The notes beneath the pieces are model-generated. The model saw only the letters and a program-made list of their open reading frames with translations. It ran no database searches and was not told the origin of the DNA. A stretch of DNA of 64,000 bases, from positions 1 through 64,000 of the forward strand of contig NZ_AOIS01000067.1 in assembly GCF_000337495.1 (NCBI RefSeq), read 5' to 3'. This stretch comes from Haloterrigena salina JCM 13891 (GTDB lineage Archaea > Halobacteriota > Halobacteria > Halobacteriales > Natrialbaceae). Shown in pieces: positions 1 through 64,000 of the stretch. How positions within the stretch are numbered: position 1 is the stretch's first letter; every line of letters starts with the position of its first letter. Made by a program: the position numbers and the translations under genes.

Positions 1-232
1 GATTGACCACCTCGTGGGTCGCGTCGTCGGTGATGTCCGTGCCGTCGAACCGAATCCGCCCGTCGGTGACGTCGTAGAGGCCCATGATGCAGTTGAACAC
101 CGTGGACTTCCCCGACCCGTTCGGGCCGATCAGGCCGACGATCTCGCCGCGCTCGACGGACAGCGAGAAGTCGTCGACGGCGATCAGGCCGCCGAACGTC
201 TTCGTGAGGCCGTCGACCTCGAGGAGGCTCAC
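1..232 (-). CDS. livG: Branched-chain amino acid-type ABC transporter ATP-binding protein, partial
   Basis: This is the N-terminal 77 residues of a cytoplasmic ABC ATPase that would power a branched-chain amino acid or related amide importer. The translation opens MSLLEVDGLTKTFGG and has a Walker A GPNGSGKST at residues 36-44; the signature motif and Walker B lie beyond the left window edge. The start is a GTG whose GTGA overlaps the stop of the LivM-like permease by 4 bp, which suggests translational coupling. It is the fourth gene of the minus-strand operon; a LivF-type ATPase probably follows outside the window. Confidence 0.93.
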   Translation of the reverse strand, partial: MSLLEVDGLTKTFGGLIAVDDFSLSVERGEIVGLIGPNGSGKSTVFNCIMGLYDVTDGRIRFDGTDITDDATHEVVN

Positions 233-1347
233 TCGCGATCACCTCCGACCGCGCCAACGGCGTGCCAGATCCAGCGGAAGAGCCCGTTGCGGGCGAACAC
301 GAGGACGAGCAGGACCAGCAGCCAGAGCATGACCCAGCGCGTCGAGTGACCGAACCACAGCCGCAGGATCTCGTCGCGCAACAGCACGAAGAGGAACGCG
401 CCGCCGATCGGGCCGAGGACGGAGCTCATGCCGCCGATGACCGCCATCGCGATCATCTCGATGCTCCGGTCGACGACGACGAAGGTCGCGGGGTCGACGT
501 TCCCGCCGAAGTGGGCCAGCAGGACGCCGCCGATCCCCATCGTGATCGAACTGAGCGCGAACGACCAGAGCTTGAATTTCGTCGGGTCGAGTCCGGCCGC
601 CGACACGGCGCGTTCGTTCTCGCGGATCGCGACGAGCACGGTCCCGACGTTCGACCTGGCCACGACGGTGAGTGCGGCCGCGACGAGTAACATCGGGACG
701 AGCATGAGGTAGTATCGCTCGGTGAAGTCCCAGGTGAACACCTCGACGGCCTGGAACCCGTTTTCGCCGCCGAGGGTCTCGCTGAACCCGATCGTCAGCC
801 GGTAGAACAGGAGCACGGCGACGAACGTGACCAGCGAGAAGTACGGCCCCGACAGGCGCAGCGAGGGCAGGCCGATGAGCAGGCCGAGCACCAGCGCCGC
901 GAGGATCGAGACCGGGATGGTGACCCAGAAGCTCGGCACCGGACTGAGGTTGACGGCCAGCAGCGCCGTCGTGTAGCCGGCCGTGGCCGACAGCGCCGAG
1001 TGGCCGAAGCTGATGTAGCCGGTGTAGCCGCTCTGGATGTCCCAGCCCATCGCGAAGACCGCCCAGATGCAGGCGACCGCGAGCGTCCGCATGTAGTTGC
1101 CGACGAACAGCGGTGCCCACATCGGAACGGTCGCGAGCGCGACGAGCGCCGCGACGAGCAGCCCAAGCTGGAGCCCCGTCACCTCGCCGACGTATGAGCC
1201 GAGGAACCGGTTGAAGAGGTTCGCGCCGGGTCGCAGCGCGCGGTCGATCGGCGAGAGGACGCGGGCAGCGGCCCGCCCGCTCGGGAGCAGGATCGTTTGC
1301 CGAACCGTACTGCGCAGCCGTCCGATCCGTCTGACGCGTTCACTCAT
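229..1347 (-). CDS. livM: Branched-chain amino acid-type ABC transporter permease LivM
   Basis: A 372-residue integral membrane permease of the LivM family. After about 55 soluble basic residues it has a run of hydrophobic helices and ends in GAVGGDRE. The family signature region around GYTGYISFGHSAL and the EAA-like loop near NERAVSAAGLDPTKFKLW are visible; the latter contacts the ATPase. It pairs with the LivH-like permease to form the translocation channel. Its start overlaps the livH stop by 8 bp and its stop overlaps livG by 4 bp, so the genes form one tightly coupled operon. The substrate (branched-chain amino acid, amide or other) cannot be read from the sequence. Confidence 0.93.
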   Translation of the reverse strand: MSERVRRIGRLRSTVRQTILLPSGRAAARVLSPIDRALRPGANLFNRFLGSYVGEVTGLQLGLLVAALVALATVPMWAPLFVGNYMRTLAVACIWAVFAMGWDIQSGYTGYISFGHSALSATAGYTTALLAVNLSPVPSFWVTIPVSILAALVLGLLIGLPSLRLSGPYFSLVTFVAVLLFYRLTIGFSETLGGENGFQAVEVFTWDFTERYYLMLVPMLLVAAALTVVARSNVGTVLVAIRENERAVSAAGLDPTKFKLWSFALSSITMGIGGVLLAHFGGNVDPATFVVVDRSIEMIAMAVIGGMSSVLGPIGGAFLFVLLRDEILRLWFGHSTRWVMLWLLVLLVLVFARNGLFRWIWHAVGAVGGDRE

Positions 1348-2221
1348 GGACGTATTCCCTCCCGTACAGCCCCTGCGGAAGCAGGAACAGTACGACCAGT
1401 AGGATGACCAGCGAGAGGATCCCGCGGAAGCTCTGTCCCAGCATCGAGACGGTCAACGTCTCGGTGTAGCCGATCAGGTAGGCGGCGACGATCGACCCCT
1501 TGATCGAGCCGATACCCCCGATCACCACGATGATGAAGGCCAGCGCGAGCGGGTTCAGCCACATCAGCGGCGTGGCGGCCTGGTCGCCGCCGAGAAAGAT
1601 TCCCGCGAGGCCCGCGAGCCCGCCGGCGATCAACCACGTGCGGGTCCGGACGGAGTGGAGATCGACGCCGGTGAGCTGTGCCCCCCGCTCGCTCATCGAC
1701 GCGGCGAGGATGGAGCGGCCGCCGTCGGTCTGGGTGATGTAGTACCACAGCAGCCCGATAGCGATCCAGGAGAGCGCGAACCCGGCTAGATCGTTGTACG
1801 AGACGGACGTGCCCGCGATGCTGGCCTGGCCGCGGACGACCGTGTAGGCGTACGGCTGGTCGCCGAAGATGCCGAGCGCGATCTCGGTCGTCATGGTGGC
1901 GACGACGACCGTCGCGAGGAATGTGATCACGGGATCGTCCTCGATGTAGCGGACCAGTCCGGCGTACAGCCCGTACGACGCCAGCCCGATAGCGCCGACC
2001 GCGAGCGGGAAGACGAGGAGTCGCGGTAACGCGACCGACTCCCAGATCACGTCGCGGTTGAGGATCACGAACACGTACGCGCCGGCCATGATCAGGGCGC
2101 CGTGGGCGAGGTTCAACACGCCGCCGACGCCGAAGATCATGGTGAACCCGATGGCGATGAGCGCGTAGAGCGCGCTGATCATCGCGCCGGTGATCAGTAT
2201 CGAGAGGAGCGAGTCGAGCAT
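1340..2221 (-). CDS. livH: Branched-chain amino acid-type ABC transporter permease LivH
   Basis: A 293-residue permease with about eight hydrophobic segments, beginning MLDSLLSILITGAM. The LivH hallmark GGVLNLAHGALIMAGAY sits near the N-terminus, and an EAA-type loop near SMSERGAQLTGVD faces the ATPase. I chose the ATG at 2221, two bases after the stop of the binding-protein gene. A longer in-frame extension exists but is Arg-rich and would run into the upstream gene. It forms the membrane channel with LivM. Confidence 0.93.
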   Translation of the reverse strand: MLDSLLSILITGAMISALYALIAIGFTMIFGVGGVLNLAHGALIMAGAYVFVILNRDVIWESVALPRLLVFPLAVGAIGLASYGLYAGLVRYIEDDPVITFLATVVVATMTTEIALGIFGDQPYAYTVVRGQASIAGTSVSYNDLAGFALSWIAIGLLWYYITQTDGGRSILAASMSERGAQLTGVDLHSVRTRTWLIAGGLAGLAGIFLGGDQAATPLMWLNPLALAFIIVVIGGIGSIKGSIVAAYLIGYTETLTVSMLGQSFRGILSLVILLVVLFLLPQGLYGREYVHE

Positions 2222-2223
2222 GC

Positions 2224-3558
2224 CTAGCCCATCCACTCGGGTTGTACGTGGTCTGCCGTCCGGTACTGTTCGGGGTAGACGCACTCGAGGTCGCCCCCGG
2301 GTCGCCACTGGGTGATCGGGAAGTTCGTGATCTCGTCGTTCTCGCCGCGCTCCTCCTGGACGTCGTGGGGGTAGTCGTCGCCCTCGCCGTAGAACGAGAT
2401 CTCGCCGGCGGTCCCCGTGTACTCCAGCCCGAGCATCGCGTCGACGATGCCGTCGAGGTCGCTCTCGTAGTCGGCCGTGCCGGCCTCCTCGACGGCCTCC
2501 CGGTACAGGTAGACCGCGTCGTAGGTGTTGAACCCCATGTACATCGGGAGGTCGGGCGCGTCGTCGTCGCCCTCGGTGAACGACTGGTACGCGTCGACGA
2601 AGTCGAGGGTCTTGTCCGTGATGTCGGTCGTGCCGGCGGCGCCCGACTGCGAGGTCGTCTCGAAGGTCGCGGTCTCCTGAGAGAGTTCGTAGAAGTCGGG
2701 CGTCATGGACGCGACGTGGATCCCCTCGATGCCGAACTCGGCCTGACGCTGGTGCCAGCTCGCGAGCATGTCCGTCGCGATGATGTGGGCGAAAAAGCGA
2801 AAGACGGCGTCCGGATCTTCGGACTCGAGATCGTTCATCACCGTGCTGAAATCGTCGATACCGGTCGACAGCTCCGACTCGTAGACGACGTCGTAGCCGC
2901 GCGATTCCAGCTCACCGGGCAGGTTGTTCGTGAACGGGTCCGTCCACGCGGCGTCGTCCGCGAGATAGGCGAACGTGTTCCAGCCGTGGCGGTCCGAGAG
3001 GTAGTCGGCGTAGCCGCCCATCGCCTCGGCCTGGAAGTACGAGTTGATCGGACCGGAGCGGAAGATGTTCTTGTTCGCCTCGTAGTCCGAGCCGGTGGAG
3101 TTCTCGATGATCGCCGGCGAAGCCGACCCGGTGACGATATACGGGACGTTATTCTCGGCGATCATGTCCATGATGTTGAGCGAGACCTCACTGGAGAAGG
3201 TGCCGACGAGTAAATCGACGTTCTCCTGGTTGATCAGCCGCGACGCCTCGTCCTGGGCGGTCGACGGATCGGAGCGCGTGTTCGCGCTGACGATCTCGAC
3301 GTCTTCGTCCCGGATCCCACCCTCCTCGTTAATCTCTTCGGCCGCCAGTTCGGCGCTCCGCTCGGAACCGATCCCCTGCGTGTTCTCCAGTGGCGCGAGG
3401 TGACCGACCGTAAACCCCTCGTCGCCGCCGCCCCCGATACAGCCGGCGACCGTCGTCGCTACGGCGCCGACACCCGCGGCGCCGATGAACCGCCGACGTC
3501 CGACGGAAATCTTACCAGTTCTATCTGATCTGAGCGTATTGTTATCGTCGTTATCCAT
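2224..3558 (-). CDS. ABC transporter substrate-binding lipoprotein (LivK/amide-binding family)
   Basis: A 444-residue periplasmic-binding-protein-like domain of type I (Leu/Ile/Val or amide binding) that captures the substrate outside the cell. The N-terminus carries a Tat motif (RRRFIGAAG, residues 21-29) and a lipobox AGC with Cys40, so it should be exported folded and lipid-anchored. A glycine-rich linker follows Cys40. The domain opens with GHLAPLENTQGIG and shows the typical family segment EVSLNIMDMIAENNVPYIV. It is the first gene of the importer operon. The roughly 155 bp upstream hold no other gene and must contain the operon promoter, although I see only weak TATA candidates there. 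Confidence 0.92.
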   Translation of the reverse strand: MDNDDNNTLRSDRTGKISVGRRRFIGAAGVGAVATTVAGCIGGGGDEGFTVGHLAPLENTQGIGSERSAELAAEEINEEGGIRDEDVEIVSANTRSDPSTAQDEASRLINQENVDLLVGTFSSEVSLNIMDMIAENNVPYIVTGSASPAIIENSTGSDYEANKNIFRSGPINSYFQAEAMGGYADYLSDRHGWNTFAYLADDAAWTDPFTNNLPGELESRGYDVVYESELSTGIDDFSTVMNDLESEDPDAVFRFFAHIIATDMLASWHQRQAEFGIEGIHVASMTPDFYELSQETATFETTSQSGAAGTTDITDKTLDFVDAYQSFTEGDDDAPDLPMYMGFNTYDAVYLYREAVEEAGTADYESDLDGIVDAMLGLEYTGTAGEISFYGEGDDYPHDVQEERGENDEITNFPITQWRPGGDLECVYPEQYRTADHVQPEWMG

Positions 3559-3714
3559 TGGCTGTCACTCTGTTACCGATTCTCATCCACCACTTCAGAT
3601 TCTCCAACAATAAAGATGAGGGTCGTTAGCAAGGAGCGAGTGAGTAGTGTAACCGTGTGAAAGACTATCTACTACAGAAATGGATACCTACCGACCCGGA
3701 CGAACGCCGGCGCT

Positions 3715-4722
3715 TCAGACGATCTCTCGCGGAGAAACGCGCTCGGTAATCAACCGATACGCTCCGTCTTCGAGGGTGACCGCTCCTTCGTGACGGAGGT
3801 GATCGAGGTGGGCGAAGGCCTTGCCGGGTCCGTGGAGGATGTGGATCCCCTCGAGGTCGCCGAACAGGTGTTCGCTCACCGTCCAGGCGTCGGCCGGGCC
3901 GTGTTCGTCCAGCACGTCGACGACGTTCCCGGCCCGCTCGCGGTGGTGGTCGACGATCTCGCGGGCGCGGGCGGTCGGATCCTCGATCGGGTCCCGGTGG
4001 CCGGGCCAGACGCGGTCGTAGTCGCGCTCGGCCAATCGCTCGAGCGTCTGCAGGTACCGCTTCAGCGGCCGATCGACGCGGACGTCGGCGCCGCCGACGT
4101 TGGGCGTGTACACCGGCAGGAGGGCGTCACCGACGACGGCCTCGCGGCCGCCGTCCAGTTCGAAACAGCAGAGTCCCGCCGCGTGACCCGGCGCGTGAAC
4201 AGCCTCGAGTCGACGGCCGCCGACCTCGAGGACGTCTCCGTCCGCGATCGGCGTGACGTCGGCGGGTTCGCCCTCGATGTGCGACGACGCCTCGAAAAAG
4301 TCCAGCAACTCCGCCCGCTCGTCCTCGGGGACGCCCCACTCCTCGAGCAGTTCCCGACGTCGTCGCTCGACGGCGGCCACCGCGTCGCTATCGCCCTCGA
4401 CCAGCGGTGCGTCGGCCTCGTGGACGTAAACTGTCGCGTCGCTTTCGGCCTGAATCTCGCCGGCCAGTCCCGCGTGATCGACGTGGAAGTGAGTGAGCAC
4501 GATCGCGTCGACGTCCGCGAACGCGTCGCCGCGTTCGGCCAGTCCGTCCCGCAAGTCTTCGCGGACGCCCGGCGTCGCGATCCCGGTATCGACGAGCGCG
4601 AGGTCGTCGCCGTCGGCGGCTCCGCCGCCTTCACGAGACACCTCCGGAGTCTCGCCGCCTGCGAGCACGTAGGCGTTATTTCGGCCCTCGAACTCCTCGT
4701 TACCCAGCCGTATTCGATCCAT
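3715..4722 (-). CDS. MBL-fold metallo-hydrolase
   Basis: A 335-residue metallo-beta-lactamase-fold hydrolase, probably cytosolic and binding two zinc ions. The metal motif THFHVDHAG is at about residues 77-85, with later ligand motifs HAPGHAAGL and WPGHRDP; this is the glyoxalase-II/RNase-Z-like superfamily arrangement. The C-terminal 90 residues resemble the winged-helix tail seen in LACTB2-like members. I use the ATG giving MDRIRLGNEEF; a TTG 12 nt upstream would add MCPG. It stands alone, separated from the liv operon by about 155 bp. The substrate is not predictable. Confidence 0.85.
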   Translation of the reverse strand: MDRIRLGNEEFEGRNNAYVLAGGETPEVSREGGGAADGDDLALVDTGIATPGVREDLRDGLAERGDAFADVDAIVLTHFHVDHAGLAGEIQAESDATVYVHEADAPLVEGDSDAVAAVERRRRELLEEWGVPEDERAELLDFFEASSHIEGEPADVTPIADGDVLEVGGRRLEAVHAPGHAAGLCCFELDGGREAVVGDALLPVYTPNVGGADVRVDRPLKRYLQTLERLAERDYDRVWPGHRDPIEDPTARAREIVDHHRERAGNVVDVLDEHGPADAWTVSEHLFGDLEGIHILHGPGKAFAHLDHLRHEGAVTLEDGAYRLITERVSPREIV

Positions 4723-4877
4723 ACCGGGACACAACTCCCTGATCGTTCATAATTTTCCGGGTCGTGACCGCCGGCACATCGTGCTCGTTCGTCGGTCGGA
4801 ACCCCGTCCGCTCCGGTCGGTCGCTCCTGGCGAAACGCCGCGGGCCGGAACGGACGACCCGCTTGCCACCAGCGTAA

Positions 4878-4885
4878 CATATACC
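4878..4885 (+). promoter_or_regulatory. TATA box for the O-methyltransferase gene
   Basis: The sequence aacatata lies 25-32 nt before the ATG at 4910, the position expected for a leaderless haloarchaeal transcript. It supports that start over the longer upstream reading frame. Confidence 0.55.
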
Positions 4886-4909
4886 CTGGTATTCCCACAC
4901 AGGAACAGT

Positions 4910-5626
4910 ATGCCGGACATTCTGACCGACGTGACGAGCGAGTATCTCGCATCGATGGAACCGCCCGCCGACGACCTCGTCGCGGAAATGGAGACCCACG
5001 CGGCCGAGGACGGTATCCCGATCGCCAGCCGCTCGGTCGCGACGCTGCAGGCGATCCTCGCCCGCGGGACCGATGCCGACCGCGCGCTCGAGTTCGGAAC
5101 CGCCATCGGCTACTCGACGCTGCACGTCGCCCGAACCGGTACCGACGTCGTCACGACCGAGGTCGACGGCGAGCGGATCGACGCCGCCGTCGATTACCTC
5201 GAGCGCGACGGCATCGACGTCACCGTGACCGACGATCCAACGACAATCGACGCCGAACCCACCGGAGACGGGACCGTGTTCATCGTCGAGGGCCCCGCTC
5301 TGGAGACGGTGCCGCGACTCGACGGCCCGTTCGATCTCGTCTTCCTTGACGCTATCAAGTCGGAGTACGAGGAGTATCTGGCCGAATCGCTGTCGCTGTT
5401 GACGGCGGGCGGGATGGTCGTCGCGGACAACCTCCTCCGCGGCGGTCGGGTCGCTGCAGCTGCGGCGGACACCGAGACCGAGGATATCGAAGCGGAATAC
5501 GGCTCGTCGGTAGCCGCGCTTCGCGAGTTCAACGAGGTGTTCGTCGACCACGACGCCCTCGAGGCGGTCATCACGCCCCAGGGCGACGGGACCGGCGTCG
5601 CCGTCAAAACGTCGGACGCGCCGTGA
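4910..5626 (+). CDS. O-methyltransferase, family 3 (CCoAOMT-like)
   Basis: A 238-residue SAM-dependent methyltransferase of the caffeoyl-CoA/catechol O-methyltransferase fold. The SAM-binding loop is ALEFGTAIGYSTLH, and the metal/substrate loop is VFLDAIKSEYEEYL followed by VVADNLLRGG, which is typical of family 3. The chosen ATG (MPDILTDV) is directly downstream of a TATA box. It is convergent with gatB, their stops only 6 bp apart. The natural acceptor is unknown; haloarchaeal members are usually only annotated as O-methyltransferase. Confidence 0.85.
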   Translation: MPDILTDVTSEYLASMEPPADDLVAEMETHAAEDGIPIASRSVATLQAILARGTDADRALEFGTAIGYSTLHVARTGTDVVTTEVDGERIDAAVDYLERDGIDVTVTDDPTTIDAEPTGDGTVFIVEGPALETVPRLDGPFDLVFLDAIKSEYEEYLAESLSLLTAGGMVVADNLLRGGRVAAAAADTETEDIEAEYGSSVAALREFNEVFVDHDALEAVITPQGDGTGVAVKTSDAP

Positions 5627-5632
5627 GCGCGG

Positions 5633-7126
5633 TTACTCGAGTTCGGCTCGCAGCAACTGGTTGACGTCGCCGGGGTCCGCACTCCCTCCCGTTTTCTGCA
5701 TGACCTGGCCGACGAGGAAGTTGATCGCGCCGTCGTCGCCGCTCTCGTAGTCGTCGACGGCGTCGGGGTTCTCGTCGATGGCCTCGACGACGGCCTGCTG
5801 GACCTCGTCTTCGCCCGTTTTGCCCAGGCCCTCCTGTTCGACGATCTCGTCCGGCGCCGCGCCGTCGTCGAGCATCGACCGGAGGACGGTCTCGCGGGCG
5901 TTCTTCGCCGTGATCTCGTCCTCGGCGACGAGTTCGACGAGCCGGGAGACCTCCTCGAGGCGGCCCGCGATGTCCGTGATCTCCATGTCGCGGTAGTTGA
6001 GTTCGCCCAGCAGGTTGTCCGCGACCCACGTCGCCGCGAGGTCGGGGTCGAACTCGCCGGCGACGTCCTCGTAGAAGTCCGCGACCTGCTTGGTCGACGT
6101 GAGCTTCGAGGCGGCCTCCTCGCTCAAGCCGTACTCCGCCTGGAACCGCTCGCGGCGGGCCGAGGGGAGTTCCGGGATCGAAATCTCGTCCTTCCAGCCC
6201 GAGACGCGCAGCGGCGGCAGGTCGGCCTCCTCGAAGTAGCGGTAGTCCTTCTCCTCTTCCTTCGAGCGCATCGAGACCGTGATCCCGCGGGACTCGTCCC
6301 AGTGGCGGGTCTCCTGCTCGACCGCGCGGCCGCGCTGGATGGCGTTCTTCTGGCGGGTCTCCTCGTAGGCCAGGGCCTTCTCCGCACCCTTGTGGCTCGA
6401 GATGTTCTTGACCTCCGTCCGGTTGGCGGCCTCGAGCGCGTCCATCCCGATCTCGTCGGTGTCGTCGCCGTCGATCTCCTCCTCGGGGATGATCGAGAGG
6501 TTGGCGTCGATGCGCAGGCTGCCGTCGCGTTCCGCGTCGAAGACGCCCAGGTACTCGAGGACTTCCTCGAGTTCGGCCAGGAAGGCGCGCACCTCCGCGG
6601 GGCTGCGGAAGTCCGGCGCCGTGACGATCTCCATCAGCGGCGTCCCCGCGCGGTTGTAGTCGACGAGGGTGTACTCCGCGGAGTCGATGCCGCCACCGCC
6701 GCCGACGTGCTGGAGGCTGCCCGGGTCCTCCTCCAGGTGGGCCCGTTCGATCGCTACCGTCCGACGCTCGCCCTCGACGGCGACCTCGAGTTCGCCGTCG
6801 GCGCAGATCGGCTCGTCGTACTGGGTGATCTGGAAGTTCTTGGGCAGGTCGGGGTAGTAGTAGTTCTTCCGGTGGAATCGGGTCTCCTCGGGGATGTCGG
6901 CGTCGATCGCTTTCCCGATCTTGACGGCGGCCTCGACGGCGGCCTCGTTCAGGACGGGCAGTGCGCCTGGCAGGCCGAGACAGACCGGGCAGACGTTCTC
7001 GTTGGGCTCGTCGGTCTGTTCGGTCGCACAGCCACAGAAGATCTTCGTGTCGGTCTCCAGCTGGACGTGGACCTCGAGGCCGATGACGGTCACGAGGTCG
7101 CCCTGCTGGACGGTCTGGGCAGTCAT
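5633..7126 (-). CDS. gatB: Aspartyl/glutamyl-tRNA amidotransferase subunit B
   Basis: A 497-residue GatB. In the GatCAB complex it activates the misacylated side chain of Glu-tRNA(Gln) or Asp-tRNA(Asn) using ATP and ammonia delivered from GatA. Hallmarks are GLEVHVQLET near the N-terminus, a zinc site with FCGC and CPVCLG, HRKNYYYPDLPKNFQITQYD, and the GatB/Yqey C-terminal tail ending VMQKTGGSADPGDVNQLL. Length is normal for the family. gatA and gatC are not in this window, as is common in haloarchaea. Confidence 0.97.
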   Translation of the reverse strand: MTAQTVQQGDLVTVIGLEVHVQLETDTKIFCGCATEQTDEPNENVCPVCLGLPGALPVLNEAAVEAAVKIGKAIDADIPEETRFHRKNYYYPDLPKNFQITQYDEPICADGELEVAVEGERRTVAIERAHLEEDPGSLQHVGGGGGIDSAEYTLVDYNRAGTPLMEIVTAPDFRSPAEVRAFLAELEEVLEYLGVFDAERDGSLRIDANLSIIPEEEIDGDDTDEIGMDALEAANRTEVKNISSHKGAEKALAYEETRQKNAIQRGRAVEQETRHWDESRGITVSMRSKEEEKDYRYFEEADLPPLRVSGWKDEISIPELPSARRERFQAEYGLSEEAASKLTSTKQVADFYEDVAGEFDPDLAATWVADNLLGELNYRDMEITDIAGRLEEVSRLVELVAEDEITAKNARETVLRSMLDDGAAPDEIVEQEGLGKTGEDEVQQAVVEAIDENPDAVDDYESGDDGAINFLVGQVMQKTGGSADPGDVNQLLRAELE

Positions 7127-7210
7127 TGACGGCGATTCGGGCCCGCGGGGGTAAAACGTAACGGGACGGACCGGCGCGGGTTCGCGGCCCGACTCGAAGT
7201 TCGCGAGCGA

Positions 7211-7396
7211 TTACCGGTCGCGATCGAACTTCCGCTGGGTCTCCGTCAGCTCCGCCGATTCCTCGAGCATCCGTTCCGCGTCGGCTGCGCGCCGGTGCTG
7301 TGGCGACGTGATCGGGTCACCGGAGCCCTCGATCCGTTCGTCGGGGTCCTCGACGGCGATCCGTTCGCGCAGACGGGCAATTAGACGAGCGATCAT
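7211..7396 (-). CDS. Small hypothetical protein
   Basis: A 61-residue charged protein beginning MIARLIARLRERIAVEDPDERIEG, with an amphipathic basic N-terminal helix and an acidic Glu-rich middle. I do not recognise a family. The ATG at 7396 is supported by the AT-rich box at 7418-7428 about 21-31 nt upstream on the minus strand. It lies between gatB and the propeller lipoprotein and is transcribed in the same direction as both. Function unknown. Confidence 0.55.
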   Translation of the reverse strand: MIARLIARLRERIAVEDPDERIEGSGDPITSPQHRRAADAERMLEESAELTETQRKFDRDR

Positions 7397-7417
7397 ACTC
7401 GAAACATGTAGCTCCAC

Positions 7418-7428
7418 AAATAAAATAG
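7418..7428 (-). promoter_or_regulatory. TATA-like box for the small protein
   Basis: On the minus strand this reads ctattttattt, an AT-rich island in GC-rich surroundings, 21-31 nt before the ATG at 7396. It fits a leaderless promoter. Confidence 0.45.
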
Positions 7429-7522
7429 TACGCGACCGTCTCGTCGCACCGTTGCGGGTCGCAGCGCGCGGACGTTCGGGCCGGTCCTCGGGAGTATCGC
7501 TGACCGAGACGGTCGCGAAACG

Positions 7523-8494
7523 TCAGTACTGCCGTTCGAACACCGTCCCCGACTCGCCGACGACCAGTTGCGGCGACCGGGCAGTGCCGAGCGCGACCGA
7601 CCGCAGTTCGTTCCCCGGCCGGAGGTCGGTGAGTTCGGTCCAGCCGTCGAAGCTGCGCTCGTAGATCACTCCCGCCGACGAGACCGCCAGCGCGGTGTCG
7701 CGGTCTCGAGCCAGCGCCGCGATCGGCTGCTCGCCCAGCGTCGTTCGCGACCAGTCGACGCCGTTGTAGGTGTAGACGACGCCGTTGCCGCCGGCGACCG
7801 AGACGTGACCGCTGTCCGTCGCCGCGACCGCCGCGAAGTCGACTCCCGCGCCCTCGAGCCCGATGCGGCTCCACGAGACCCCGCCGTCTCGCGACTCGAA
7901 GACGCCGCCGTCGGTGTCGACGACGTAGCCGTACGCCAGCGGCGTGAGGTCGATGTCGGTGACGCTCGAGCCGCTGCCGGGCTTCGTCACCTCGCCCCAC
8001 GCGACGTCTGCGCCGTCGCGTCGACCGCGGAGGAGTTCGCCGGAGCTGTTGATGGCCGTGAGTCGCTCGTCGCCGGCCAGCCCGGCCGCCGCGATGGCCG
8101 TCCACGACGTCGTCTTCTCCTTCGGGGCCGAGAAGTCGACGGCTTGGTCGGCGACGACGTCGTAGAGCCCGAGCGCGCCGCTGTCGCCGGCGACCCACAG
8201 CGCCCGGCCGTTACTCGTGACCGCCGCGGAGCGCAGCCCGTCGCCCGCCTCGGAGAGTCCGTTTTCGAGCCGAACGGTCCAGTCGCCGCCGTCCCGGGCG
8301 AGGACGACCCCGTCCTCGCCGACGGCGTAGGCCCCCGTCGCGGTCTGGGCCACGTCGTACAGCGCCGCGTCGGTGGGGACGTCGGCGGCGATCCACTCGC
8401 TGTCGGTGTCGGCACAGCCGGCGAGCGAGAGCGTTCCGGCCGCCGTTCCGACCGCGGCGAGGACGGCGCGCCGGGTGCGTGGGCGTCCGGTCAC
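7523..8494 (-). CDS. Tat-exported beta-propeller lipoprotein (Ycf48/YVTN-like)
   Basis: A 323-residue secreted beta-propeller. It has a Tat motif (TRRAVLAAVG) and a lipobox with Cys27, then repeated blades with the pattern G...G.V..R..GG.W, for example AVGEDGVVLARDGGDW and VFESRDGGVSWSRIGL. This blade type resembles BNR/Ycf48 proteins, some of which help assemble membrane complexes. It overlaps the upstream membrane-protein gene by 4 bp (ATGA), so it is the last gene of that operon. A clear paralog lies at 19500-20747: the segments AGDSGALGLYDV and SAPKEKTTSW here match AGDSGALGFYDV and SAPMEKTSTW there. The client is unknown. Confidence 0.75.
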   Translation of the reverse strand: MTGRPRTRRAVLAAVGTAAGTLSLAGCADTDSEWIAADVPTDAALYDVAQTATGAYAVGEDGVVLARDGGDWTVRLENGLSEAGDGLRSAAVTSNGRALWVAGDSGALGLYDVVADQAVDFSAPKEKTTSWTAIAAAGLAGDERLTAINSSGELLRGRRDGADVAWGEVTKPGSGSSVTDIDLTPLAYGYVVDTDGGVFESRDGGVSWSRIGLEGAGVDFAAVAATDSGHVSVAGGNGVVYTYNGVDWSRTTLGEQPIAALARDRDTALAVSSAGVIYERSFDGWTELTDLRPGNELRSVALGTARSPQLVVGESGTVFERQY

Positions 8495-9951
8495 CGGTCG
8501 TCCTCGCTCTCGCTCGAGGGCTCGTCGTCGGTCGGCGTTCCGGCGCCGCTCGATCCCGTCGCGCTCCCGGCGTGGCTCGAGTCCGTTCTACCCTCCGGTT
8601 CGGCCGGGCGGATCGCGCCGCGGACGTCGTACGAGCGGTGGAACTCGCCCGGCGGCGTGAACGCGCCGGGCGCGGAGGTCCGCTTGAGGACCGCCGAGAT
8701 CCGAACGACGTAGGCGAACAGCACCGCAAGCGGGCTGAACGCGACTCCGAGCACGGCGCTCACGAGCACGAGCAGCCACCCCTCGAAGGCGACGGGCGGG
8801 TAGCCGCTCGCGTAGATCATGATGACCAGCGTCGAGAGCAGGATCGCGGCGGTCCCGCTGTAGGTGATCAGCCGCGACAGCCGCGCGAGTTCGCGCTGGA
8901 GGTAGATCGTCGTGAAGTACTGCCTGGTCGCGTCCGCGGTGACGAACAGCTCCCGCAGTTCCTCGAGGAGCGCGGCGGACCGACTCGACAGGTCCTCGTC
9001 GAACCGGCGACCCAGCCGACGCGCCTCGTTGGCGGCGCCAGCGTAGTCGTGGTCGATCGTCGGCAGGACGACGGCGAACACCGACGTCGTTTCGCCGGTG
9101 AGCCGGGCGGAGAGGTCGCTGGTGTGTTCGCGCGTGCGTTCCGCGAAGCGACAGACCGACTCGAGCGCGGAGATCGGGGTGTCGTCGACGGCGTCGTCCA
9201 CCCGACTGCGCTTGCTGCCGTCGCCCGCACTCGAGGCGTCCCCGCACTGGGTGGCGAGTTCGTCGGCCCGGCTCCCGAGCGTGCCGGCCAACCGAGCGAG
9301 GAACGGGGCGGGATCGGTCGGGCTGACGCCGTCGCCCTCGGTCTGTCCCTCGACGCGGCTGCGGAACGCCTGGACGCCGTCGATGCGATCGGTGAGCCGA
9401 TCGGGGGTCCCGAACAGCCGAGAGATGATCAACTGGTTGACCGCGACGACGATCGGAATGAACGAGAACAGCCCCGCGATCATCGTGCTAAACATCGTCG
9501 TGACGAACCGGCTCTCGCGGACGCCGATGACGTCGGTGACGCCGAGCACCAGGGCGATGGCGAAGACGCCCGCGACGAAGCCACTGACGATCACTCGCCG
9601 GTCGCCCTCGAGCAGGAGCCAGCGTCGCCACTCGCGGCGCGACGCCGTATCGGTCAGGTAACGGGCGCCGATCTGCCCACCAGTCCAGAGGATTCGGACG
9701 CCGACCGCCAGCGCGGCGACCGTCAGTCGGAGGACGTAGCCGATCAGCGACAGCCCGAGCGACGGCGCATCGCCGTCGCGCTCGGCCTCGCCTCGGTCGT
9801 CGGGTTCGGACTCGCCGCCGCGGTCGACGCCGCCTCCGTCGCGGTCGATTCGTTCGTCCGTTCCGTCACTCGAGCGGTCGCCGCCGTCGCTCGGCGCTGT
9901 ACCTGATTTCGCGGTCGTCGCCTCGTCGTCGCGCGTGGAATCGTCAGTCAT
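8491..9951 (-). CDS. Polytopic membrane protein of unknown function
   Basis: A 486-residue protein that I cannot assign to a family. Residues 1-65 are an acidic, Asp/Gly/Ser-rich disordered tail. Hydrophobic segments follow at roughly 66-90, 119-145, 150-178, 385-405 and 410-438, and the last 50 residues are again hydrophilic. About 200 residues between the third and fourth segments form a soluble domain rich in Glu/Arg helices. The gene sits between the DUF389 gene (24-bp gap) and the propeller lipoprotein (4-bp overlap), so the three are probably co-expressed at the membrane. Confidence 0.7.
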   Translation of the reverse strand: MTDDSTRDDEATTAKSGTAPSDGGDRSSDGTDERIDRDGGGVDRGGESEPDDRGEAERDGDAPSLGLSLIGYVLRLTVAALAVGVRILWTGGQIGARYLTDTASRREWRRWLLLEGDRRVIVSGFVAGVFAIALVLGVTDVIGVRESRFVTTMFSTMIAGLFSFIPIVVAVNQLIISRLFGTPDRLTDRIDGVQAFRSRVEGQTEGDGVSPTDPAPFLARLAGTLGSRADELATQCGDASSAGDGSKRSRVDDAVDDTPISALESVCRFAERTREHTSDLSARLTGETTSVFAVVLPTIDHDYAGAANEARRLGRRFDEDLSSRSAALLEELRELFVTADATRQYFTTIYLQRELARLSRLITYSGTAAILLSTLVIMIYASGYPPVAFEGWLLVLVSAVLGVAFSPLAVLFAYVVRISAVLKRTSAPGAFTPPGEFHRSYDVRGAIRPAEPEGRTDSSHAGSATGSSGAGTPTDDEPSSESEDDR

Positions 9952-9975
9952 CGGTGTGGGATCGATCTCGAACGT

Positions 9976-10986
9976 TCAGAGGCCGCTGGAGACGGCCTCG
10001 AGCAATCGGAGCGCGCCCAGCAACAGCGCGAGCAACAGGACGATCCGTCGAATGATGGCGCCCCGCGTCGTCCTGATTCGGGAGCGGTCGGAGGGGTGGA
10101 AGCCGACGGTCCAGAGGGTCGCGATGGCGCCGACGTTGATCGCGATGAGGTTGACGGCGACGACGACCAGCGACCCGAGCACCGCCGCGGGTTCGCCCCA
10201 CGCGACGCCGACGCCGACCACGCCGATCGGCGGCATGATCGCGGCCGCGATCATCACGCCGATGAGGTCCGTGATACCGGTCGTCGCCATCCCGAGCCCG
10301 CCGGCGATGCCCGAACAGACCGCGACGGTCACCAGCAGCGACGGCGGGAGGCCGTGACTGCCCAGTCCGAGGCTCGCCTCGAGGTCGACCGCGGCGGTGA
10401 CCACCGACGACGTCCGCGCGAACGCCGCGAACGCGAGCGCGCTGGCCATCGCCACGCCGATACCGGCGAGCTGGAGTTCGACGCCGCGGACGAACAGCCG
10501 GCGCTCGTCGAGGACGGTCGCGACGCTCGAGGCCATCGCGGGGCCGAGCAGGGGGGCGATCACCATCGCGCCGACCAGCACCGCCAGCGAGTCCAGCAGG
10601 ACGCCGGTGGTGGCGACGACGCCGCTGATCGCCGTCATCGCGGCGAAGATGACCAGCGAGGGCAGCTGCGATCGGGCCTTCGAGCGCAGTTCGCTCCGGG
10701 AGATTCGCTCGAAGGAGAGCCACTCGCCGCGTCCTTCGGTCGCGCCGTCCCACTCGCTGCCGACGATCGCCATCGGCTCCTCGACGACGACGGTGACGTT
10801 CCCGGCGACCGACTGAAGCTCGTCCACCAACGGTTCTACCGCGTGAGCGGGTGCGGGAACGGTGATTGTCCAGTCGTTGTCGTCGTCGTGACCGGCGAGG
10901 CTGTACTCGAGGTCGTGGCGATCGATGACCGCTCTGACCTCGCCGGTCGTCGACTGCGAGTCGGTGAGCACCGTCAAGAGGCGCAT
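9976..10986 (-). CDS. DUF389 / TIGR00341-family membrane protein
   Basis: A 336-residue protein with a soluble N-terminal ferredoxin-like domain (about residues 1-80, MRLLTVLTDSQ) and a C-terminal block of about six membrane helices. The family core is visible in LLDSLAVLVGAMVIAPLLGP and GVMIAAAIMPPIGVVGVGVA. Function of the family is not established; ion or metabolite transport has been suggested. I use the ATG at 10986 because family members start this way. An alternative GTG at 11040 would overlap the upstream stop by 4 bp and add 18 residues. It is the second gene of a four-gene minus-strand operon. Confidence 0.82.
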   Translation of the reverse strand: MRLLTVLTDSQSTTGEVRAVIDRHDLEYSLAGHDDDNDWTITVPAPAHAVEPLVDELQSVAGNVTVVVEEPMAIVGSEWDGATEGRGEWLSFERISRSELRSKARSQLPSLVIFAAMTAISGVVATTGVLLDSLAVLVGAMVIAPLLGPAMASSVATVLDERRLFVRGVELQLAGIGVAMASALAFAAFARTSSVVTAAVDLEASLGLGSHGLPPSLLVTVAVCSGIAGGLGMATTGITDLIGVMIAAAIMPPIGVVGVGVAWGEPAAVLGSLVVVAVNLIAINVGAIATLWTVGFHPSDRSRIRTTRGAIIRRIVLLLALLLGALRLLEAVSSGL

Positions 10987-11036
10987 GTTCGACGTTCGCG
11001 CGCCGGGAGCGGTCCACCGATTCCCGTCGCGTTCGA

Positions 11037-11603
11037 TCACAGTATCGCGAGTGCATCGGTTTCGGGGGTGGAATCCTCGGGGTACGTTTGTGCGAGCAGC
11101 GACCGGACGGTGTCCCTGATCGTCGCCAACCGATCGGCGCGGCGCTCACAGCACGACCCGCCACACCGAGCGATCGGTCCGTCGGGCCCTTCGGCGTAGG
11201 TCAGGCGGCCGCTACACTCCGGACACCGCGGTTCGACGTGGGCGCCCATCCAGTCGACGTCGAACCCGTCGCGAGCGAGTCGGTCTCCGAGGGCACACCA
11301 GACGATAACGTCGCGCTCTTGGCGGCCCGTCGCGCTCCGCTTGAGGCGGTCGAGGGCCAGCGCAGCGCGCCGATACAGTTCGTCGCTCTCGTCGGCGTGT
11401 CGGCGGTGACACCGACGGAAGTAGGTCAGGAGCGCGCGCCTCGAGGAGCGGCGTTTCCCCGTCGTCAGTGGGGCCTCGAGGGTCGCGTTCGGCGAGAGGT
11501 CGTCGGACTGTGGGACGCGTTCGGGGCGTCCCCGGTCGTCGTAGTGAACCTCTCGCGAGAGAGATGCGCCGCTGGTCGGACAGAATGCGTGTTTACCGAT
11601 CAT
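11037..11603 (-). CDS. Zinc-ribbon hypothetical protein
   Basis: A 188-residue soluble protein of unknown function. An N-terminal segment contains FCPTSG. The centre is Arg-rich and helical (about residues 50-105), and a C-terminal zinc-ribbon-like pair CPECSG and CGGSCC lies near residues 130-155. It could bind nucleic acid or a metal, but I recognise no catalytic motif. It is the first gene of the operon that runs into DUF389, with a 4-bp overlap if DUF389 uses its upstream GTG. A TATA-like tcttatacc on the minus side of 11667-11676 could drive it. Confidence 0.6.
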   Translation of the reverse strand: MIGKHAFCPTSGASLSREVHYDDRGRPERVPQSDDLSPNATLEAPLTTGKRRSSRRALLTYFRRCHRRHADESDELYRRAALALDRLKRSATGRQERDVIVWCALGDRLARDGFDVDWMGAHVEPRCPECSGRLTYAEGPDGPIARCGGSCCERRADRLATIRDTVRSLLAQTYPEDSTPETDALAIL

Positions 11604-11807
11604 CGTTAGGGGGGTCGATCGAACCGCAGTGGGATTCGACCGGGGACGGGCCTAGCAGTGCCAGTGGTATAAGATGACACAATACTGAAGCCCGCTAAAA
11701 TAAATTTATGTACTCATTTGTTTCGTGAACTTGCGAGCAGTGTTTTGTATGAAAATCTTGGATATTTGTACAACTTATGAGTAGGTGAACCGTACGACGG
11801 ATGCACC

Positions 11808-12251
11808 ATGCCAAGTGGTGATCTCATCTCCGTCGATTCGACCGACCGCGCGCCGTGGTACTGGTACGTCTTGATCGGCTATCCCGCGTTGAGTCTGCTC
11901 GGGATCGTCTCGCTGGCCCGACTGACCGGCGGCGGTTCGGTTCTGGCCACGAGTCTCGGCAGCGTCGCGCTGCTGATCGTCGTCGCCGCCGCCGGCGCCG
12001 TCACGCTGCCCGCGATCTGGCGCGACGTCGAGTTCATCGAGGCCGAAACCGACGCATGGACGCCCGACCGGCAGATCTACGTCGGCGCGGCCGTCGCCGC
12101 GCCGCTGTTCCTCGGCCTGCTGTCCGGACTGGCGGCCGGGTTCGGCGTCGCGCTCGCGATCGCCCTCGTCGCCTTCCTCCTCTCGACGGTCGCCGTCTGC
12201 GTGGCCTATCTCTACAATCGCCATCGAACGGTCGGACTGATGGCTCGCTGA
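11808..12251 (+). CDS. Small membrane protein
   Basis: A 147-residue protein with four hydrophobic segments, at about residues 20-37, 44-67, 88-108 and 110-132. The loop between the second and third (DVEFIEAETDAWTPDRQ) is acidic. I do not recognise a family; it resembles the small uncharacterised membrane proteins common in haloarchaea. It is divergent from the zinc-ribbon/DUF389 operon. The shared 204-bp region (11604-11807) holds AT-rich stretches at about 11690-11715 and 11755-11780 that probably contain promoters for both sides. Confidence 0.65.
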   Translation: MPSGDLISVDSTDRAPWYWYVLIGYPALSLLGIVSLARLTGGGSVLATSLGSVALLIVVAAAGAVTLPAIWRDVEFIEAETDAWTPDRQIYVGAAVAAPLFLGLLSGLAAGFGVALAIALVAFLLSTVAVCVAYLYNRHRTVGLMAR

Positions 12252-12417
12252 GGACGACGCGTCGACGCCTCGGCTGCCACGCGACCGAGTCCGCTGAGAA
12301 CCTCCCGCACTGGCCGCTTCCGGACCGTCCGTCCGCGCCGCGAGACGACCGATCGATCACACGTCCGCTCGCGCCCGACGCTCCGGTTCGTCGGTGCACA
12401 TTCTCTAGGTTTCGTCC

Positions 12418-12426
12418 ATATTTTTA
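12418..12426 (+). promoter_or_regulatory. TATA box upstream of a 32-codon leader ORF and the DUF318 permease
   Basis: The sequence atattttta sits in GC-rich DNA, centred 27 nt before an ATG at 12449, the leaderless spacing. The 12252-12417 stretch before it shows nothing recognisable. Confidence 0.5.
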
Positions 12427-12448
12427 CGCCATAATCTATTAGGCTTCG

Positions 12449-12547
12449 ATGTCGGAAGGCCCGGACGACGCGCCCTCGGCGCGGATGACCTCCCGGCCCA
12501 CCAGCCCAGTCGCCACTATCCGCTGGCGGCCCGTCCCGACGTGCTGA
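12449..12547 (+). CDS. Possible 32-residue leader peptide (uORF)
   Basis: A short ORF that begins at the first ATG after the TATA box and encodes MSEGPDDAPSARM..., ending RPVPTC. Its TGA (12545-12547) overlaps a GTG at 12541 that is in frame with the permease downstream, so translation of the permease could be coupled to this ORF. The peptide has no recognisable domain. It may be a genuine leader or simply part of a longer 5' untranslated region; the evidence is positional only. Confidence 0.35.
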   Translation: MSEGPDDAPSARMTSRPTSPVATIRWRPVPTC

Positions 12548-12579
12548 CCGATCGGCGACTCCGTTCTCGTTACTCCACT

Positions 12580-14094
12580 ATGCACGCAGTCATCCACCCG
12601 GTTACCGACGCCCACAGCCTCGTGGCCGCGCAGACGCGACTGCTCGCCTCGCTGGCGGTAACGACGGTCGACTACGGACCGCTCCATTTCGCCACGGGCG
12701 CTCGCGGGCCGCCACTCGGTATCGGACCCGTCTCCCCGGCCCCGAACGAAGGGAGCCTCGAGTTCGCGGCCCGGCTCGCCGGCCTGCTCGGTGTGGTCCT
12801 GTTACGGCTCATCGAGGCCGCGATCATCGCCTTCGAGATGGCCTGGGAGACGTGGTGGGCGCTCGTCCTCGGGTTCACGATCACCGGCGCGGTCCAGGAG
12901 TTCGTCTCCGAAGACCGGCTCACCGACTACCTCGGCGACGACGGCTGGCGCGAGGTCGGCTACGGGACCCTCTTCGGCGCGTCGTCCTCGAGTTGCTCGT
13001 TCTCCGCGGTGGCGACGACCCGGTCGCTGTTCACCAAGGGCGCGTCGGCCGCGGCCAGTCTGGGCGCGTTCCAGTTCGCGAGCACCGACCTCGTGCTCGA
13101 ACTCGCGCTGGTCGTCACGCTCCTGCTGGGCTGGCAGTTCGCCGCGGCGGAGATCGTCGGCGGCCTCGTCGCCGTCGCCGTCCTCGCGGTGGTGTACCGG
13201 CGGTTCGTCCCTCAATCGTGGATCGAGCGCGCTCGAGCACACGCGCGGTCGCTACAGGAGATCGAGTGTGCGACCTGCGGGATGGCCGCGGACCCGACCG
13301 ACGAGGAGACCATCGCGGCTGAGTTCGACGGCGAGCGGCGACACTTCTGCTGTGGCGGCTGTCGCAACGCGTACGATCCGTCGACCGATCGCGACCCCGT
13401 TACGGCGGGCCCCGAACTGCTGTCGGGCGATCGCTGGCGGTCGGCGACCGCGAACGCGATCCGCGAGTGGGACATGCTCTGGCGGGACGTCGTCCTCGGT
13501 TTCGCCATCGCCGGCCTGCTGGCCGCGTTCGTGCCGACCGCGTGGTGGACCGCCGTCTTCGGCGTCGGTGCCGAGGGCAGCGTCCTGCGGCTCGTCTCGA
13601 ACGTCGTCCTCGGCGCCGTCGTCGGCGTGGTGACGTTCCTCTGTTCGATCGGCAACGTCCCCTTCGCGGTCGTGCTCTGGCAGAACGGCGTCTCCTTCGG
13701 CGGCGTGCTCGCGTTCATCTTCGCGGATCTGGTGATCCTGCCGCTGGTCCGTACCTACCGGCGGTACTACGGCACCCGGATGGCCGCCGTGATCGCTGGC
13801 GCGTTCTTCCTCGCGGCGGTCGTCGCCGGCCTCGTCGTCGAACTCATCTTCGGCGCGCTCGGCCTCGTTCCGCCCGCGGGCGCGGCCGGCGGCACGGTGT
13901 CGGGGACGTACACGGCGCTGTTCAACGTCGTCGCCGTCCCGATTTTCGCCGTACAGGTGTACGTCGCCCTCGAGCCCGAGCAGCGCGTTCGCATCGGAAA
14001 CCGCCTCGCACCCCACATCGCCGGGATCATCATCCGCACCCAGCAGTTCCTCGAGCGGATCGCCTACGCGCTCGAGGACCGCGGGCTGAAGTGA
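12580..14094 (+). CDS. DUF318/ArsP-type permease with a YHS-like Cys-rich insert
   Basis: A 504-residue permease of the DUF318 (UPF0718) superfamily, which includes ArsP and related metal or metalloid exporters. Two membrane halves each carry the family-type core: VQEFVSEDRLTDYLG with the Ser/Cys cluster SSSSCSF in the first, and LCSIGNVPFAVVLW in the second. The halves are joined by a cytosolic insert at about residues 229-265 with CATCGMAADP and HFCCGGC, resembling YHS/TRASH metal-binding domains. The insert may sense or deliver a metal. Start: ATG 12580 (MHAVIHPV), or GTG 12541 overlapping the leader ORF. It heads the plus-strand arm of the membrane island. Confidence 0.82.
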   Translation: MHAVIHPVTDAHSLVAAQTRLLASLAVTTVDYGPLHFATGARGPPLGIGPVSPAPNEGSLEFAARLAGLLGVVLLRLIEAAIIAFEMAWETWWALVLGFTITGAVQEFVSEDRLTDYLGDDGWREVGYGTLFGASSSSCSFSAVATTRSLFTKGASAAASLGAFQFASTDLVLELALVVTLLLGWQFAAAEIVGGLVAVAVLAVVYRRFVPQSWIERARAHARSLQEIECATCGMAADPTDEETIAAEFDGERRHFCCGGCRNAYDPSTDRDPVTAGPELLSGDRWRSATANAIREWDMLWRDVVLGFAIAGLLAAFVPTAWWTAVFGVGAEGSVLRLVSNVVLGAVVGVVTFLCSIGNVPFAVVLWQNGVSFGGVLAFIFADLVILPLVRTYRRYYGTRMAAVIAGAFFLAAVVAGLVVELIFGALGLVPPAGAAGGTVSGTYTALFNVVAVPIFAVQVYVALEPEQRVRIGNRLAPHIAGIIIRTQQFLERIAYALEDRGLK

Positions 14095-14171
14095 GGTCTC
14101 AACCGCCGACCGTTTGCCGACGTTCGACTACCGCGAGCCGATCGCGATAGCCGTCTCCCGTTCCAGTATCC

Positions 14172-15584
14172 ATGACCCAACACCCGACAGACGCCGCCGA
14201 CCGCACCGATCCGATCCGGATCGTCTGTCTCGTCGCGCTCGCGACGAGCCACGGGCTGATCCGCCTCGCCGAACGATACCTCCCCGAGTTCGTCGTCGCG
14301 ATCGGCTCCGGGCCGATCGTCGCCGGCGCGCTGGTGTCGCTCGGATTGGGCGTCGCCGTCGCGGCGTCCCGGCACTCGAGCGACGCCGACGCCGGTCCGA
14401 CGAGCGACCTCGCGCCCGCCGCGGCCGCGGTGGCGTCGGTGCTCGTCGCCGCGGTCGGCCTCCTCGCGTGGGCGGGTGCGCCGACGCTCGACGCCCTGCT
14501 GGGAACGCCGCTGTCGGCGCTGGGGTGGCTCGCGGTCGGGATCGTCCTCCTGCAGGCGTGGCACGTCCGCGGCCCCGTGCGGGACCTGTGGCCGACCGAT
14601 ACGCGCGCGGCGGCACCGCCCTCGAGCGCGGTGCCCGCTCGCGACGAGGCGTCGATTCGGCGCGGAGCCGTCGACGGACGACGAACGCGGACCGTCGTCG
14701 GCGCGCTCGGCCTCGCCGCGGCGGCCGTGTTCGCTGCGGCCGCCGTCGCGAGCGCCGGCGGGGTCCGCACGGGCTTCGTCCTCGTCGCCGCGACCGGCGC
14801 TGCGGTCGCCCTCGTCGGCGCGATCGCACTGGGTTCCGCGGGGGAGCGAACGTCGATCCTCACCGCGCGAGTGCTCGGCGAGGGCCTCGAGGGGAGCAAC
14901 CGAGACGGCGAGAGTGAGGCGCGCAGAAACGAGACGACCACCGCTGCGCCAGCCGACGCGGAGTCTCCGCTCGGCGCGGTCAGCAGCGCCGCCTCGAGAC
15001 TCCCCGACCGCCGTCGCTGGGCGGTCATCGGCGACGCCCTCGTTCGGGTCGCCCTCGCTGGGAGCTGGCCGTTCCTGATCCTGCTGGTCGTCGAGTACCG
15101 ATCGATCGGGCTCTCGATCGGCGGCCTCTCGCTGGCGCCGGCCGCCGTCTTCGGCCTGTTCGTCCTCGCGGAGGCCGCGGGCGCGGTCGTCGGCGCGGTC
15201 GCCGCCCCCGCCCTCGCCTCGCGGCTCGACCGGCGCGCGGTGCTGGCCGTCGGTCTCGCCGTCGTCTCGCTGCTCCCGATGGGCCTCGTGGCGGCCCCGT
15301 CCAACGCCGGTATCGTCGCCGTCCTGTTCGCACTGCTGGGCTGTCGGACGGCGATCGAACCGCTCCGGCCGACCGTCGGCGAGAGTGCTCGCGTCGCCCC
15401 GGTTCCCGGCCCGCGGCTCCCCGACGCGGTCGGGACGGCGGTGCAGGTCGCCGTCGTCCCCGCACCGCTGATCGGCGGCCTGCTGTACGCGGTCGACCCG
15501 ATCTTCGCGTTCACCATCGCGACGACGGTCGGCCTGCTGGGCGTTCGCGAACTGGGTCGGGCGTTCGCGTTCGGACGGCCGTGA
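14172..15584 (+). CDS. MFS-like membrane transporter
   Basis: A 470-residue polytopic protein with 12 or so hydrophobic segments and a hydrophilic central loop (about residues 225-280), the layout of a major facilitator. The C-terminal half is the clearer part: ASRLDRRAVLAVGLAVVSL resembles the MFS motif between helices 8 and 9. The N-terminal half is Ala/Val/Gly-rich and weakly conserved in pattern. The substrate is unknown. It ends in a TGA that overlaps the GTG start of the oxidase-like gene by 4 bp, so the two are almost certainly translated together. Confidence 0.7.
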   Translation: MTQHPTDAADRTDPIRIVCLVALATSHGLIRLAERYLPEFVVAIGSGPIVAGALVSLGLGVAVAASRHSSDADAGPTSDLAPAAAAVASVLVAAVGLLAWAGAPTLDALLGTPLSALGWLAVGIVLLQAWHVRGPVRDLWPTDTRAAAPPSSAVPARDEASIRRGAVDGRRTRTVVGALGLAAAAVFAAAAVASAGGVRTGFVLVAATGAAVALVGAIALGSAGERTSILTARVLGEGLEGSNRDGESEARRNETTTAAPADAESPLGAVSSAASRLPDRRRWAVIGDALVRVALAGSWPFLILLVVEYRSIGLSIGGLSLAPAAVFGLFVLAEAAGAVVGAVAAPALASRLDRRAVLAVGLAVVSLLPMGLVAAPSNAGIVAVLFALLGCRTAIEPLRPTVGESARVAPVPGPRLPDAVGTAVQVAVVPAPLIGGLLYAVDPIFAFTIATTVGLLGVRELGRAFAFGRP

Positions 15585-17080
15585 CTCGATCGATCGGCCG
15601 GTCGAACGTCGACCACCGACGGCTCGCCCGCTGGCACCTCGCGCTGGCGCTGGTGATGGGGCTGTGGGGCGGGCTCGACGCGCTGTTCCTGCGAACGGCG
15701 CTGGTCACGCCGACTCTCGGTCGGTTGACGGCTGAGACCTACAACGCCTTCTTCACGACCCACGGGCTGACGATGCTGTTCCTGTTCGCGCTGCCGGCGA
15801 TCTGGGGCGTGTCCTACGTCGCCGTCCCCCCGCTGATCGAGGCCGACGACGTCGCCGCGCCGACCCTCGGCGCGGTCGCGTTCTGGCTGCAGGTCCCCGC
15901 GGCGCTGTCGATTCGGGCGGGCACGATCGGCGGCATCCTCGGCGTGGCGGGCCTCGAGCCGGTCGCCAGCGGGTGGACGCTGTATCCGCCACTGAGCGTG
16001 CTGTCGGCGAACCCGGCCGTCGACGCCCTCCTCGCCGGACTCGCGCTGGTCGCCGTCGGGACGACGCTGACGGCGTGGACGCTCCTCCGCACGATTCTGC
16101 GCGAGCGCGAGGTCCGGTGGCTCGAGGTCGACACGTTCACGTGGACGGTGCTGACCGCCGCGGCGATGTCCCTGCTGGCGTTTCCGGTGCTGGCGGCGAC
16201 GGTCGCGCTCGTTCTCGCGGACCGGACGCTCGCCACCGGGTTCCTCCTCGGCGGCGGCGGGCCCCAGGTCTGGCAACACCTGTTCTGGTTCTTCGCCCAT
16301 CCGCTGGTGTACATCGTGGTGTTGCCCCCGATGGGAATCGTCAGCCACGTGCTGCCGCGGTTCGCCGGCCGGAAGCTGTTCGGCCACCGCTCGTCCGTCT
16401 ACTCGACGCTCGCGATCGGCGTCGTCTCGTTCACCGTCTGGGCCCACCACATGTTCGTGACCGGAATGAGCCTCCCCGTGCGGACGGTCTTCATGCTCAC
16501 GACGCTGGCGGTGGCGCTCCCGAGCTCCGCGAAACTCTGTACGTGGCTCGTGACGCTATGGGGCGGTTCGATCCGGTACACCGCGCCGATGGTCGCGTCC
16601 CTCGCCGCCGTCGGCTTCTTCGTCGTCGGCGGCGTCACCGGCGTCTTCCTCGCCGTCGTGCCGATCAACGTCCGCTACACCGGGACCTACTATGTCGTCG
16701 CGCACTTCCACCTGCTGCTCGCCGGCTTCGTCGCGCTCGCGCTGGTCGCCGGCGTCTACTACTGGTTCCCCCTGCTCACCGACCGGCGCCTCGAGCCGGG
16801 GCTGGCCCGCCTGCACGTCTGGCTCACGGTCGTCGGCGTCGCGGTGACCTTCGGGGCGCTCCTGCTCGTCGGCCTCGCACAACTCCCGCGGCGCGTCGCG
16901 ACCTATCCGGCGGCGTACGCGCCGCTGCACCAACTGGCGACCGTCGGCGCCTACGTGATCGCCGCCGCCCAGGCCGTCTTCCTCGCGAACCTCGCCCGAT
17001 CGCTGTGGCTCGGCGATCCCGCTCCCAACGATCCGTGGGCCCTCGAATCGGGGCCGTCGCACACACGCGAATGGAAATAA
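15581..17080 (+). CDS. Heme-copper oxidase subunit I-like protein, divergent
   Basis: A 499-residue, roughly 12-helix subunit I homolog. All metal ligands are present: His61 (TTHG) and His377 for the low-spin heme, His375 for the high-spin heme, and His240, His289 and His290 (WAHHM) for CuB; Tyr244 of HPxVY is kept. Numbering almost matches bovine COX1. However, the D-path Glu of HPEVY is Leu242, the Asn positions of that path are Ser78 and Gly97, and the magnesium-site His-Asp is Thr367-Gly368. Asp90 and the K-path Lys318 remain. No subunit II or CuA gene is in the window. It starts at a GTG overlapping the MFS-like gene. It could reduce oxygen or another small gas. Confidence 0.85.
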   Translation: MTRSIGRSNVDHRRLARWHLALALVMGLWGGLDALFLRTALVTPTLGRLTAETYNAFFTTHGLTMLFLFALPAIWGVSYVAVPPLIEADDVAAPTLGAVAFWLQVPAALSIRAGTIGGILGVAGLEPVASGWTLYPPLSVLSANPAVDALLAGLALVAVGTTLTAWTLLRTILREREVRWLEVDTFTWTVLTAAAMSLLAFPVLAATVALVLADRTLATGFLLGGGGPQVWQHLFWFFAHPLVYIVVLPPMGIVSHVLPRFAGRKLFGHRSSVYSTLAIGVVSFTVWAHHMFVTGMSLPVRTVFMLTTLAVALPSSAKLCTWLVTLWGGSIRYTAPMVASLAAVGFFVVGGVTGVFLAVVPINVRYTGTYYVVAHFHLLLAGFVALALVAGVYYWFPLLTDRRLEPGLARLHVWLTVVGVAVTFGALLLVGLAQLPRRVATYPAAYAPLHQLATVGAYVIAAAQAVFLANLARSLWLGDPAPNDPWALESGPSHTREWK

Positions 17081-17263
17081 TTGCGCCGTCCCGTTCCGTC
17101 GTCGAGCTGACCAACTCCGACTCGAGTCCGCGCTCCCTGACGACCGAGTACGCCGATTGTCGCCCGCGATCGAACCGCGCCGCTGCTCGAGCGAGTCGCA
17201 TCGCCCGCCAGCCACCGCAACTGCGTGCGGTCCGCAGACCTACGCAGCGCACCACGTTCACCC

Positions 17264-17590
17264 ATGTCAACCACTGCAAGCACCGACGTCGCACTGATGC
17301 TCCTGCAACTGATCGCGGTGACGATCCCCGCGACCGTCGTCCTGATCGAACAGTTACGTCGGTCGGGGAACCTCGAGTGGCAGTTCCGGAAGCTGAGCTT
17401 CGGGCTCGTGCTCTCGAGTATCGGGCTGCTGCTCGCGGCCGCGACTGCCGTGATGGCCTACTTCGTCGCGAGCCTTCAGCTATCGGCCGCCATTTACGCC
17501 GGACTGATTCTCGTGATCCTCGGGTTGCCGCCCCTCGGGGCGTTCGTCGCCGTTCTCTACCGCGAACACCGGATGGAGTTCGGTCCCTGA
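17264..17590 (+). CDS. Small three-helix membrane protein
   Basis: A 108-residue protein starting MSTTASTDVAL with three hydrophobic segments (about residues 6-24, 40-65 and 70-94) and a basic loop RRSGNLEWQFRKLS between the first two. I recognise no family. It lies 183 bp after the oxidase-like gene and could be an accessory subunit of it or an independent membrane protein; the sequence does not decide. An upstream in-frame extension of 13 residues is Arg-rich and less likely. Confidence 0.6.
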   Translation: MSTTASTDVALMLLQLIAVTIPATVVLIEQLRRSGNLEWQFRKLSFGLVLSSIGLLLAAATAVMAYFVASLQLSAAIYAGLILVILGLPPLGAFVAVLYREHRMEFGP

Positions 17591-17598
17591 AGGCCCTC

Positions 17599-17646
17599 GC
17601 TACGTCCGGACTCGGCCGGCTGCGGGTTCGACTCCCGCGCGTAGCT
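17599..17646 (+). other. tRNA-like acceptor/T-arm structure without D and anticodon arms
   Basis: Bases 17599-17605 (gctacgt) pair with 17639-17645 (gcgtagc) as a 7-bp acceptor-type stem with one G-U. Bases 17622-17626 (gcggg) pair with 17634-17638 (cccgc) as a 5-bp T stem closing the canonical 7-nt loop ttcgact, and the two stems abut exactly as in tRNA. Only 16 nt separate the 5' acceptor strand from the T arm instead of about 41; they can form a small hairpin (ccgg/ccgg). It could be a tRNA remnant, an RNA-processing signal, or an unusual small RNA. Confidence 0.5.
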
Positions 17647-17647
17647 T

Positions 17648-17664
17648 CGGCGGCTTCGCCGCCG
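17648..17664 (+). repeat. 7+3+7 palindrome (TTC loop), intergenic copy
   Basis: cggcggc-ttc-gccgccg is a perfect 7-bp inverted repeat around TTC, two bases after the tRNA-like structure and just before the PadR gene. The same architecture occurs inside the acyl-CoA synthetase gene and at the start of scpA. Without a downstream T-run it is not an obvious archaeal terminator. Confidence 0.6.
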
Positions 17665-17675
17665 GTGACGAACCG

Positions 17676-18041
17676 ATGCCCAGCCACCCACCGAGTGACA
17701 CCGACGACAGTACCGAACCGATCTCCGACGAGCACGCGGAGCCGCGGCCGCTGGCGAACCTGACCGGGTTCAAACGTGATCAACTGTTCGTTATCCGAAT
17801 GCTCGCGGAGCGAAACCCCCACGGACTCGTCATCAAGGACAAGCTCGACTGTTACTACGACGAGGAGATCAACCAGGGCCGACTCTACCAGAACCTGAGC
17901 GAACTCGTCGAAGAGGGTTACGTCGAGAAACACCCTCTCGACGGGCGAACCAACGCCTATCGTCCGAGCACGCGCGCCAACAGGCGTCTCGAGGAACACC
18001 ACGAGTGGGAGCGCCGGTGCCTCTGCTGTGAGTCCCCATGA
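17676..18041 (+). CDS. PadR-family transcriptional regulator
   Basis: A 121-residue winged-helix protein. After a 30-residue acidic N-terminal tail it has the PadR pattern: FKRDQLFVIRMLAERNPHGL, GRLYQNLSELVEEGYVEKH and the wing DGRTNAYRPS. Its C-terminus ends CLCCESP, three cysteines that might sense metal or redox state. It would bind DNA as a dimer near its own or adjacent promoters. It sits in the middle of the membrane island, so it is a candidate regulator of the oxidase-like and dehydrogenase-like genes. Confidence 0.8.
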   Translation: MPSHPPSDTDDSTEPISDEHAEPRPLANLTGFKRDQLFVIRMLAERNPHGLVIKDKLDCYYDEEINQGRLYQNLSELVEEGYVEKHPLDGRTNAYRPSTRANRRLEEHHEWERRCLCCESP

Positions 18042-18222
18042 CGGTCGCGCTCCCGCGGCGATCGCACCGACGGCGTTCGCCGCCGGGCGCGGTCGCGCGT
18101 TCCCGGACCATCGCCGGATCGTCCGTTCTGAGTCTGCACAGTGATCGTATCGATCGAACTCTCCGAGTAGACCGACGTCTGCCGAGCGGGTCGGTCGACC
18201 ATAGTCCGTTGACCCTGACACG

Positions 18223-19503
18223 ATGACAGCCTTTCACGACACCGACGACGAGACGACCCGAACCGATCCCGACCTCGCCGCCCCGTGGGCGTACGCGACG
18301 GCCGCGACGCGCCGTCTCGGCGTCCCCGACGGGATCGAACAGCGACTGCTCCACCCCCGCCAGCGCGAGCGGATTTCCGTGCCGTTCGAACGCGACGACG
18401 GCGCGCTCGACGTCTGCGAGGGGTACCGCGTCCGCCACGACGGCGTCCGCGGTTCCTTCCTCGGACCGCACCGGTACTACCCCGCGCTGAACGGGGACGA
18501 CTGCGCCGGCCTCGCGGCCGCGACGACCGTCAGCGCGGCGATCGCCGACCTCCCGTTCGGCGGCGCCGCGGGCGGAGTCGCGGTCGATCCGACGGCGCTG
18601 TCCCAGGACGAACGCAGTCGACTCACCCGATCCTACGCGCACCGAATCGCGGGCGTCGACCGCGGCGACGACGTCCTCGTTCCGGAGGTCGGTACCGACC
18701 GGCGGACGATGGCCCGGTTCGCCGACGCCGTCGCCGACGACGTCGACGCCCCCCGAACCGCGGCCGTCGCCGGCAAACCGCCGGCCATCGGCGGCCTCCG
18801 GGAGATCGATCGGGCGGGCGGTCACGGCCTCGCGCACGTGACGCGGGAGGTCCTCGAGACCGACCGCGACCGACCGCTGGCCGACGCGACGATCGCGGTC
18901 TACGGCACTGCGGCCTGCGGCGTGGCGGCCGCTCGTCTGCTCGAGTTCCGGGGCGGCTCCGTCGTCGCCATGTCAAGCGACCGAGTCGGCCTCGTCGCTC
19001 CGGACGACGGCTCCGGGCTCGATACCAACCTCGTGCCCAGTTATCTCGAGCGTCCGGGCGCGCTCGCCGAGTACGACGACGGCACCGTGACCGGCACCGA
19101 GAACGTCCTCGAGTGCGACGCCGACGCGTTGGTTCTCGCGGCGCCGGCGACGACGATCACCGCCGACAACGCCGACGGCATCCGCGCCGACCTCGTCGTC
19201 GAAGGGACCGTCGGCGCCGTGACGCCGGACGGACAGCGCGCCCTCGAAGAGCGCGGTATCGACGTCGTCCCCGCCGTGCTCGCGACCGCGGGGCGGCCGA
19301 TCGCGGCCCACCTCGAGTGGATCCGGACCGTCGGCCGCGATCGCATGAGCGACGCGCGCGTGACCAACGAGTTCGCCTACGCGCTGACCGACGCGGTCGA
19401 GGACGTTCGCGACCGCCGCGAGCGCTGCGATCTGAGTTGGCGGGCCGCGGCCTATAGCGTCGGCTGCTCCCGCGTCGCGGCGGCCCACGAGGTGATTCGG
19501 TGA
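18223..19503 (+). CDS. Glutamate dehydrogenase-like protein lacking catalytic residues
   Basis: A 426-residue protein with the full Glu/Leu/Phe/Val dehydrogenase fold: an N-terminal substrate domain (about 40-185) and a C-terminal NAD-type domain (about 190-420). The active-site lysines of the family are all changed: the position in RGPYKGG is Leu80, that in MTWK is Ser104, and that in GGAKGG is Ala116; the catalytic Asp of PAPD is Glu155. The dinucleotide loop GxGxxG is also degenerate (GTAACG). It is therefore unlikely to oxidise glutamate and may be a regulatory or binding protein. Its stop overlaps the GTG of the propeller gene, so they form an operon. Confidence 0.85.
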   Translation: MTAFHDTDDETTRTDPDLAAPWAYATAATRRLGVPDGIEQRLLHPRQRERISVPFERDDGALDVCEGYRVRHDGVRGSFLGPHRYYPALNGDDCAGLAAATTVSAAIADLPFGGAAGGVAVDPTALSQDERSRLTRSYAHRIAGVDRGDDVLVPEVGTDRRTMARFADAVADDVDAPRTAAVAGKPPAIGGLREIDRAGGHGLAHVTREVLETDRDRPLADATIAVYGTAACGVAAARLLEFRGGSVVAMSSDRVGLVAPDDGSGLDTNLVPSYLERPGALAEYDDGTVTGTENVLECDADALVLAAPATTITADNADGIRADLVVEGTVGAVTPDGQRALEERGIDVVPAVLATAGRPIAAHLEWIRTVGRDRMSDARVTNEFAYALTDAVEDVRDRRERCDLSWRAAAYSVGCSRVAAAHEVIR

Positions 19504-20747
19504 TCGACCGCCTCGACGACTCGCTGTCCGACGCCCTCGAGTGGCTCCAGCGGGTCGGCTCGCCCGGAACGGCCGACGACGCGAGCGAAGCGGGCAGCGA
19601 CCGGACCGAAGCCGACGGCGACCGCCGATCCGCCGGCGACGACGGAGGGGAGGGAGACGCCGACGCCGCAAACCGAGCGAGCGACACGGACGCCGGCGAC
19701 GGGACCGACGACCGCGGCGACTGGGAAGCCGTCGAGTCGCCGACGTCTCGGACCCTCCACGGCGTCGTCCACGGACAGGACGGCCCCTACGCCTGCGGCG
19801 AAGGTGGACTGCTGCTTCACCGAACCGGCGACGGCTGGCGGGTCGTCCTCGAGCGCGGCCCGGGCGTCTCGGAGAACACCCTGCGCTCGATCGCGGCGAC
19901 CGACGACGGCTGTCGGCTCTGGTTCGCCGGCGACAGCGGCGCTCTCGGGTTCTACGACGTGGCCGACGGCCACCTCAGCGACTACTCCGCGCCGATGGAG
20001 AAGACGAGCACCTGGGAGGCCATCGCCGTCGCGGGCCGAACGGGCGAGGAACGCGTTCGCATCGCCAACGGCTCCGGCGAGGTCCTCGACTGCACCGTCG
20101 AGGACGGCTGTCCCGTCTGGGGCGAGGTCGTCGAACCCGGCGGCGGATCGACGATCCCCGGCATCACGGCGGGGCCGGACGGGTTCTACGCGATCGACAC
20201 CAGCGGCGGCGCGTACCGCGAGGCCGCCGCCGGCGACGCGACCGCCGGCGGGACCGACGGTTCGACGGAGCGCGATCCGAGAGACGGCGAACCGGCAGAT
20301 ACGGAGCCCACCGACACCGAACCGACCGACGAGTGGGACCGGATCGGCGTCCGCAACGCACAGGTTGACTTCCAGGACGTCTGGGCCGGCGACGAGTCGG
20401 TGTTCATCGCCGGCGCCGACGGCATCGCCTACCGGTACGATCCCGACTGCGAGAACTGGACGCCGCTGCACGTCGGACAGGGCGCGCTGCAGGCGATCCG
20501 GTCGCGGGGCACCGACACGGTGGCGGTCGCCAACGGCGGCCGGATCTACGAGCGGGCGGCGAGCGTCCGCTGGACCGAACTGGACGCCCCGACCGAACAG
20601 TCGCTGCTGGGACTCGCGCTGGCTCGCTCGAGCGCTGACAGCGACGGCCTGGGAACCGTCCCCGTCGACGTCGCGGTCGGCGCCGGCGGCGCCATCCTCG
20701 AGTGCGGCCGCCGCGAGCGGCCGACCGACGGTGATCGCCGTGACTGA
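19500..20747 (+). CDS. Beta-propeller protein, cytosolic paralog of the 7523-8494 lipoprotein
   Basis: A 415-residue protein starting at a GTG that overlaps the upstream stop. Residues 1-75 are an acidic Asp/Gly-rich linker with no signal peptide; the rest is a beta-propeller of the same blade type as the lipoprotein at 7523-8494. Shared segments include AGDSGALGFYDV, SAPMEKTSTWEAIA and VWGEVVEPG. Another acidic low-complexity insert (about residues 240-280, repeated D-T-E-P-T) interrupts the blades. It may be a scaffold or assembly factor; absence of a secretion signal suggests it acts in the cytoplasm or is carried by a partner. Confidence 0.72.
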   Translation: MIDRLDDSLSDALEWLQRVGSPGTADDASEAGSDRTEADGDRRSAGDDGGEGDADAANRASDTDAGDGTDDRGDWEAVESPTSRTLHGVVHGQDGPYACGEGGLLLHRTGDGWRVVLERGPGVSENTLRSIAATDDGCRLWFAGDSGALGFYDVADGHLSDYSAPMEKTSTWEAIAVAGRTGEERVRIANGSGEVLDCTVEDGCPVWGEVVEPGGGSTIPGITAGPDGFYAIDTSGGAYREAAAGDATAGGTDGSTERDPRDGEPADTEPTDTEPTDEWDRIGVRNAQVDFQDVWAGDESVFIAGADGIAYRYDPDCENWTPLHVGQGALQAIRSRGTDTVAVANGGRIYERAASVRWTELDAPTEQSLLGLALARSSADSDGLGTVPVDVAVGAGGAILECGRRERPTDGDRRD

Positions 20748-20802
20748 ACGCCGGCCGTCCGCGATCGTATCGCACGTCGACCCCCACTTCGCCGCGTAAC
20801 CG

Positions 20803-21618
20803 ATGGCACCAGACATCTCACTCCCGTCGACCGATCGTCTCGACCTCGAGGTCCCGGCCCCCGAACTCCTCGTCCTCTCGCTGTCGGCCCTGCTGTGGCT
20901 CGTCCTCCTGCAGGGGTGGCTTCCCGGACTTGGCTCCCCGCCGGCGGGCCTCGAGGCGCCGATGAGCGCACCGGGCGTCCCCGAAGCGATCGCCGCGGCC
21001 AACGGCCTCGGCGGCGTCGCGGCGTACCTGCTGCTGTGGGGGACGATGATGCTGGCGATGATGCTCCCGTCGCTGCTCCCGGTCGTTCGGAAGATCCGCG
21101 AGGAGGTCTGTGCCAGTCGATCCGTGTTCGGATCCGCGATCGCCGCCTTTCTCGGCGCCTACGGCCTCGCGTGGACGCTCGTCGGCGCCGTCCCGCTGGC
21201 GGTTGCCGTTCTGGTCCCGATCCGTGCGCTGCTGACCGCCTCCGCGTTCGGCATCTCCGTCGCCGCGCTCGTCGTCGGCGGTCTGCTGGCGTTCGCCGGT
21301 GTCTACCAGCAGACGGCGCTGAAACGCGATCTGCTCGCTCGTTGTGGTCGCTGTCATTCGGTCCCTCATCGTCCCGAGTCCGCTCGAATGGCCCGCGACG
21401 GTCTCTCGTACGCCGCCAACTGTATCGGCTGTACGTGGCCGCTGTTCGCGCTGATGGTCGCGCTCGGGTCGATGAACGTCCTCGTCATGGTCGGGCTGAC
21501 CCTCGTCGTCTCGATAGAGCGGCTCGCACCGGACGAGACCGCCGCCGCTCGCGCCCTCGGCGTCGTGCTACTCGGCGCCGCTGTCTTCACGCTCCTGTTC
21601 GGCGTGCCGGCCGTCTGA
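20803..21618 (+). CDS. DUF2182 metal-binding integral membrane protein
   Basis: A 271-residue membrane protein of the DUF2182 (COG5486) family. Family marks are the Met-rich helix WGTMMLAMMLPSL, the loop YQQTALKRDLLARCGRCHS with a CxxC, and the helix start CIGCTWPLFALMVALGSMN. The Met and Cys residues suggest a soft-metal site such as copper, but the family has no proven function. Six to seven hydrophobic segments are seen. It follows the propeller gene by 55 bp and closes the plus-strand arm of the membrane island. Confidence 0.85.
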   Translation: MAPDISLPSTDRLDLEVPAPELLVLSLSALLWLVLLQGWLPGLGSPPAGLEAPMSAPGVPEAIAAANGLGGVAAYLLLWGTMMLAMMLPSLLPVVRKIREEVCASRSVFGSAIAAFLGAYGLAWTLVGAVPLAVAVLVPIRALLTASAFGISVAALVVGGLLAFAGVYQQTALKRDLLARCGRCHSVPHRPESARMARDGLSYAANCIGCTWPLFALMVALGSMNVLVMVGLTLVVSIERLAPDETAAARALGVVLLGAAVFTLLFGVPAV

Positions 21619-21675
21619 ACGGTACCGGATCGCCGGCGCTCGTCGGTAGCTCGTCGGCGGTTCGGTTTCGACCGA

Positions 21676-23751
21676 CTACCTGGCGTCGGCGAGTTCCTCG
21701 AGCGCCTCGGGATTCTCGATGCTGCTCATGTCGCCGAGATCCTCGCCGGTGTAGGTGGCCTCGATGGCCCGGCGGATGATCTTGCCCGACTGGGTCTTCG
21801 GGAGGTCGTCGACGAACAGGATCTCGCGCGGGCGGAACGGCTTGCCCAGTTCCTCGCCGACCTGCGCCCGTAGTTCCGCCTTGAGGTCGTCCGATTCCTC
21901 CCGGCCGTCCTCGAGGATGACGTAGGTGACGACCGCCGTCCCGGTCGTCTCGTCGGGGGCGCCGATGGCGGCGGCCTGGTTGACGGCCTCGTGGTCGATG
22001 AGCGCGCCCTCCACTTCCGCGGGGCCGACCTTGCGGCCCGCCACGTTCAGCGCGTCGTCGGCCCGGCCGTGGAGGAACCAGAAGCCGTCCGCGTCCTTCT
22101 GGGCCCAGTCGCCGTGGTTCCACATCGGCGGGTCCTCGAACGTCGACCAGTACTCGTTCAGGTAGCGCTCGTCGCCCGACCACAGCGACTTCGTCATCGA
22201 GGGACAGGAGTCACGCGCGACGAGGAACCCCCGCTGGTTGTCCTCCCGGACGGAACTCCCGTCCCGATCGACGATATCGATGTCCATGCCTAGCCCGGGT
22301 CCGCCAAGCGTGCAGGGCTTCAGCGGCTGGGTCGGCATCGGCATCAGGAAGCAGCCGCAGATTTCGGTGCCGCCGGAGATGTTGATGATCGGCGCCTCGC
22401 CGTTGCCGACGTTCTCGTAGAACCACCGCCACGATTCGGGGTCCCAGGGCTCGCCCGTCGATCCGAGGAGTCGGAGCGAGGAGAGGTCGTAACCCTCGAG
22501 CCACTCGTCCCCGTGCTTCCGTAGCGCCCGGATCGCGGTCGGCGAGATGCCGAACTGCGTCAGCTCGTGGCGGTCGATCATCTCCCAGAAGCGATCCGGT
22601 TCGGGGTGGTCGGGCGCGCCCTCGTACATGAAGACGGTGCCGCCGAAGGTGTGGGTGCCGATGAGCGTCCACGGCCCCATCATCCAGCCGATGTCCGAGA
22701 CCCAGAAGAACCGGTCCGCGGGTTTGAGGTCCATCCCGAAGTAGACCTCCTTGGCGCACTGGACCTGCACGCCCGCGTGGGTGTGGACGATCCCCTTCGG
22801 CTTGCCCGTGGTGCCCGACGAGTAGAGGAGCATCGACTCCTGGCTCGAGTCGAGCGCCTTCGTCTCGTACTCGTCGTCGGCCGCTTCGACGGCGTCGTCC
22901 CACCACTCGTCCCGGTCGTCACTCCAGGGGATCTCGTGTTCGCTGTGGCGGTCGCTGGATCCCAGCCGGTCGAAGACGATCGTGTGCTCGACGTGCCCGG
23001 CCTCCTGGATGGCCTCGTCGGCGGCGGACTTGAGGAAGACGGGATCGCCGCGCCGATAGAAGCCGTCGCCCGTAAAGAGCACCGAGCACTCCGAGTCCGC
23101 GATCCGAGTCGCGGCCGCGTCGACGCCGAAGCCCGAGAAGATCGGGACCGCGATCGCACCGACCTTGAAACAGCCGTACAGAATGGAGACGACCTCGGGC
23201 ACCATCGGCATGTAGAGGCCGACGGTGTCGCCGGTCTCGATGCCCCGTTCCTCGAGGGCGTTAGCCACCTTGTTCGACTGCCGCCGGAGTTCGTGGTAGG
23301 TCACCTCCCGGATGTCGCCGTCCTCGCCCTCCCAGATGGTCGCGACCCTGTTGCGTCGCTCCTCGTCGACCGCGGCGTGGCGGTCGAGGACGTTGTGGGC
23401 GATATTGAGTTCGCCGCCGGGATACCAGTCGGTGAACTGCGGACCACCGCGGCTCGCGGTTTCACCGCTCGCTTCCGAGGCGCTTCGCGCCTCGCCGTCG
23501 TCTCTCACCTCGTCGTACTCCTCGTAGAACTCGATCCCGAGGTAGTCGACGAGTTCGTCCCAGAACCAGTCGACGCCGCTCTCGGGTTCGCCGTCGACCT
23601 CGCTCGTCGTCCGCTCGATGAGCTCGTCGTAGTCGTCGATATCGTACGTCTCCATGAAGTCGTAGACGTTCGTCGACTCGACGAACTCCCGGCCGGGGTC
23701 GTGGACGATCTCGTCGACGTCCTCGAGCGCCGGATCTGTTGCGTCGGACAT
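21676..23751 (-). CDS. AMP-forming acyl-CoA synthetase (acetyl/acetoacetyl-CoA synthetase-like)
   Basis: A 691-residue ANL-superfamily ligase that adenylates a carboxylate and transfers it to CoA. The phosphate loop YSSGTTGKPKG starts at about residue 310, GSTGEPWDPESW follows, and the catalytic lysine in KTQSGKIIRR is about residue 657. The long N-terminal region with QFTDWYPGGELNIAHN is of the acetyl-CoA synthetase type. A short palindrome-derived insert (EARSAS, residues around 87-92) is in the N-terminal part. It follows the SDR gene by 2 bp, so the pair likely turns a hydroxy or keto acid into its CoA ester; acetoacetate is my inference. Confidence 0.85.
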   Translation of the reverse strand: MSDATDPALEDVDEIVHDPGREFVESTNVYDFMETYDIDDYDELIERTTSEVDGEPESGVDWFWDELVDYLGIEFYEEYDEVRDDGEARSASEASGETASRGGPQFTDWYPGGELNIAHNVLDRHAAVDEERRNRVATIWEGEDGDIREVTYHELRRQSNKVANALEERGIETGDTVGLYMPMVPEVVSILYGCFKVGAIAVPIFSGFGVDAAATRIADSECSVLFTGDGFYRRGDPVFLKSAADEAIQEAGHVEHTIVFDRLGSSDRHSEHEIPWSDDRDEWWDDAVEAADDEYETKALDSSQESMLLYSSGTTGKPKGIVHTHAGVQVQCAKEVYFGMDLKPADRFFWVSDIGWMMGPWTLIGTHTFGGTVFMYEGAPDHPEPDRFWEMIDRHELTQFGISPTAIRALRKHGDEWLEGYDLSSLRLLGSTGEPWDPESWRWFYENVGNGEAPIINISGGTEICGCFLMPMPTQPLKPCTLGGPGLGMDIDIVDRDGSSVREDNQRGFLVARDSCPSMTKSLWSGDERYLNEYWSTFEDPPMWNHGDWAQKDADGFWFLHGRADDALNVAGRKVGPAEVEGALIDHEAVNQAAAIGAPDETTGTAVVTYVILEDGREESDDLKAELRAQVGEELGKPFRPREILFVDDLPKTQSGKIIRRAIEATYTGEDLGDMSSIENPEALEELADAR
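23477..23493 (-). repeat. 7+3+7 palindrome inside the acyl-CoA synthetase gene
   Basis: gaggcgc-ttc-gcgcctc is a perfect 7-bp inverted repeat with a TTC loop. On the coding strand it encodes E-A-R-S-A-S in frame and is followed by another Ser/Ala/Gly-rich stretch, so it looks like a tolerated insertion in a surface loop. Confidence 0.6.
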
Positions 23752-23753
23752 TG

Positions 23754-24611
23754 TTACTCGTAGGTAAGGGTCATGCCACCATCAAACAACAGGTCGCCGC
23801 CGTCCAAGTGCCGGCCGAGATCCGAGAAGCCCAACAGGAAGAGGTTGGCGACGTCGATCGGTTCCATCATCTCTGTGACCCGGGACTGGCCGAGCATGAC
23901 GTCCTCGATCACCTCGTCGACCGAGATCCCGCGCTGCTCGGCGGTGTCCTCGAGCTGGTCGGTCACCAGCGGCGTCTTCACGTAGCCGGTGCTGATCGAG
24001 TAGGCGCGGATCTCCCCCTCGCCCTCGGCGGCGATCGACTGGGTGAGCCCGCGCAGACCGAACTTCGAGACGTTGTAGCCGACCTTGTCGCTGGTGACGT
24101 AGTGGCCGTGGACCGAGCCCATGTTGCCGACGCAGCCCCGCCCGTCCTCGGTCTCCCGGAAGTGCGGGATGCAGAGCTTCGAGAGGTACAGCGGCGCCCG
24201 GAGCATGATCCGGTGCATCATGTCGTAGGTCTCCATCGGGAAGTTCTCGATCGAGTCGATGTGTTGCATCCCGGCGACGTTAGCGAGGTACTTCACGTCG
24301 CCCAGCTCGGCCGCCTCGTCGACGATCCGCTCGAGGGCGTCGTCCTCGGTCAGATCGCCGACGATCGTCTCGATCTCGCCCTCGAGACCGAGTTCCTCGC
24401 CCCGGTCGACGGTCCCGACGAGGCCGTCCTCATCGATGTCCGTCGCCGCGACGGTGAGGCCGTTCCCGGCGGCAGCGAGCGCGGTCGCGCGACCGATCCC
24501 GGACCCGGCGCCGGTCACGAGACAGACGTTGCGGTCGGTAAAGGCGTCGTCGTCGATCCGGTGAATCTCCTCGGCGGTCACGGTCGGTGGCGTCACCTGG
24601 TCCTGTGACAT
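23754..24611 (-). CDS. Short-chain dehydrogenase, 3-hydroxybutyrate dehydrogenase-like
   Basis: A 285-residue SDR. The cofactor loop TGAGSGIG is near residue 34, NVAG and the catalytic YNVSK motif follow, and the acidic residue after the second strand (ATDID) favours NAD. The C-terminal segment TGYVKTPLVTDQLEDTAE with GISVDEVIED resembles bacterial D-3-hydroxybutyrate dehydrogenases. It precedes the acyl-CoA synthetase by 2 bp in one operon. Together they could oxidise 3-hydroxybutyrate, for example from polyhydroxybutyrate breakdown, to acetoacetate and then activate it. Substrate assignment is inferred from similarity of pattern and context. Confidence 0.8.
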   Translation of the reverse strand: MSQDQVTPPTVTAEEIHRIDDDAFTDRNVCLVTGAGSGIGRATALAAAGNGLTVAATDIDEDGLVGTVDRGEELGLEGEIETIVGDLTEDDALERIVDEAAELGDVKYLANVAGMQHIDSIENFPMETYDMMHRIMLRAPLYLSKLCIPHFRETEDGRGCVGNMGSVHGHYVTSDKVGYNVSKFGLRGLTQSIAAEGEGEIRAYSISTGYVKTPLVTDQLEDTAEQRGISVDEVIEDVMLGQSRVTEMMEPIDVANLFLLGFSDLGRHLDGGDLLFDGGMTLTYE

Positions 24612-24756
24612 TTCGTACGGCTACCCTCGGAACGCGCTAAAAGACGCGCGTTAACATATCAACGGGCGTCCGGACGGCGCGCCGACCGACGCGACGGTAC
24701 CGGTTTCGATCGGTAATCTCCGATTTCGAGCGAGTTGCGCTCGCGAACGAGTGGTA

Positions 24757-24766
24757 GATATTAATA
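24757..24766 (+). promoter_or_regulatory. TATA box for the Bat-type regulator
   Basis: gatattaata lies 27-36 nt before the ATG at 24793, a good leaderless promoter. The opposite-strand AT island around 24648-24660 may serve the divergent SDR operon. Confidence 0.6.
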
Positions 24767-24792
24767 CTCCGTGTGTGGATCACTCGCTAGCA

Positions 24793-25515
24793 ATGATCGA
24801 TCTCGATATCGATATGCGCCAGTACGACTGCCCGTTCATCGACACGACCGACGATGTCGAGATCGCCTTCTCGGCCGTCCAGTGGCAACTGGACACCGAC
24901 GACGAGCAACTCGAGACCCGACTCATCGCGCGGGGGGAGTCGACGGGCGCCCTCGAGGACGGCCTCCACGCGCTGCGGGACCACCCGAACATGCGCGAGT
25001 GTTACATCCTCTCGAAGCGCGAGAACGTCGCCGAGATCGGCACGACGATCGAGGAGACCAACGCGATGCGGACGATCCAGCGCAACGGCGGCTACATCAC
25101 CGGCCCCTTCCACATCGAGGACGGCCACGAACGGTGGCACGTCGGTTTCGACGACGACGCCGACGAGGATCACGCGTTAGCCGAACTCGAGTGCCACAAC
25201 GACTACACCGTCGCGGACCGCGACCAGTTCGGCCCGACGGAACTGTTCGACCTCCTCGAGAATTCCGACAGCGCGCTCCGCCTGCTCGAGGGCTGTCGGT
25301 CGCTGACCGACACCGAACGCGAGACCTTCGAGACGGCTGCCCGGGAAGGCTACTACGAGACGCCACGGGCGACGACCCTCGAGGAACTCTCGAACCACTT
25401 CGACGTCTCGAAGACGGCCGTCTCGATGAACCTCCGCCGGAGCGAACGCAAGGTCCTGCAGGCGGCGCTGTCGGCGCTCGAGAACATGGACGAGATGGTG
25501 ACGCAGACGCGCTGA
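24793..25515 (+). CDS. Bat-type helix-turn-helix transcriptional regulator
   Basis: A 240-residue regulator of the bacterio-opsin-activator HTH-10 class. The N-terminal 170 residues form the effector-like domain and the C-terminal 60 hold the HTH: LTDTERETFETAAREGYYETPR, then TTLEELSNHFDVSKTAVSMNLRR. The ATG at 24793 follows a TATA box at leaderless distance; an upstream ATG would lie inside that box. It is divergent from the SDR/acyl-CoA synthetase operon with a 181-bp shared region and is the obvious candidate to regulate it. Confidence 0.85.
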   Translation: MIDLDIDMRQYDCPFIDTTDDVEIAFSAVQWQLDTDDEQLETRLIARGESTGALEDGLHALRDHPNMRECYILSKRENVAEIGTTIEETNAMRTIQRNGGYITGPFHIEDGHERWHVGFDDDADEDHALAELECHNDYTVADRDQFGPTELFDLLENSDSALRLLEGCRSLTDTERETFETAAREGYYETPRATTLEELSNHFDVSKTAVSMNLRRSERKVLQAALSALENMDEMVTQTR

Positions 25516-25608
25516 CTCCGGTCCGCCGAACGTCGGTCGCGGGAGTGCAACGCGGGTGCGGCGATGACCGTCGGTCGCGAGAGATTCGACGATCGACTTC
25601 CGCTCCGT

Positions 25609-26508
25609 TCAGGCCTCGAGGATGTCGTCGTCTTCGTCCTCGGGAACGACCAGCGAGCCGTCGAGGACCGTCACGCCGCGACCGCCGACGCGGACGTCCT
25701 CGCCGATCCGAACGCGGACCTGCCCGGGCCGGTCGACGTAGTGGCCCTGCTCGAGGCGCAGTTCCTCCGGGAAGTCGTCGTCGAACGCGCCGAAGCGGTC
25801 GAGGTAGGCGCCGACGGCGCCGCTGGCGGTGCCGGTGACGGGGTCCTCGGGCACGCCGGCCCCGGGCGCGAACATTCGGCCGTGCAGGGTCGATTCCCGA
25901 CCGAGCGCGTCGAAAGTAAAGCAGTAGACGCCGGTCGCGTCCACGTCTTCCGTCAGCTCCTCGATCGCCCGCATATCGGGCTCGGCGCTCCCGAGGTCCG
26001 AGAGGTACGTGATCGGCGCGATCAGGAAGGGGAGGCCGGTCGAGGAGACCGCCAGCGGGATGTCGTCGCTCGCCCCCTCGAGGGCGGCCGCGTCGACGCC
26101 CAGCGCGTCGGCGACCCGGTCGTAGCCGACGTCGACCTCGCGGATACGGGGCTCGTCCTGGGTCATCCAGACCGTCCCGTCCGCGTCGACCTCGATCTCG
26201 AGTTCCCCGACGTTCGTCTCGAGCGCGTAGGTACCGGCCTCGAGGCCCTCGTCGCGGAGGTGGGCGAACGAGCCGATCGTCGCGTGGCCACAGAGGTCGA
26301 CCTCCTGGGTCGGCGTGAAGTAGCGAATCCGGTGGTCGGCCGCGTCGCTCGAGCGGAGAAACGCCGTCTCGCTGACGGCCAGTTCGGCGGCGATCGACTG
26401 CATCTGGTCGTCCGAGAGCCCGTCCGCGTCGGGGACGACGCCGGCCGGGTTCCCGGCCAGCGGCTCGTCCGTGAAGGCGTCGACCTGCAGGGTCCGAATC
26501 GTGTCCAT
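25609..26508 (-). CDS. PhzF-family isomerase-like protein
   Basis: A 299-residue PhzF/diaminopimelate-epimerase-fold protein. It starts MDTIRTLQVDAFTDEPLAGNPAGVV, the typical opening. The SETAFL segment carries the family's catalytic Glu, VDLCGHATIG matches the first signature, and EDPVTGTASGAVGAYL the second. Such proteins isomerise small carboxylated substrates, but most members have no known role. The longer N-terminal reading frame is Arg-rich and overlaps the upstream gene, so I chose the ATG at 26508, which is 26 bp after the hydrolase stop. Confidence 0.88.
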   Translation of the reverse strand: MDTIRTLQVDAFTDEPLAGNPAGVVPDADGLSDDQMQSIAAELAVSETAFLRSSDAADHRIRYFTPTQEVDLCGHATIGSFAHLRDEGLEAGTYALETNVGELEIEVDADGTVWMTQDEPRIREVDVGYDRVADALGVDAAALEGASDDIPLAVSSTGLPFLIAPITYLSDLGSAEPDMRAIEELTEDVDATGVYCFTFDALGRESTLHGRMFAPGAGVPEDPVTGTASGAVGAYLDRFGAFDDDFPEELRLEQGHYVDRPGQVRVRIGEDVRVGGRGVTVLDGSLVVPEDEDDDILEA

Positions 26509-26534
26509 ACGATGGCGGTCGGACGAGGGACGTA

Positions 26535-28043
26535 TCAATCCTCGGTCGTCGGAGTCCCGACTCGACGCGGGGTCGCTCGAGCGTTCGCCGCCGTCCCGGA
26601 GCCGATCTCGGTCTCGATCCCGTCGATCCAGGCGACGAGGTCGTCGATCACCGCCTCCTCGACGTTGTTGCGCACCATCGTCTCGTAGGGAACGGACGGC
26701 CCCTCGCCCGACATGAACAGGTGGTCGAGTCCGTCGTAGCTCTCGAAGGTCGTCGCCGGCCGGTCCTCGAGTTCGGCGCGCCACAGCTCGAAGTCGTCCT
26801 CGGGCGAGACCTGGAAGTCGCGACGGCCCTGCAGGAAGCGGAGGGGGACGTCGACGTCACGAGCCGTGTCGACGTGATCGTAGTCCTCGAGGCTCCGCCA
26901 GAGCGCGCCGGGATACTCGGCGACGACTTCGTCGGCCTGATACTCGCCGTTGCGGATGCGTTCGGCGTCTTCTCGCATCCGCTCGTACTGCTTGCTCAAT
27001 TGCGCCCACTCGTGCTCGCCGACGGAGAGCCGGTGTTCGTACTGCTCGAGGAAGACGTCGTACAGCGGTCGCGCGGGCGCAGCCAGCCCGACGGCCCCGG
27101 CGAGGGACCCGTCCCGCGCGGCGATCCGGGGCGCGGCCATCCCGCCCAGGCTGTGGCCCGCGACGACGATTCGATCGGCGTCGACGCCGTCGATCGCGCG
27201 AAGCTCCTCGACGGCGACTAGCGCGTCGTCGACGATGGTTCGGTCGAGCGACCGATCCGCGAGGTCCGGAACGCAGCTGTAGGTCCGCTTGTCGTACCGG
27301 AGCACCGCGACGCCCCGGCTCGCGAGACCATCGGCCAGATCCCGGAACAGCTGGGTGCTGCCGTTCCGGTAGTTCTTGTCGGTCGGGGTCGAGCCGTGGA
27401 CGAGGACGACGCCGGGAACGTCGTCGCCGCCGGCTGCCTCCGTCGGGACGGTCGCGATGCCGTCGAGGTGACAGCCCTCGGCCGGAACGGTCACGGACTC
27501 CGCCGCGAACGAGTCGGGGTCGACGTACGTCGGCCGTTCGTACTCGACGGGGAAGTCGATCCCGACGACCTCGTCGGCGTCGTTGATCGCGACTAGCAGG
27601 CCGTCCTCGCCGCGCTCGAACGCCAGCCGCACGTCGATGACCGCGGCGTCGCCGAACGCCCGCGCCTGTCTCGCGACGAGGTCGTCGGCCTCGTCGGCCG
27701 CCGCGATCGCGTCGAGTTCGCCGTGAACGGCCGTGTACCCCATCCAGACCCGCTCGAGATTCCCGGCGGATATCGGACCGGCGGCGGGAGTCAGGTCGCT
27801 CGCCTCCTCGAACCGGTCCGCCGCCAGTTCCTCGACGAACTGCCGTGCGAACGCTGCTGGCGTTTCCGGGGACGAATCGTCCGTTTCCTCGGCCTCGGGT
27901 TCGTCGGGCGATTCGTTCTCGTCGGTCGATTCCTCGCTGTCCGGTTCCCTCTCCTCGTCCAGTAAATCCGAACAGCCGGCCAGCGCGGTGACCGTTGTCG
28001 CCGAGACCGCCGACAGTAGCTGCCGTCGCCCCAATCCTGTCAT
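26535..28043 (-). CDS. Tat lipoprotein alpha/beta hydrolase with N-terminal DUF3887-like domain
   Basis: A 502-residue surface hydrolase. It has a Tat motif (GRRQLLSAVS), lipobox AGC with Cys24, then an acidic linker of about 40 residues. Residues about 65-165 resemble the DUF3887 domain often joined to esterases, and the remainder is an alpha/beta hydrolase with nucleophile elbow GHSLGG, oxyanion region VLVHGSTPTDK and a C-terminal GLDHLF histidine. It is probably an esterase or peptidase acting outside the membrane. ATG 28043 follows an AT-rich box; the longer frame reads through that promoter. It may be co-transcribed with the PhzF gene. Confidence 0.85.
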   Translation of the reverse strand: MTGLGRRQLLSAVSATTVTALAGCSDLLDEEREPDSEESTDENESPDEPEAEETDDSSPETPAAFARQFVEELAADRFEEASDLTPAAGPISAGNLERVWMGYTAVHGELDAIAAADEADDLVARQARAFGDAAVIDVRLAFERGEDGLLVAINDADEVVGIDFPVEYERPTYVDPDSFAAESVTVPAEGCHLDGIATVPTEAAGGDDVPGVVLVHGSTPTDKNYRNGSTQLFRDLADGLASRGVAVLRYDKRTYSCVPDLADRSLDRTIVDDALVAVEELRAIDGVDADRIVVAGHSLGGMAAPRIAARDGSLAGAVGLAAPARPLYDVFLEQYEHRLSVGEHEWAQLSKQYERMREDAERIRNGEYQADEVVAEYPGALWRSLEDYDHVDTARDVDVPLRFLQGRRDFQVSPEDDFELWRAELEDRPATTFESYDGLDHLFMSGEGPSVPYETMVRNNVEEAVIDDLVAWIDGIETEIGSGTAANARATPRRVGTPTTED

Positions 28044-28066
28044 ATATAATGTTATCACAGAAAATG

Positions 28067-28076
28067 AATTAATAAA
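28067..28076 (-). promoter_or_regulatory. TATA box for the lipoprotein hydrolase
   Basis: On the minus strand tttattaatt lies 24-33 nt before the ATG at 28043, in an AT-rich stretch. It supports a leaderless start there. Confidence 0.55.
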
Positions 28077-28137
28077 TGTAATTACTTCCTGGTTAGGATT
28101 CGGCATCCGGTCCCCGCCCTCGCCGTCCGATGTCGAC

Positions 28138-29580
28138 TCAGTCGTCGCCCGGCTGCTCGACCCGCTCGCCGTCGTCGACCGTCGGTAACTCGCCGGACTC
28201 GTGGGTCCCCACGGGCGGTCGGTTGACCTCGGCGGCCGGCGAGGCCTCGAGGTCGGTGCCGCCGTCCTCGTCGCTCGTCAGCGACTCCATCTCCCCGCCC
28301 TCACGGGCGTCCTGATCGATCCGCATCGAGCAGAACTCGACGCCGCACATCGAGCAGAAGCGGGCCTCCTTGTAGTTGTCGCCGGGCAGCGTCTGATCGT
28401 GGTAGTCGCGGGCGCGGTCGGGATCGAGCGCGAGGCCGAACTGCTCGCGCCAGTCGAACTCGTAGCGGGCTTCAGAGAGGGCGTCGTCCCAGTCGCGCGC
28501 GCCGGGTCGCTCGTTGCCGACGTCGCCCGCGTGGGCCGCGATTCGGTAGGCCGCGAGGCCGTCGCGGACGTCCTCCTCGTCGGGCAGACCGAGGTGCTCT
28601 TTGGGCGTGACGTAACAGAGCATCGCAGCGCCGGCCTGGGCCGCCATCGCGGCGCCGATGGCGCTCGTGATGTGGTCGTAGCCCGGCGCGACGTCGGTCA
28701 CCAGCGGGCCGAGGACGTAGAAGGGAGCGCCGTCGCAGACATCCTGTTGGCGCTCGACGTTCTCGGCGACCTTGTGCATCGGGACATGACCCGGCCCCTC
28801 GACCATTACCTGGACGTCGTACTTCCAGGCGCGGCGGGTGAGTTCGCCCAGCGTGTCGAGTTCGGCGTACTGGGCCTCGTCGCAGGCGTCGGCCAGACAG
28901 CCCGGCCGGAGGCTGTCGCCGAGGCTGAAGGTGACGTCGTGTTCGGCGAAGATCTCGCAGATCTCGTCGTACACCTGAAAGAGCGGGTTCTGCTCGCCGT
29001 GGGCCTCCATCCACGAGGCCATGATCGACCCGCCCCGCGAGACGATCCCCGTCTTGCGGCCGTCGGTCAGCGGCAGGTGTTCGGCGAGGATGCCGGCGTG
29101 GATCGTCATGTAGTCGACGCCCTGCTCGGCCTGTTTCTCGATGACCTCGAGCAGCAGGTCTGTCGTCAGTTCCTCGGGACCGCCGGCTCGCTTGACGGCT
29201 TCGTACAGCGGCACCGTTCCGAGGGGCACCGGCGAGTGTTCGACGTGGGTCTCGCGAATCTCGTCTAAGTCGCTCCCGGTGCCGAGGTCCATCACCGTAT
29301 CCGCGCCGTAGTGGACCGCGGTATGGAGCTTCTCGAGTTCCGTCTCGAGGTCGCTGGTCTCCTCGCTGTTGCCGATGTTCGCGTTGACCTTCGTCGCGAA
29401 CTCGCGGCCGATGATCATCGGGTCGAGCGACTCGTGGTTGATGTTCGCCGGGATCACTGCCTGTCCGTCGGCGACCTGCTTCCGGACGAACTCCGGGTCC
29501 CGGTTCTCGCGCTCGGCGACTCGCTCCATCGCGTCGGTGACCGTCCCCTCGCGGGCGGCTTCGATCTGGGTTCGCGCCAT
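28138..29580 (-). CDS. thiC: Phosphomethylpyrimidine synthase ThiC
   Basis: A 480-residue radical SAM enzyme of thiamine synthesis. It rearranges 5-aminoimidazole ribotide into hydroxymethylpyrimidine phosphate. The C-terminal cluster motif [12 protein letters not shown] supplies the three cysteines of the [4Fe-4S] cluster, and the barrel shows [24 protein letters not shown] and [10 protein letters not shown]. After the cluster there is a hydrophilic haloarchaeal tail of about 50 residues. No TPP riboswitch can be seen upstream; the promoter is a plain TATA box. It is a single-gene unit. Confidence 0.97.
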
Positions 29581-29602
29581 CGATAACTAGGTTGTATCAT
29601 CG

Positions 29603-29612
29603 AGTTATATAG
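29603..29612 (-). promoter_or_regulatory. TATA box for thiC
   Basis: On the minus strand ctatataact lies 23-32 nt before the ATG at 29580, the standard leaderless spacing. This leaves no room for a riboswitch in the transcript. Confidence 0.65.
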
Positions 29613-29806
29613 CGCTTGCGCTGGGAACGTTCGTTCGAACGCAACCCGTGAGGCGACGGGAGTCGCCGTCCGGCACGATACGAGGGACTCCCTGCCGCTA
29701 CGTCGGCCATTCGTCCGACCGATCGCAGCAGTCCGAAAAGCTAACTGTCAGATAGCGACGCTGAGATGGCGATGAACGATAGTTACGGTTAGTTCGGATT
29801 CACGTG

Positions 29807-29818
29807 GTTTTTTATAGT
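29807..29818 (+). promoter_or_regulatory. TATA box for the HalOD1 gene
   Basis: ttttttatagta lies 30-41 nt before the ATG at 29848. The rest of the 29613-29806 intergenic DNA shows no other feature. Confidence 0.55.
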
Positions 29819-29847
29819 ATGATGTTGGCTTCTCGCCAAGGCAATTC

Positions 29848-30141
29848 ATGGCGACGGAACACCATCGGAACGATATCGGGGGGAACAGTTCGACGAACGA
29901 GCAGACGTACGTCTTCTCGCCAGAGAAGGCGCCGTCGCTCGCCGTGGTCGATGCCGTCGCATCCGCGTCGGAAACCGACCCCACGGCGCTCCCGCCGCTG
30001 TACGACGCGATCGAACCCGACGCGCTCGACGCGGCGTTCGAGTCGGCACAACCGGGGTCGACGCGGCGCGTTTCGTTTTCCTACAACGGGTTCGACGTTA
30101 CCGTCGACGGCGGGCGGGCCGTCACGGTCTCCCTCGAGTAA
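29848..30141 (+). CDS. HalOD1 output domain protein
   Basis: A 97-residue protein consisting of a single HalOD1 domain, a haloarchaea-specific putative output domain often linked to two-component systems. Signature pieces are SLAVVDAVASASETDPTALP, PLYDAIEPDALDAAFES and the C-terminal strands FSYNGFDVTVDGG. The protein is acidic and has no membrane segment. It stands alone, between thiC and a phosphoribosyltransferase. Its partner is unknown. Confidence 0.8.
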   Translation: MATEHHRNDIGGNSSTNEQTYVFSPEKAPSLAVVDAVASASETDPTALPPLYDAIEPDALDAAFESAQPGSTRRVSFSYNGFDVTVDGGRAVTVSLE

Positions 30142-30263
30142 TCGGCCGACTAGCGGTCCGTCCGGGGGGAAACGGTTCTCGAGGCGCATGCTAACGACCG
30201 GCGCGAATCGTCCGAATACGCATCGTTTAAGCGGCGTTGATCCGTGGTACGTCCTGAAACACG

Positions 30264-30962
30264 ATGTCCGACTTACCGGACGACTTCGACTGTACGATCA
30301 CTACCTGGGAGTACATCTACGGCCTCTGTCGTGACGTCAGCGACGAGGTCCGCGACGACGAGTTCGACCCGGATGTCGTCGTCGCGCTGGCCCGGGGCGG
30401 CTGGTTCGCGGGTCGGTGTCTCTGTGATTTCCTCGGACTGGACGATCTGACGAGCCTGAAGATGGAACACTACGTCGGGGCCGCCGAGAAGAGCGACGAG
30501 CCGTCCGTTCGATACCCAATGCCCGAGGGCAGCGTCGAGGGGAAGGACGTGCTGATCATCGACGACATCGCCGACACCGGCGGGTCCATCGAACGCGCCT
30601 ACGAGTACGTCACCGACCGCGACGCCGGCGAGGTCCGCACGGCGACGCTGCAGTTGCTCGGCACCAGCGAGTACCAGCCCGACTACGTCGGCGAACACGT
30701 AGAGGAGTGGACCTGGATCGTCTACCCCTGGAACTTCATCGAGGACATGGTCGACCTCGTCTCCAGCGTCATGGAGCAGGCCGACCAGGAGTCGTTCACC
30801 CAGGAGGAGATCCGACACTATCTCGCCGAGTTCCACGGGATCGACCGCATCGAGATGGAGATCGCCCAACCCGACCGCATCCCCGAGGTGCTGACCGAGA
30901 TGGAGCGACGCGACGTCCTCGAGTCTGCCGGCCCGGGCGAGTGGACGCTGGCCGCCGACTGA
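30264..30962 (+). CDS. Predicted phosphoribosyltransferase (COG2236 type)
   Basis: A 232-residue type I phosphoribosyltransferase. The PRPP-binding loop DVLIIDDIADTGGSI is at about residues 95-109, and the early VVVALARGGWFAGR loop binds pyrophosphate. The C-terminal 70 residues are an acidic helical extension seen in haloarchaeal homologs. It probably salvages a purine base such as xanthine or guanine, but the hood residues that set specificity cannot be judged here. A TATA-like gtttaagc lies at 30224-30231. Confidence 0.87.
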   Translation: MSDLPDDFDCTITTWEYIYGLCRDVSDEVRDDEFDPDVVVALARGGWFAGRCLCDFLGLDDLTSLKMEHYVGAAEKSDEPSVRYPMPEGSVEGKDVLIIDDIADTGGSIERAYEYVTDRDAGEVRTATLQLLGTSEYQPDYVGEHVEEWTWIVYPWNFIEDMVDLVSSVMEQADQESFTQEEIRHYLAEFHGIDRIEMEIAQPDRIPEVLTEMERRDVLESAGPGEWTLAAD

Positions 30963-30980
30963 GCGAGCCGCCGACTCCGC

Positions 30981-31607
30981 CTACTTCTCGAGTCGCCCCG
31001 CGACGTACACCCAGCGTTCGTCCTCGCGGAGCGTCCCGGAGACCCCTCGCTCGTCGACGATTTCGAACCCCGTTTCGCGCAACTGCGTTCGCGTCGCCGC
31101 CGCGCCGGCCACGTGCCACTGCATTTCGACCCCGGTCTCGAGCCAGTCCGGGTTCTCGCCGCGCCACTCCTCTACCCCCTCGGAGACCAGCACCCGGCCG
31201 CCGGGTTGGAGGACCCGCGCGAACTCCTCGAGGACCGTTCGGTGCTCGTCGAGCGGCACGTGAATCAGGGAATGGAGGGCGGTCACGGCGTCGAAGACGC
31301 CGTCACGAACGGGCAAGTCCGTCAGGTCCCCCCGAACGAGCGACGCCGTCGGTGCGTTCGCCGCTGCTAGTTCGAGTTGCTCCCGAGAGAAATCGACGCC
31401 GACCGCCGCCGCGGCGCCGTCCTCGCTTCTCCGCCGCAGAACCGGCGTCCCACGTCCGCAGCCGGCGTCGAGAACCGTCGGCGACGCCGGCAGCGATTCG
31501 AAAAACGCCTCGAGGGCCGCCCGCTCGCGATCCGTCTCTGACCGTTCGGCGGCGTACGTTTCCGCCAGTTCGTCGTATCCTCGGCGGACGACGTCCTTGT
31601 CGACCAT
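30981..31607 (-). CDS. Class I SAM-dependent methyltransferase
   Basis: A 208-residue methyltransferase with motif I VLDAGCGRGTPVL (about residues 45-57), an acidic strand-2 end in GVDFSREQ, GDLTDLPV for motif II and LQPGGRVLVSEG for motif III. The N-terminus YDELAETYAAER is typical of UbiE/methyltransferase-11 enzymes. The substrate is unknown. It is convergent with the phosphoribosyltransferase, 18 bp between stops. Confidence 0.85.
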   Translation of the reverse strand: MVDKDVVRRGYDELAETYAAERSETDRERAALEAFFESLPASPTVLDAGCGRGTPVLRRRSEDGAAAAVGVDFSREQLELAAANAPTASLVRGDLTDLPVRDGVFDAVTALHSLIHVPLDEHRTVLEEFARVLQPGGRVLVSEGVEEWRGENPDWLETGVEMQWHVAGAAATRTQLRETGFEIVDERGVSGTLREDERWVYVAGRLEK

Positions 31608-31750
31608 CGATGAGAGATTCCGAGTCCTCCCTCTTCAATCGTCGTGCCGGACGCCGACGGACGCGTCACTCGTGGCTCCCGTGCCGCCGTTCGCTGCGGT
31701 CCCGAAACCGCGGCCGAGCGTCGATCGGCCGGTCGCGGATTCGACGCGGC

Positions 31751-31939
31751 TTACGCCCGTCGAAGCGCCGGCGGCACCTCGAGGGCGACGACCTCGTGTC
31801 GCGTCTCCCGCTGGTGGTCGGTGCCGATCGCCATCGCTTCGTCGCGGTCGTCGGCCGCGTGTTCGAACGAACAGCCCTCACACTGCACCAGGAACTGTTT
31901 CAGGCCGTCGGTCTCGGTCGGCTCCCTGTTCGTGAGCAT
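31751..31939 (-). CDS. Small hypothetical protein with one CxxC
   Basis: A 62-residue acidic protein that begins MLTNREPTETDGLKQFLVQCEGCSFEH and contains a single CxxC pair, which might bind a metal as a dimer. The Asp/Glu/His composition and the conserved-looking C-terminus (RHEVVALEVPPALRRA) suggest a real haloarchaeal gene. I chose the ATG at 31939; the longer frame to 32014 adds a basic segment. Function unknown. Confidence 0.5.
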   Translation of the reverse strand: MLTNREPTETDGLKQFLVQCEGCSFEHAADDRDEAMAIGTDHQRETRHEVVALEVPPALRRA

Positions 31940-32207
31940 ATTCACCTGTTCACCGCGTGATCGCTTGAGCCGTTTTCCAAAAGGGTTTGGCATACAGTCA
32001 CACTGGCTTGTCATCAGTAGTGGGAGGTTCGGTTCCCGTCCGCGAGCCTTCTTTCGGTTACCTAGTTACCGGTCGACGACAGATCACGACGGACGACGGT
32101 CGTCCCGACGCGACCGATGCGGCGTCGCCCGGCGCGAGCGCGGTCGCCGCCGCGAGACGCGTCGCGATGCGAAGGTAGATATCAATCGACTGTGACGTAG
32201 TCGCCGT

Positions 32208-32933
32208 ATGAAACGTGTCCTATCGAGTCTCGGTATCGGGGCCGCAACGGTCGATACGATCCTTCCGACGACGCTCACGGCGGGCGAAACCGTCGACGCG
32301 CGCGTCGACGTCACCGGCGGAAACGACACGCAGGAAGTCGACGGCATCTACTTCGCGCTCGAGACGCGCTACGAGACCGACGAGAGCGCGCGGACGGGGA
32401 CGATCGATTCGTTCCGCATCGCGGATCCGTTCACGATCGAACCCGACGAGGACAGGTCGTTCCCCGTGTCGATCGACGTCCCCTACCACACGCCCGTGAC
32501 GATGGGAAAGACGGAGGTCTGGCTCGACACCGGCCTCGACATCGACTGGGCCATCGATCCGGACGACACCGATTCCGTCGAGATCGAGCCGGATCCGCTA
32601 CGCCGGACGCTGTTCGACGCCGTCGAGTCGCTCGGATTCACGCTCCGGACTGCAAAGTGCGAGGCCAGCGAGTCGCTGTTCTCGAACCACCGGTTCGTCC
32701 AGGAGTTCGAGTTCGTCCCCCGATCGGGTCCGTTCGCCGGCGAACTCGACGAACTCGAGATCGTTCCGCTGCCGGAGGGCGAGGGCTTCGACCTGTTGAT
32801 CGAAGTCGACCGCCGCGGCGGCCTGCTGGCCGAACGCTTCGATGCCGACGAGAGCCACGAGCGCCTCTCGCTCGACGCGACGACGACCGGCCTCGGACGT
32901 CAACTGCGCTCGACGATCGAGCGCAACCTCTGA
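32208..32933 (+). CDS. Spo0M-family protein
   Basis: A 241-residue arrestin-like protein of the sporulation-control Spo0M family. It opens MKRVLSSLGIGAATVDTIL and continues with the family pattern of a beta-sandwich: TLTAGETVDARVDVTGG, FTIEPDEDRSFPVSIDVPYHTP and KTEVWLDTGLDIDWAIDP. In archaea its role is unknown. A TATA-like tagatatcaa at 32176-32185 precedes the ATG by 23-32 nt. Confidence 0.9.
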   Translation: MKRVLSSLGIGAATVDTILPTTLTAGETVDARVDVTGGNDTQEVDGIYFALETRYETDESARTGTIDSFRIADPFTIEPDEDRSFPVSIDVPYHTPVTMGKTEVWLDTGLDIDWAIDPDDTDSVEIEPDPLRRTLFDAVESLGFTLRTAKCEASESLFSNHRFVQEFEFVPRSGPFAGELDELEIVPLPEGEGFDLLIEVDRRGGLLAERFDADESHERLSLDATTTGLGRQLRSTIERNL

Positions 32934-32969
32934 GGCGTCCGGAGGGCCCAGCGCGAACCGCTCAGCCGC

Positions 32970-34415
32970 TCACTCGGCGTCGGTCGCTCGGCCCGTCCCG
33001 CCCGCCGCCTCACCCGGTTCGTCCTCGTCGATCAGCGATCCCTTCCACGTGCCCCGCGAGAACCACGCGACGGCGGCGATAGCGCCGACGATGTCGCCGG
33101 CGACGACGCCGGTCCAGATCCCCCGCGGCCCCCACTCGGCGACGAACAGCAGGGCGTAGGTCACGGGGACGCGGACGAGCCACAGGCCCAGCACGGAGAA
33201 GGCCAGCGCCGTCTTCGTGTTGCCGGCGCCGCGGAAAGCGCCCAGCACGACCTGCATGACGCCCATGAAGACGAAGCCGACCGCGGCGAACCGGAGGTAG
33301 GTGGAGCCGTAGGCGATCGTCTCCGCGCGCCCCGCCTCCTCGGCCGTCACGAACACCGAGACGAACGGTTCCGGGAAGAGCGCGGCCAGCAGCGCCGCGA
33401 CGGCCATGATCCCCGCGATGGTGCCGCCGGCGATCCGCGTCGCCCGCTCGGCGCGGTCGCCCTTCCCCGCGCCCAGGTTCTGGCCGACGATCGAGTCCGT
33501 CGCCTGCCCCATCCCCATCGCCGGCAGGAAGGCCAGCGAGATCAGCCGGTTGCCCAGCCCGTAGGCCGCGACGACCGCCGGCTGGAAGGTGACGACCATC
33601 GCCGTCATCGCGACCAGCGCCAGCGCCGACATCGACTGCTCTAAGGCCGTCGGGACGCCCAGACGGACGATTTCGGTGACGTACTCGAGTCGGGGCCGGA
33701 GGTGTTCCGGGCGGATCTCCGGGCCGACGTCGCCGAAGTACAGCAGGTAGAAGCCGATGGCCGTCGCCAGCCCCCGCGAGATGACGGTCGCGACGGCCGC
33801 GCCGGCGATCCCGAGGCTGGGCAGCGGCCCGACGCCGAAGATCAACAGCGGATCGATGACGAGGTTGAGCAGGACGCTGACGACCATCACCCGCATGGGC
33901 GCGCGGGTGTTGCCGTACCCCCGCATGAGCGCGGCGAAGACGAAGAAGCCGAACACGAAGGGAATTCCGAGGAAGAAGATCCGCAGGTAGTCGGCGGCCA
34001 GCGGGATGATCGCGGCCTGGGTTTCCGGGTCGGCGGGCAACGCGGCGAGCATCGAGTCCGTCGCGAGGAAGCCGATGAGGCCGAGCGCGACCGCGACGAG
34101 CGAGATAAACGAGATCGTCTGGCCGGCGATCAGACCGCCCTCGCCGCTCTCGGCGCCGGTGTGTTGGGCGAGCAGGATCGACCCCGCGGTCGTGAAGCCG
34201 CCGCCGACGGAGATCACCAGAAAGAGGAGCGGAAAGGCGAGGCTCACCGCGCCGACGGCGTCGGGCGAGAGCGCGCCGAGCCAGAAGGTGTCGCCGACGT
34301 TGTAGGTGACCTGCAGCAACTGGATGACCACGAGCGGCCACGCCAGTTCGAACATCGGCCGGACGAGCGACCCGTCGGTGAGGTTGCTCGCGTCCGGCTC
34401 CGGGCCGGAGGACAT
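32970..34415 (-). CDS. MATE-family efflux transporter
   Basis: A 481-residue twelve-helix transporter of the multidrug and toxin extrusion family, presumably cation-coupled. The two six-helix halves are recognisable: PMFELAWPLVVIQLLQVTYNVGDTFW (split here only by reading) opens the first, and RLGVPTALEQSMSALALVA opens the second, with GMGQATDSIVGQNLGA as the internal repeat. Related to, but distinct from, the MATE at 61540-62922. The substrate is unknown. Confidence 0.9.
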   Translation of the reverse strand: MSSGPEPDASNLTDGSLVRPMFELAWPLVVIQLLQVTYNVGDTFWLGALSPDAVGAVSLAFPLLFLVISVGGGFTTAGSILLAQHTGAESGEGGLIAGQTISFISLVAVALGLIGFLATDSMLAALPADPETQAAIIPLAADYLRIFFLGIPFVFGFFVFAALMRGYGNTRAPMRVMVVSVLLNLVIDPLLIFGVGPLPSLGIAGAAVATVISRGLATAIGFYLLYFGDVGPEIRPEHLRPRLEYVTEIVRLGVPTALEQSMSALALVAMTAMVVTFQPAVVAAYGLGNRLISLAFLPAMGMGQATDSIVGQNLGAGKGDRAERATRIAGGTIAGIMAVAALLAALFPEPFVSVFVTAEEAGRAETIAYGSTYLRFAAVGFVFMGVMQVVLGAFRGAGNTKTALAFSVLGLWLVRVPVTYALLFVAEWGPRGIWTGVVAGDIVGAIAAVAWFSRGTWKGSLIDEDEPGEAAGGTGRATDAE

Positions 34416-34518
34416 ACCTCACAACAACCTTCCGAGTTACTTTACCATTCGCGAGGTGTGATACCTTCGGGCACGATCCGCGTCGCCCCGTCGATCGCTA
34501 TCCTGTACCCGCTCTGAC

Positions 34519-35235
34519 TCACGACCGGCCGTCCTCGAAGGCGCGTTCGACCTCGAGCGCGGCCGTCCGGTCGTTCAGATCGACGCGCCGGGCGATTTCG
34601 GTTCCGGGACCGGCGTCGTCGCGCCGCCAGTCGTTCGGGTCGGTCCCGTCGGCCGCCGCGGCGCCGTCGGTCGACGTCGAGTCCGCCCGCGACGCGGTGG
34701 CTTCGACCGTCACCGGGTCGTCCCCCGACGCCGGTCCGTGTCCGGATCCTCGTCCGGCGTCGCCGACCGTGCGACGGGCGCGGCCGGCGTCCGGTTGCTG
34801 GGTCCACCCGGGAGCGCGCCCCGCGCCTGCCCCGATACCGAGACAGTCCCGACAGATGTCGTTGCTGCCCCACGCGAGCGTGTAGATCGGCACCCCCAGA
34901 ACGACGACCTGCCGGGCGTAGCGGCGGTGCACGCCGTCGTCGATGACGCGCTCGCAGTGGACGCAGCGCTGGGTCCCGGACTCGAGCGGACGATCCTCGA
35001 AGCGGTACTCGAGCCCGAACGTGTGGGCCGGATACAGCGGGAGCCCCTCGAGCGTCCAGAGGACGAACAGACTCACGCAGAACAGGACCGCCGAGATCCA
35101 GACCGCAACGTGCGGTTCGGCGACGACCATCGGTCCGGCGAACGATCCGACGAGGATCGCGACGGGGAGCAGCCGCCGTATCAGCGCGAATATCTCGACG
35201 TGGATGCGGATCGCTGCGTCGTCGGGCCGTTCCAT
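34519..35235 (-). CDS. Membrane protein with cytosolic zinc-ribbon
   Basis: A 238-residue protein of no known family. Two hydrophobic segments (about residues 20-62) are followed by RCVHCERVIDDG, then ICRDCLG, a probable zinc-ribbon of four cysteines. The C-terminal 110 residues are low-complexity, Ala/Asp/Gly-rich. I use the ATG at 35235 (MERPDDAAIRI). It lies between a MATE gene and scpA, transcribed in the same direction as both; no functional link is evident. Confidence 0.6.
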   Translation of the reverse strand: MERPDDAAIRIHVEIFALIRRLLPVAILVGSFAGPMVVAEPHVAVWISAVLFCVSLFVLWTLEGLPLYPAHTFGLEYRFEDRPLESGTQRCVHCERVIDDGVHRRYARQVVVLGVPIYTLAWGSNDICRDCLGIGAGAGRAPGWTQQPDAGRARRTVGDAGRGSGHGPASGDDPVTVEATASRADSTSTDGAAAADGTDPNDWRRDDAGPGTEIARRVDLNDRTAALEVERAFEDGRS

Positions 35236-35312
35236 CGACTCGACGTTCGGACAGCGACTGGTAAACGTTTGTGGCAATCCGTCACCGCGGTGTCACGACC
35301 AGCGCGGCGGCC

Positions 35313-36386
35313 TCAGTCGGCGATCGCTTCGTTCGCGTCCGCCTCCGCGGCGGCGTTCTGGATCCAGAGGTCGCCGAACAGTTCGTCCTGCTCGAGGCGG
35401 ATCCGGCCGCGGTGGGCGAGAAAGAGCAGCGCCAGGTAGGTCATCACGCGGGTCCCGCCGACGGCCTCGATTTCGGCGTACAACACCTCCTCGCGGCCCG
35501 CCTCGTACTGGGCCTCGAGTTCGGCCTCGACGTCGTCGATGACGGCCTCGATGTCCTCCTCGTGAGTCGTGTGGGTGACGTCGTCGCTGGTCGGTTCGTC
35601 GTCGACCCGGAAGTCGTCGTTGGCGTGGTAGTCGAGTTCCTGGACGCCACGGTCGTACCCCTGGGGCGACTCGCTCGTGTCGTAACTGCGCGATTCCTTC
35701 CACCAGGAGTCGCGCTCGGCCGACCGCAGTTCCCGGACGAGTTCGTCCAGCGTCTCCGGCTTGCCGCGGGCCTGTTTGCGCTCGAGACGCCGTTCCATCT
35801 CCGCCTCGAGGCTCTCGACGGGGTCGAATCCGGGCGGGTGCGCGCCGCCGTCGTCGCCCTCGGGCTCCATCGCTCCCTCGTCGGCGAAGGGGGCCTCCCA
35901 CGGCGGCAGTTCCTCCTCCTCGGGCTCGTCGGTGGCGAACAGCTCGTCGCTTTTCATCCGCAGGAGGACGCTCGCGTAGAACAGCGCTCGCCCCGAGGTT
36001 CGCAGGTCGGCGTCGTCCAGCGCCTCGAGGAACTTGTCCGTCACCCGCACGACGTCGATGTCCCACGGGTCGATCTCGCCCTCCTTGGCGAGTTGCACCA
36101 GCAACTCGACGGGCTCGACTTCGTCGTCCTCGTCGCCCGCTTCGTCCGCGCCGGCGTCGGCATCCGCGTCCGCCGTCTCGTCCTCCGAAAACTCGAGGAC
36201 CGACGACTCAGCGTCGGCGTCTCGAGGGGCGGCATCCGCACTCGAGTCGCCGGGCCGCTCGCGGTCCTCGTGTCCGGAGATATTCAAGGGGATGTCGTCC
36301 TGTCCCCCGTCCGTATAGAACTCGTCTCGATCGGCGGCCTGCGAGTCACTCCGTTCTTCGGAGTCGCTTCGCGACTCCCTAGTCAC
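35313..36386 (-). CDS. scpA: Segregation and condensation protein A (ScpA)
   Basis: A 357-residue kleisin partner of SMC. The core ScpA pattern is present: VELLVQLAKEGEIDPWDIDVV near residues 95-115, then LFYASVLLRMKSDELF, and a C-terminal winged helix with VMTYLALLFLAHRGRIRLEQ. It starts at a GTG overlapping the smc stop by 8 bp; a ggaggt Shine-Dalgarno sits 8 nt before it (36395-36400). The first 90 residues are an acidic haloarchaeal extension whose very start (ESRSDSEERSDS) derives from a palindromic sequence. It acts with SMC in chromosome compaction. Confidence 0.92.
   Translation of the reverse strand: MTRESRSDSEERSDSQAADRDEFYTDGGQDDIPLNISGHEDRERPGDSSADAAPRDADAESSVLEFSEDETADADADAGADEAGDEDDEVEPVELLVQLAKEGEIDPWDIDVVRVTDKFLEALDDADLRTSGRALFYASVLLRMKSDELFATDEPEEEELPPWEAPFADEGAMEPEGDDGGAHPPGFDPVESLEAEMERRLERKQARGKPETLDELVRELRSAERDSWWKESRSYDTSESPQGYDRGVQELDYHANDDFRVDDEPTSDDVTHTTHEEDIEAVIDDVEAELEAQYEAGREEVLYAEIEAVGGTRVMTYLALLFLAHRGRIRLEQDELFGDLWIQNAAAEADANEAIAD
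36361..36377 (-). repeat. 7+3+7 palindrome at the scpA start
   Basis: gagtcgc-ttc-gcgactc is a perfect 7-bp inverted repeat with TTC loop. It matches the copy at 23477-23493 except for one base on each arm (G/C replaced by T/A), which keeps the pairing. A second stem, actccg/cggagt (36348-36353 with 36359-36364), adjoins it. Both lie within the coding sequence. Confidence 0.6.
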
Positions 36387-39300
36387 TAACGGGCACCTCC
36401 TCACCACTCGCCTCGGCGCCGTCGCTCAGGTCGATCCCGGTGACGGCGCTGACGTTGTCCTGTTGCATCGTGACGCCGATCGCCCGCTCGGAGCGGTCGA
36501 GCATCGCCGAGCGGTGGGAGACGACGACGAACTGGGCCTCGTCGGCGAGTTCGTCGACCATCTCGCCGATGCGCTCGGCGTTGACCGCGTCGAGGAAGGC
36601 GTCGACCTCGTCTAAGGCGTAGAACGGCGCCGGGTTGTGCCGCTGGATCGCGAAGATGAAGGCCAGCGCGGTCAACGACTTCTCGCCGCCGGACATCGCG
36701 TCCAGTCGCTGAATAGGCTTGTCGCCCGGCTGGGCCTTCATCGTCAGCCCGCCGTCGAAGGGGTCCTCCTCGTTCTCCAGGTGCAGCGTACCAGTCCCCT
36801 CCGAGAGCTTCTCGAAGATCTCCGTAAACTGCGCGGCGATCTCGTCGTAGGAGTCCATGAACGTCGCCTTCTTCTGGGCCTCGTACTGCTCGATCCGGTC
36901 GCGGATCCCCTCCGCTTCCTCGACCAGCGTCGCCTTCGCGTCCTCGAGTTCCTCGAGGTCGCTTTTGACCTCGTCGTACTCGTCGATCGCGAGCATGTTC
37001 ACCGGCTCCATCGCCTCCATGTCCGCTCCCAGGAGGTCGATCATCTCGAGGACGGTCTCGTGGTCGGGGACGTCCTCGGGGTCGTAGTCGCCGACCTCCG
37101 ACTCGAGGCTCTCGATCTCCCACTCGAGGTCGCCGACGCGGTTGCGACAGTCCTCGAGTTTGCTCTCGACGGCGTTGACCCGATCCTGTTGCTGGTCGCG
37201 TTCGGCCCGCGCGTCGGCGAGTTCGTCCTTGAGCTCGCTGCGCTCTTCCTTGAGTTCGGTGAGCTCTTCCTCTAACTCCGCGACGGCCTCGCGTTTGTCC
37301 TCGAGTTTCGCTTCCTTCGCCTCGATTTCGTCCTCGAACTCCTCGATCTGCTCCTCGTGTTCGGCCTTGCGGTTCTGGGCCGCCTCGATCTCGTCGTGGC
37401 GGTCCTCGATGGCGTCCTCGGCGTACTCCTTCTCCAAGCTCAGCTCGTTGAGCGTGCTGTCGAGGTCGGCGATCTGGTCCTCGCGGTCGTCGATCTCGGC
37501 CTCGAGGTCCTCGATCTGAGCGGTGAGTTCGGGGATCTTCGAGTCCTCGAGTTCGGTCTCGAGGTCTGCGATGTCGGCCTCGATCTCCTCGACCGCGGCG
37601 GTCTTCTCCTCGATCTCTCCGGAGATTTCGGTCATCCGCTCGTCGACGGACTCGCGTTCGTCCTCCAGTTCGTCGAGATCGTCCTCGAGGGCCTCGATCT
37701 CGGCCTCGATGGTTTCGCGCTTCTCCGCGAGGTTCTCGCGTTCGTTCTCGATCGACCGCACCTCGTCGGTCGCGTCGGTCTTGCGGTCGCGGGCGTCGTC
37801 CAGCCGCTCCTCGACGTCCCGAAGCTCCTCGCGGAGGGACTCGCGCTCCTCCTGGAGGTCGGTGATCTGCTTGGCGACGCGCTCGAGTTGGCCCTCGCCG
37901 CCGCCGGTAAAGGAGTAGCGCGAGCCGCTGCCGGAGCCGCCGGTCATCGCGCCGCTCTTCTCGACCAAGTCGCCGTCGAGGGTGACCATGCGGTAGTCGC
38001 CCATGTACGAGCGGGCGGTCTCCAAGTCCTCGACCACGAGGGTGTCGCCGAGCACGTACGAGAAGACGCCGGCGAACTGGTCGTCGAAGTCGACGAGGTT
38101 GTACGCGAAGTCGACGACGCCCGGATCGCTCGGCGCCGACGGCAGTCGGCGCTGGCTCATGTCCGTCAGCGGGAGGAAGGTCGCCCGCCCCGCGTTGCGG
38201 GACTTGAGGTGGTCGATACACTGCTGGCCGACGACGTCGTCGTCGACGACCACGTTCGCGAGGCGTCCGCCGGCCGCGGTCTCGCAGGCGACGGCGTACT
38301 CGCCCGGCACCGACCCCAGCTGGGCGACGGCGCCGTGGACGCCGTTGATCCCCGCGTTGAGGATCGTCGTTACCGCGCGGCCGAAGGAGGTGTCACCGCT
38401 CTCGCCCGCGTTCGCCTCGAGTTCGGCGTACTCCTGCTGTTTGGCCTGAATCTCGTCGTCCAGTTCGTCGACGTCGGACTGGATGCGGCGCTTCTCGCTT
38501 TTGAGGTCGTCGACGACACCCGCGATGTTCTCGCGGTTCTTCTCGGCCTTCTCGAGTTCCCGCTCGAGGTCGTTGCGCTTGCTCTCGATCTCGGGGATCT
38601 CCTCGCGTTTGTCCTCGATCGCCGCCTCCTTCTCTTCGATTTCGGTCGAGCGGCGGCGGGCCTCGTCGAGCAGGCGGTCCTGCTCGCGTTGGAGATCGTT
38701 CTTCTCGGTCTTCGCTTCCTCGAGTTCCTCCTTGCGCTCGGCGAGTTCGGCCTTCAGTTCGTCGAACTCGGTGTCGACGGCCTCGATCTCGGCCTCGAGT
38801 TCGTCGCGTTCGGTTTCCCGTTCCTGAATCTCGCTCTTGAGCGAGGCCTTCTCGAGTTTGTGCTCGCGCATCTCGGCCTCGAGGTCGTCGATCTGTTCTT
38901 GCTTGCGGTCGATCTCGACGAACGCCTCGCGGCGGTTCGATTCGGCCTCCTCGATGGCCGCCTCGCTGGCCTCGATCTTGTCCTCGAACCGGGAAATCTC
39001 GCCTTTGATCTCCTCGATTTCGCTCTTGATCCGGAGCTGTTCGTCCTCTCCCTTGCGCTCGATTTCCGCGTTGAGATCCTCCAGATCTTCCTGGAGGCGG
39101 ACGACCGTTCCCTGGCGCTCGTCGAGTTCGCGCTGGAGCTCCTCGAGTTCGTCCTCGAGTTCGGCGGCCGTCTCCTCGGCGTCGGCGAGTTCGTCGCGTT
39201 TCTCCTCGAGTTCGCTGGCTTTCTTGTAGCCCTCGTACTCCTCCTTCTCGCGGCGCAGGCGGCGGTAGCGCATGGCCTGCCGGCGCTCGTCGGCGAGCTG

Positions 39301-39969
39301 GTCTAAGCGGTCGCGCTTCTCTTCGATCCGCAACTCGGCCTCGTCGATGCGTTCCTCGACGATCTCGAGCTCCTCGAAGGCGTCCTCCTTTTTCGCGTCG
39401 AACTCGGCGACGCCCGCGATCTCGTCGATGATCTCCCGGCGGGCGTGGGGCGTCATGTTGATGATCTCGGTGACGTCGCCCTGCATGACGACGTTGTACC
39501 CCTCCGGCGTGACGCCCGCCTGCGCGAGGAGGTCCTGAATGTCCGAGAGGTTGACCGAGCGGTCGTTCAGGTAGTAGTAGGAGTAGTAGTTGTCCTCGGT
39601 CTCCTTGACCCGGCGGCGGATGCGGATCTCGTCGACATCGCCGACGTCCTCGCTGCCGGCGGCGTTGACGACCTGCGACCGAGTGAGCGTCTCGTCGGAA
39701 TTATCGAGGATGACCTCGACGGTCGCCTCCCGGGGGCCGCCGGAGTTATCGCCGTCGTCGTGCCCGGGATTGTAGATGAGATCGGTCAGCTTCTCCGCCC
39801 GGATCCCGCGGGTGCGGGCCAGTCCGAGCGCGAAGAGGACGGCGTCGATGATGTTCGACTTGCCCGAGCCGTTCGGGCCCGTGATAACCGTGAAATCCTC
39901 GTAGAACGGAATTTTCGTCTTTCGGCCGAAGCTCTTGAAATTGTCCAGAACGAGTGCCTTGATATACAT
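36379..39969 (-). CDS. smc: Chromosome segregation ATPase SMC
   Basis: A 1196-residue SMC protein that folds and separates chromosomes as a dimer with ScpA. The ATPase head halves are at the termini: Walker A GPNGSGKS at residues 31-38, signature MSGGEKS near 1093, and Walker B FYALDEVDAFLD after it. Two long Glu/Arg/Lys-rich coiled-coil arms flank a globular hinge of about residues 525-680 with GAVAQLGSVPGEYA and the glycine-rich GGSGSGSR. Length is normal. It is first in the smc-scpA pair; a small coiled-coil protein gene lies upstream. Confidence 0.98.
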   Translation of the reverse strand: MYIKALVLDNFKSFGRKTKIPFYEDFTVITGPNGSGKSNIIDAVLFALGLARTRGIRAEKLTDLIYNPGHDDGDNSGGPREATVEVILDNSDETLTRSQVVNAAGSEDVGDVDEIRIRRRVKETEDNYYSYYYLNDRSVNLSDIQDLLAQAGVTPEGYNVVMQGDVTEIINMTPHARREIIDEIAGVAEFDAKKEDAFEELEIVEERIDEAELRIEEKRDRLDQLADERRQAMRYRRLRREKEEYEGYKKASELEEKRDELADAEETAAELEDELEELQRELDERQGTVVRLQEDLEDLNAEIERKGEDEQLRIKSEIEEIKGEISRFEDKIEASEAAIEEAESNRREAFVEIDRKQEQIDDLEAEMREHKLEKASLKSEIQERETERDELEAEIEAVDTEFDELKAELAERKEELEEAKTEKNDLQREQDRLLDEARRRSTEIEEKEAAIEDKREEIPEIESKRNDLERELEKAEKNRENIAGVVDDLKSEKRRIQSDVDELDDEIQAKQQEYAELEANAGESGDTSFGRAVTTILNAGINGVHGAVAQLGSVPGEYAVACETAAGGRLANVVVDDDVVGQQCIDHLKSRNAGRATFLPLTDMSQRRLPSAPSDPGVVDFAYNLVDFDDQFAGVFSYVLGDTLVVEDLETARSYMGDYRMVTLDGDLVEKSGAMTGGSGSGSRYSFTGGGEGQLERVAKQITDLQEERESLREELRDVEERLDDARDRKTDATDEVRSIENERENLAEKRETIEAEIEALEDDLDELEDERESVDERMTEISGEIEEKTAAVEEIEADIADLETELEDSKIPELTAQIEDLEAEIDDREDQIADLDSTLNELSLEKEYAEDAIEDRHDEIEAAQNRKAEHEEQIEEFEDEIEAKEAKLEDKREAVAELEEELTELKEERSELKDELADARAERDQQQDRVNAVESKLEDCRNRVGDLEWEIESLESEVGDYDPEDVPDHETVLEMIDLLGADMEAMEPVNMLAIDEYDEVKSDLEELEDAKATLVEEAEGIRDRIEQYEAQKKATFMDSYDEIAAQFTEIFEKLSEGTGTLHLENEEDPFDGGLTMKAQPGDKPIQRLDAMSGGEKSLTALAFIFAIQRHNPAPFYALDEVDAFLDAVNAERIGEMVDELADEAQFVVVSHRSAMLDRSERAIGVTMQQDNVSAVTGIDLSDGAEASGEEVPVSD

Positions 39970-40052
39970 TCTCTTAGCGCGCCCTCCATCCCTGCGGGGA
40001 ATCGTGGTCGCTGCGGTCGCGATATCGGTGCGACCGAGCCGTGACCACGCGG

Positions 40053-40364
40053 TTATGCGACAATAATATCGTCGCTACCTGAGTCTTCCGCTTCGTCGGT
40101 CGTCGTCTCGTCGTCCGCTTCGGCGTCGGCTGCGGCCTCGGCGACCTCGTCCGGTTCGGCCTCCGCGGTCACGTCGGCGTCCGGTTCGCTGTCGCCCTCG
40201 GTGGCGCGCCGATTGGGTACGCGCGTCGGCGTCTCGGCGTCGAGTTCGGCCTCGAGAACGCGAATCCGCTCCTTGGCTTCGATCAGTTCGTCCGTCAGTC
40301 CCTCCACCGTCGACTCGAGTTCCGCAACCGTCGATTCGAGCTCTTCGACGCGGTTGTTCGGCAT
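40053..40364 (-). CDS. Small coiled-coil acidic protein upstream of smc
   Basis: A 103-residue protein whose first 50 residues form a heptad-patterned coiled coil (VEELESTVAELESTVEGL), followed by a disordered tail of Asp, Glu and Ala ending DDIIVA. I recognise no enzyme or DNA-binding motif. It lies 83 bp before smc in the same direction and might belong to the same functional block, but this rests on position alone. A TATA-like tttatgtg on the minus strand (40386-40393) is 22-29 nt before its ATG. Confidence 0.65.
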   Translation of the reverse strand: MPNNRVEELESTVAELESTVEGLTDELIEAKERIRVLEAELDAETPTRVPNRRATEGDSEPDADVTAEAEPDEVAEAAADAEADDETTTDEAEDSGSDDIIVA

Positions 40365-40491
40365 ACCCTCTAGGGGTCTGTCTGGACACATAAACGTACG
40401 TCAGACAATACTATCCGTTCTGGTACTTTCCGAACGGTCGCGACCGTCGGGCCGCGTAACGAGCCGACGACGCCGGGGCGGCCGGCGGCGC

Positions 40492-40800
40492 TCAGTTATC
40501 GTCTTCGCGCCACTTGTGCTCGCATTCGGTACAGATGAAGAATCGCGTCTCGGACTCGTCGGCCGAGCGGATCTGTTGCATGTACCAGTGGGCGCGGTCG
40601 TTGCCGCACTCGGGACAGTGGGCGTCGGTCTCGGGCAGCGAGGTCTCACCGGAGGACTCGATGATCTCGCTGGCCTCCTGGCTGTCGGTCACGACGTACT
40701 CATCCGCGTCGCCCTTGGGTTCCGTGTAGCCGCAGCTTCCGCACTTCCAGAGGCCGTCGTCGGCTTTCATCATCGAACCGCATTCGTCACAAAATTCCAT
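40492..40800 (-). CDS. tfs: Transcription factor S (TFS, TFIIS/RPB9-like)
   Basis: A 102-residue two-zinc-ribbon protein that stimulates RNA cleavage by backtracked archaeal RNA polymerase. The N-ribbon has CDECG and CGSCG, the C-ribbon CPECG and CTECEHKW, and the acidic hairpin RSADESETRF contains the Asp-Glu pair that reaches the polymerase active site. Length matches archaeal TFS. A TATA-like taagtcgc region precedes it at about 40826-40834 (cttaagtcg on the plus strand). It is divergent from glmM. Confidence 0.96.
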   Translation of the reverse strand: MEFCDECGSMMKADDGLWKCGSCGYTEPKGDADEYVVTDSQEASEIIESSGETSLPETDAHCPECGNDRAHWYMQQIRSADESETRFFICTECEHKWREDDN

Positions 40801-40942
40801 CGTTGTCCGGGATACGTCGGCCGAGCGACTTAAGCCACCCGTTCCGGTCCCCCGGCCGTCGCGTCGGCGTCACGGCCGTCGGTTTTCCTCGAGTCGCGGG
40901 ATCGAGATACACATTCTCACACGCGGGCAGACGGGATTCCTG

Positions 40943-40952
40943 TTTTTATATA
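40943..40952 (+). promoter_or_regulatory. TATA box for glmM
   Basis: tttttatata lies 23-32 nt before the ATG at 40975, a strong leaderless promoter in GC-rich DNA. It rules out the longer upstream frame. Confidence 0.65.
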
Positions 40953-40974
40953 GCCGGTTGTGATACGCTCGGGT

Positions 40975-42315
40975 ATGTTCGGAACGAGCGGTATCAGGGG
41001 CGCGGTGGGTGACGAGGTGACGGCCGAACTGGCGCTGTCCGTCGGCCGCGCGCTCGCTACAGAGGGGTACGAACGCGTCGTCGTCGGTCGCGACGTCCGC
41101 GAGAGCGGGACGGTTCTGGTCGACGCGCTGACCGCCGGCGTCCGCGAGTGCGGCGGCGACGTCGTCGACGTGGGCGTCGCGCCGACGCCGACGGTCGCCC
41201 GCGGCGTCGACTGGCTCGAGGCCGACGCGGGCGTCGTGATCACGGCCTCGCACAACCCGGCCACGGACAACGGCATCAAACTCTGGTCGCCCTCCGGCCA
41301 GGCCTTCGACGCCGAGCGCCGCGAGACCATCGCGAGCCGCGTCGAGACCGACCGGTACGACCTCGCGGCCTGGGACGGACTCGGGAGCCGAAGCCGGAAC
41401 GACGGACTGCTCGAGCGCCACGTCGAGGCGATCGCGGACCGCGTCGACGGCCTCGAGGGGCTGGACGTCGTCGTCGACGTCGGTAACGGCGCCGGGAGCG
41501 TGACCGCCGACGCCCTCCTCGAGTTGGGCGCGTCGGTCCGCACCTTGAACGCCCAGCAGGACGGCCGGTTCCCCGGTCGCCCCAGCGAACCAAACGAGGA
41601 GACGCTCGGGGATCTCCAGAAACTCGTCGGCGCGACCGACGCCGATCTGGGCGTAGCACACGACGGCGACGGCGACCGGATGGTGGCCGTCGACGAGCGC
41701 GGCCGGTTCGTCCCGAAGGACCTCCTGCTCGCGCTGTTCGCCCGCGAGGCGGTCGGCACCGGCGACCGGGTCGCCGCGCCCGTGGACACGAGCCTCGCCG
41801 TCGACGACGCGCTCGCGGACGTCGGCGCCTCGGTGACCCGCACCGCCGTCGGCGACGTCTACGTCGCCGAGCGGGCGACCGAACCCGACGTCGTCTTCGG
41901 CGGCGAACCCAGCGGCGCGTGGATCTGGCCCGACGAGACGCTCTCTCCGGACGGCCCGCTGGCGGCCGCCAAACTCGCGGCGATGGCCGCCGACGAGGGC
42001 TCGCTCGCGAGTCTGGTCGACGACCTCGAGACCTACCCCATCCGCCGGACTTCGATCGAAGTCGACGACAAGGAACGGGTCATGGAAACCGTCGAGTCGA
42101 CCGTCCGCGAGCGCTACGACGAGATCGACGCCTTAGACGGCGTCCGCATCGATCACGGCGACGGCTGGACGCTCGTCCGCCCCAGTGGCACCGAACCCGT
42201 CGTCCGTATCACCGCCGAAGCCCGCGACGACGAGCGCGCCGAGGCGCTGTTCGAGGACGCCCGCGAAATCGTCCTCGAGGCGAACGAGGAATCGGACGTG
42301 GCCGCCGCGGAGTGA
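40975..42315 (+). CDS. glmM: Phosphoglucosamine mutase-type alpha-D-phosphohexomutase
   Basis: A 446-residue phosphohexomutase. It opens MFGTSGIRGAVGDEV, the active-site serine lies in TASHNPATDNGIK, the metal loop is DGDGDR, the sugar loop GGEPSGAW, and the phosphate loop RPSGTEPVVRI. The GEPSGAW loop is consistent with an N-acetylglucosamine or glucosamine phosphate mutase rather than a phosphomannomutase, but this is weak. It supplies precursors for surface glycans. It ends shortly before a structured 320-bp intergenic region. Confidence 0.9.
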   Translation: MFGTSGIRGAVGDEVTAELALSVGRALATEGYERVVVGRDVRESGTVLVDALTAGVRECGGDVVDVGVAPTPTVARGVDWLEADAGVVITASHNPATDNGIKLWSPSGQAFDAERRETIASRVETDRYDLAAWDGLGSRSRNDGLLERHVEAIADRVDGLEGLDVVVDVGNGAGSVTADALLELGASVRTLNAQQDGRFPGRPSEPNEETLGDLQKLVGATDADLGVAHDGDGDRMVAVDERGRFVPKDLLLALFAREAVGTGDRVAAPVDTSLAVDDALADVGASVTRTAVGDVYVAERATEPDVVFGGEPSGAWIWPDETLSPDGPLAAAKLAAMAADEGSLASLVDDLETYPIRRTSIEVDDKERVMETVESTVRERYDEIDALDGVRIDHGDGWTLVRPSGTEPVVRITAEARDDERAEALFEDAREIVLEANEESDVAAAE

Positions 42316-42375
42316 ACTAACGAATTCGGATTCCTCACTTCTCTTCCCACTGAACCATCCGCAGTGGTGCGTGCT

Positions 42376-42439
42376 GAGCACCAGTGAGCGATAGCGAGGC
42401 CGAACGGAGTGACGGCCTCAGAAAAGCGAACTGGTGCTC
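42376..42439 (+). repeat. Nested inverted-repeat element downstream of glmM
   Basis: gagcaccagt (42376-42385) pairs with actggtgctc (42430-42439), and inside it gaggccg (42396-42402) pairs with cggcctc (42413-42419). Around it, short motifs of the gagcga/gtgaacgcagtgaacg type repeat out to about 42485. The remainder of 42316-42635 holds no gene. It may be a structured RNA in the glmM 3' region or a copy of a dispersed palindromic element. Confidence 0.5.
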
Positions 42440-42635
42440 GAACACACGCGAGGGATGAGCGAGTGAACGCAGTGAACGAGTGAATCGGTTGGGGAGGGCG
42501 TGGCGATTTCTTGTTGCCACGCTAGCAGGACACTTCTCGATCGTCTCCGCGTTCGCTTCGAGAGTGTCGTAGCTCGAGTAGCGGACTGGCCGTATCGGAT
42601 CGCAGTACGCCCGAAAATCCTCGAGAACTGATCGA

Positions 42636-43817
42636 CTACCGTTCGCCGGACATCGCCGAGAACAGCCGTTCCTCGAACTCGGACCTCGAGATACCGTCCG
42701 AGGGGCTGATCCCGTCCATGTGATCGACCGAGACCTGGCCGCCGCCCATCCGGGCGTGGCCGCCCGCGTTCGCCATCGGAATGTCGCTGATTGCGTGGCG
42801 GAGCGTCTCGCCCATGTGAACCCGGTCGTCCCGGGAGCGCCCCGAGAGGTGGATCGTCCCGTCGTACTCGCCGTAGACGACGACCGCCGTCACGCCCTCT
42901 AACTGCATCAGTTCGTCCGCGGCCTGGGGGATCGCGTCGACGTTCGAGATCTCGCCGACGTCGCAGACGGCGAAGGGGCCCTCGACGCGTTTCTCAGTGA
43001 TCGCCGTCGCCTTGACCTGCAGGACGTCGTCGCTGACCTGCGGGTTGGCGACCCGATCGAGCAGGTCCTCGTCGATGGCGTCGAACAGCGCGGCGCAGGC
43101 GTCGAACTCCGCCCGCGAGCAGCCGTTTGTCAGGTGCTTCGTATCCGACTGGATGCCGTAGAGCAGCCCGGTCGCCAGCTCCGGCGAGACCTCGAGGCCG
43201 TCCCCGCCGTTCATCGACGCGCCGAGTTCGTCGAGATACTCGACGATGATGGTCGAGGCGGCGCCGTACCCCGTCCGAACGTCGGTGAACTCCGTCCCCG
43301 CGCCGTTGCCGGGATGATGGTCGATCACCGCGATCGGTTCGACGGTCTGGGAGCCCGCGAACCCGCGGGGCGTGTTGTGATCGACGAGGACGACGGCGTC
43401 GGCGGCCAGTTCCGAACTCGCCTCGATGGCCTCGAGGTCCAGATCGAGGACGGTCCGGAACGCCCGGTTCTCCTGGTGGCGGATCTCGCCGGCGTACTGC
43501 AGCGTCGCCTCGGTGTCGACGGTCTCGGCGATCCGGGCGACGCCCATCGCACAGGACATGGCGTCAGGATCCGGGTTCGGGTGCATCACCACCGCGACGT
43601 GGTCGTACTCCCCCAGCAGCCGCTGGAAGCGAACGCCCGGCGGCCGCCGGAACCAGCTGACGACCCACCAGCCGCCGACGACGACCGCGACGGTCGCCAC
43701 CACGAACAGCGAGAGCATCAGCGGCTCGAGGGACTCGAGGAACTCGCGGAGCGGCCCGACCAGCGTTGCGCTCGACCGGCGAAACGCGCCGCTGGTCGAG
43801 CCGTTCCGAACGATCAT
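42636..43817 (-). CDS. Membrane-anchored DHH/DHHA1 phosphoesterase
   Basis: A 393-residue protein with one N-terminal transmembrane helix (LMLSLFVVATVAVVVGGWWVV in pieces, about residues 33-55) and a cytosolic DHH-DHHA1 unit. DHH motifs are HPNPDPDAMSC, VDHNT and IDHHPG, which bind two manganese ions; DHHA1 ends with GGHARMGGGQ. Homologs degrade short RNAs, pAp or cyclic di-AMP. The membrane anchor resembles the domain logic of GdpP-type cyclic di-AMP phosphodiesterases but without their PAS and GGDEF domains, so cyclic di-AMP is a candidate substrate only. Confidence 0.88.
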   Translation of the reverse strand: MIVRNGSTSGAFRRSSATLVGPLREFLESLEPLMLSLFVVATVAVVVGGWWVVSWFRRPPGVRFQRLLGEYDHVAVVMHPNPDPDAMSCAMGVARIAETVDTEATLQYAGEIRHQENRAFRTVLDLDLEAIEASSELAADAVVLVDHNTPRGFAGSQTVEPIAVIDHHPGNGAGTEFTDVRTGYGAASTIIVEYLDELGASMNGGDGLEVSPELATGLLYGIQSDTKHLTNGCSRAEFDACAALFDAIDEDLLDRVANPQVSDDVLQVKATAITEKRVEGPFAVCDVGEISNVDAIPQAADELMQLEGVTAVVVYGEYDGTIHLSGRSRDDRVHMGETLRHAISDIPMANAGGHARMGGGQVSVDHMDGISPSDGISRSEFEERLFSAMSGER

Positions 43818-44003
43818 ACGTCACTATTAAATTGAATCGGCAAGAAATTTCCCCCTCGACGACCCGAATCAATCGGTCTCGAGGCGAATTTTTAGTCGGA
43901 GCGGCGCCAGCGACTCGGTTCTCGGTTGGCGTGTCGCCGGCCGCTCAGCGCCCGGTCGGAGTACCGCTGGCCGTTCGGTTCTCGTCGGACGTCCTCGAGT
44001 CGC

Positions 44004-44906
44004 TCAGAGCCCCCGCTCGCCGTTCCGGTAGGCCTCGATGGCGTCCCGGTACCCCTCCCGGTAGGTCGGATATGCGAACTCGTAGCCCAACTCGCGCAGT
44101 TTCTCGTTGGCGCAGCGCTTGCTCGTCAGGATGCGCCGCCTGCCGGCCTCGGAGATGTCGTCGTCGGCCAGCCGCTCCGCCTTCGTCCGTTTGAGCGGCT
44201 GCTCGACCTCGCACCGCTCGGCCAGCCAGTCCGCGAACTCCCACTTGTGGGCGGGTTCGTCGTCGACCACCTGGACGACCTCGCCGCGCGCGAGGTCCTC
44301 CTCGAGCAGGTAGCGGACGGCCCCCGCGGCGTCGTCGCGGTGGACCATGTTCAGGTAGCCTTCCGTGACGGGTCCCTCGAGGTAGCGCTCGAGGCGGTAG
44401 CGGCCGGGGCCGTAGAGGCCGGCATAGCGCGCGACGGTGCCGTCGAAGCTGTACTCGGCGGGCAACTCGCGGGCGATCCGTTCGGCCTCGGCGAGCACCT
44501 CGGTCTTCTCGGTCGTGGGCTCGATCGGCGTCGCCTCGTCGACCCAGTCGCCATCGTGGTCGCCGTGGACGCCCGTCGACGAGGTGTAGACCAGCCGCTC
44601 GGGCGAGTTCTCGCGCTCACCGAACTGCTCGATAGCCGTTCGGAGTCCCTTGACGTAGACCTCGCGGGCCGCCTCGGCGCCGCGCCCGCCGCTGCTGGCC
44701 GCGAAGACGATGGCGTCGACGTCCGGGACAGCCGCGAGCCCCTCGCGGTCGGTGACGTCCGCTTGCACGGCCTCGAAGCCGGCGTCCTCGATCGCCTGAA
44801 CCCCCTCGTCGGATCGGCGCACGCCGATTGCCTCGTGACCGCGGTCGGTCAGCTGACGACCCAACTCGAGACCGACGTGACCACAGCCCAGGATTGCAAC
44901 GTTCAT
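44004..44906 (-). CDS. NAD-dependent epimerase/dehydratase family protein (YeeZ-like)
   Basis: A 300-residue extended-SDR protein. It begins MNVAILGCGHVGLELGRQL, a glycine-rich dinucleotide loop, followed by AIVFAASSGGRG and VYTSSTGVHGDH. The usual YxxxK is replaced by a segment around TEKTEVLAEAE, as in YeeZ-like proteins, so catalysis is uncertain. GLYGPGRYRLERYL and MVHRDDAAGAV match the substrate domain. The function is unknown. The 186 bp between it and the DHH gene show no other feature. Confidence 0.82.
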   Translation of the reverse strand: MNVAILGCGHVGLELGRQLTDRGHEAIGVRRSDEGVQAIEDAGFEAVQADVTDREGLAAVPDVDAIVFAASSGGRGAEAAREVYVKGLRTAIEQFGERENSPERLVYTSSTGVHGDHDGDWVDEATPIEPTTEKTEVLAEAERIARELPAEYSFDGTVARYAGLYGPGRYRLERYLEGPVTEGYLNMVHRDDAAGAVRYLLEEDLARGEVVQVVDDEPAHKWEFADWLAERCEVEQPLKRTKAERLADDDISEAGRRRILTSKRCANEKLRELGYEFAYPTYREGYRDAIEAYRNGERGL

Positions 44907-45043
44907 ACGTCGACTCGCGGGTGAACGACCATAATATCACTGCTCGAGGAGACTTATCGGATTCTTCACGGCGGAGGAAACGGACTGTGGAGCGCACGCG
45001 ACACTCCCGTCTCGTCGACGGTCGTCGATCGCCGCGTCCCGAC

Positions 45044-45469
45044 TCAGGGCGCGCCGTCGGCAATCACGTACTGGACGTGGACGAACTCCTCGAAGGACAT
45101 CGGCGCGCGACGTTCGATCTTCTGCTGGATCTCCTTCGCGTCCATGTCGATCTCGAGTTCGCTCTCGACGGCGTCGACGTCGAGGACGGCCGTCGTCATC
45201 CCCAACAGGAGGTGGTCGCAGGCGATCTCGACCATCTCGTCGGGCTCGGGCTCGCCGTCCGCGAGCGCCTGGATCTGGGCCGCCTCGGGAAGCGTGAGAT
45301 CCAGTGAGTCCCCCTCGAGGAGCGCGTCGGCGGTCTCGCGGTCGACGTCGGTCTGACCGACGACGTCGTCGACGCCGTGCTGGGTGACGACCGCCCGGAG
45401 GTCGTCCTCGTACTCGGCGCGGAGGTCGGCGGGCGAATCCGGGGCGTTCATCCGTTGCTCGTAGAACAT
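45044..45469 (-). CDS. Conserved haloarchaeal acidic protein (DUF5791-like)
   Basis: A 141-residue strongly acidic protein, MFYEQRMNAPDSPADLRAEY onward, without membrane segment. The region VVGQTDVDRETADALLEGDS followed by LTLPEAAQIQALADG reads like a helix-turn-helix-type fold, and SFEEFVHVQYVIADGAP closes it. I believe it matches a haloarchaeal DUF (DUF5791), from memory. It is divergent from cetZ. A TATA-like aataataat on the minus strand at 45501-45509 lies 32-40 nt upstream. Confidence 0.7.
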   Translation of the reverse strand: MFYEQRMNAPDSPADLRAEYEDDLRAVVTQHGVDDVVGQTDVDRETADALLEGDSLDLTLPEAAQIQALADGEPEPDEMVEIACDHLLLGMTTAVLDVDAVESELEIDMDAKEIQQKIERRAPMSFEEFVHVQYVIADGAP

Positions 45470-45610
45470 GCCCGGAAGAACGGGCATCGCGTTGAAAGGT
45501 ATTATTATTGAACCCGCCGGCGGCCCGTCGATGGCTATCGGCTCGAATCACCGCGTTCGCTGCAATTGTCCACCGGAACGTTCAACTGGGCATACTTACA
45601 TGAGCGTGAT

Positions 45611-46699
45611 ATGAAAGTTGCCCTGATCGGTGTTGGTCAGGCCGGTGGCAAGGTCACTGAACGGCTCACCCGATTCGACGCGGAGATGGGCTTCGGAGCC
45701 GTTCAGGGCGCACTGGCCGTCAACTCCGCCGAACCGGACCTCCAGTCCCTCGAGTACGTCGACACGCAGTTGATCGGCGCCGACCGCGTCAACGGCCACG
45801 GCGTCGGCGGCGACAACGAACTCGGGACCGAGATCATGCAGGCGGACATCCAGCAGGTGATGAACGCGCTCGACGGCCGCGTCACCTCCGAGGCGGAGGG
45901 GATCTTCGTCGTCGCCGGCCTCGGCGGCGGCACCGGCAGCGGCGGCGCGCCGGTCGTCGTCCACCACCTCCAGCAGATCTACGATATCCCCGTCTACGCG
46001 CTCGGCGTCCTCCCGGGGCGTAACGAGGGCGCGCTCTACCAGGCCAACGCCGGTCGGTCGCTGAAGACGATTGTCCGCGAGGCCGACGCGACGCTGCTGG
46101 TCGACAACGACGCCTGGCACGAACAGGGCGAGAGCGTCGAGGGCGCTTTCGAGACTATCAACGAGCGGATCGCCAAGCGAGTCGGCCTGCTCTTTGCCTC
46201 CGGCGAGGCCGTCGAAGGAGTGGGTGAGAGCGTGGTCGACTCGAGCGAGGTCATCAACACGCTTCGCGCTGGCGGAATCGCCGCGCTGGGGTACGCCACC
46301 GAGGTCGCCAGCGAGGACAGCGCCGAGAACGTCAACACGGCCATGAGCGTCTCGCGACAGGCCCTGCTGACGGGCACCAGCCTCCCGGACGCGACGACCG
46401 CCGACTCGGCCCTGCTGGTCGTCGCCGGCGAACCCGACCGCATCCCGCGCAAGGGCGTCGAACGGGCCCGCCGCTGGCTCGAGGACGAGACCGGCAGCAT
46501 GCAGGTCCGGGGCGGGGACTTTCCGCTCGAGAGCGACCGACTGGGTGCGCTCGTCCTGCTGGGCGGGGCGGAGCGGTCCGATCGCATTCAGGAATTCATG
46601 GAGCGCGCACGCGAGGCCAAAAAGGCCCAGGAGCGCGAGGCGGAGAAGACCGATCCGGCCGAACAGTTCGCCGACGATCAACTCGAGGATCTCTTCTAG
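45611..46699 (+). CDS. cetZ: CetZ-family tubulin-like cell-shape protein
   Basis: A 362-residue tubulin/FtsZ-superfamily GTPase. It begins MKVALIGVGQAGGKVTERL, and the tubulin signature GLGGGTGSGGAP is at about residues 103-114. The pattern DRVNGHGVGGDNELG and the C-terminal Arg/Glu/Lys-rich tail fit CetZ rather than FtsZ1/2. CetZ proteins polymerise at the membrane and control rod shape and motility-associated differentiation. ATG 45611 is used because the longer frame starts at TTG and adds a non-family segment. Confidence 0.93.
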   Translation: MKVALIGVGQAGGKVTERLTRFDAEMGFGAVQGALAVNSAEPDLQSLEYVDTQLIGADRVNGHGVGGDNELGTEIMQADIQQVMNALDGRVTSEAEGIFVVAGLGGGTGSGGAPVVVHHLQQIYDIPVYALGVLPGRNEGALYQANAGRSLKTIVREADATLLVDNDAWHEQGESVEGAFETINERIAKRVGLLFASGEAVEGVGESVVDSSEVINTLRAGGIAALGYATEVASEDSAENVNTAMSVSRQALLTGTSLPDATTADSALLVVAGEPDRIPRKGVERARRWLEDETGSMQVRGGDFPLESDRLGALVLLGGAERSDRIQEFMERAREAKKAQEREAEKTDPAEQFADDQLEDLF

Positions 46700-46834
46700 C
46701 CACGGTTTCCGACGGACGCTCGGACGAGTGTTTCGTTTCGGATCCGAAACTGGTCAGCGGACTCCGACTCTCCGAGGACGTCGCCGATTGACCAGCCGAC
46801 CAATAAGCGAGACGAGGGATAGCGAGCAGTGTCA

Positions 46835-46842
46835 TTTATAAG
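46835..46842 (+). promoter_or_regulatory. TATA box of a possible small RNA
   Basis: tttataag is an excellent archaeal TATA sequence, predicting a start near 46865, but no convincing ORF follows at leaderless distance. An ATG at 46857 opens only a 25-codon frame. Confidence 0.45.
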
Positions 46843-46864
46843 CACTCTCGGAACCCATGACACA

Positions 46865-46935
46865 GTCCATCATAGTAAGAGGGCGGTCCTGCCAACGGTT
46901 TTCAGGGGGTTGTGGACCGGTAGGTTTAAATTGAA
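46865..46935 (+). ncRNA. Candidate small RNA between cetZ and the COG1340 gene
   Basis: Predicted from the TATA box at 46835-46842. It contains a stem cggtcc/ggaccg (46884-46889 with 46914-46919) enclosing a second stem caac/gttg (46893-46896 with 46909-46912), then the AT-rich stretch taggtttaaatt. It matches no RNA family I know. The same AT stretch could be a promoter (46924-46932) for the downstream leader. Confidence 0.3.
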
Positions 46936-47071
46936 GGCGCCAATAGATACGGCTACCAGAACGCCACCGGGGCGCGTATCGCTCGACGATCGATGACAGG
47001 AAATCTTATTCACCGAGGTTTCGCAGATCGTGAGCAGATGCTGTGTACAGCCGCTCGTTTCCGTTCGACGG

Positions 47072-47110
47072 TACCCGTCAGACCGACGGGTATCCCGTCC
47101 GTAAAACGGG
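47072..47110 (+). promoter_or_regulatory. Mutually exclusive hairpins in the leader of the COG1340 gene
   Basis: Four segments lie in order: tacccgtc (47072-47079), gacgggta (47085-47092), cccgtc (47094-47099) and acggg (47106-47110). Segment 2 can pair with 1 (8 bp) or with 3 (6 bp), and 3 can instead pair with 4, the layout of an attenuator-like switch. A TATA-like tcttattc at 47008-47015 would start a transcript of about 115 nt before the ATG. Confidence 0.4.
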
Positions 47111-47154
47111 CGAACATCCCCGGTGCGGGTATGGCACAGAGGTTTGAATAATAC

Positions 47155-48036
47155 ATGGTAGACGAATCAAAGAACATCGAACTGACGGAGGACGACCTCG
47201 AAAACAAATCGAAAGGGCAGCTCATCAAGATGGCCGGTCAACTGCGGGATCGGCGAAACGAGCTCAACCAGATGGCGTCCGAGCGGGCGTCCAAGCGCGA
47301 CGACCTCAACGCGAAGACACGCGAGAAGGTCGACGAAGCCCAGGAACACCGCGAGAAACGCGACGAGCTCAACGAGCAGGTCCAAGAGCACAAGGAAAAC
47401 CGCAACGAGCTCAACGCCGAGGCCAACGAGCTGTTCGACAAGGTCGAGAAGCTCAAGTCCGACATGGAGCTCGACGAGGGCAAGGACCTCGAGGAACTCG
47501 AGGAGGAGATCGAGGAACTCGAGTTTAAGCAGCAGACCGAAGTCCTCTCGAGCGAGGAGGAGAAGGAGCTCATCGAGAAGATCGAGTCCAAGCGCGAGGA
47601 GTACGAGTCCCGCAAGGAGAAACTCGAGCAGAACGAGGATCTCGAGGAGCTCGTCGAGGAAGCCGAGGAAGTGCGATCGGAAGCCTCCCAGCACCACCAG
47701 AAGGTGACTGAGCTCGCGGACAAGGCCCAGGAACACCACAACCAGATGATCGAGGCCTATCGGGAGGCCGACGACATCCGCGACGAGGCCGACGAGATGC
47801 ACGAGAAGTTCGTCGAGGCCCAGGAGGCCGCCGACCAGCACCACGAGGACTTCGTCCGCGTCCAGAAGCGACTGCGCGAACTGGACAAGAAAGAAGAGGA
47901 GGAGCGCAAGTCCGAGCGCGACAAGAAGAAAGAGGAGGCCAAGGAAGAGGCCGAGGAGATCTATCAGAAGTTCAAGGAAGGCGAGACCCTCGACACCGAG
48001 GACCTGATGAAGCTCCAGAAGACCGGTCTGCTCTAG
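47155..48036 (+). CDS. COG1340-type archaeal coiled-coil protein
   Basis: A 293-residue protein that is almost entirely coiled coil, rich in Glu, Lys, Arg, Asn and Gln, starting MVDESKNIELTEDDLENKSKG. Repeated heptad blocks such as KRDELNEQVQEHKENRNELN and a His-containing section (SQHHQKVTELADKAQEHHNQ) lead to a Lys/Glu-rich helix and the C-terminal EIYQKFKEGETLDTEDLMKLQ. The last segment is the best-conserved part of this widespread but uncharacterised archaeal family. It has no catalytic motif. Its leader carries competing hairpins. Confidence 0.85.
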   Translation: MVDESKNIELTEDDLENKSKGQLIKMAGQLRDRRNELNQMASERASKRDDLNAKTREKVDEAQEHREKRDELNEQVQEHKENRNELNAEANELFDKVEKLKSDMELDEGKDLEELEEEIEELEFKQQTEVLSSEEEKELIEKIESKREEYESRKEKLEQNEDLEELVEEAEEVRSEASQHHQKVTELADKAQEHHNQMIEAYREADDIRDEADEMHEKFVEAQEAADQHHEDFVRVQKRLRELDKKEEEERKSERDKKKEEAKEEAEEIYQKFKEGETLDTEDLMKLQKTGLL

Positions 48037-48200
48037 ATCGGTCTCGTCTACCGGCGGTTCGGTTTTCTCTCTTTGCTGCGTTTTCGACGCCGGCGCCTCG
48101 AGACGGGAGTCCGTCCGGCGCGCTCGAGAGCGACACCGCGAGTCGCCGGTCGGTCGATCGGAGCGGTCACTCAGGCGCTCGCTCTCGAGATCAACCGCGG

Positions 48201-48221
48201 CCGGCCGTTCACGTCGGCCGG
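48201..48221 (+). repeat. Inverted repeat downstream of the COG1340 gene
   Basis: ccggccg (48201-48207) pairs with cggccgg (48215-48221) around a 7-nt loop, followed by gaaaaatt. It might be an end-of-transcript hairpin. The rest of 48037-48297 holds nothing else I can support. Confidence 0.35.
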
Positions 48222-48297
48222 CAGAAAAATTCTCACGGCGTGTAAGCAGGGTGAGCTATTTTAGTGCCGGCCGGGGTCGGATGTAGACGAGCGCGTA

Positions 48298-48597
48298 ATG
48301 GATACGGACACGAATCGAGTAGCCGAGCGACCGACCGGCCGCGGTACCGCCGCCGAGTTCGGTAGCGGACTCGATCCCCACGGAACGGAGGACGGGCGAG
48401 ACGGCCCGGGAGCGACGGTCGTCGATGGCCGAACGGTCGTCGCGGACGGTGATCGTTCCGAGCGAAGCTATACGGGTTTCGACGCCGTCGTCGAAACAGT
48501 CGCTGCGTCCGCCCACAAGCTGGTACCGTCCCCGCAGTCGCGCCCGGAGCGATCCGTCGAGACCGACTGCGAACAGCGGGTATACGGTCCCTACTAG
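48298..48597 (+). CDS. Possible small orphan protein
   Basis: A 99-residue ORF, MDTDTNRVAERPTGRG onward, without a recognisable domain. Support comes only from a TATA-like ctattttag at 48256-48264, 34-42 nt upstream. Composition is Asp/Arg-rich and codon use is weaker than in neighbouring genes, so it may not be coding. An overlapping ORF on the other strand is less likely. The function is unknown. Confidence 0.3.
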   Translation: MDTDTNRVAERPTGRGTAAEFGSGLDPHGTEDGRDGPGATVVDGRTVVADGDRSERSYTGFDAVVETVAASAHKLVPSPQSRPERSVETDCEQRVYGPY

Positions 48598-48658
48598 TGC
48601 ATCCGTGGAACCGACCGACCGATAGCAGATCCCGATTCGAGTTAGTGAGCCTATACCG

Positions 48659-50008
48659 ATGACAGTTGATAACAGTGCTTCGAGCATGGATCGACACGAC
48701 GACGATGCGGGCGTCCTGATACCCGGCATCGATGCACCGAGTACCGTCGCCTGTCTCCGTTCGCTGCGACCGCGCGGCATCCGTACGATCGTCGGTTCCG
48801 AGTCGTCGACGACGCCGGCGTCCCGATCGACGTACTGCGACGAGTTCGTCGAGCTGCCGGACCCGGCCGACGATCTGTCCGCCTACGGCGACGCGTTGCT
48901 CGCGGTCGCCGAGCGATCGGACGTCCGGACGATCATTCCGGTCCGCGAGGAGGACGTCTACGTCCTCGCCGATCGCAAGGCGGCGTTCGCCGACGTGGTC
49001 GACACGAACTGGCCCGATTTCGAAACGCTCCGACTGGTTCAGGACCGCGTCGAACTCTTCGCCGCCGCCGACGCGGCCGACGTGGCGGTCCCGGAGACTG
49101 CGCTGCTCGATCAGTGGACCGACTGGGACCAGGAAACGATCGTAAAGCCCCGATATACGGTCGCCGCACCCGCCTATCTCGATCCCAGTGCCGACGAGAT
49201 CGAGATCGGCTCGACGGAGTACCAGCAGCCGGGGACGCCGCCGGACCTCCAGACCGTCGTCGAGCGCCGCGGGCACGTCCCGCTGGTCCAGGAGCGGATC
49301 CCCGACTCCCGCGAATTCGGTTTCTTCGCCCTCTACGACCGCGGCGACCCGGTCGCCACCTTCCAGCACTGCCAGCGCCGCGGCTGGGAGTACTGCGGCG
49401 GCCCCAGCGCCTACCGCGAGTCGGTGTACGATCCGGACCTCGAGGCGGCCGGCCGAGCGCTGCTGGACGAACTCGAGTGGCACGGCCTCGCGATGGTCGA
49501 GTTCCTCCGGGACCCCGTCGACGAGGAGTACAAGCTCATGGAGATCAACCCGCGCTTCTGGTCGTCGCTGCCGTTTTCCGTCCGCGCAGGCGCGGACTTC
49601 CCCCACTACTACTGGAAGCAGGCCATCGGCGACCCGGTCGCGTCCGACGACACCTACGAGGTCGGGATCGGCGGCCACCTGCTCCGGGGGGAGCTCAGCT
49701 ACCTCCACAGCGTGGCGACCAAGGAGTATCCGATGGTCGAACGCCCGTCGCTCGCGGGCGCGGTGCGCGACGTCGCGACGTCGCTCGTCAGTCAGCCGCG
49801 GTTCGACTACGCGGTGGCCGACGATCCGCTGCCGTTCGTCCGCGACGGTATCAATCTGGTCGAAGCGTACCGCGAGAGTCGATCATCGTCGGAGTCGACC
49901 ACCGACTCGAGCGAGGCCGACGACCGCGACCCGACGGACGTCCCGCCACAATCGACGCGTTCGCACGGGGCGTCGCCGTCGCAGACGTCCCAGGGACTCG
50001 ACGACTGA
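48659..50008 (+). CDS. ATP-grasp carboxylate-amine ligase-like protein
   Basis: A 449-residue ATP-grasp protein. The N-terminal Rossmann-like domain starts VLIPGIDAPSTVACLRSL. The central domain has IVKPRYTVAAPAY, VPLVQERIPDSREFGFF and the metal-binding end YKLMEINPRFW, and the C-terminus is a disordered Ser/Asp-rich tail of about 70 residues. It is likely to join a carboxylate to an amine or thiol with ATP; the substrate is unknown. ATG 48659 is listed, but ATG 48686 lies at leaderless distance from the TATA-like gcctatacc (48649-48657) and may be the true start. Confidence 0.82.
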   Translation: MTVDNSASSMDRHDDDAGVLIPGIDAPSTVACLRSLRPRGIRTIVGSESSTTPASRSTYCDEFVELPDPADDLSAYGDALLAVAERSDVRTIIPVREEDVYVLADRKAAFADVVDTNWPDFETLRLVQDRVELFAAADAADVAVPETALLDQWTDWDQETIVKPRYTVAAPAYLDPSADEIEIGSTEYQQPGTPPDLQTVVERRGHVPLVQERIPDSREFGFFALYDRGDPVATFQHCQRRGWEYCGGPSAYRESVYDPDLEAAGRALLDELEWHGLAMVEFLRDPVDEEYKLMEINPRFWSSLPFSVRAGADFPHYYWKQAIGDPVASDDTYEVGIGGHLLRGELSYLHSVATKEYPMVERPSLAGAVRDVATSLVSQPRFDYAVADDPLPFVRDGINLVEAYRESRSSSESTTDSSEADDRDPTDVPPQSTRSHGASPSQTSQGLDD

Positions 50009-50118
50009 ATCGGCGCGTCGCTCGCGGCCCTGCGGGACCGCGGGCCGACAGGTCGCCGGAACCGCCAATGCTTACCGGGTACCGTACGGAGATAGTCGTA
50101 TGAGACGAGGTGTCCGCT

Positions 50119-51114
50119 ATGGTCGATAGCGAACGGATCGAGCGACTGCTGATCGTCGTCGTCGGCGTCGTCGCCTTCGCCGCGGCCGGGTTCGCGCTGT
50201 TCGTCGTCTATCCGGACTCGCTGGCGGAACTACTCGGCGTGCTCGTCGCACTCGCGGTCGCGGCGCTCGGCGTTCGCTTCTCGAGCAATATCGCCGCGTC
50301 GCTGTATCCCGACTACGACGTCGCCGAGGTCGCCGTCGAAGGTCCCATCACGCGCGACGGCGGCGGCGGGTCGCTCCCCTCGAGTCCGCGGGGGACGCCG
50401 GCCGACGACATCGTCGACCAGATCGACCGGGCCGACGAGGACGACAGCGTCGACGCCCTCTTGGTGAAACTCAATACGCCGGGCGGCGAGGTCGTCCCGA
50501 GCGACGACATCCGGCTGGCGGCCGAGCGGTTCGACGGGCCGACGATCGCCTACGCGACCGACGTCTGCGCCAGCGGCGGCTACTGGATCGCCAGCGGCTG
50601 CGACGAACTCTGGGCCCGCGAGGGCTCGATCGTCGGCTCGATCGGCGTCATCGGCTCCCGGGTGAACGCCAGCGACCTCGCCGAGAGGGTCGGCCTCTCC
50701 TACGAGCGCTTCGCCGCCGGCGATTACAAGGACGCCGGCACCCCGCTGAAGGAGATGGACGAGGACGAACGCGCGTACCTGCAGGGGCTGATCGACGACT
50801 ACTACGACACGTTCGTCGAGCGGGTCAGCGACGGCCGCGACCTCGACGCGGAGTTCGTCCGCGACACCGAGGCGCGGATCTATCTCGGCGAACAGGCCCA
50901 CGACCTGGAGCTCGTCGATCGCCTCGGCACCCGCCGAGAGATCGAAGACGAACTGGCCGACCGCCTCGAGCGCGACGAGATCGGCGTCGAGGAGTTCGAG
51001 CCCGAACGGCCGCTGATGGCCCGCGTCGGCGCCGGCGCACAGCGAGTAGCCTACGCCTTCGGAGCCGGCATCTCGGGGCTCGCCGAGGACCGGGAGTTCC
51101 GCCTGCGGACCTGA
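50119..51114 (+). CDS. sppA: S49-family signal peptide peptidase (SppA-like)
   Basis: A 331-residue membrane-anchored serine protease that degrades signal peptides. Two N-terminal hydrophobic helices (about residues 8-30 and 36-53) precede the protease domain. The nucleophile is Ser152 in DVCASGGYWIAS and the general base is Lys204 in GDYKDAGTPLKEMDEDER, the standard Ser-Lys dyad. The ATG at 50119 is preceded by a gaggtg Shine-Dalgarno (50107-50112), which favours it over the codon three residues upstream. Confidence 0.92.
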   Translation: MVDSERIERLLIVVVGVVAFAAAGFALFVVYPDSLAELLGVLVALAVAALGVRFSSNIAASLYPDYDVAEVAVEGPITRDGGGGSLPSSPRGTPADDIVDQIDRADEDDSVDALLVKLNTPGGEVVPSDDIRLAAERFDGPTIAYATDVCASGGYWIASGCDELWAREGSIVGSIGVIGSRVNASDLAERVGLSYERFAAGDYKDAGTPLKEMDEDERAYLQGLIDDYYDTFVERVSDGRDLDAEFVRDTEARIYLGEQAHDLELVDRLGTRREIEDELADRLERDEIGVEEFEPERPLMARVGAGAQRVAYAFGAGISGLAEDREFRLRT

Positions 51115-51210
51115 TCGAACGCTCGCGGGCCGTTCTCGTCGATCGCTCGGCGCCTCGATCGCGTCGAACGAGTAAGTGGTTTTATCGTCACACGGAATGC
51201 ATCGCCTACC

Positions 51211-52548
51211 GTGACAACGCTGGTCGTCTGTCTCGACCGGACCGACGACGTCGGTCGCAAGACCGGGCTACGCTCTCCAGTCGTGGGCTGGGAGGCGGTT
51301 CGCGCGCTCGTGACCGACGTCGGACTGGCGGATCCGGAGGATTCGGGGGTCAACTCCCTGCTCGAGACGTTACGCGTCGCCCAGAACCTCCGCGACGAGA
51401 ACGAGGAGGTCGTCGTCGCGGTCGTCTCGGGCGACCGGGAGTCGATGGTCTCGGCGGACAGAGCCGTCGCGACGCAACTGGACGAACTCGTCGCCGAGTA
51501 CGATCCCGACTCCGCGGTCGTCGTCATCGACAGCGCGGAGGACGAGCGACTGGTGCCGATCGTCGAGAGCCGGGTCCGGGTCGATTCGGTCGACCGCGTC
51601 GTCGTCCGACAGGCCCGGGACATCGAGTCGACCTACTACCTGCTCAAGCAGTTCCTCGCCGACGAGGAACTGCGCCAGACCGTCCTCGTGCCGATCGGGC
51701 TGACGCTGCTGGTCTTCCCGATGCTCGCGAGTTTCGTCGGTCCCGCGGAGGGCGCCGCCGCGATCACGACGGTCATCGGCGTCTTCCTGCTCTACAAGGG
51801 GTTCAATATCGACGAGCGGGTGACGAGAGTCGCCCATCAGGTGCGCGAATCGCTGTACTCCGGCCAGGTCTCGGTCGTCACCTACGTCGTCGCCGCGGGA
51901 CTGACCCTGGTGGGCGTCTTCGCCGGCGCGTTAGGCGTCTCGACGCTCGAGGACACCCCCGGCGTCGTGGTGCCGGCGATGCAGTTCGCCTTCAACAGCG
52001 TCCCCTGGCTCGCGATGGCCGCGCTGACGGCAAGCGCCGGCCGCCTGCTCGACGAGGCCATCGGCGACGGGCCGATCCGCAGTTCGTACCTCAACCTGCC
52101 CTTTATCGTCATCGCCGTCGGGCTGGTCGTTCGGGGTTTCTCGGCGTACTTCCTCGAGCAACAGCGCGTGATCGATCCGTTCGTGGTGCCGGCCTACGAG
52201 TTCGGCGTCATCTCGAACGAACAGTTCGTGGTGTCGACCGGCGAGCGACTCGCGCTGTTCGTCGTGAGCGGGATCGTGGTCAGTCTCGTCGGCGCGCACG
52301 TCGCGTCGTACTTCAGTGCCAGCCGGGAGGAGGGCGAACTCGCCGACGGCGGCCCCGAGGCCCCACGGACGGGCGAGACGGTGTCGGAGCCGTCCGCGGA
52401 CGCCGACTCGACGTCGGAACTCACCGACGGTGGGCCGCCGACGACCCCGACGGACGCCGCCGACGCCGATCACGGTGCGGCGCCGCAGTCGGGCTCGGAG
52501 TCGGCCTCCGACGCTTCCTCGAGTACCGACGCCGATTCGGACGAGTGA
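51211..52548 (+). CDS. DUF373-family membrane protein
   Basis: A 445-residue protein of the archaeal DUF373 family. The N-terminal soluble domain (about 1-145, MTTLVVCLDRTDDVGRKTG) contains conserved-looking Asp/Arg pieces, and the remainder has about six hydrophobic helices, including LRQTVLVPIGLTLLVFPMLA. The last 80 residues are acidic and disordered. The function of the family is unknown. Translation starts at a GTG. It lies between SppA and the diphthamide ligase gene, all on the plus strand. Confidence 0.88.
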   Translation: MTTLVVCLDRTDDVGRKTGLRSPVVGWEAVRALVTDVGLADPEDSGVNSLLETLRVAQNLRDENEEVVVAVVSGDRESMVSADRAVATQLDELVAEYDPDSAVVVIDSAEDERLVPIVESRVRVDSVDRVVVRQARDIESTYYLLKQFLADEELRQTVLVPIGLTLLVFPMLASFVGPAEGAAAITTVIGVFLLYKGFNIDERVTRVAHQVRESLYSGQVSVVTYVVAAGLTLVGVFAGALGVSTLEDTPGVVVPAMQFAFNSVPWLAMAALTASAGRLLDEAIGDGPIRSSYLNLPFIVIAVGLVVRGFSAYFLEQQRVIDPFVVPAYEFGVISNEQFVVSTGERLALFVVSGIVVSLVGAHVASYFSASREEGELADGGPEAPRTGETVSEPSADADSTSELTDGGPPTTPTDAADADHGAAPQSGSESASDASSSTDADSDE

Positions 52549-52603
52549 GCCGTCGGCGACCGGACTCGTCACCCATATACTCCTCTGGAGCAACGGGTCT
52601 CCC

Positions 52604-53329
52604 ATGAGCGACGCAGACGGGACGTGGGTGAGTCTCTTCTCGGGCGGCAAGGACTCCGCGTGGGCGCTGTACCGGGCCCTCGAGACGGGACGCGACGTCT
52701 CCCACCTCGTGACGGTCCACCCGACGGGCGACTCGTACATGTACCACGTGCCAGCGACGGAACTGGCGGCCCTGGCCGCCGAGAGCATCGGGGTTCCGCT
52801 GATCGACGTCGAACCCGACGACTTCGAAGCCGCCGTCGCCGCGGACTCCGGCGCGCAGGGCGACGACGAACTCGAGCCGCTCGAGGCCGCCCTGACCGAC
52901 CTCGACGCGGACCTCGAGGGCGGCATCGCCGGCGTCACCGCGGGCGCGGTCGAGAGCGAGTACCAGACCAGCCGCATTCAGGGGATGTGCGACCGACTGG
53001 GCTGCGAGCTGTTCGCCCCCCTCTGGCAGGGAGACCCCCGCGAGCTCGCCGACGCGATGCTCGAGGCCGGCTTCGAGATCGCGATCATCCAGGTCGCCGC
53101 CCACGGACTCGACGAGTCGTGGCTCGGCCGGACGCTCGACCGCGAGGCACTCGAGGAACTCGAGGCGCTCAACGAGGAGTACGGCGTCCACATCCTCGGG
53201 GAGGGCGGCGAGTTCGAGACGCTGGTCGTCGACGGACCGCACATGGACCGGCGGATCGACCTCGAGTACGAGAAAGAGTGGGAGGGGACTCGCGGGCGGT
53301 TGCGGATTACGGACGCGCGGCTCGAGTAA
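52604..53329 (+). CDS. Diphthine--ammonia ligase (Dph6/TIGR00290 type)
   Basis: A 241-residue PP-loop ATPase that amidates diphthine on elongation factor 2 in the last step of diphthamide synthesis. The ATP-binding loop SLFSGGKDSAWALYRAL is at the N-terminus, and GAVESEYQTSRIQGMCDRLG and GEGGEFETLVVDGP are the family's second and third signatures. The start MSDADGTWVS is taken because the longer frame enters the upstream gene. The 3' 114 bp are duplicated at 53436-53549, so the gene end appears twice in the genome. Confidence 0.92.
   Translation: MSDADGTWVSLFSGGKDSAWALYRALETGRDVSHLVTVHPTGDSYMYHVPATELAALAAESIGVPLIDVEPDDFEAAVAADSGAQGDDELEPLEAALTDLDADLEGGIAGVTAGAVESEYQTSRIQGMCDRLGCELFAPLWQGDPRELADAMLEAGFEIAIIQVAAHGLDESWLGRTLDREALEELEALNEEYGVHILGEGGEFETLVVDGPHMDRRIDLEYEKEWEGTRGRLRITDARLE
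53216..53329 (+). repeat. Diphthine-ammonia ligase 3' end, copy 1 (in the intact gene)
   Basis: The last 114 bp of the gene recur 220 bp downstream at 53436-53549 with 7 mismatches, all in the distal 45 bp, and with the stop changed from TAA to TAG. The first 71 bp are identical. Confidence 0.93.
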
Positions 53330-53435
53330 TCACACCGGGAGCGAACGAAGTGAGCGAACGGCTTTTTTGGTCCAGATTTTTGCGCGAGGGGTGAGTGAGC
53401 GTAGCGAACGAACCCGAGCGGAAAAAGGTGGTTCT
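53330..53435 (+). repeat. 106-bp element between the two copies of the gene end
   Basis: A non-coding stretch with gagcgaacgaagtgagcg, then a T-run (cttttttgg), tccagatttttgcgcg, a second gtgagcgtagcgaacg and an A-run (ggaaaaaggtgg). The T-run and A-run with similar GC flanks make it partly self-complementary. It has no coding frame. It looks like a member of a dispersed haloarchaeal element, which I cannot confirm here. Confidence 0.5.
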
Positions 53436-53549
53436 GAGACGCTGGTCGTCGACGGACCGCACATGGACCGGCGGATCGACCTCGAGTACGAGAAAGAGTG
53501 GGAGGGAACGCGCGGACGGCTGCGGAGTACGGACGCGCGACTCGAGTAG
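53436..53549 (+). pseudogene. Orphan duplicate of the diphthine-ammonia ligase C-terminus
   Basis: A 37-residue frame that repeats the end of the upstream gene (LVVDGPHMDRRIDLEYEKEW...) with one amino acid change, Ile to Ser, and its own TAG. It has no start codon context or promoter and is most simply a displaced gene end. Most base changes are silent, so it may have been coding until recently. Confidence 0.85.
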
Positions 53550-53612
53550 CGACCCATCGTGAGTGGCGTTCGAGGGGAGGTTTCAATAGTTTCTGCCCGA
53601 CTGGTTCCACCG

Positions 53613-55172
53613 ATGAACGTCTTCCTCGGCATCGACGCGGGCACGCGGAACGTCAAGGTCGTCGCGTACGACCGCGAGGGGAGTGCGGTGGCAACGGCGT
53701 CGACGTCCCAGTCGGTCGTCATACCGGAATCCGGCCGGGCTGAACAGGAGATGGACGCGGTGTGGTCGGTGACCGCCGAGACGATCCGAACGGTGGTGGC
53801 GGAACTCGAGACCCGTGAGAGTGACTCGGGGGACGAAATTGACATCGAGGCCGTCGGTCTCACGGGGCAGGGCGACGGCTGCTGGCTGATCGACGCCGAC
53901 GGCGAGCCCGTCCGGAACGCGATCCTCTGGTCGGACAGCCGCGCGGCGCCGATCGTCGAGGGCTGGGCGCGCGACGGCACCCTCGAGACGCTGGCCGAGA
54001 CCTGCGGCTCGCGGCCGTATCCGGGAATGAGCCTGCCGCTGGTGCGGTGGCTGGCCGACGAGGAGCCCGCGACCCTCGAGCGGGCGACGACGGCGTTTTC
54101 CTGTACGGACTGGCTCGCGTACTCGCTGACCGGCGAGCGCGGCACCGACACCACCGAGGCGACGGTGCCGTTGCTCGACCGCGAGACGACCGCGTTCGAG
54201 CCGGCCGTCTTCGAAGCTGTCGGGCTCCCGGAACGGGCGTCGCTGATCCCGGAGCTCCGCGCGCCGACGGACGTCGTCGGAACGGTCACGGAGACGGCCG
54301 CCGACGAAACCGGACTGCCCGCCGGGACGCCGGTCGTCACAGGGGCTATCGACGTCGCCGCGTCGGCGGTCGGCAGCGGCGCCGTCCGGCCGGGCGACGG
54401 CTCCGCCTCGATCGGTACCTCGCTGTTCACGCAGGTGATCGGCGACGGGCCCGGCGCGGAGCCGACGGCCATCGGGATGGCGCTGGGAATCGACGACCGG
54501 TGGACCACCGCCATCGGCTCGAACGCCGGCACGCGGACCCTCGAGTGGGTCCGATCGGAGATCGCCGACGGCGCGTCGTTCGACGACCTCGAGGAGCTGG
54601 CTCGATCGTCCCCGGCGGGCAGCGATGGACTGCTCTATCTGCCGTATCTGAGCGAGACCGGCGAGCGCGGACCGTTCACCGATCCCGACGCCCGGGCGGG
54701 GTTCCTCGGTCTCTCGCCGGCCCACGGGACCGCCCACCTCGTTCGGAGCGCCTACGAGGGGCTGGCGTTGGCCCTGCGGGACTGCGTGGAACACCTCCCC
54801 GCCGACCCCGATCGGATCGCCCTAAGCGGGGGCGGCACCCGTTCGTCGCTGCTCTGCCAGCTCGCCGCCGACTGCACGGGGACCGAGATCGTCGTCCCGA
54901 CGAACGACGAACCGGGGGCGACGGGCGCCGCGGCGTTCGCCGCCGTCGGCGTGGGCGCGTACCCGGACCTCGAGACCGCGACCGACGCGCTCGCGGGCGA
55001 TCGAACCCGATACGCGCCGCGGCCGTCGACCGCCGGGACGTACGACGAACTGTACGCCGCCTACCGCGACGCACGCACGGACATGGCGCCAATCTGGGAC
55101 TCGCAGGCCGCCTTTCGGGCTTCCGCGGACGCGGCGGGGACGGAACCGACGGCCGACCCGGACGCGGAGTGA
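53613..55172 (+). CDS. FGGY-family carbohydrate kinase
   Basis: A 519-residue sugar kinase of the ASKHA fold. It opens MNVFLGIDAGTRNVKVVAYD, the phosphate-1 motif, and has GLTGQGDGCWLIDADGEPVRNAILWSDSRA in pieces, GSIGTSLFT, and the C-terminal signature ALSGGGTRSSLLCQLAADCTG. It resembles xylulokinase and erythritol- or ribulokinase-like members, but the substrate is not clear. The start is the ATG at 53613, 63 bp after the duplicated gene end. Confidence 0.88.
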   Translation: MNVFLGIDAGTRNVKVVAYDREGSAVATASTSQSVVIPESGRAEQEMDAVWSVTAETIRTVVAELETRESDSGDEIDIEAVGLTGQGDGCWLIDADGEPVRNAILWSDSRAAPIVEGWARDGTLETLAETCGSRPYPGMSLPLVRWLADEEPATLERATTAFSCTDWLAYSLTGERGTDTTEATVPLLDRETTAFEPAVFEAVGLPERASLIPELRAPTDVVGTVTETAADETGLPAGTPVVTGAIDVAASAVGSGAVRPGDGSASIGTSLFTQVIGDGPGAEPTAIGMALGIDDRWTTAIGSNAGTRTLEWVRSEIADGASFDDLEELARSSPAGSDGLLYLPYLSETGERGPFTDPDARAGFLGLSPAHGTAHLVRSAYEGLALALRDCVEHLPADPDRIALSGGGTRSSLLCQLAADCTGTEIVVPTNDEPGATGAAAFAAVGVGAYPDLETATDALAGDRTRYAPRPSTAGTYDELYAAYRDARTDMAPIWDSQAAFRASADAAGTEPTADPDAE

Positions 55173-55235
55173 GTCCCACTGGTGTCACCTGACAGGTAAG
55201 TTTCTTTGCGTCTCGTCGGTGCCGTCGCTGACGGC

Positions 55236-55700
55236 ATGATCGAATCCCAGCGCGACCTGTTCGTCCGCGAACTGCGCGAACTGTACTAGATCGAGCAGGA
55301 ACTCGAGGACCTCCAGTCGGAGCTGGCCGAGGCGGCGACCGACGAGGATCTCGAGGAGTACTACATGACCCACAGCGAGACCACGTCCGAGCGGATCGGG
55401 CGACTCGAGACGCTATTCGACGCCATGCAGGAAGATCCCGGCGCCCTCGAGAGCGCCTCGCTGGCGGGGCTGCGCGAGGACCGCGAGGAGATCGTCCAGG
55501 ACCTCGAAGACCCGCACCTCGGCGACCTCGTCGAGACGGAACTCGGCCGCGGGATCGAGCGCCTCGAGATCACGAAACTCGAGACGCTGCTGACGCTGGC
55601 CGACCGGATGGACCTGCCCGCTGAAGTCGTCGACCCGCTCGAGCAGACGAAAGCCGAGGCCGAGAACGGGCTCGAGAACGTCCGGACGTTGACGGCCTGA
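55236..55700 (+). pseudogene. DUF892/YciF-type ferritin-like protein with in-frame amber codon
   Basis: Reading from ATG 55236 gives MIESQRDLFVRELRELY, then TAG at 55287-55289 (codon 18), then IEQELEDLQSELAEA and onward in the same frame to TGA 55698-55700, 154 codons in all. The frame and pattern match DUF892 ferritin-like proteins, in which this position is Tyr or Asp (LYYxEQ or LYDxEQ). The part from ATG 55365 (111 residues) remains open but lacks helix 1. A single TAC-to-TAG change explains it. It is probably a recent pseudogene or a base error. Confidence 0.7.
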
Positions 55701-55886
55701 GTCGCCGCCACGGACTCGCCTGGGGAATGGCCGCCGGTCAGAGAGGATGCATCGGTACGACAGATGCGTGTGTGGACGACACTGCCATCAGATACTCTAG
55801 CACTTTTCGCGTAGTTAAACCGCCTCTCCAGCCTCGAAGACGACGATGCGGGTGCCTGGTCCCGCGTTAGCTCGCTGCCAGAACAA

Positions 55887-55897
55887 TTTTATAGTTT
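55887..55897 (+). promoter_or_regulatory. TATA box for the lipoprotein gene
   Basis: ttttatagttt lies 21-31 nt before the ATG at 55918, in AT-rich DNA. It supports that start over the longer frame. Confidence 0.6.
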
Positions 55898-55917
55898 TAC
55901 TGACTTTCACGAATAGA

Positions 55918-56832
55918 ATGCAATCGAGACGAACGGTGCTTCGAGCGACGGCCGGGGGGACGAGCGTCGGGCTGCTGGCTGCGCTTGCCGGCTGTAGCGA
56001 CGAAACCAGTACGGACGGGAACGGGAACGAAGACGACGAAGCGGAAAACGGCGGTGAGACCGAGACCGAGACTGACGTACTCGAGTACACCGATTGGACC
56101 TACGATCCCGACGAGTTATCCAGAGACTCGATCGTAGCCATAGAGATGGATCTCAACGCGCTCCTCGAGTCGGATCCGTCGTACGCGGAGGAGTTCCGTT
56201 CGGACCTGACGGAACGCTACCACGAGAGCCTCGAAGCCGGGAATATCGACGCCGTCGTCAACGCGGGTAACGCCGAGATTCTCACCGGATCGTTCGATCC
56301 CGGGGCAGTCATCGACGAAATGTCGGTGTCCGAGGCGGAGGGCTACGCGGGATTCGACCTCTACGACGAGGAGGAGTCGTCCGTCACCGTCGCGACCGAC
56401 GGGGAGTATCTCATCAGATCGGAGCCGAGCACCTACCAGTCGTTCGACGCCCGCGAGGAGATCGAACTCTTGATCGATACCAACGCCGGGGACGCGGCTC
56501 GACTCGCCGACGAGAGCGATCTCTTCGCGCAGCTCTCCGACGGGGACGCCGACGGCGACATGGAGTTCGTCCACGTACAGAGCGAGTCGTTCGCCGAGAG
56601 CGCGTCCGACGACGCGGTCGTCGCGAGACGCGAGACGGCAACGGTCGAGAGCACGGAGACGACCATCGAGCAACGTGATCTGTACAAGAGCGACGCCGGA
56701 ATCGACCTCGACGAAATCGAATCGCAGTATCAGTCGGCGGACGTCGAACTGGACGACATCTCTCGAGACGGTCGACTCGTGACGATCGTGTTTGAGATGT
56801 CGACCGACGAGTATCTGAACACCGGCAGCTAA
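55918..56832 (+). CDS. Tat lipoprotein of unknown function
   Basis: A 304-residue secreted lipoprotein: Tat motif RRTVLRATAG, lipobox AGC with Cys26, then a Glu/Asp/Gly-rich linker to about residue 55. The mature domain is strongly acidic with alternating helices and strands (for example SIVAIEMDLNALLESDPSY) and no enzyme motif that I can see. The ATG at 55918 follows a TATA box. It is a typical haloarchaeal surface protein, and the neighbours give no hint of its job. Confidence 0.75.
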   Translation: MQSRRTVLRATAGGTSVGLLAALAGCSDETSTDGNGNEDDEAENGGETETETDVLEYTDWTYDPDELSRDSIVAIEMDLNALLESDPSYAEEFRSDLTERYHESLEAGNIDAVVNAGNAEILTGSFDPGAVIDEMSVSEAEGYAGFDLYDEEESSVTVATDGEYLIRSEPSTYQSFDAREEIELLIDTNAGDAARLADESDLFAQLSDGDADGDMEFVHVQSESFAESASDDAVVARRETATVESTETTIEQRDLYKSDAGIDLDEIESQYQSADVELDDISRDGRLVTIVFEMSTDEYLNTGS

Positions 56833-56963
56833 CGCGCTCGGTCCGATCCGGTCCAAACTCGAGGGGAGGAATTCTCGGTGTGAATCGACGCGATTCCGTT
56901 CTATTCCTAGTCGCCCGGTAGTATCCGTCCGGTCCGAGACGGTCAGTCGTCGCTCGAGTCCGT

Positions 56964-57689
56964 CTATTCGCAGTCGGTCACAGCGGTGGCCGGCGAGCCG
57001 TGGACCTCGAGGACGGCCTCCCGTTCGTCGTCCCCGGTGTACGTCCACCACGCGATGCGGTCGATCTCGAGCGCGGAGTACGACGACTCGAGGGCCAGCC
57101 ACTCGCCGGACGCGATCGTCCGGAGATCGCTCGCGGTGTCCAGTGGCGCCGACTCGAGGTCGTCGGCGACGGCGTCGATCAGCCGGACGACGGTCGGATC
57201 CGCCCTGATCGTCTCGACGCCCGCGAGCTGGCGCAGGTACTGGAAGGTTGCGGGGCCGACGCCGGCGATCGAACCGATCGGGTCCTCGTCGTAGCGGTAG
57301 TGGTCCGCCGTTTCCGCCCAGCCGAGCAGCGCCGCCTGGTCGTCGGCTTCCGGTCTGGCCGCGAGCGCGGCGGCGGCCTCGAGCAGAACGCGTCGCTTGC
57401 GCTGGGCGCCGACGGCCGCGACGAGAGCGTCGTCCTCGGGATCGACGGCGGCGAGATCGGCCAGCGTCTCGATCCGGTCGGTCGCGACGAACGCCTCGCG
57501 AAACCGCTCGACGGTCGGTTTGACGCCGCCGAGAAAGCGCTGGCCGGTCGTCGACGCGGCCGCCTCCGCGAGCAACAGCCGCGGATCGTCGCCGGTCCAG
57601 CGGCGGCGCTCGCGGAAGGCGGCTGCGAGTCGCTCGTAGGGAACGCCCTCGGCGTACCGGTCGAGAACCGACTGAACCGTCCGTGACAT
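56964..57689 (-). CDS. Helix-hairpin-helix protein, DNA-glycosylase-like
   Basis: A 241-residue mostly helical protein. A helix-hairpin-helix element IGSIAGVGPATFQYLRQLAGVE (in pieces, about residues 140-162) followed by IRADPTVVRLIDAVADDL resembles HhH-GPD DNA glycosylases, which end that region with a catalytic Asp; here Asp of RADPTVV could be it. There is no iron-sulfur cluster motif, and the usual catalytic Lys is not evident, so it may bind DNA without glycosylase activity. ATG 57689 (MSRTVQSVL) is the chosen start. Confidence 0.6.
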   Translation of the reverse strand: MSRTVQSVLDRYAEGVPYERLAAAFRERRRWTGDDPRLLLAEAAASTTGQRFLGGVKPTVERFREAFVATDRIETLADLAAVDPEDDALVAAVGAQRKRRVLLEAAAALAARPEADDQAALLGWAETADHYRYDEDPIGSIAGVGPATFQYLRQLAGVETIRADPTVVRLIDAVADDLESAPLDTASDLRTIASGEWLALESSYSALEIDRIAWWTYTGDDEREAVLEVHGSPATAVTDCE

Positions 57690-57819
57690 GCGCTTCGTCG
57701 ACACACATCTCACGGGGGACTGATAGCTGTATCGACCAGTTCACTCCGAAATCGAGGTGCAGTCGTCCGGGACCCACTATCCGGCGACCGTTTCGTCGTT
57801 CAGGCGGTCGACGCGTCGG

Positions 57820-58794
57820 TTACTCTCCGGGGCGGTTCGTAATCGTCGTGTGGGCGCCGATGAGCGCACCCGCGAGATCCAACTCCTCGAGGTGGGTGCC
57901 CTCGTCGATGATCGAGCGACGGATGTCGGCGTCCCGGACCGTCGCGTCGGGGAAGATCACGGCGTGGTCGAGATCGGTGTTCTCGAGGGTGACGTCGCCC
58001 ATGACGTGGACGTTGTCGCCGACCGAAGCGTTCTCGAGGGTCGCCGAGTCGGCGACAAGCGAGTCGCCGTCGAGGTGCCAGCCGACGGCGTCGAGGTAGC
58101 TCTCGGGGGTGCCGATGTCGAACCAGGCGCCGTCGAAGGTGTAGGCGTAGGTCGCCTCCCGGTTCTGGAGCCACTGGATGAACCAGCCCGGCTCGTCGGG
58201 GTTGTTCCCCTCCTCGAGGTACGTGGGAAACAGGGACAGCGAGTCCTGCGGGAACGCGTAACAGGCGATCGAGACGAGCGTACTGTTGGGATCGTCGGGC
58301 TTCTCTTGGAAGTCGACGACGCGCTCGTCCTCGAGTTCGACCAGGCCGTAGGATGTGGCCTTCTCGCGGGAGCCGACGTCGTAGGCGGCCAGCGTCGGCG
58401 CGTCGTGGTCCTCGAAGTAGTCCACGAACTCCGCGACGTCGAAGCTGATCAGGTTGTCGCCGGCGATGACCAGCAGATCGTCGTCGACGTTCTCGCGGTC
58501 GATCAACTGCGCGAGCGCGCCGACGACGCCGAACTTGTCGTCTTCCTCGGTCGTATCCTCGACCGACAGCCGCGGCTTCTCGAACTCGCTATCGGCGAGG
58601 TGGGCTTCGAAATCGGGGGCAAACCGCTCGTTGGTGCTGACGAAGACCTCGTCGATCCGATCGTCAGCCTCGAGTTCGGCGAAGATGCGATCGATGACGG
58701 TGGAGTCACCGATCGGGAGGAACATCTTGGGTCGGTGTTTCGTGATCGGCCACATTCGAGTCGCGTACCCGCCGGCGAGGACCACGGCTTTCAT
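57820..58794 (-). CDS. Sugar-1-phosphate nucleotidyltransferase with left-handed beta-helix
   Basis: A 324-residue enzyme that makes an NDP-sugar from a sugar phosphate. The nucleotide loop LAGGYATRMWPIT starts at residue 7, the metal Asp lies in VIAGDNLISFD, and the C-terminal quarter (from about 240) has hexapeptide-like repeats (SVGDNVHVMGDVTLENTDL). The pattern is of glucose-1-phosphate thymidylyltransferase or mannose-1-phosphate guanylyltransferase relatives used in haloarchaeal protein glycosylation. The exact sugar is unknown. Confidence 0.88.
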   Translation of the reverse strand: MKAVVLAGGYATRMWPITKHRPKMFLPIGDSTVIDRIFAELEADDRIDEVFVSTNERFAPDFEAHLADSEFEKPRLSVEDTTEEDDKFGVVGALAQLIDRENVDDDLLVIAGDNLISFDVAEFVDYFEDHDAPTLAAYDVGSREKATSYGLVELEDERVVDFQEKPDDPNSTLVSIACYAFPQDSLSLFPTYLEEGNNPDEPGWFIQWLQNREATYAYTFDGAWFDIGTPESYLDAVGWHLDGDSLVADSATLENASVGDNVHVMGDVTLENTDLDHAVIFPDATVRDADIRRSIIDEGTHLEELDLAGALIGAHTTITNRPGE

Positions 58795-58936
58795 GGCCCG
58801 TCATTCATCTGCCTGTGATAAGTGGTTTACCCTTTCAAGGATCGACTCGCCGTCGTCGGATTCCGGCGTCGAACGCAACCGTCGTTCGAGGTGGACGACC
58901 GACAGGCTAACGGTCGGACGGCCGCTTTTCAGACGT

Positions 58937-59233
58937 ATGCGCGAAGCCGACGAAACGACGCGACAGCGACTCGCCGACGCTCTCCGAGACGATCTCGCGA
59001 CGCCCAGCGAACTCGCGGTCCGGCTCGATCTGACGCCGGAATCGGTGGTTCGCCACGCCGAACACGTCTCCCGATCGATCGGCGGGAACGACGCGGACGA
59101 ACAGTTACTTGTCGCACCGCCGACGTGTCGGGACTGCGGCTTCGACGACTTCGACGACCTCCTGAACCTCCCCTCGCGGTGTCCCAGCTGCAAGAGCGAG
59201 TCAGTCACCGAACCGACCCTGACGATCGAGTAA
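58937..59233 (+). CDS. Small zinc-ribbon HTH regulator
   Basis: A 98-residue protein that joins an N-terminal helix-turn-helix (DDLATPSELAVRLDLTPESVVRH) to a C-terminal rubredoxin-like zinc ribbon, CRDCGFDDF with CPSCKS. This architecture fits the haloarchaeal and archaeal transcription regulators containing an HTH and a Zn-ribbon. The start is ATG 58937, since the upstream frame overlaps the divergent nucleotidyltransferase. Its targets are unknown. Confidence 0.8.
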   Translation: MREADETTRQRLADALRDDLATPSELAVRLDLTPESVVRHAEHVSRSIGGNDADEQLLVAPPTCRDCGFDDFDDLLNLPSRCPSCKSESVTEPTLTIE

Positions 59234-59426
59234 TCGAGACGGTCCCGAGACGGCGAGAGTCACCCCAGGCGAGGCGTCTGGGACGGATTCGATACTAATA
59301 TTTACTGTGCTCTCGAGAAATCGGTACAGACCCTCGAGCGAACGGACGGTCGATCCGCTGTCCCATCGGCGCCTGCGACCGTTCTCGTCTCTCCGATGCA
59401 GGCGTCCGTCCGTTTCGAGAGGCCAT

Positions 59427-59432
59427 GGAGGT
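59427..59432 (+). promoter_or_regulatory. Shine-Dalgarno site deciding the 59437 start
   Basis: ggaggt lies 4 nt before the ATG at 59437. Most genes here are leaderless, so this strong site is notable and picks the shorter start. Confidence 0.5.
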
Positions 59433-59436
59433 ACGA

Positions 59437-59799
59437 ATGACTGCCACACCCAACTCCGAGTCCGACTGTGTCGACTTCGTGCTGGCAGTCCTCGACGAAC
59501 TCGAGGGCTGTGACGCGTCAGCCGAGACGGTCGACGACGCGTTCGGACTACTGGCCGCTCAGCGCCGCCGACTACTGTTGTCGGTGATGCGCACCTACGG
59601 CGAGTCGCTGACGCTGCCCGACGCCGCCGAGGAGGTCGCCGTCCGGGAAACCGGCTGCCAGGTTCCGAACATCTCCGCCGAGCGCGTCCACGAGATCTAT
59701 CTCTCGCTGTATCACGACCACCTGCCGCGACTGGTCGACGCCGGTCTGCTCGAGTACGACCAGGAGCGCGACCTCGTCGTCCCGATCGGCCTCGAGTAG
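59437..59799 (+). CDS. DUF7344-like haloarchaeal regulator
   Basis: A 120-residue winged-helix-like protein, core DDAFGLLAAQRRRLLLSVMRTYGESL and HLPRLVDAGLLEYDQERDLV, typical of haloarchaeal DUF7344-type regulators. The ATG at 59437 is preceded by a clear ggaggt Shine-Dalgarno (59427-59432), so I prefer it to the ATG at 59425, which would place this site inside the gene. The 191 bp before it contain an AT-rich run (59291-59305) that could be a promoter with a leader. Targets unknown. Confidence 0.75.
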   Translation: MTATPNSESDCVDFVLAVLDELEGCDASAETVDDAFGLLAAQRRRLLLSVMRTYGESLTLPDAAEEVAVRETGCQVPNISAERVHEIYLSLYHDHLPRLVDAGLLEYDQERDLVVPIGLE

Positions 59800-59840
59800 C
59801 CGGCCACGTACTCGAAACACCCGGAGAGAGCCGAACGGGC

Positions 59841-60290
59841 CTATATCTTGACGTTGGAACTCGAGGAGAGATCGTCGTCATCGTCGACCGGTCCCGCGCC
59901 GACGTACTCGTAGTCGTCGTCGGTCAGGTAGACGACGCCGTCGTCGACCGTCACCTCGAGATCGGTGAGGTAAGCGCCCTCGCAGGGGCCGTACGTACAC
60001 TCCCCGGAGTCGGCGTCGAAGTAGGCGCCGTGGTTGGCACAGACGAGTTCCCCGTTTCGCATCGGGGCGCCCGACCCCTTGTCGATCTTGATGTGGGTGA
60101 GATGCTGACAGTAGTTCAGCCAGCAGGCGAGTCGGTCTTCCTCGGGCTCGCCGTCGGTTCCGTCGTCGCCGTTTTCGGTGGCCACGAGAATCGCCTCCCG
60201 CTCGCCGTCGGAGTCGTCGGTCACCCGGAAGAGCACCGTCGAATCCGTCGGCACGTCCTCGAGCGCAGTGATCCGTTGGGACGCGTCCAT
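59841..60290 (-). CDS. Rieske [2Fe-2S] domain protein
   Basis: A 149-residue soluble protein with one Rieske domain. The cluster ligands are Cys-x-His in NYCQHLTH and Cys-x2-His in LVCANHGAYF, followed by the lid ECTYGPCEGAYL. The C-terminus is an acidic, Ser-rich tail ending SSSSNVKI. It has no membrane anchor, so it resembles ferredoxin components of dioxygenases or nitrite-reductase small subunits rather than a bc1 subunit. No oxygenase partner is near. It overlaps nothing and is divergent from the saccharopine dehydrogenase-like gene. Confidence 0.88.
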   Translation of the reverse strand: MDASQRITALEDVPTDSTVLFRVTDDSDGEREAILVATENGDDGTDGEPEEDRLACWLNYCQHLTHIKIDKGSGAPMRNGELVCANHGAYFDADSGECTYGPCEGAYLTDLEVTVDDGVVYLTDDDYEYVGAGPVDDDDDLSSSSNVKI

Positions 60291-60381
60291 CGCCCGCTCG
60301 GTTACCGGTCCGCCGTCGTGAACGTTTCGATCGCGCGAACGTCTGACGCAGATTTAACATCCCGAGTGCCAAACGACGGCT

Positions 60382-61512
60382 ATGGACTCCCTTCTCATCT
60401 ACGGCTCCTACGGCTACACCGGTCGGCTGATCGCCCGCGAAGCCGTCTCTCGAGGAGGGTCCCCCGTCGTCGCCGGTCGCAACGGTCGCGCGGTCTCCCG
60501 GCAGGCGGACGAACTCGGCGTCGAAGGGCGAACCTTCGACCTGAGCGACGCCGCGGACGTCGCCGCCCACCTCCGGTCGTTCGACGCCGTGTTGAACTGC
60601 GCCGGGCCGTTCGTGAACACGGTCGATCCCCTCGTGGACGCCTGTCTCGAGACCGACACCCACTACCTCGACATCACCGGCGAGTTCCAGGCGTTCGAAC
60701 GGCTCCGTCGCCGAGACGAGGCGGCGCGGGCGGCGGGAATCACGCTCTTACCCGGCGTCGGCTTCGACGTCGTCCCCACCGACTGCTTAGCGTCGTTTCT
60801 CCACTCGCAGCTGCCGGAGGCGACCGCCCTCTCGCTCGCGATCAAGGGCGGTGGCAGGCTCTCGCGGGGCACCGCCCGAACGCTCGTCGAACACATCGGC
60901 GACGACGGCGTCGTCCGGCGCAACGGCCGACTCATCAAGGTCCCGATGGCCTACCGGAGCCGCGAGATCGACTTCGGCGACGGCCCCGAACACGCCGTCA
61001 CGATCCCGTGGGGCGATGTCGTCACCGCCGCCCACAGCACGGGCATCGACTCGATCGAAGTCTACGCGGCCGCGCCGTCGTGGGCGACCCGCGCGCTCTC
61101 GGCCGTCGATTCGCTGGGCTGGCTGCTCGAGCGCCGGCCGGTCGAAGCCGTCCTCGAGCGCCTCGTCGACGCTCGAATGGACGGTCCCGACGACGCGGCC
61201 CGCTCGACCGGTGCCGCGACCGTCTGGGGCGAGGCCGTCGACGAGACGACCGGGCGTCGCGCCCGCGCCCGGCTCCGGACCCCGAACCCCTACGCGCTGA
61301 CGGCCGAGGCCGCGGTGAGCGCCGCCGAACGCGTCATCGACGGGAATAAGCGGAGCCGGAGCAGTCGCGGTCGCCTGCCGGCCGGCTTTCAGACGCCCTC
61401 CTCGGCGTTCGATGCCGATTTCGTTCTCGAACTTTCCGGAACCGAGCGCGAACTCCTCGAGGCGCCGGCCGAGTCGGCCGACCCCGAACGGTCCGCCCTC
61501 GAGTCCGACTGA
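60382..61512 (+). CDS. Saccharopine dehydrogenase / trans-acting enoyl reductase family protein
   Basis: A 376-residue NAD(P)-binding protein. It opens MDSLLIYGSYGYTGRLIAREA, the nucleotide loop, and continues with VLNCAGPFVNT and THYLDITGEF, as in saccharopine-dehydrogenase-like and trans-acting enoyl reductase proteins. Bacterial relatives act on lipids or polyketides, so a reductase of isoprenoid or similar lipid is conceivable, but not shown. A weak AT-rich box (gatttaac, 60352-60359) lies 23-30 nt upstream. Confidence 0.83.
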   Translation: MDSLLIYGSYGYTGRLIAREAVSRGGSPVVAGRNGRAVSRQADELGVEGRTFDLSDAADVAAHLRSFDAVLNCAGPFVNTVDPLVDACLETDTHYLDITGEFQAFERLRRRDEAARAAGITLLPGVGFDVVPTDCLASFLHSQLPEATALSLAIKGGGRLSRGTARTLVEHIGDDGVVRRNGRLIKVPMAYRSREIDFGDGPEHAVTIPWGDVVTAAHSTGIDSIEVYAAAPSWATRALSAVDSLGWLLERRPVEAVLERLVDARMDGPDDAARSTGAATVWGEAVDETTGRRARARLRTPNPYALTAEAAVSAAERVIDGNKRSRSSRGRLPAGFQTPSSAFDADFVLELSGTERELLEAPAESADPERSALESD

Positions 61513-61539
61513 CGATCCGTCTCGAGTCCGACGACTGGG

Positions 61540-62922
61540 TCAGTCCTCGCTCGGCGCGCTGCCGCGCTCGTTCATCATCGTCTGCGTTCGTTCGACCCAG
61601 CCGCCCCGATAATAGCCGACGGCGACGTAGCCCATCGCCCAGACGTAGAAGACGACGATGGAGGCGTACACCGCCGGCATCCCGTAGTCGAGATAGATCC
61701 CGCCGACGGCCGAGACGCCGAGCATGCCGACGGCCATCCCCGAGACGCGGGCGATAAAGGGCGTCCGCGTGTCGCTGCCGCTGGTGAGCGCCCCCGAGAG
61801 CACGACGTAGAGGATGGTGGCCGGCGCCGCGAGGGCGTACGCGCGAGCGAAGCCGGCCGCGTAGCCGATCGTCGACGGATCGTCGGTGAAGAGGCCGACG
61901 ATCCCCTCGGCGCCGACGAAAATCGCGCCGCCGAGCGAGCCGACGGTCAGGAGGCCGAGCGCGGCCGCGGCCCAGCCGTTGTACCGCGCCCCCGCGGGAT
62001 CGCCGTCGCCGAGCGTCTGCCCGACGACGATGCTCGTGCCGGTCCGATACCCCCGCGAGAGCGGGCTGGTCAGTTGCTGGTAGACCCGCCGACCGATCTG
62101 GTAGGCCGCGTTGACGTCCGTCCCGAAGACCAGCAGGATCGAGTTGAACGGGAACTCGAGGACGGTCGTCACCAGCCCCTCCGCGATCCGCGGGGCGCTG
62201 ATCGCGAGCAGTTGCTTCGTGACCGTCCACTGGCGGGGACGGACGAAGTTCGCCGGCGTCCACGGCCCGCGGATCGCGGCGACGAGCGCGAGCGCGGAGA
62301 AGACGTTGCCGAAGGCGGTCGCGACGCCGACGCCGAGGATGTGGAGCCGCGGTGCGGGCCCCAGCCCCAACCCGAGGACGAGCGTGCCGACGATGTTGAG
62401 GCCGTTCGAGACGACGTTGAGGTACATCGGCGTCCGCGTGTCGCCGGCACCCTGAATCGAGCGCGCGGCGACCAGCGCCACGTGGCGGGCGGGGCTGGTC
62501 GCGAAGATGATCGCGAGGTAGAGCCCGCCCATGCGGGCCACTTCGGGCTCGGCGCCCAGCACGCCGATCGCCCGCTCGCCGAAGAGGACACCGAACAGCA
62601 CGAACGGGAGCCCGGCGACCGCGCCGAGCAGTATCGCCTGCGTGATGGCCTCGTCCCGGTTGCCCGTCGCGCCGCTGCCCGTGTCCTGACTCGAGAGGGC
62701 GATGACGCCGCTGCCGAGACCGAGCCCGATCCGCAGCGGCAGTCTGGCGTACAGATCGGCCAACCCGACGGCCGCGACCGCGGCGGGCGAGAACAGTCCG
62801 GTGACGACGACGTCCGTCGTCCGCATCATCGTCCGGAGGAACTGCTCGATCATCACCGGCCACGAGAGGTCGAACACGCGCCGCCAGACGGCGAACAGTC
62901 GCCGTCGTCCTCCGGAGAGCAC
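61540..62922 (-). CDS. MATE-family efflux transporter
   Basis: A 460-residue twelve-helix MATE transporter starting at a GTG (MLSGGRRRLFAVW). The opening RVFDLSWPVMIEQFLRTMMRTTD and the second-half counterpart near LLAISAPRIAEGLVTTVLEF show the two-fold layout, and STGTSIVVGQTLGDGDPAGARYNG-like text (YRTGTSIVVGQTLGDGD) is the internal repeat. It extrudes an unknown compound. It is convergent with the saccharopine-dehydrogenase-like gene. Confidence 0.88.
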   Translation of the reverse strand: MLSGGRRRLFAVWRRVFDLSWPVMIEQFLRTMMRTTDVVVTGLFSPAAVAAVGLADLYARLPLRIGLGLGSGVIALSSQDTGSGATGNRDEAITQAILLGAVAGLPFVLFGVLFGERAIGVLGAEPEVARMGGLYLAIIFATSPARHVALVAARSIQGAGDTRTPMYLNVVSNGLNIVGTLVLGLGLGPAPRLHILGVGVATAFGNVFSALALVAAIRGPWTPANFVRPRQWTVTKQLLAISAPRIAEGLVTTVLEFPFNSILLVFGTDVNAAYQIGRRVYQQLTSPLSRGYRTGTSIVVGQTLGDGDPAGARYNGWAAAALGLLTVGSLGGAIFVGAEGIVGLFTDDPSTIGYAAGFARAYALAAPATILYVVLSGALTSGSDTRTPFIARVSGMAVGMLGVSAVGGIYLDYGMPAVYASIVVFYVWAMGYVAVGYYRGGWVERTQTMMNERGSAPSED

Positions 62923-63059
62923 GCTTCGAATTCGGGTCGTCCGGTGTTTGAACTTGTTGCAACCGGCACTCGAGGGAAGTCCGCTCGCTCGAGACAGCGC
63001 AACGACTGTGCGGTTCGCGACACGCTTATCAGCTTGCTATCCGAAACGATATTCGAAAA

Positions 63060-63257
63060 ATGAGCGAGTGGATCGCCCGGAACGTCGCGCTCTCGTTCGC
63101 GTTCTGGGCGATCGTCGCCTTCGTTCTCCTCGGCGGTCTCGAGGTCCTCGTCTTCGGTCGGTTCGAACCCCTCGAGTACGTCGGCCAGATAATCGGGTCC
63201 GGAATCGGGTTGACGGTCGCTATTCCGCCGCTTCCGCTGCGGACCGCCGACGCGTAG
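63060..63257 (+). CDS. Small two-helix membrane protein
   Basis: A 65-residue protein with two hydrophobic stretches, about residues 9-28 and 38-56, beginning MSEWIARNVALSFAFW. I recognise no family. The ATG is at leaderless distance from the TATA-like gcttatcag (63024-63032). It is divergent from the MATE gene, convergent with the aminotransferase gene. Confidence 0.55.
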   Translation: MSEWIARNVALSFAFWAIVAFVLLGGLEVLVFGRFEPLEYVGQIIGSGIGLTVAIPPLPLRTADA

Positions 63258-63280
63258 GCAGCCGCAATCGCCTCGCGAAG

Positions 63281-64000
63281 CTACCTCGAGGAGTAACAGG
63301 CCCGTTCGACGCGCTCGTCGTACAGCCGCGAGAGCCGCTCCGTGACGGGACCGCCGCCGATCTCTCGGTCGTCCAGCGACGCGATCGGTCGGAGCTCCCA
63401 GGTGCGGTTCGTCAGGAACGCCTCGTCGGCCGCGAGGACGTCCTCGAGGTCGTACCGTCCTTCCTGCGTCGGAACTCCGTTCTCTGCGGCCGACTCGAGG
63501 ACGATCTCGCGGGTGATCCCCGCCAGCACGTCCCCGTCGGTCGTCGGCGTGTGGAGGGTGCCGTCGCGGACGAAAAACAGGTTACTCGTCGCGCCTTCGG
63601 CGACGTGTCCCTCGAGGTCGCACATGAGCGCCTCGTCCGCTGTCGCCGTTCCGTCCTCGTTTCGCAGTTCCGCGCGCGCGAGGATCCCGTTCAGGTAGTT
63701 GTGCGTCTTTGCCCCGGCCGGAAGCGCCTCGTCCGGCGTCCGTCGCGTCTCGACGGTCCGCACGGTCGCGGGCTCGTCCCAGACCGAATCACCCTCGAGC
63801 CCCCCGCGAGGTAACGGTTTGGCGTAGACGACCACCGTCGGATCGACCTCGGGCTGGGGCGTCAGCTTCCCCGGCTGGACGCCGCGCGTGACCGAGAGCC
63901 GCACGTAGGCGTCCGCGAGGTCGTTCGCGGCGAGGGTTGCATCGATCCGCTCGCGGAGGTCGGCGTCGGTCACCCCGTGCGCGAGCGAGAGGGCGTCGCA
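63281..64000 (-). CDS. Class IV aminotransferase (branched-chain/aminodeoxychorismate lyase-like), partial
   Basis: The C-terminal 239 residues of a PLP-dependent fold-type IV enzyme; the 5' end lies beyond the right window edge. The frame stays open into the edge: DALSLAHGVTDADLRERID is continuous with the rest. The PLP lysine is in GAKTHNYLN, the later glutamate motif in LMCDLEGHVAEGATSNLFFV, and TREIVLESA. It could be branched-chain aminotransferase, aminodeoxychorismate lyase (PabC) or D-amino acid transaminase; the short length and sequence style fit PabC somewhat better. Confidence 0.85.
   Translation of the reverse strand, partial: CDALSLAHGVTDADLRERIDATLAANDLADAYVRLSVTRGVQPGKLTPQPEVDPTVVVYAKPLPRGGLEGDSVWDEPATVRTVETRRTPDEALPAGAKTHNYLNGILARAELRNEDGTATADEALMCDLEGHVAEGATSNLFFVRDGTLHTPTTDGDVLAGITREIVLESAAENGVPTQEGRYDLEDVLAADEAFLTNRTWELRPIASLDDREIGGGPVTERLSRLYDERVERACYSSR

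Follow-up and report, generated by a model that had tools for sequence, protein, structure and literature searches.

The window, the whole 64,000-nt stretch analysed here (positions 1 to 64,000 of contig NZ_AOIS01000067.1 of Haloterrigena salina JCM 13891), holds at 11808-21618 a gene cluster that runs from an ArsP-like permease to a DUF2182/PpoB2 protein and is conserved on haloarchaeal chromosomes and plasmids. Its order is permease, transporter, haem-copper oxidase subunit I, small membrane protein, a tRNA-like element, PadR-like regulator, Glu/Leu-dehydrogenase-like protein, a protein without a Pfam match, and DUF2182/PpoB2. According to public annotation, the same cluster occurs in Natrinema zhouii and, rearranged, in Haloprofundus salinisoli; the annotated clusters of these two species list no feature at the element. 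The element and its immediate surroundings consist of the following features:

15581-17080, forward strand: haem-copper oxidase subunit I gene (PF00115, E 2e-120)
17264-17590, forward strand: small membrane protein gene, 108 aa (open reading frame, kept in related loci)
17599-17605, forward strand: 5' strand of the acceptor-like stem, GCTACGT, pairing with 17639-17645 (7/7 pairs)
17606-17619, forward strand: D-arm-like hairpin CCGG-ACTCGG-CCGG, in which the GG at the loop end abuts the 3' strand
17620-17621, forward strand: 2-nt linker CT, in place of the anticodon arm and variable loop of tRNA
17622-17638, forward strand: T arm GCGGG-TTCGACT-CCCGC, loop at 17627-17633
17639-17645, forward strand: 3' strand of the acceptor-like stem, GCGTAGC (same basis as the 5' strand)
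17646, forward strand: discriminator-like base T, placed by analogy with tRNA
17648-17664, forward strand: second hairpin CGGCGG-CTTCG-CCGCCG, recognized by covariation
17664-17668, forward strand: Shine-Dalgarno-like GGTGA, between the second hairpin and the start codon
17676-18041, forward strand: PadR-like HTH regulator gene, 121 aa (Pfam PF03551, E 7e-9)

The small membrane protein has no Pfam or NCBIfam match. Its stop codon lies 8 nt 5' of the element, which leaves little room for a separate promoter, and co-transcription of the small membrane protein gene, the element, and padR is presumed. The padR ATG lies 30 nt 3' of the element (17599-17646), with the second hairpin between them.

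The minimum-energy fold of 17599-17646 computed with ViennaRNA consists of the acceptor-like stem, the small hairpin, and the T arm, and it agrees exactly with the tRNA-like geometry and coordinates of the original prediction (17599-17645), a geometry that is also conserved across genera. Folding energies were unremarkable (z of -1.6 for 17599-17646, and of -0.3 with flanks), so thermodynamics alone could not establish the structure. A descriptor of the T arm plus acceptor found 0.15 matches per 64 kb on both strands of first-order random sequence of window composition, and 12 Mb of such sequence held no instance of the full 16-pair geometry with TTCRA, which bears out the earlier claim that the arrangement is hard to get by chance. 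Together with the covariation described below, these counts rule out a chance origin of 17599-17645.

Relatives of the PadR-like protein were taken from GTDB genomes, and the DNA 5' of their start codons was read. The same element was found 5' of the padR-like gene in Natrinema, Natrialba, Halobiforma, Natronoglomus, Saliphagus, and Halovivax. Of 100 related genomes, ten encode a close PadR relative (E <= 4e-35), and every one of these has the element, the Halovivax copy being interrupted; the 20 weaker PadR homologues inspected gave no significant element match. The upstream gene varies (small membrane protein, oxidase, and others) and the element stays with padR, as in two genomes of another family (L060 and L061), where a different gene lies upstream. 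The interrupted Halovivax copy (L039 2902-2968 and upstream) has a mismatch in the T stem and a long stretch inserted into its D-like loop, and may be intron-like or decaying.

A plain MAFFT alignment of 13 sequences (A2) had 99.3% of cells paired and five double-changed pairs; none of 500 shuffles equalled these measures, and the pairing was lost when the partner was shifted by 1-3 columns. A covariance model of the element (R1), searched in 392 genomes of Halobacteriales, had matches in 37 of them, spanning seven families and 18 genera; almost all lie ahead of padR in the same gene cluster. A search of 295 genomes of the phylum gave no match beyond Halobacteriales. The 44 R1 matches, in an alignment fitted to the model, had 96.7% of cells paired and double changes in 15/22 pairs, and RNAalifold recovered an identical structure from this alignment with 16/22 pairs covarying. 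Covariation was seen in all four helices. The acceptor-like stem has double changes in 4/7 pairs in alignment A2 and 5/7 in the 44-match alignment (A3), with its first pair broken in 9 of 39 sequences, and in A3 the T arm (97% of cells paired) has double changes in 2/5 pairs, the small hairpin (98%) in 3/4, and the second hairpin (98%) in 5/6, for example CGACGG/CCGTCG in L060/L061. The second hairpin is therefore part of the element. In the syntenic relatives both stems of the original prediction, acceptor and T, are conserved and covary, and on this point it stands. Conservation, beyond energy, confirms that the element is real.

G-U pairs account for 27/843 cells and were counted in favor of RNA because they are tolerated only in RNA read in this orientation; with the mixed helices, they argue against a mere DNA palindrome. 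These patterns indicate that the RNA works as a signal, most likely by marking a messenger for cutting or control. Weak model matches in likely coding sequence (L196, L197, L242-L244, and L247) were judged to be false positives, and single matches at E ~0.001-0.01 were therefore not trusted without context. Searching the Haloterrigena salina JCM 13891 genome with model R2, which was built from mRNA-type elements only, found no further strong copies.

The 16 nt between the 5' acceptor strand and the T arm had been described as able to fold into a 4-bp hairpin, with no D arm present. They do fold, and that description understated them, since the hairpin covaries and carries D-loop features. Its loop ends in GG in 37/39 distinct rows and in CG in the other two, and the T loop reads TTCGA in 36/39; the loop-end GG occurs together with a T loop TTC in 36 of the 39 distinct rows and with ATC in one more. 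Both copies in genome G289 combine a CG loop end with a T loop that starts TGC; in tRNA numbering, both partners of the 18/55 contact change and those of 19/56 are retained. This pair is suggestive support, from a single lineage, for docking of the two loops. In the crystal structure of mascRNA, the two Gs of a GG dock on the T loop (PMC11693755), and the GG/TTC loop pair here fits docking of that type. Because the two bases at its loop end are those expected to touch T-loop positions 55/56, we call the small hairpin a D arm; judged by sequence, it is one in substance, contrary to the original prediction, and the missing parts would be the anticodon arm and variable loop only. The absence of an anticodon arm was correctly seen, as the linker between the D-like and T arms is 2-3 nt in every aligned member.

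A T arm and acceptor that resemble the 3' half of a tRNA could point to a degenerate tRNA gene or an att remnant of a tRNA 3' end, and a deleted tRNA had been among the original proposals. We regard such an origin as very improbable and have rejected it: compensatory changes occur in all helices across genera, the element occupies the same site before the same gene, none of the 30 tRNA genes of the genome that were compared shares the acceptor stem together with the T arm, and the genome holds no second copy of the T-arm 13-mer.

The window has no Rfam 15 family above gathering score, and neither ARAGORN nor Rfam detected the element as a tRNA. Like tRNA (RF00005), it has an acceptor stem, a T arm with a TTCRA loop, and an implied D/T-loop contact; unlike tRNA, it is 47 nt long and lacks an anticodon arm and variable loop. 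The mascRNA-menRNA family (RF01684) is a tRNA-like Rfam match far below threshold (16.5 bits against a gathering threshold of 42.5). It shares the acceptor, the T arm, a reduced D arm with GG before its 3' strand, and a location inside a longer transcript. It differs in being a vertebrate lncRNA, whereas the padR element is an archaeal mRNA leader without any anticodon-like arm. The element could be released as a stable mascRNA-like small RNA of 47 nt that acts in trans, with the neighboring genes serving as its host transcript. Its GG next to the stem and its T loop have the mascRNA geometry (PMC11693755), as that explanation expects. However, the stem sequences vary freely, the element is tied to padR or neighboring start codons, and the conserved second hairpin, the GTGA, and the ATG spacing would be left unexplained. 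We consider a small RNA of this kind clearly unlikely.

The closer parallel is found at the 5S rRNA. In Haloferax volcanii, as relayed by PMC4326828 and PMC3296008 from Holzle (2008/2012), tRNase Z cleaves a tRNA-like t-element that lies immediately 5' of 5S rRNA. In general, RNase P and tRNase Z both act on t-elements, which have been used as tools (PMC4326828, PMC4946936, PMC3296008). The Haloterrigena salina genome itself has a T-loop element that abuts 5S. In a distant family, model R2 matched a site (L173 1501-1550) whose position, by Rfam, is precisely between 23S and 5S rRNA. The score of this match is modest (29.3 bits, E ~0.02 genome-wide, one genome only), and we therefore take it as kinship of form, with descent not proven. 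Like the haloarchaeal 5S t-element, the element studied here is tRNA-like, has an acceptor and a T arm with consensus T loop, and may stand at the 5' edge of the downstream RNA; unlike it, the element precedes a protein gene and has an extra 3' hairpin and GTGA before the ATG. Where the 5S element of its own genome has a 10-nt spacer, the padR element has a 4-bp D arm. T-elements are already known, and what is probably new is a D-armed, anticodon-less form with a 3' hairpin, conserved before protein genes. Tandem 5S rRNA-like genes were also observed in this genome (G000 C69 17562-17816; L163, L165), the second being the weaker match (54 vs 95 bits).

In organelles, tRNAs punctuate polycistronic transcripts. 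The haloarchaeal elements are similar in being tRNA-shaped elements between genes that may direct cutting, and differ in being minimal mimics, not tRNAs, with at most two per operon seen. Elements precede two consecutive genes in five genomes (Halovivax L039, Natronoglomus L040, Saliphagus L041, G301, and G289), the additional one standing ahead of the previous gene in the operon. Given the structure, its conservation and covariation, its position, and its formal likeness to the 5S t-element, we think it somewhat probable that the element is an intercistronic t-element at which RNase P and tRNase Z cut the messenger, a reading favored because the elements precede consecutive genes, like punctuation, and because of the 5S case. 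A processing signal was among the options of the original prediction, as was a new small RNA class, and these options survive, with RNase P and tRNase Z as the putative enzymes of processing.

The proposed pathway would begin with a messenger on which the 47-nt RNA in the padR-like leader folds as the upper half of a tRNA, the acceptor stacked on the T arm, the D-arm loop docked onto the T loop, and the anticodon arm absent. RNase P would cut 5' of 17599, or tRNase Z directly 3' of 17646, or both. Cutting would free the small-membrane-protein message just after its own stop codon and leave a padR message headed by the second hairpin, followed by GGTGA and the ATG, with a presumed effect on expression. 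The discriminator-like base at the predicted tRNase Z site differs among members (T, C, G, or A). A stable hairpin 1-2 nt 3' of this site might hinder cutting.

The second hairpin, the GTGA, and the near-constant distance to the ATG are equally expected of a leader for translational control. The element could accordingly be an uncut cis-regulatory leader, a tRNA mimic bound either by a regulator or by a protein of tRNA metabolism (candidates being a synthetase, a modification enzyme, RNase P, and tRNase Z), which would act with the second hairpin to gate GGTGA and the ATG. In padR-type members the start codon lies 6-12 nt 3' of the covarying second hairpin, with GTGA or ATGA between in many. 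The second elements of Natronoglomus and Halovivax (L040 2402-2480 and L039 2335-2410, ahead of the small membrane gene) lead into CCTCCC...GGGAGG and then ATG; this hairpin would bury a Shine-Dalgarno sequence. The same composite also occurs before another small gene, in family f4. No alternative fold is conserved across families, however, structured leaders are reported to be atypical in haloarchaea (PMC4983044), and the consecutive-gene elements and the 5S case fit processing better, so that we hold an uncut leader to be rather unlikely. A switch in which GGTTCG of the T arm (within 17625-17639) pairs with CGAACC before the padR ATG (within 17660-17674) was considered and rejected: the complementarity is found in this genus, close relatives have GCACC/GTACC, and it is not kept in Natrialba, for example.

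Family f4 has the identical 7-4-6-4-2-5-7-5-7 geometry, built from unrelated stem sequences, at L112 (3330-3377), L236 (272-317), and L245 (G348:C1:643327-643372), followed by a hairpin GGGGC..GCCCC, GTGA, and the ATG of a small ORF (~61 aa); the L112 element lies downstream of a 98-aa ORF. By sequence, f4 would represent a second gene context for the class.

Cellular-mRNA tRNA mimics are rare and seldom backed by covariation, and the element is a very small tRNA-shaped RNA that retains the elbow and recurs before protein genes in many haloarchaea. Cutting by tRNA-processing enzymes, as we prefer to read it, would carry the concept of the t-element beyond 5S rRNA and engineered constructs, into the punctuation or control of natural messengers, and it suggests a route by which operon genes gain new 5' ends without promoters. 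The element would also be a natural substrate for probing the requirements of archaeal RNase P and tRNase Z. More tentatively, haloarchaea may have a new class of structured mRNA leader, composed of a mini-tRNA without anticodon arm, a hairpin, and a Shine-Dalgarno-like sequence and shared by several unrelated operons. Through it, tRNA-processing enzymes would set or sense respiration-linked gene expression, cutting being control as well as housekeeping; we place this on the doubtful side of possible.

Looser forms of the geometry were found in L115 and L241. L118 and L239 have a form with a short spacer of 9 nt (..CGGCGTA), and L240 has a related short version. An ATG lies within a few nt of the element at L112 3010-3053, L115 ~3439-3486 (minus strand), L240 (G201:C6:3350-3389), and possibly L180 1501-1546 (minus strand), with weak scores for some of these four. 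Cleavage just 3' of the discriminator there would yield an almost leaderless message, and we treat these sites as leads, not proofs; in Haloferax volcanii, leaderless transcripts make up 72% of the protein-coding ones (PMC4983044). At L238 (G227:C3:799478-799534), an acceptor ACCCCGT/ACGGGGT and a T arm are followed by a hairpin TTTCCC-AACC-GGGAAA before the ATG of a gene for a 457-aa protein with a signal-like N terminus, a possible third gene context.
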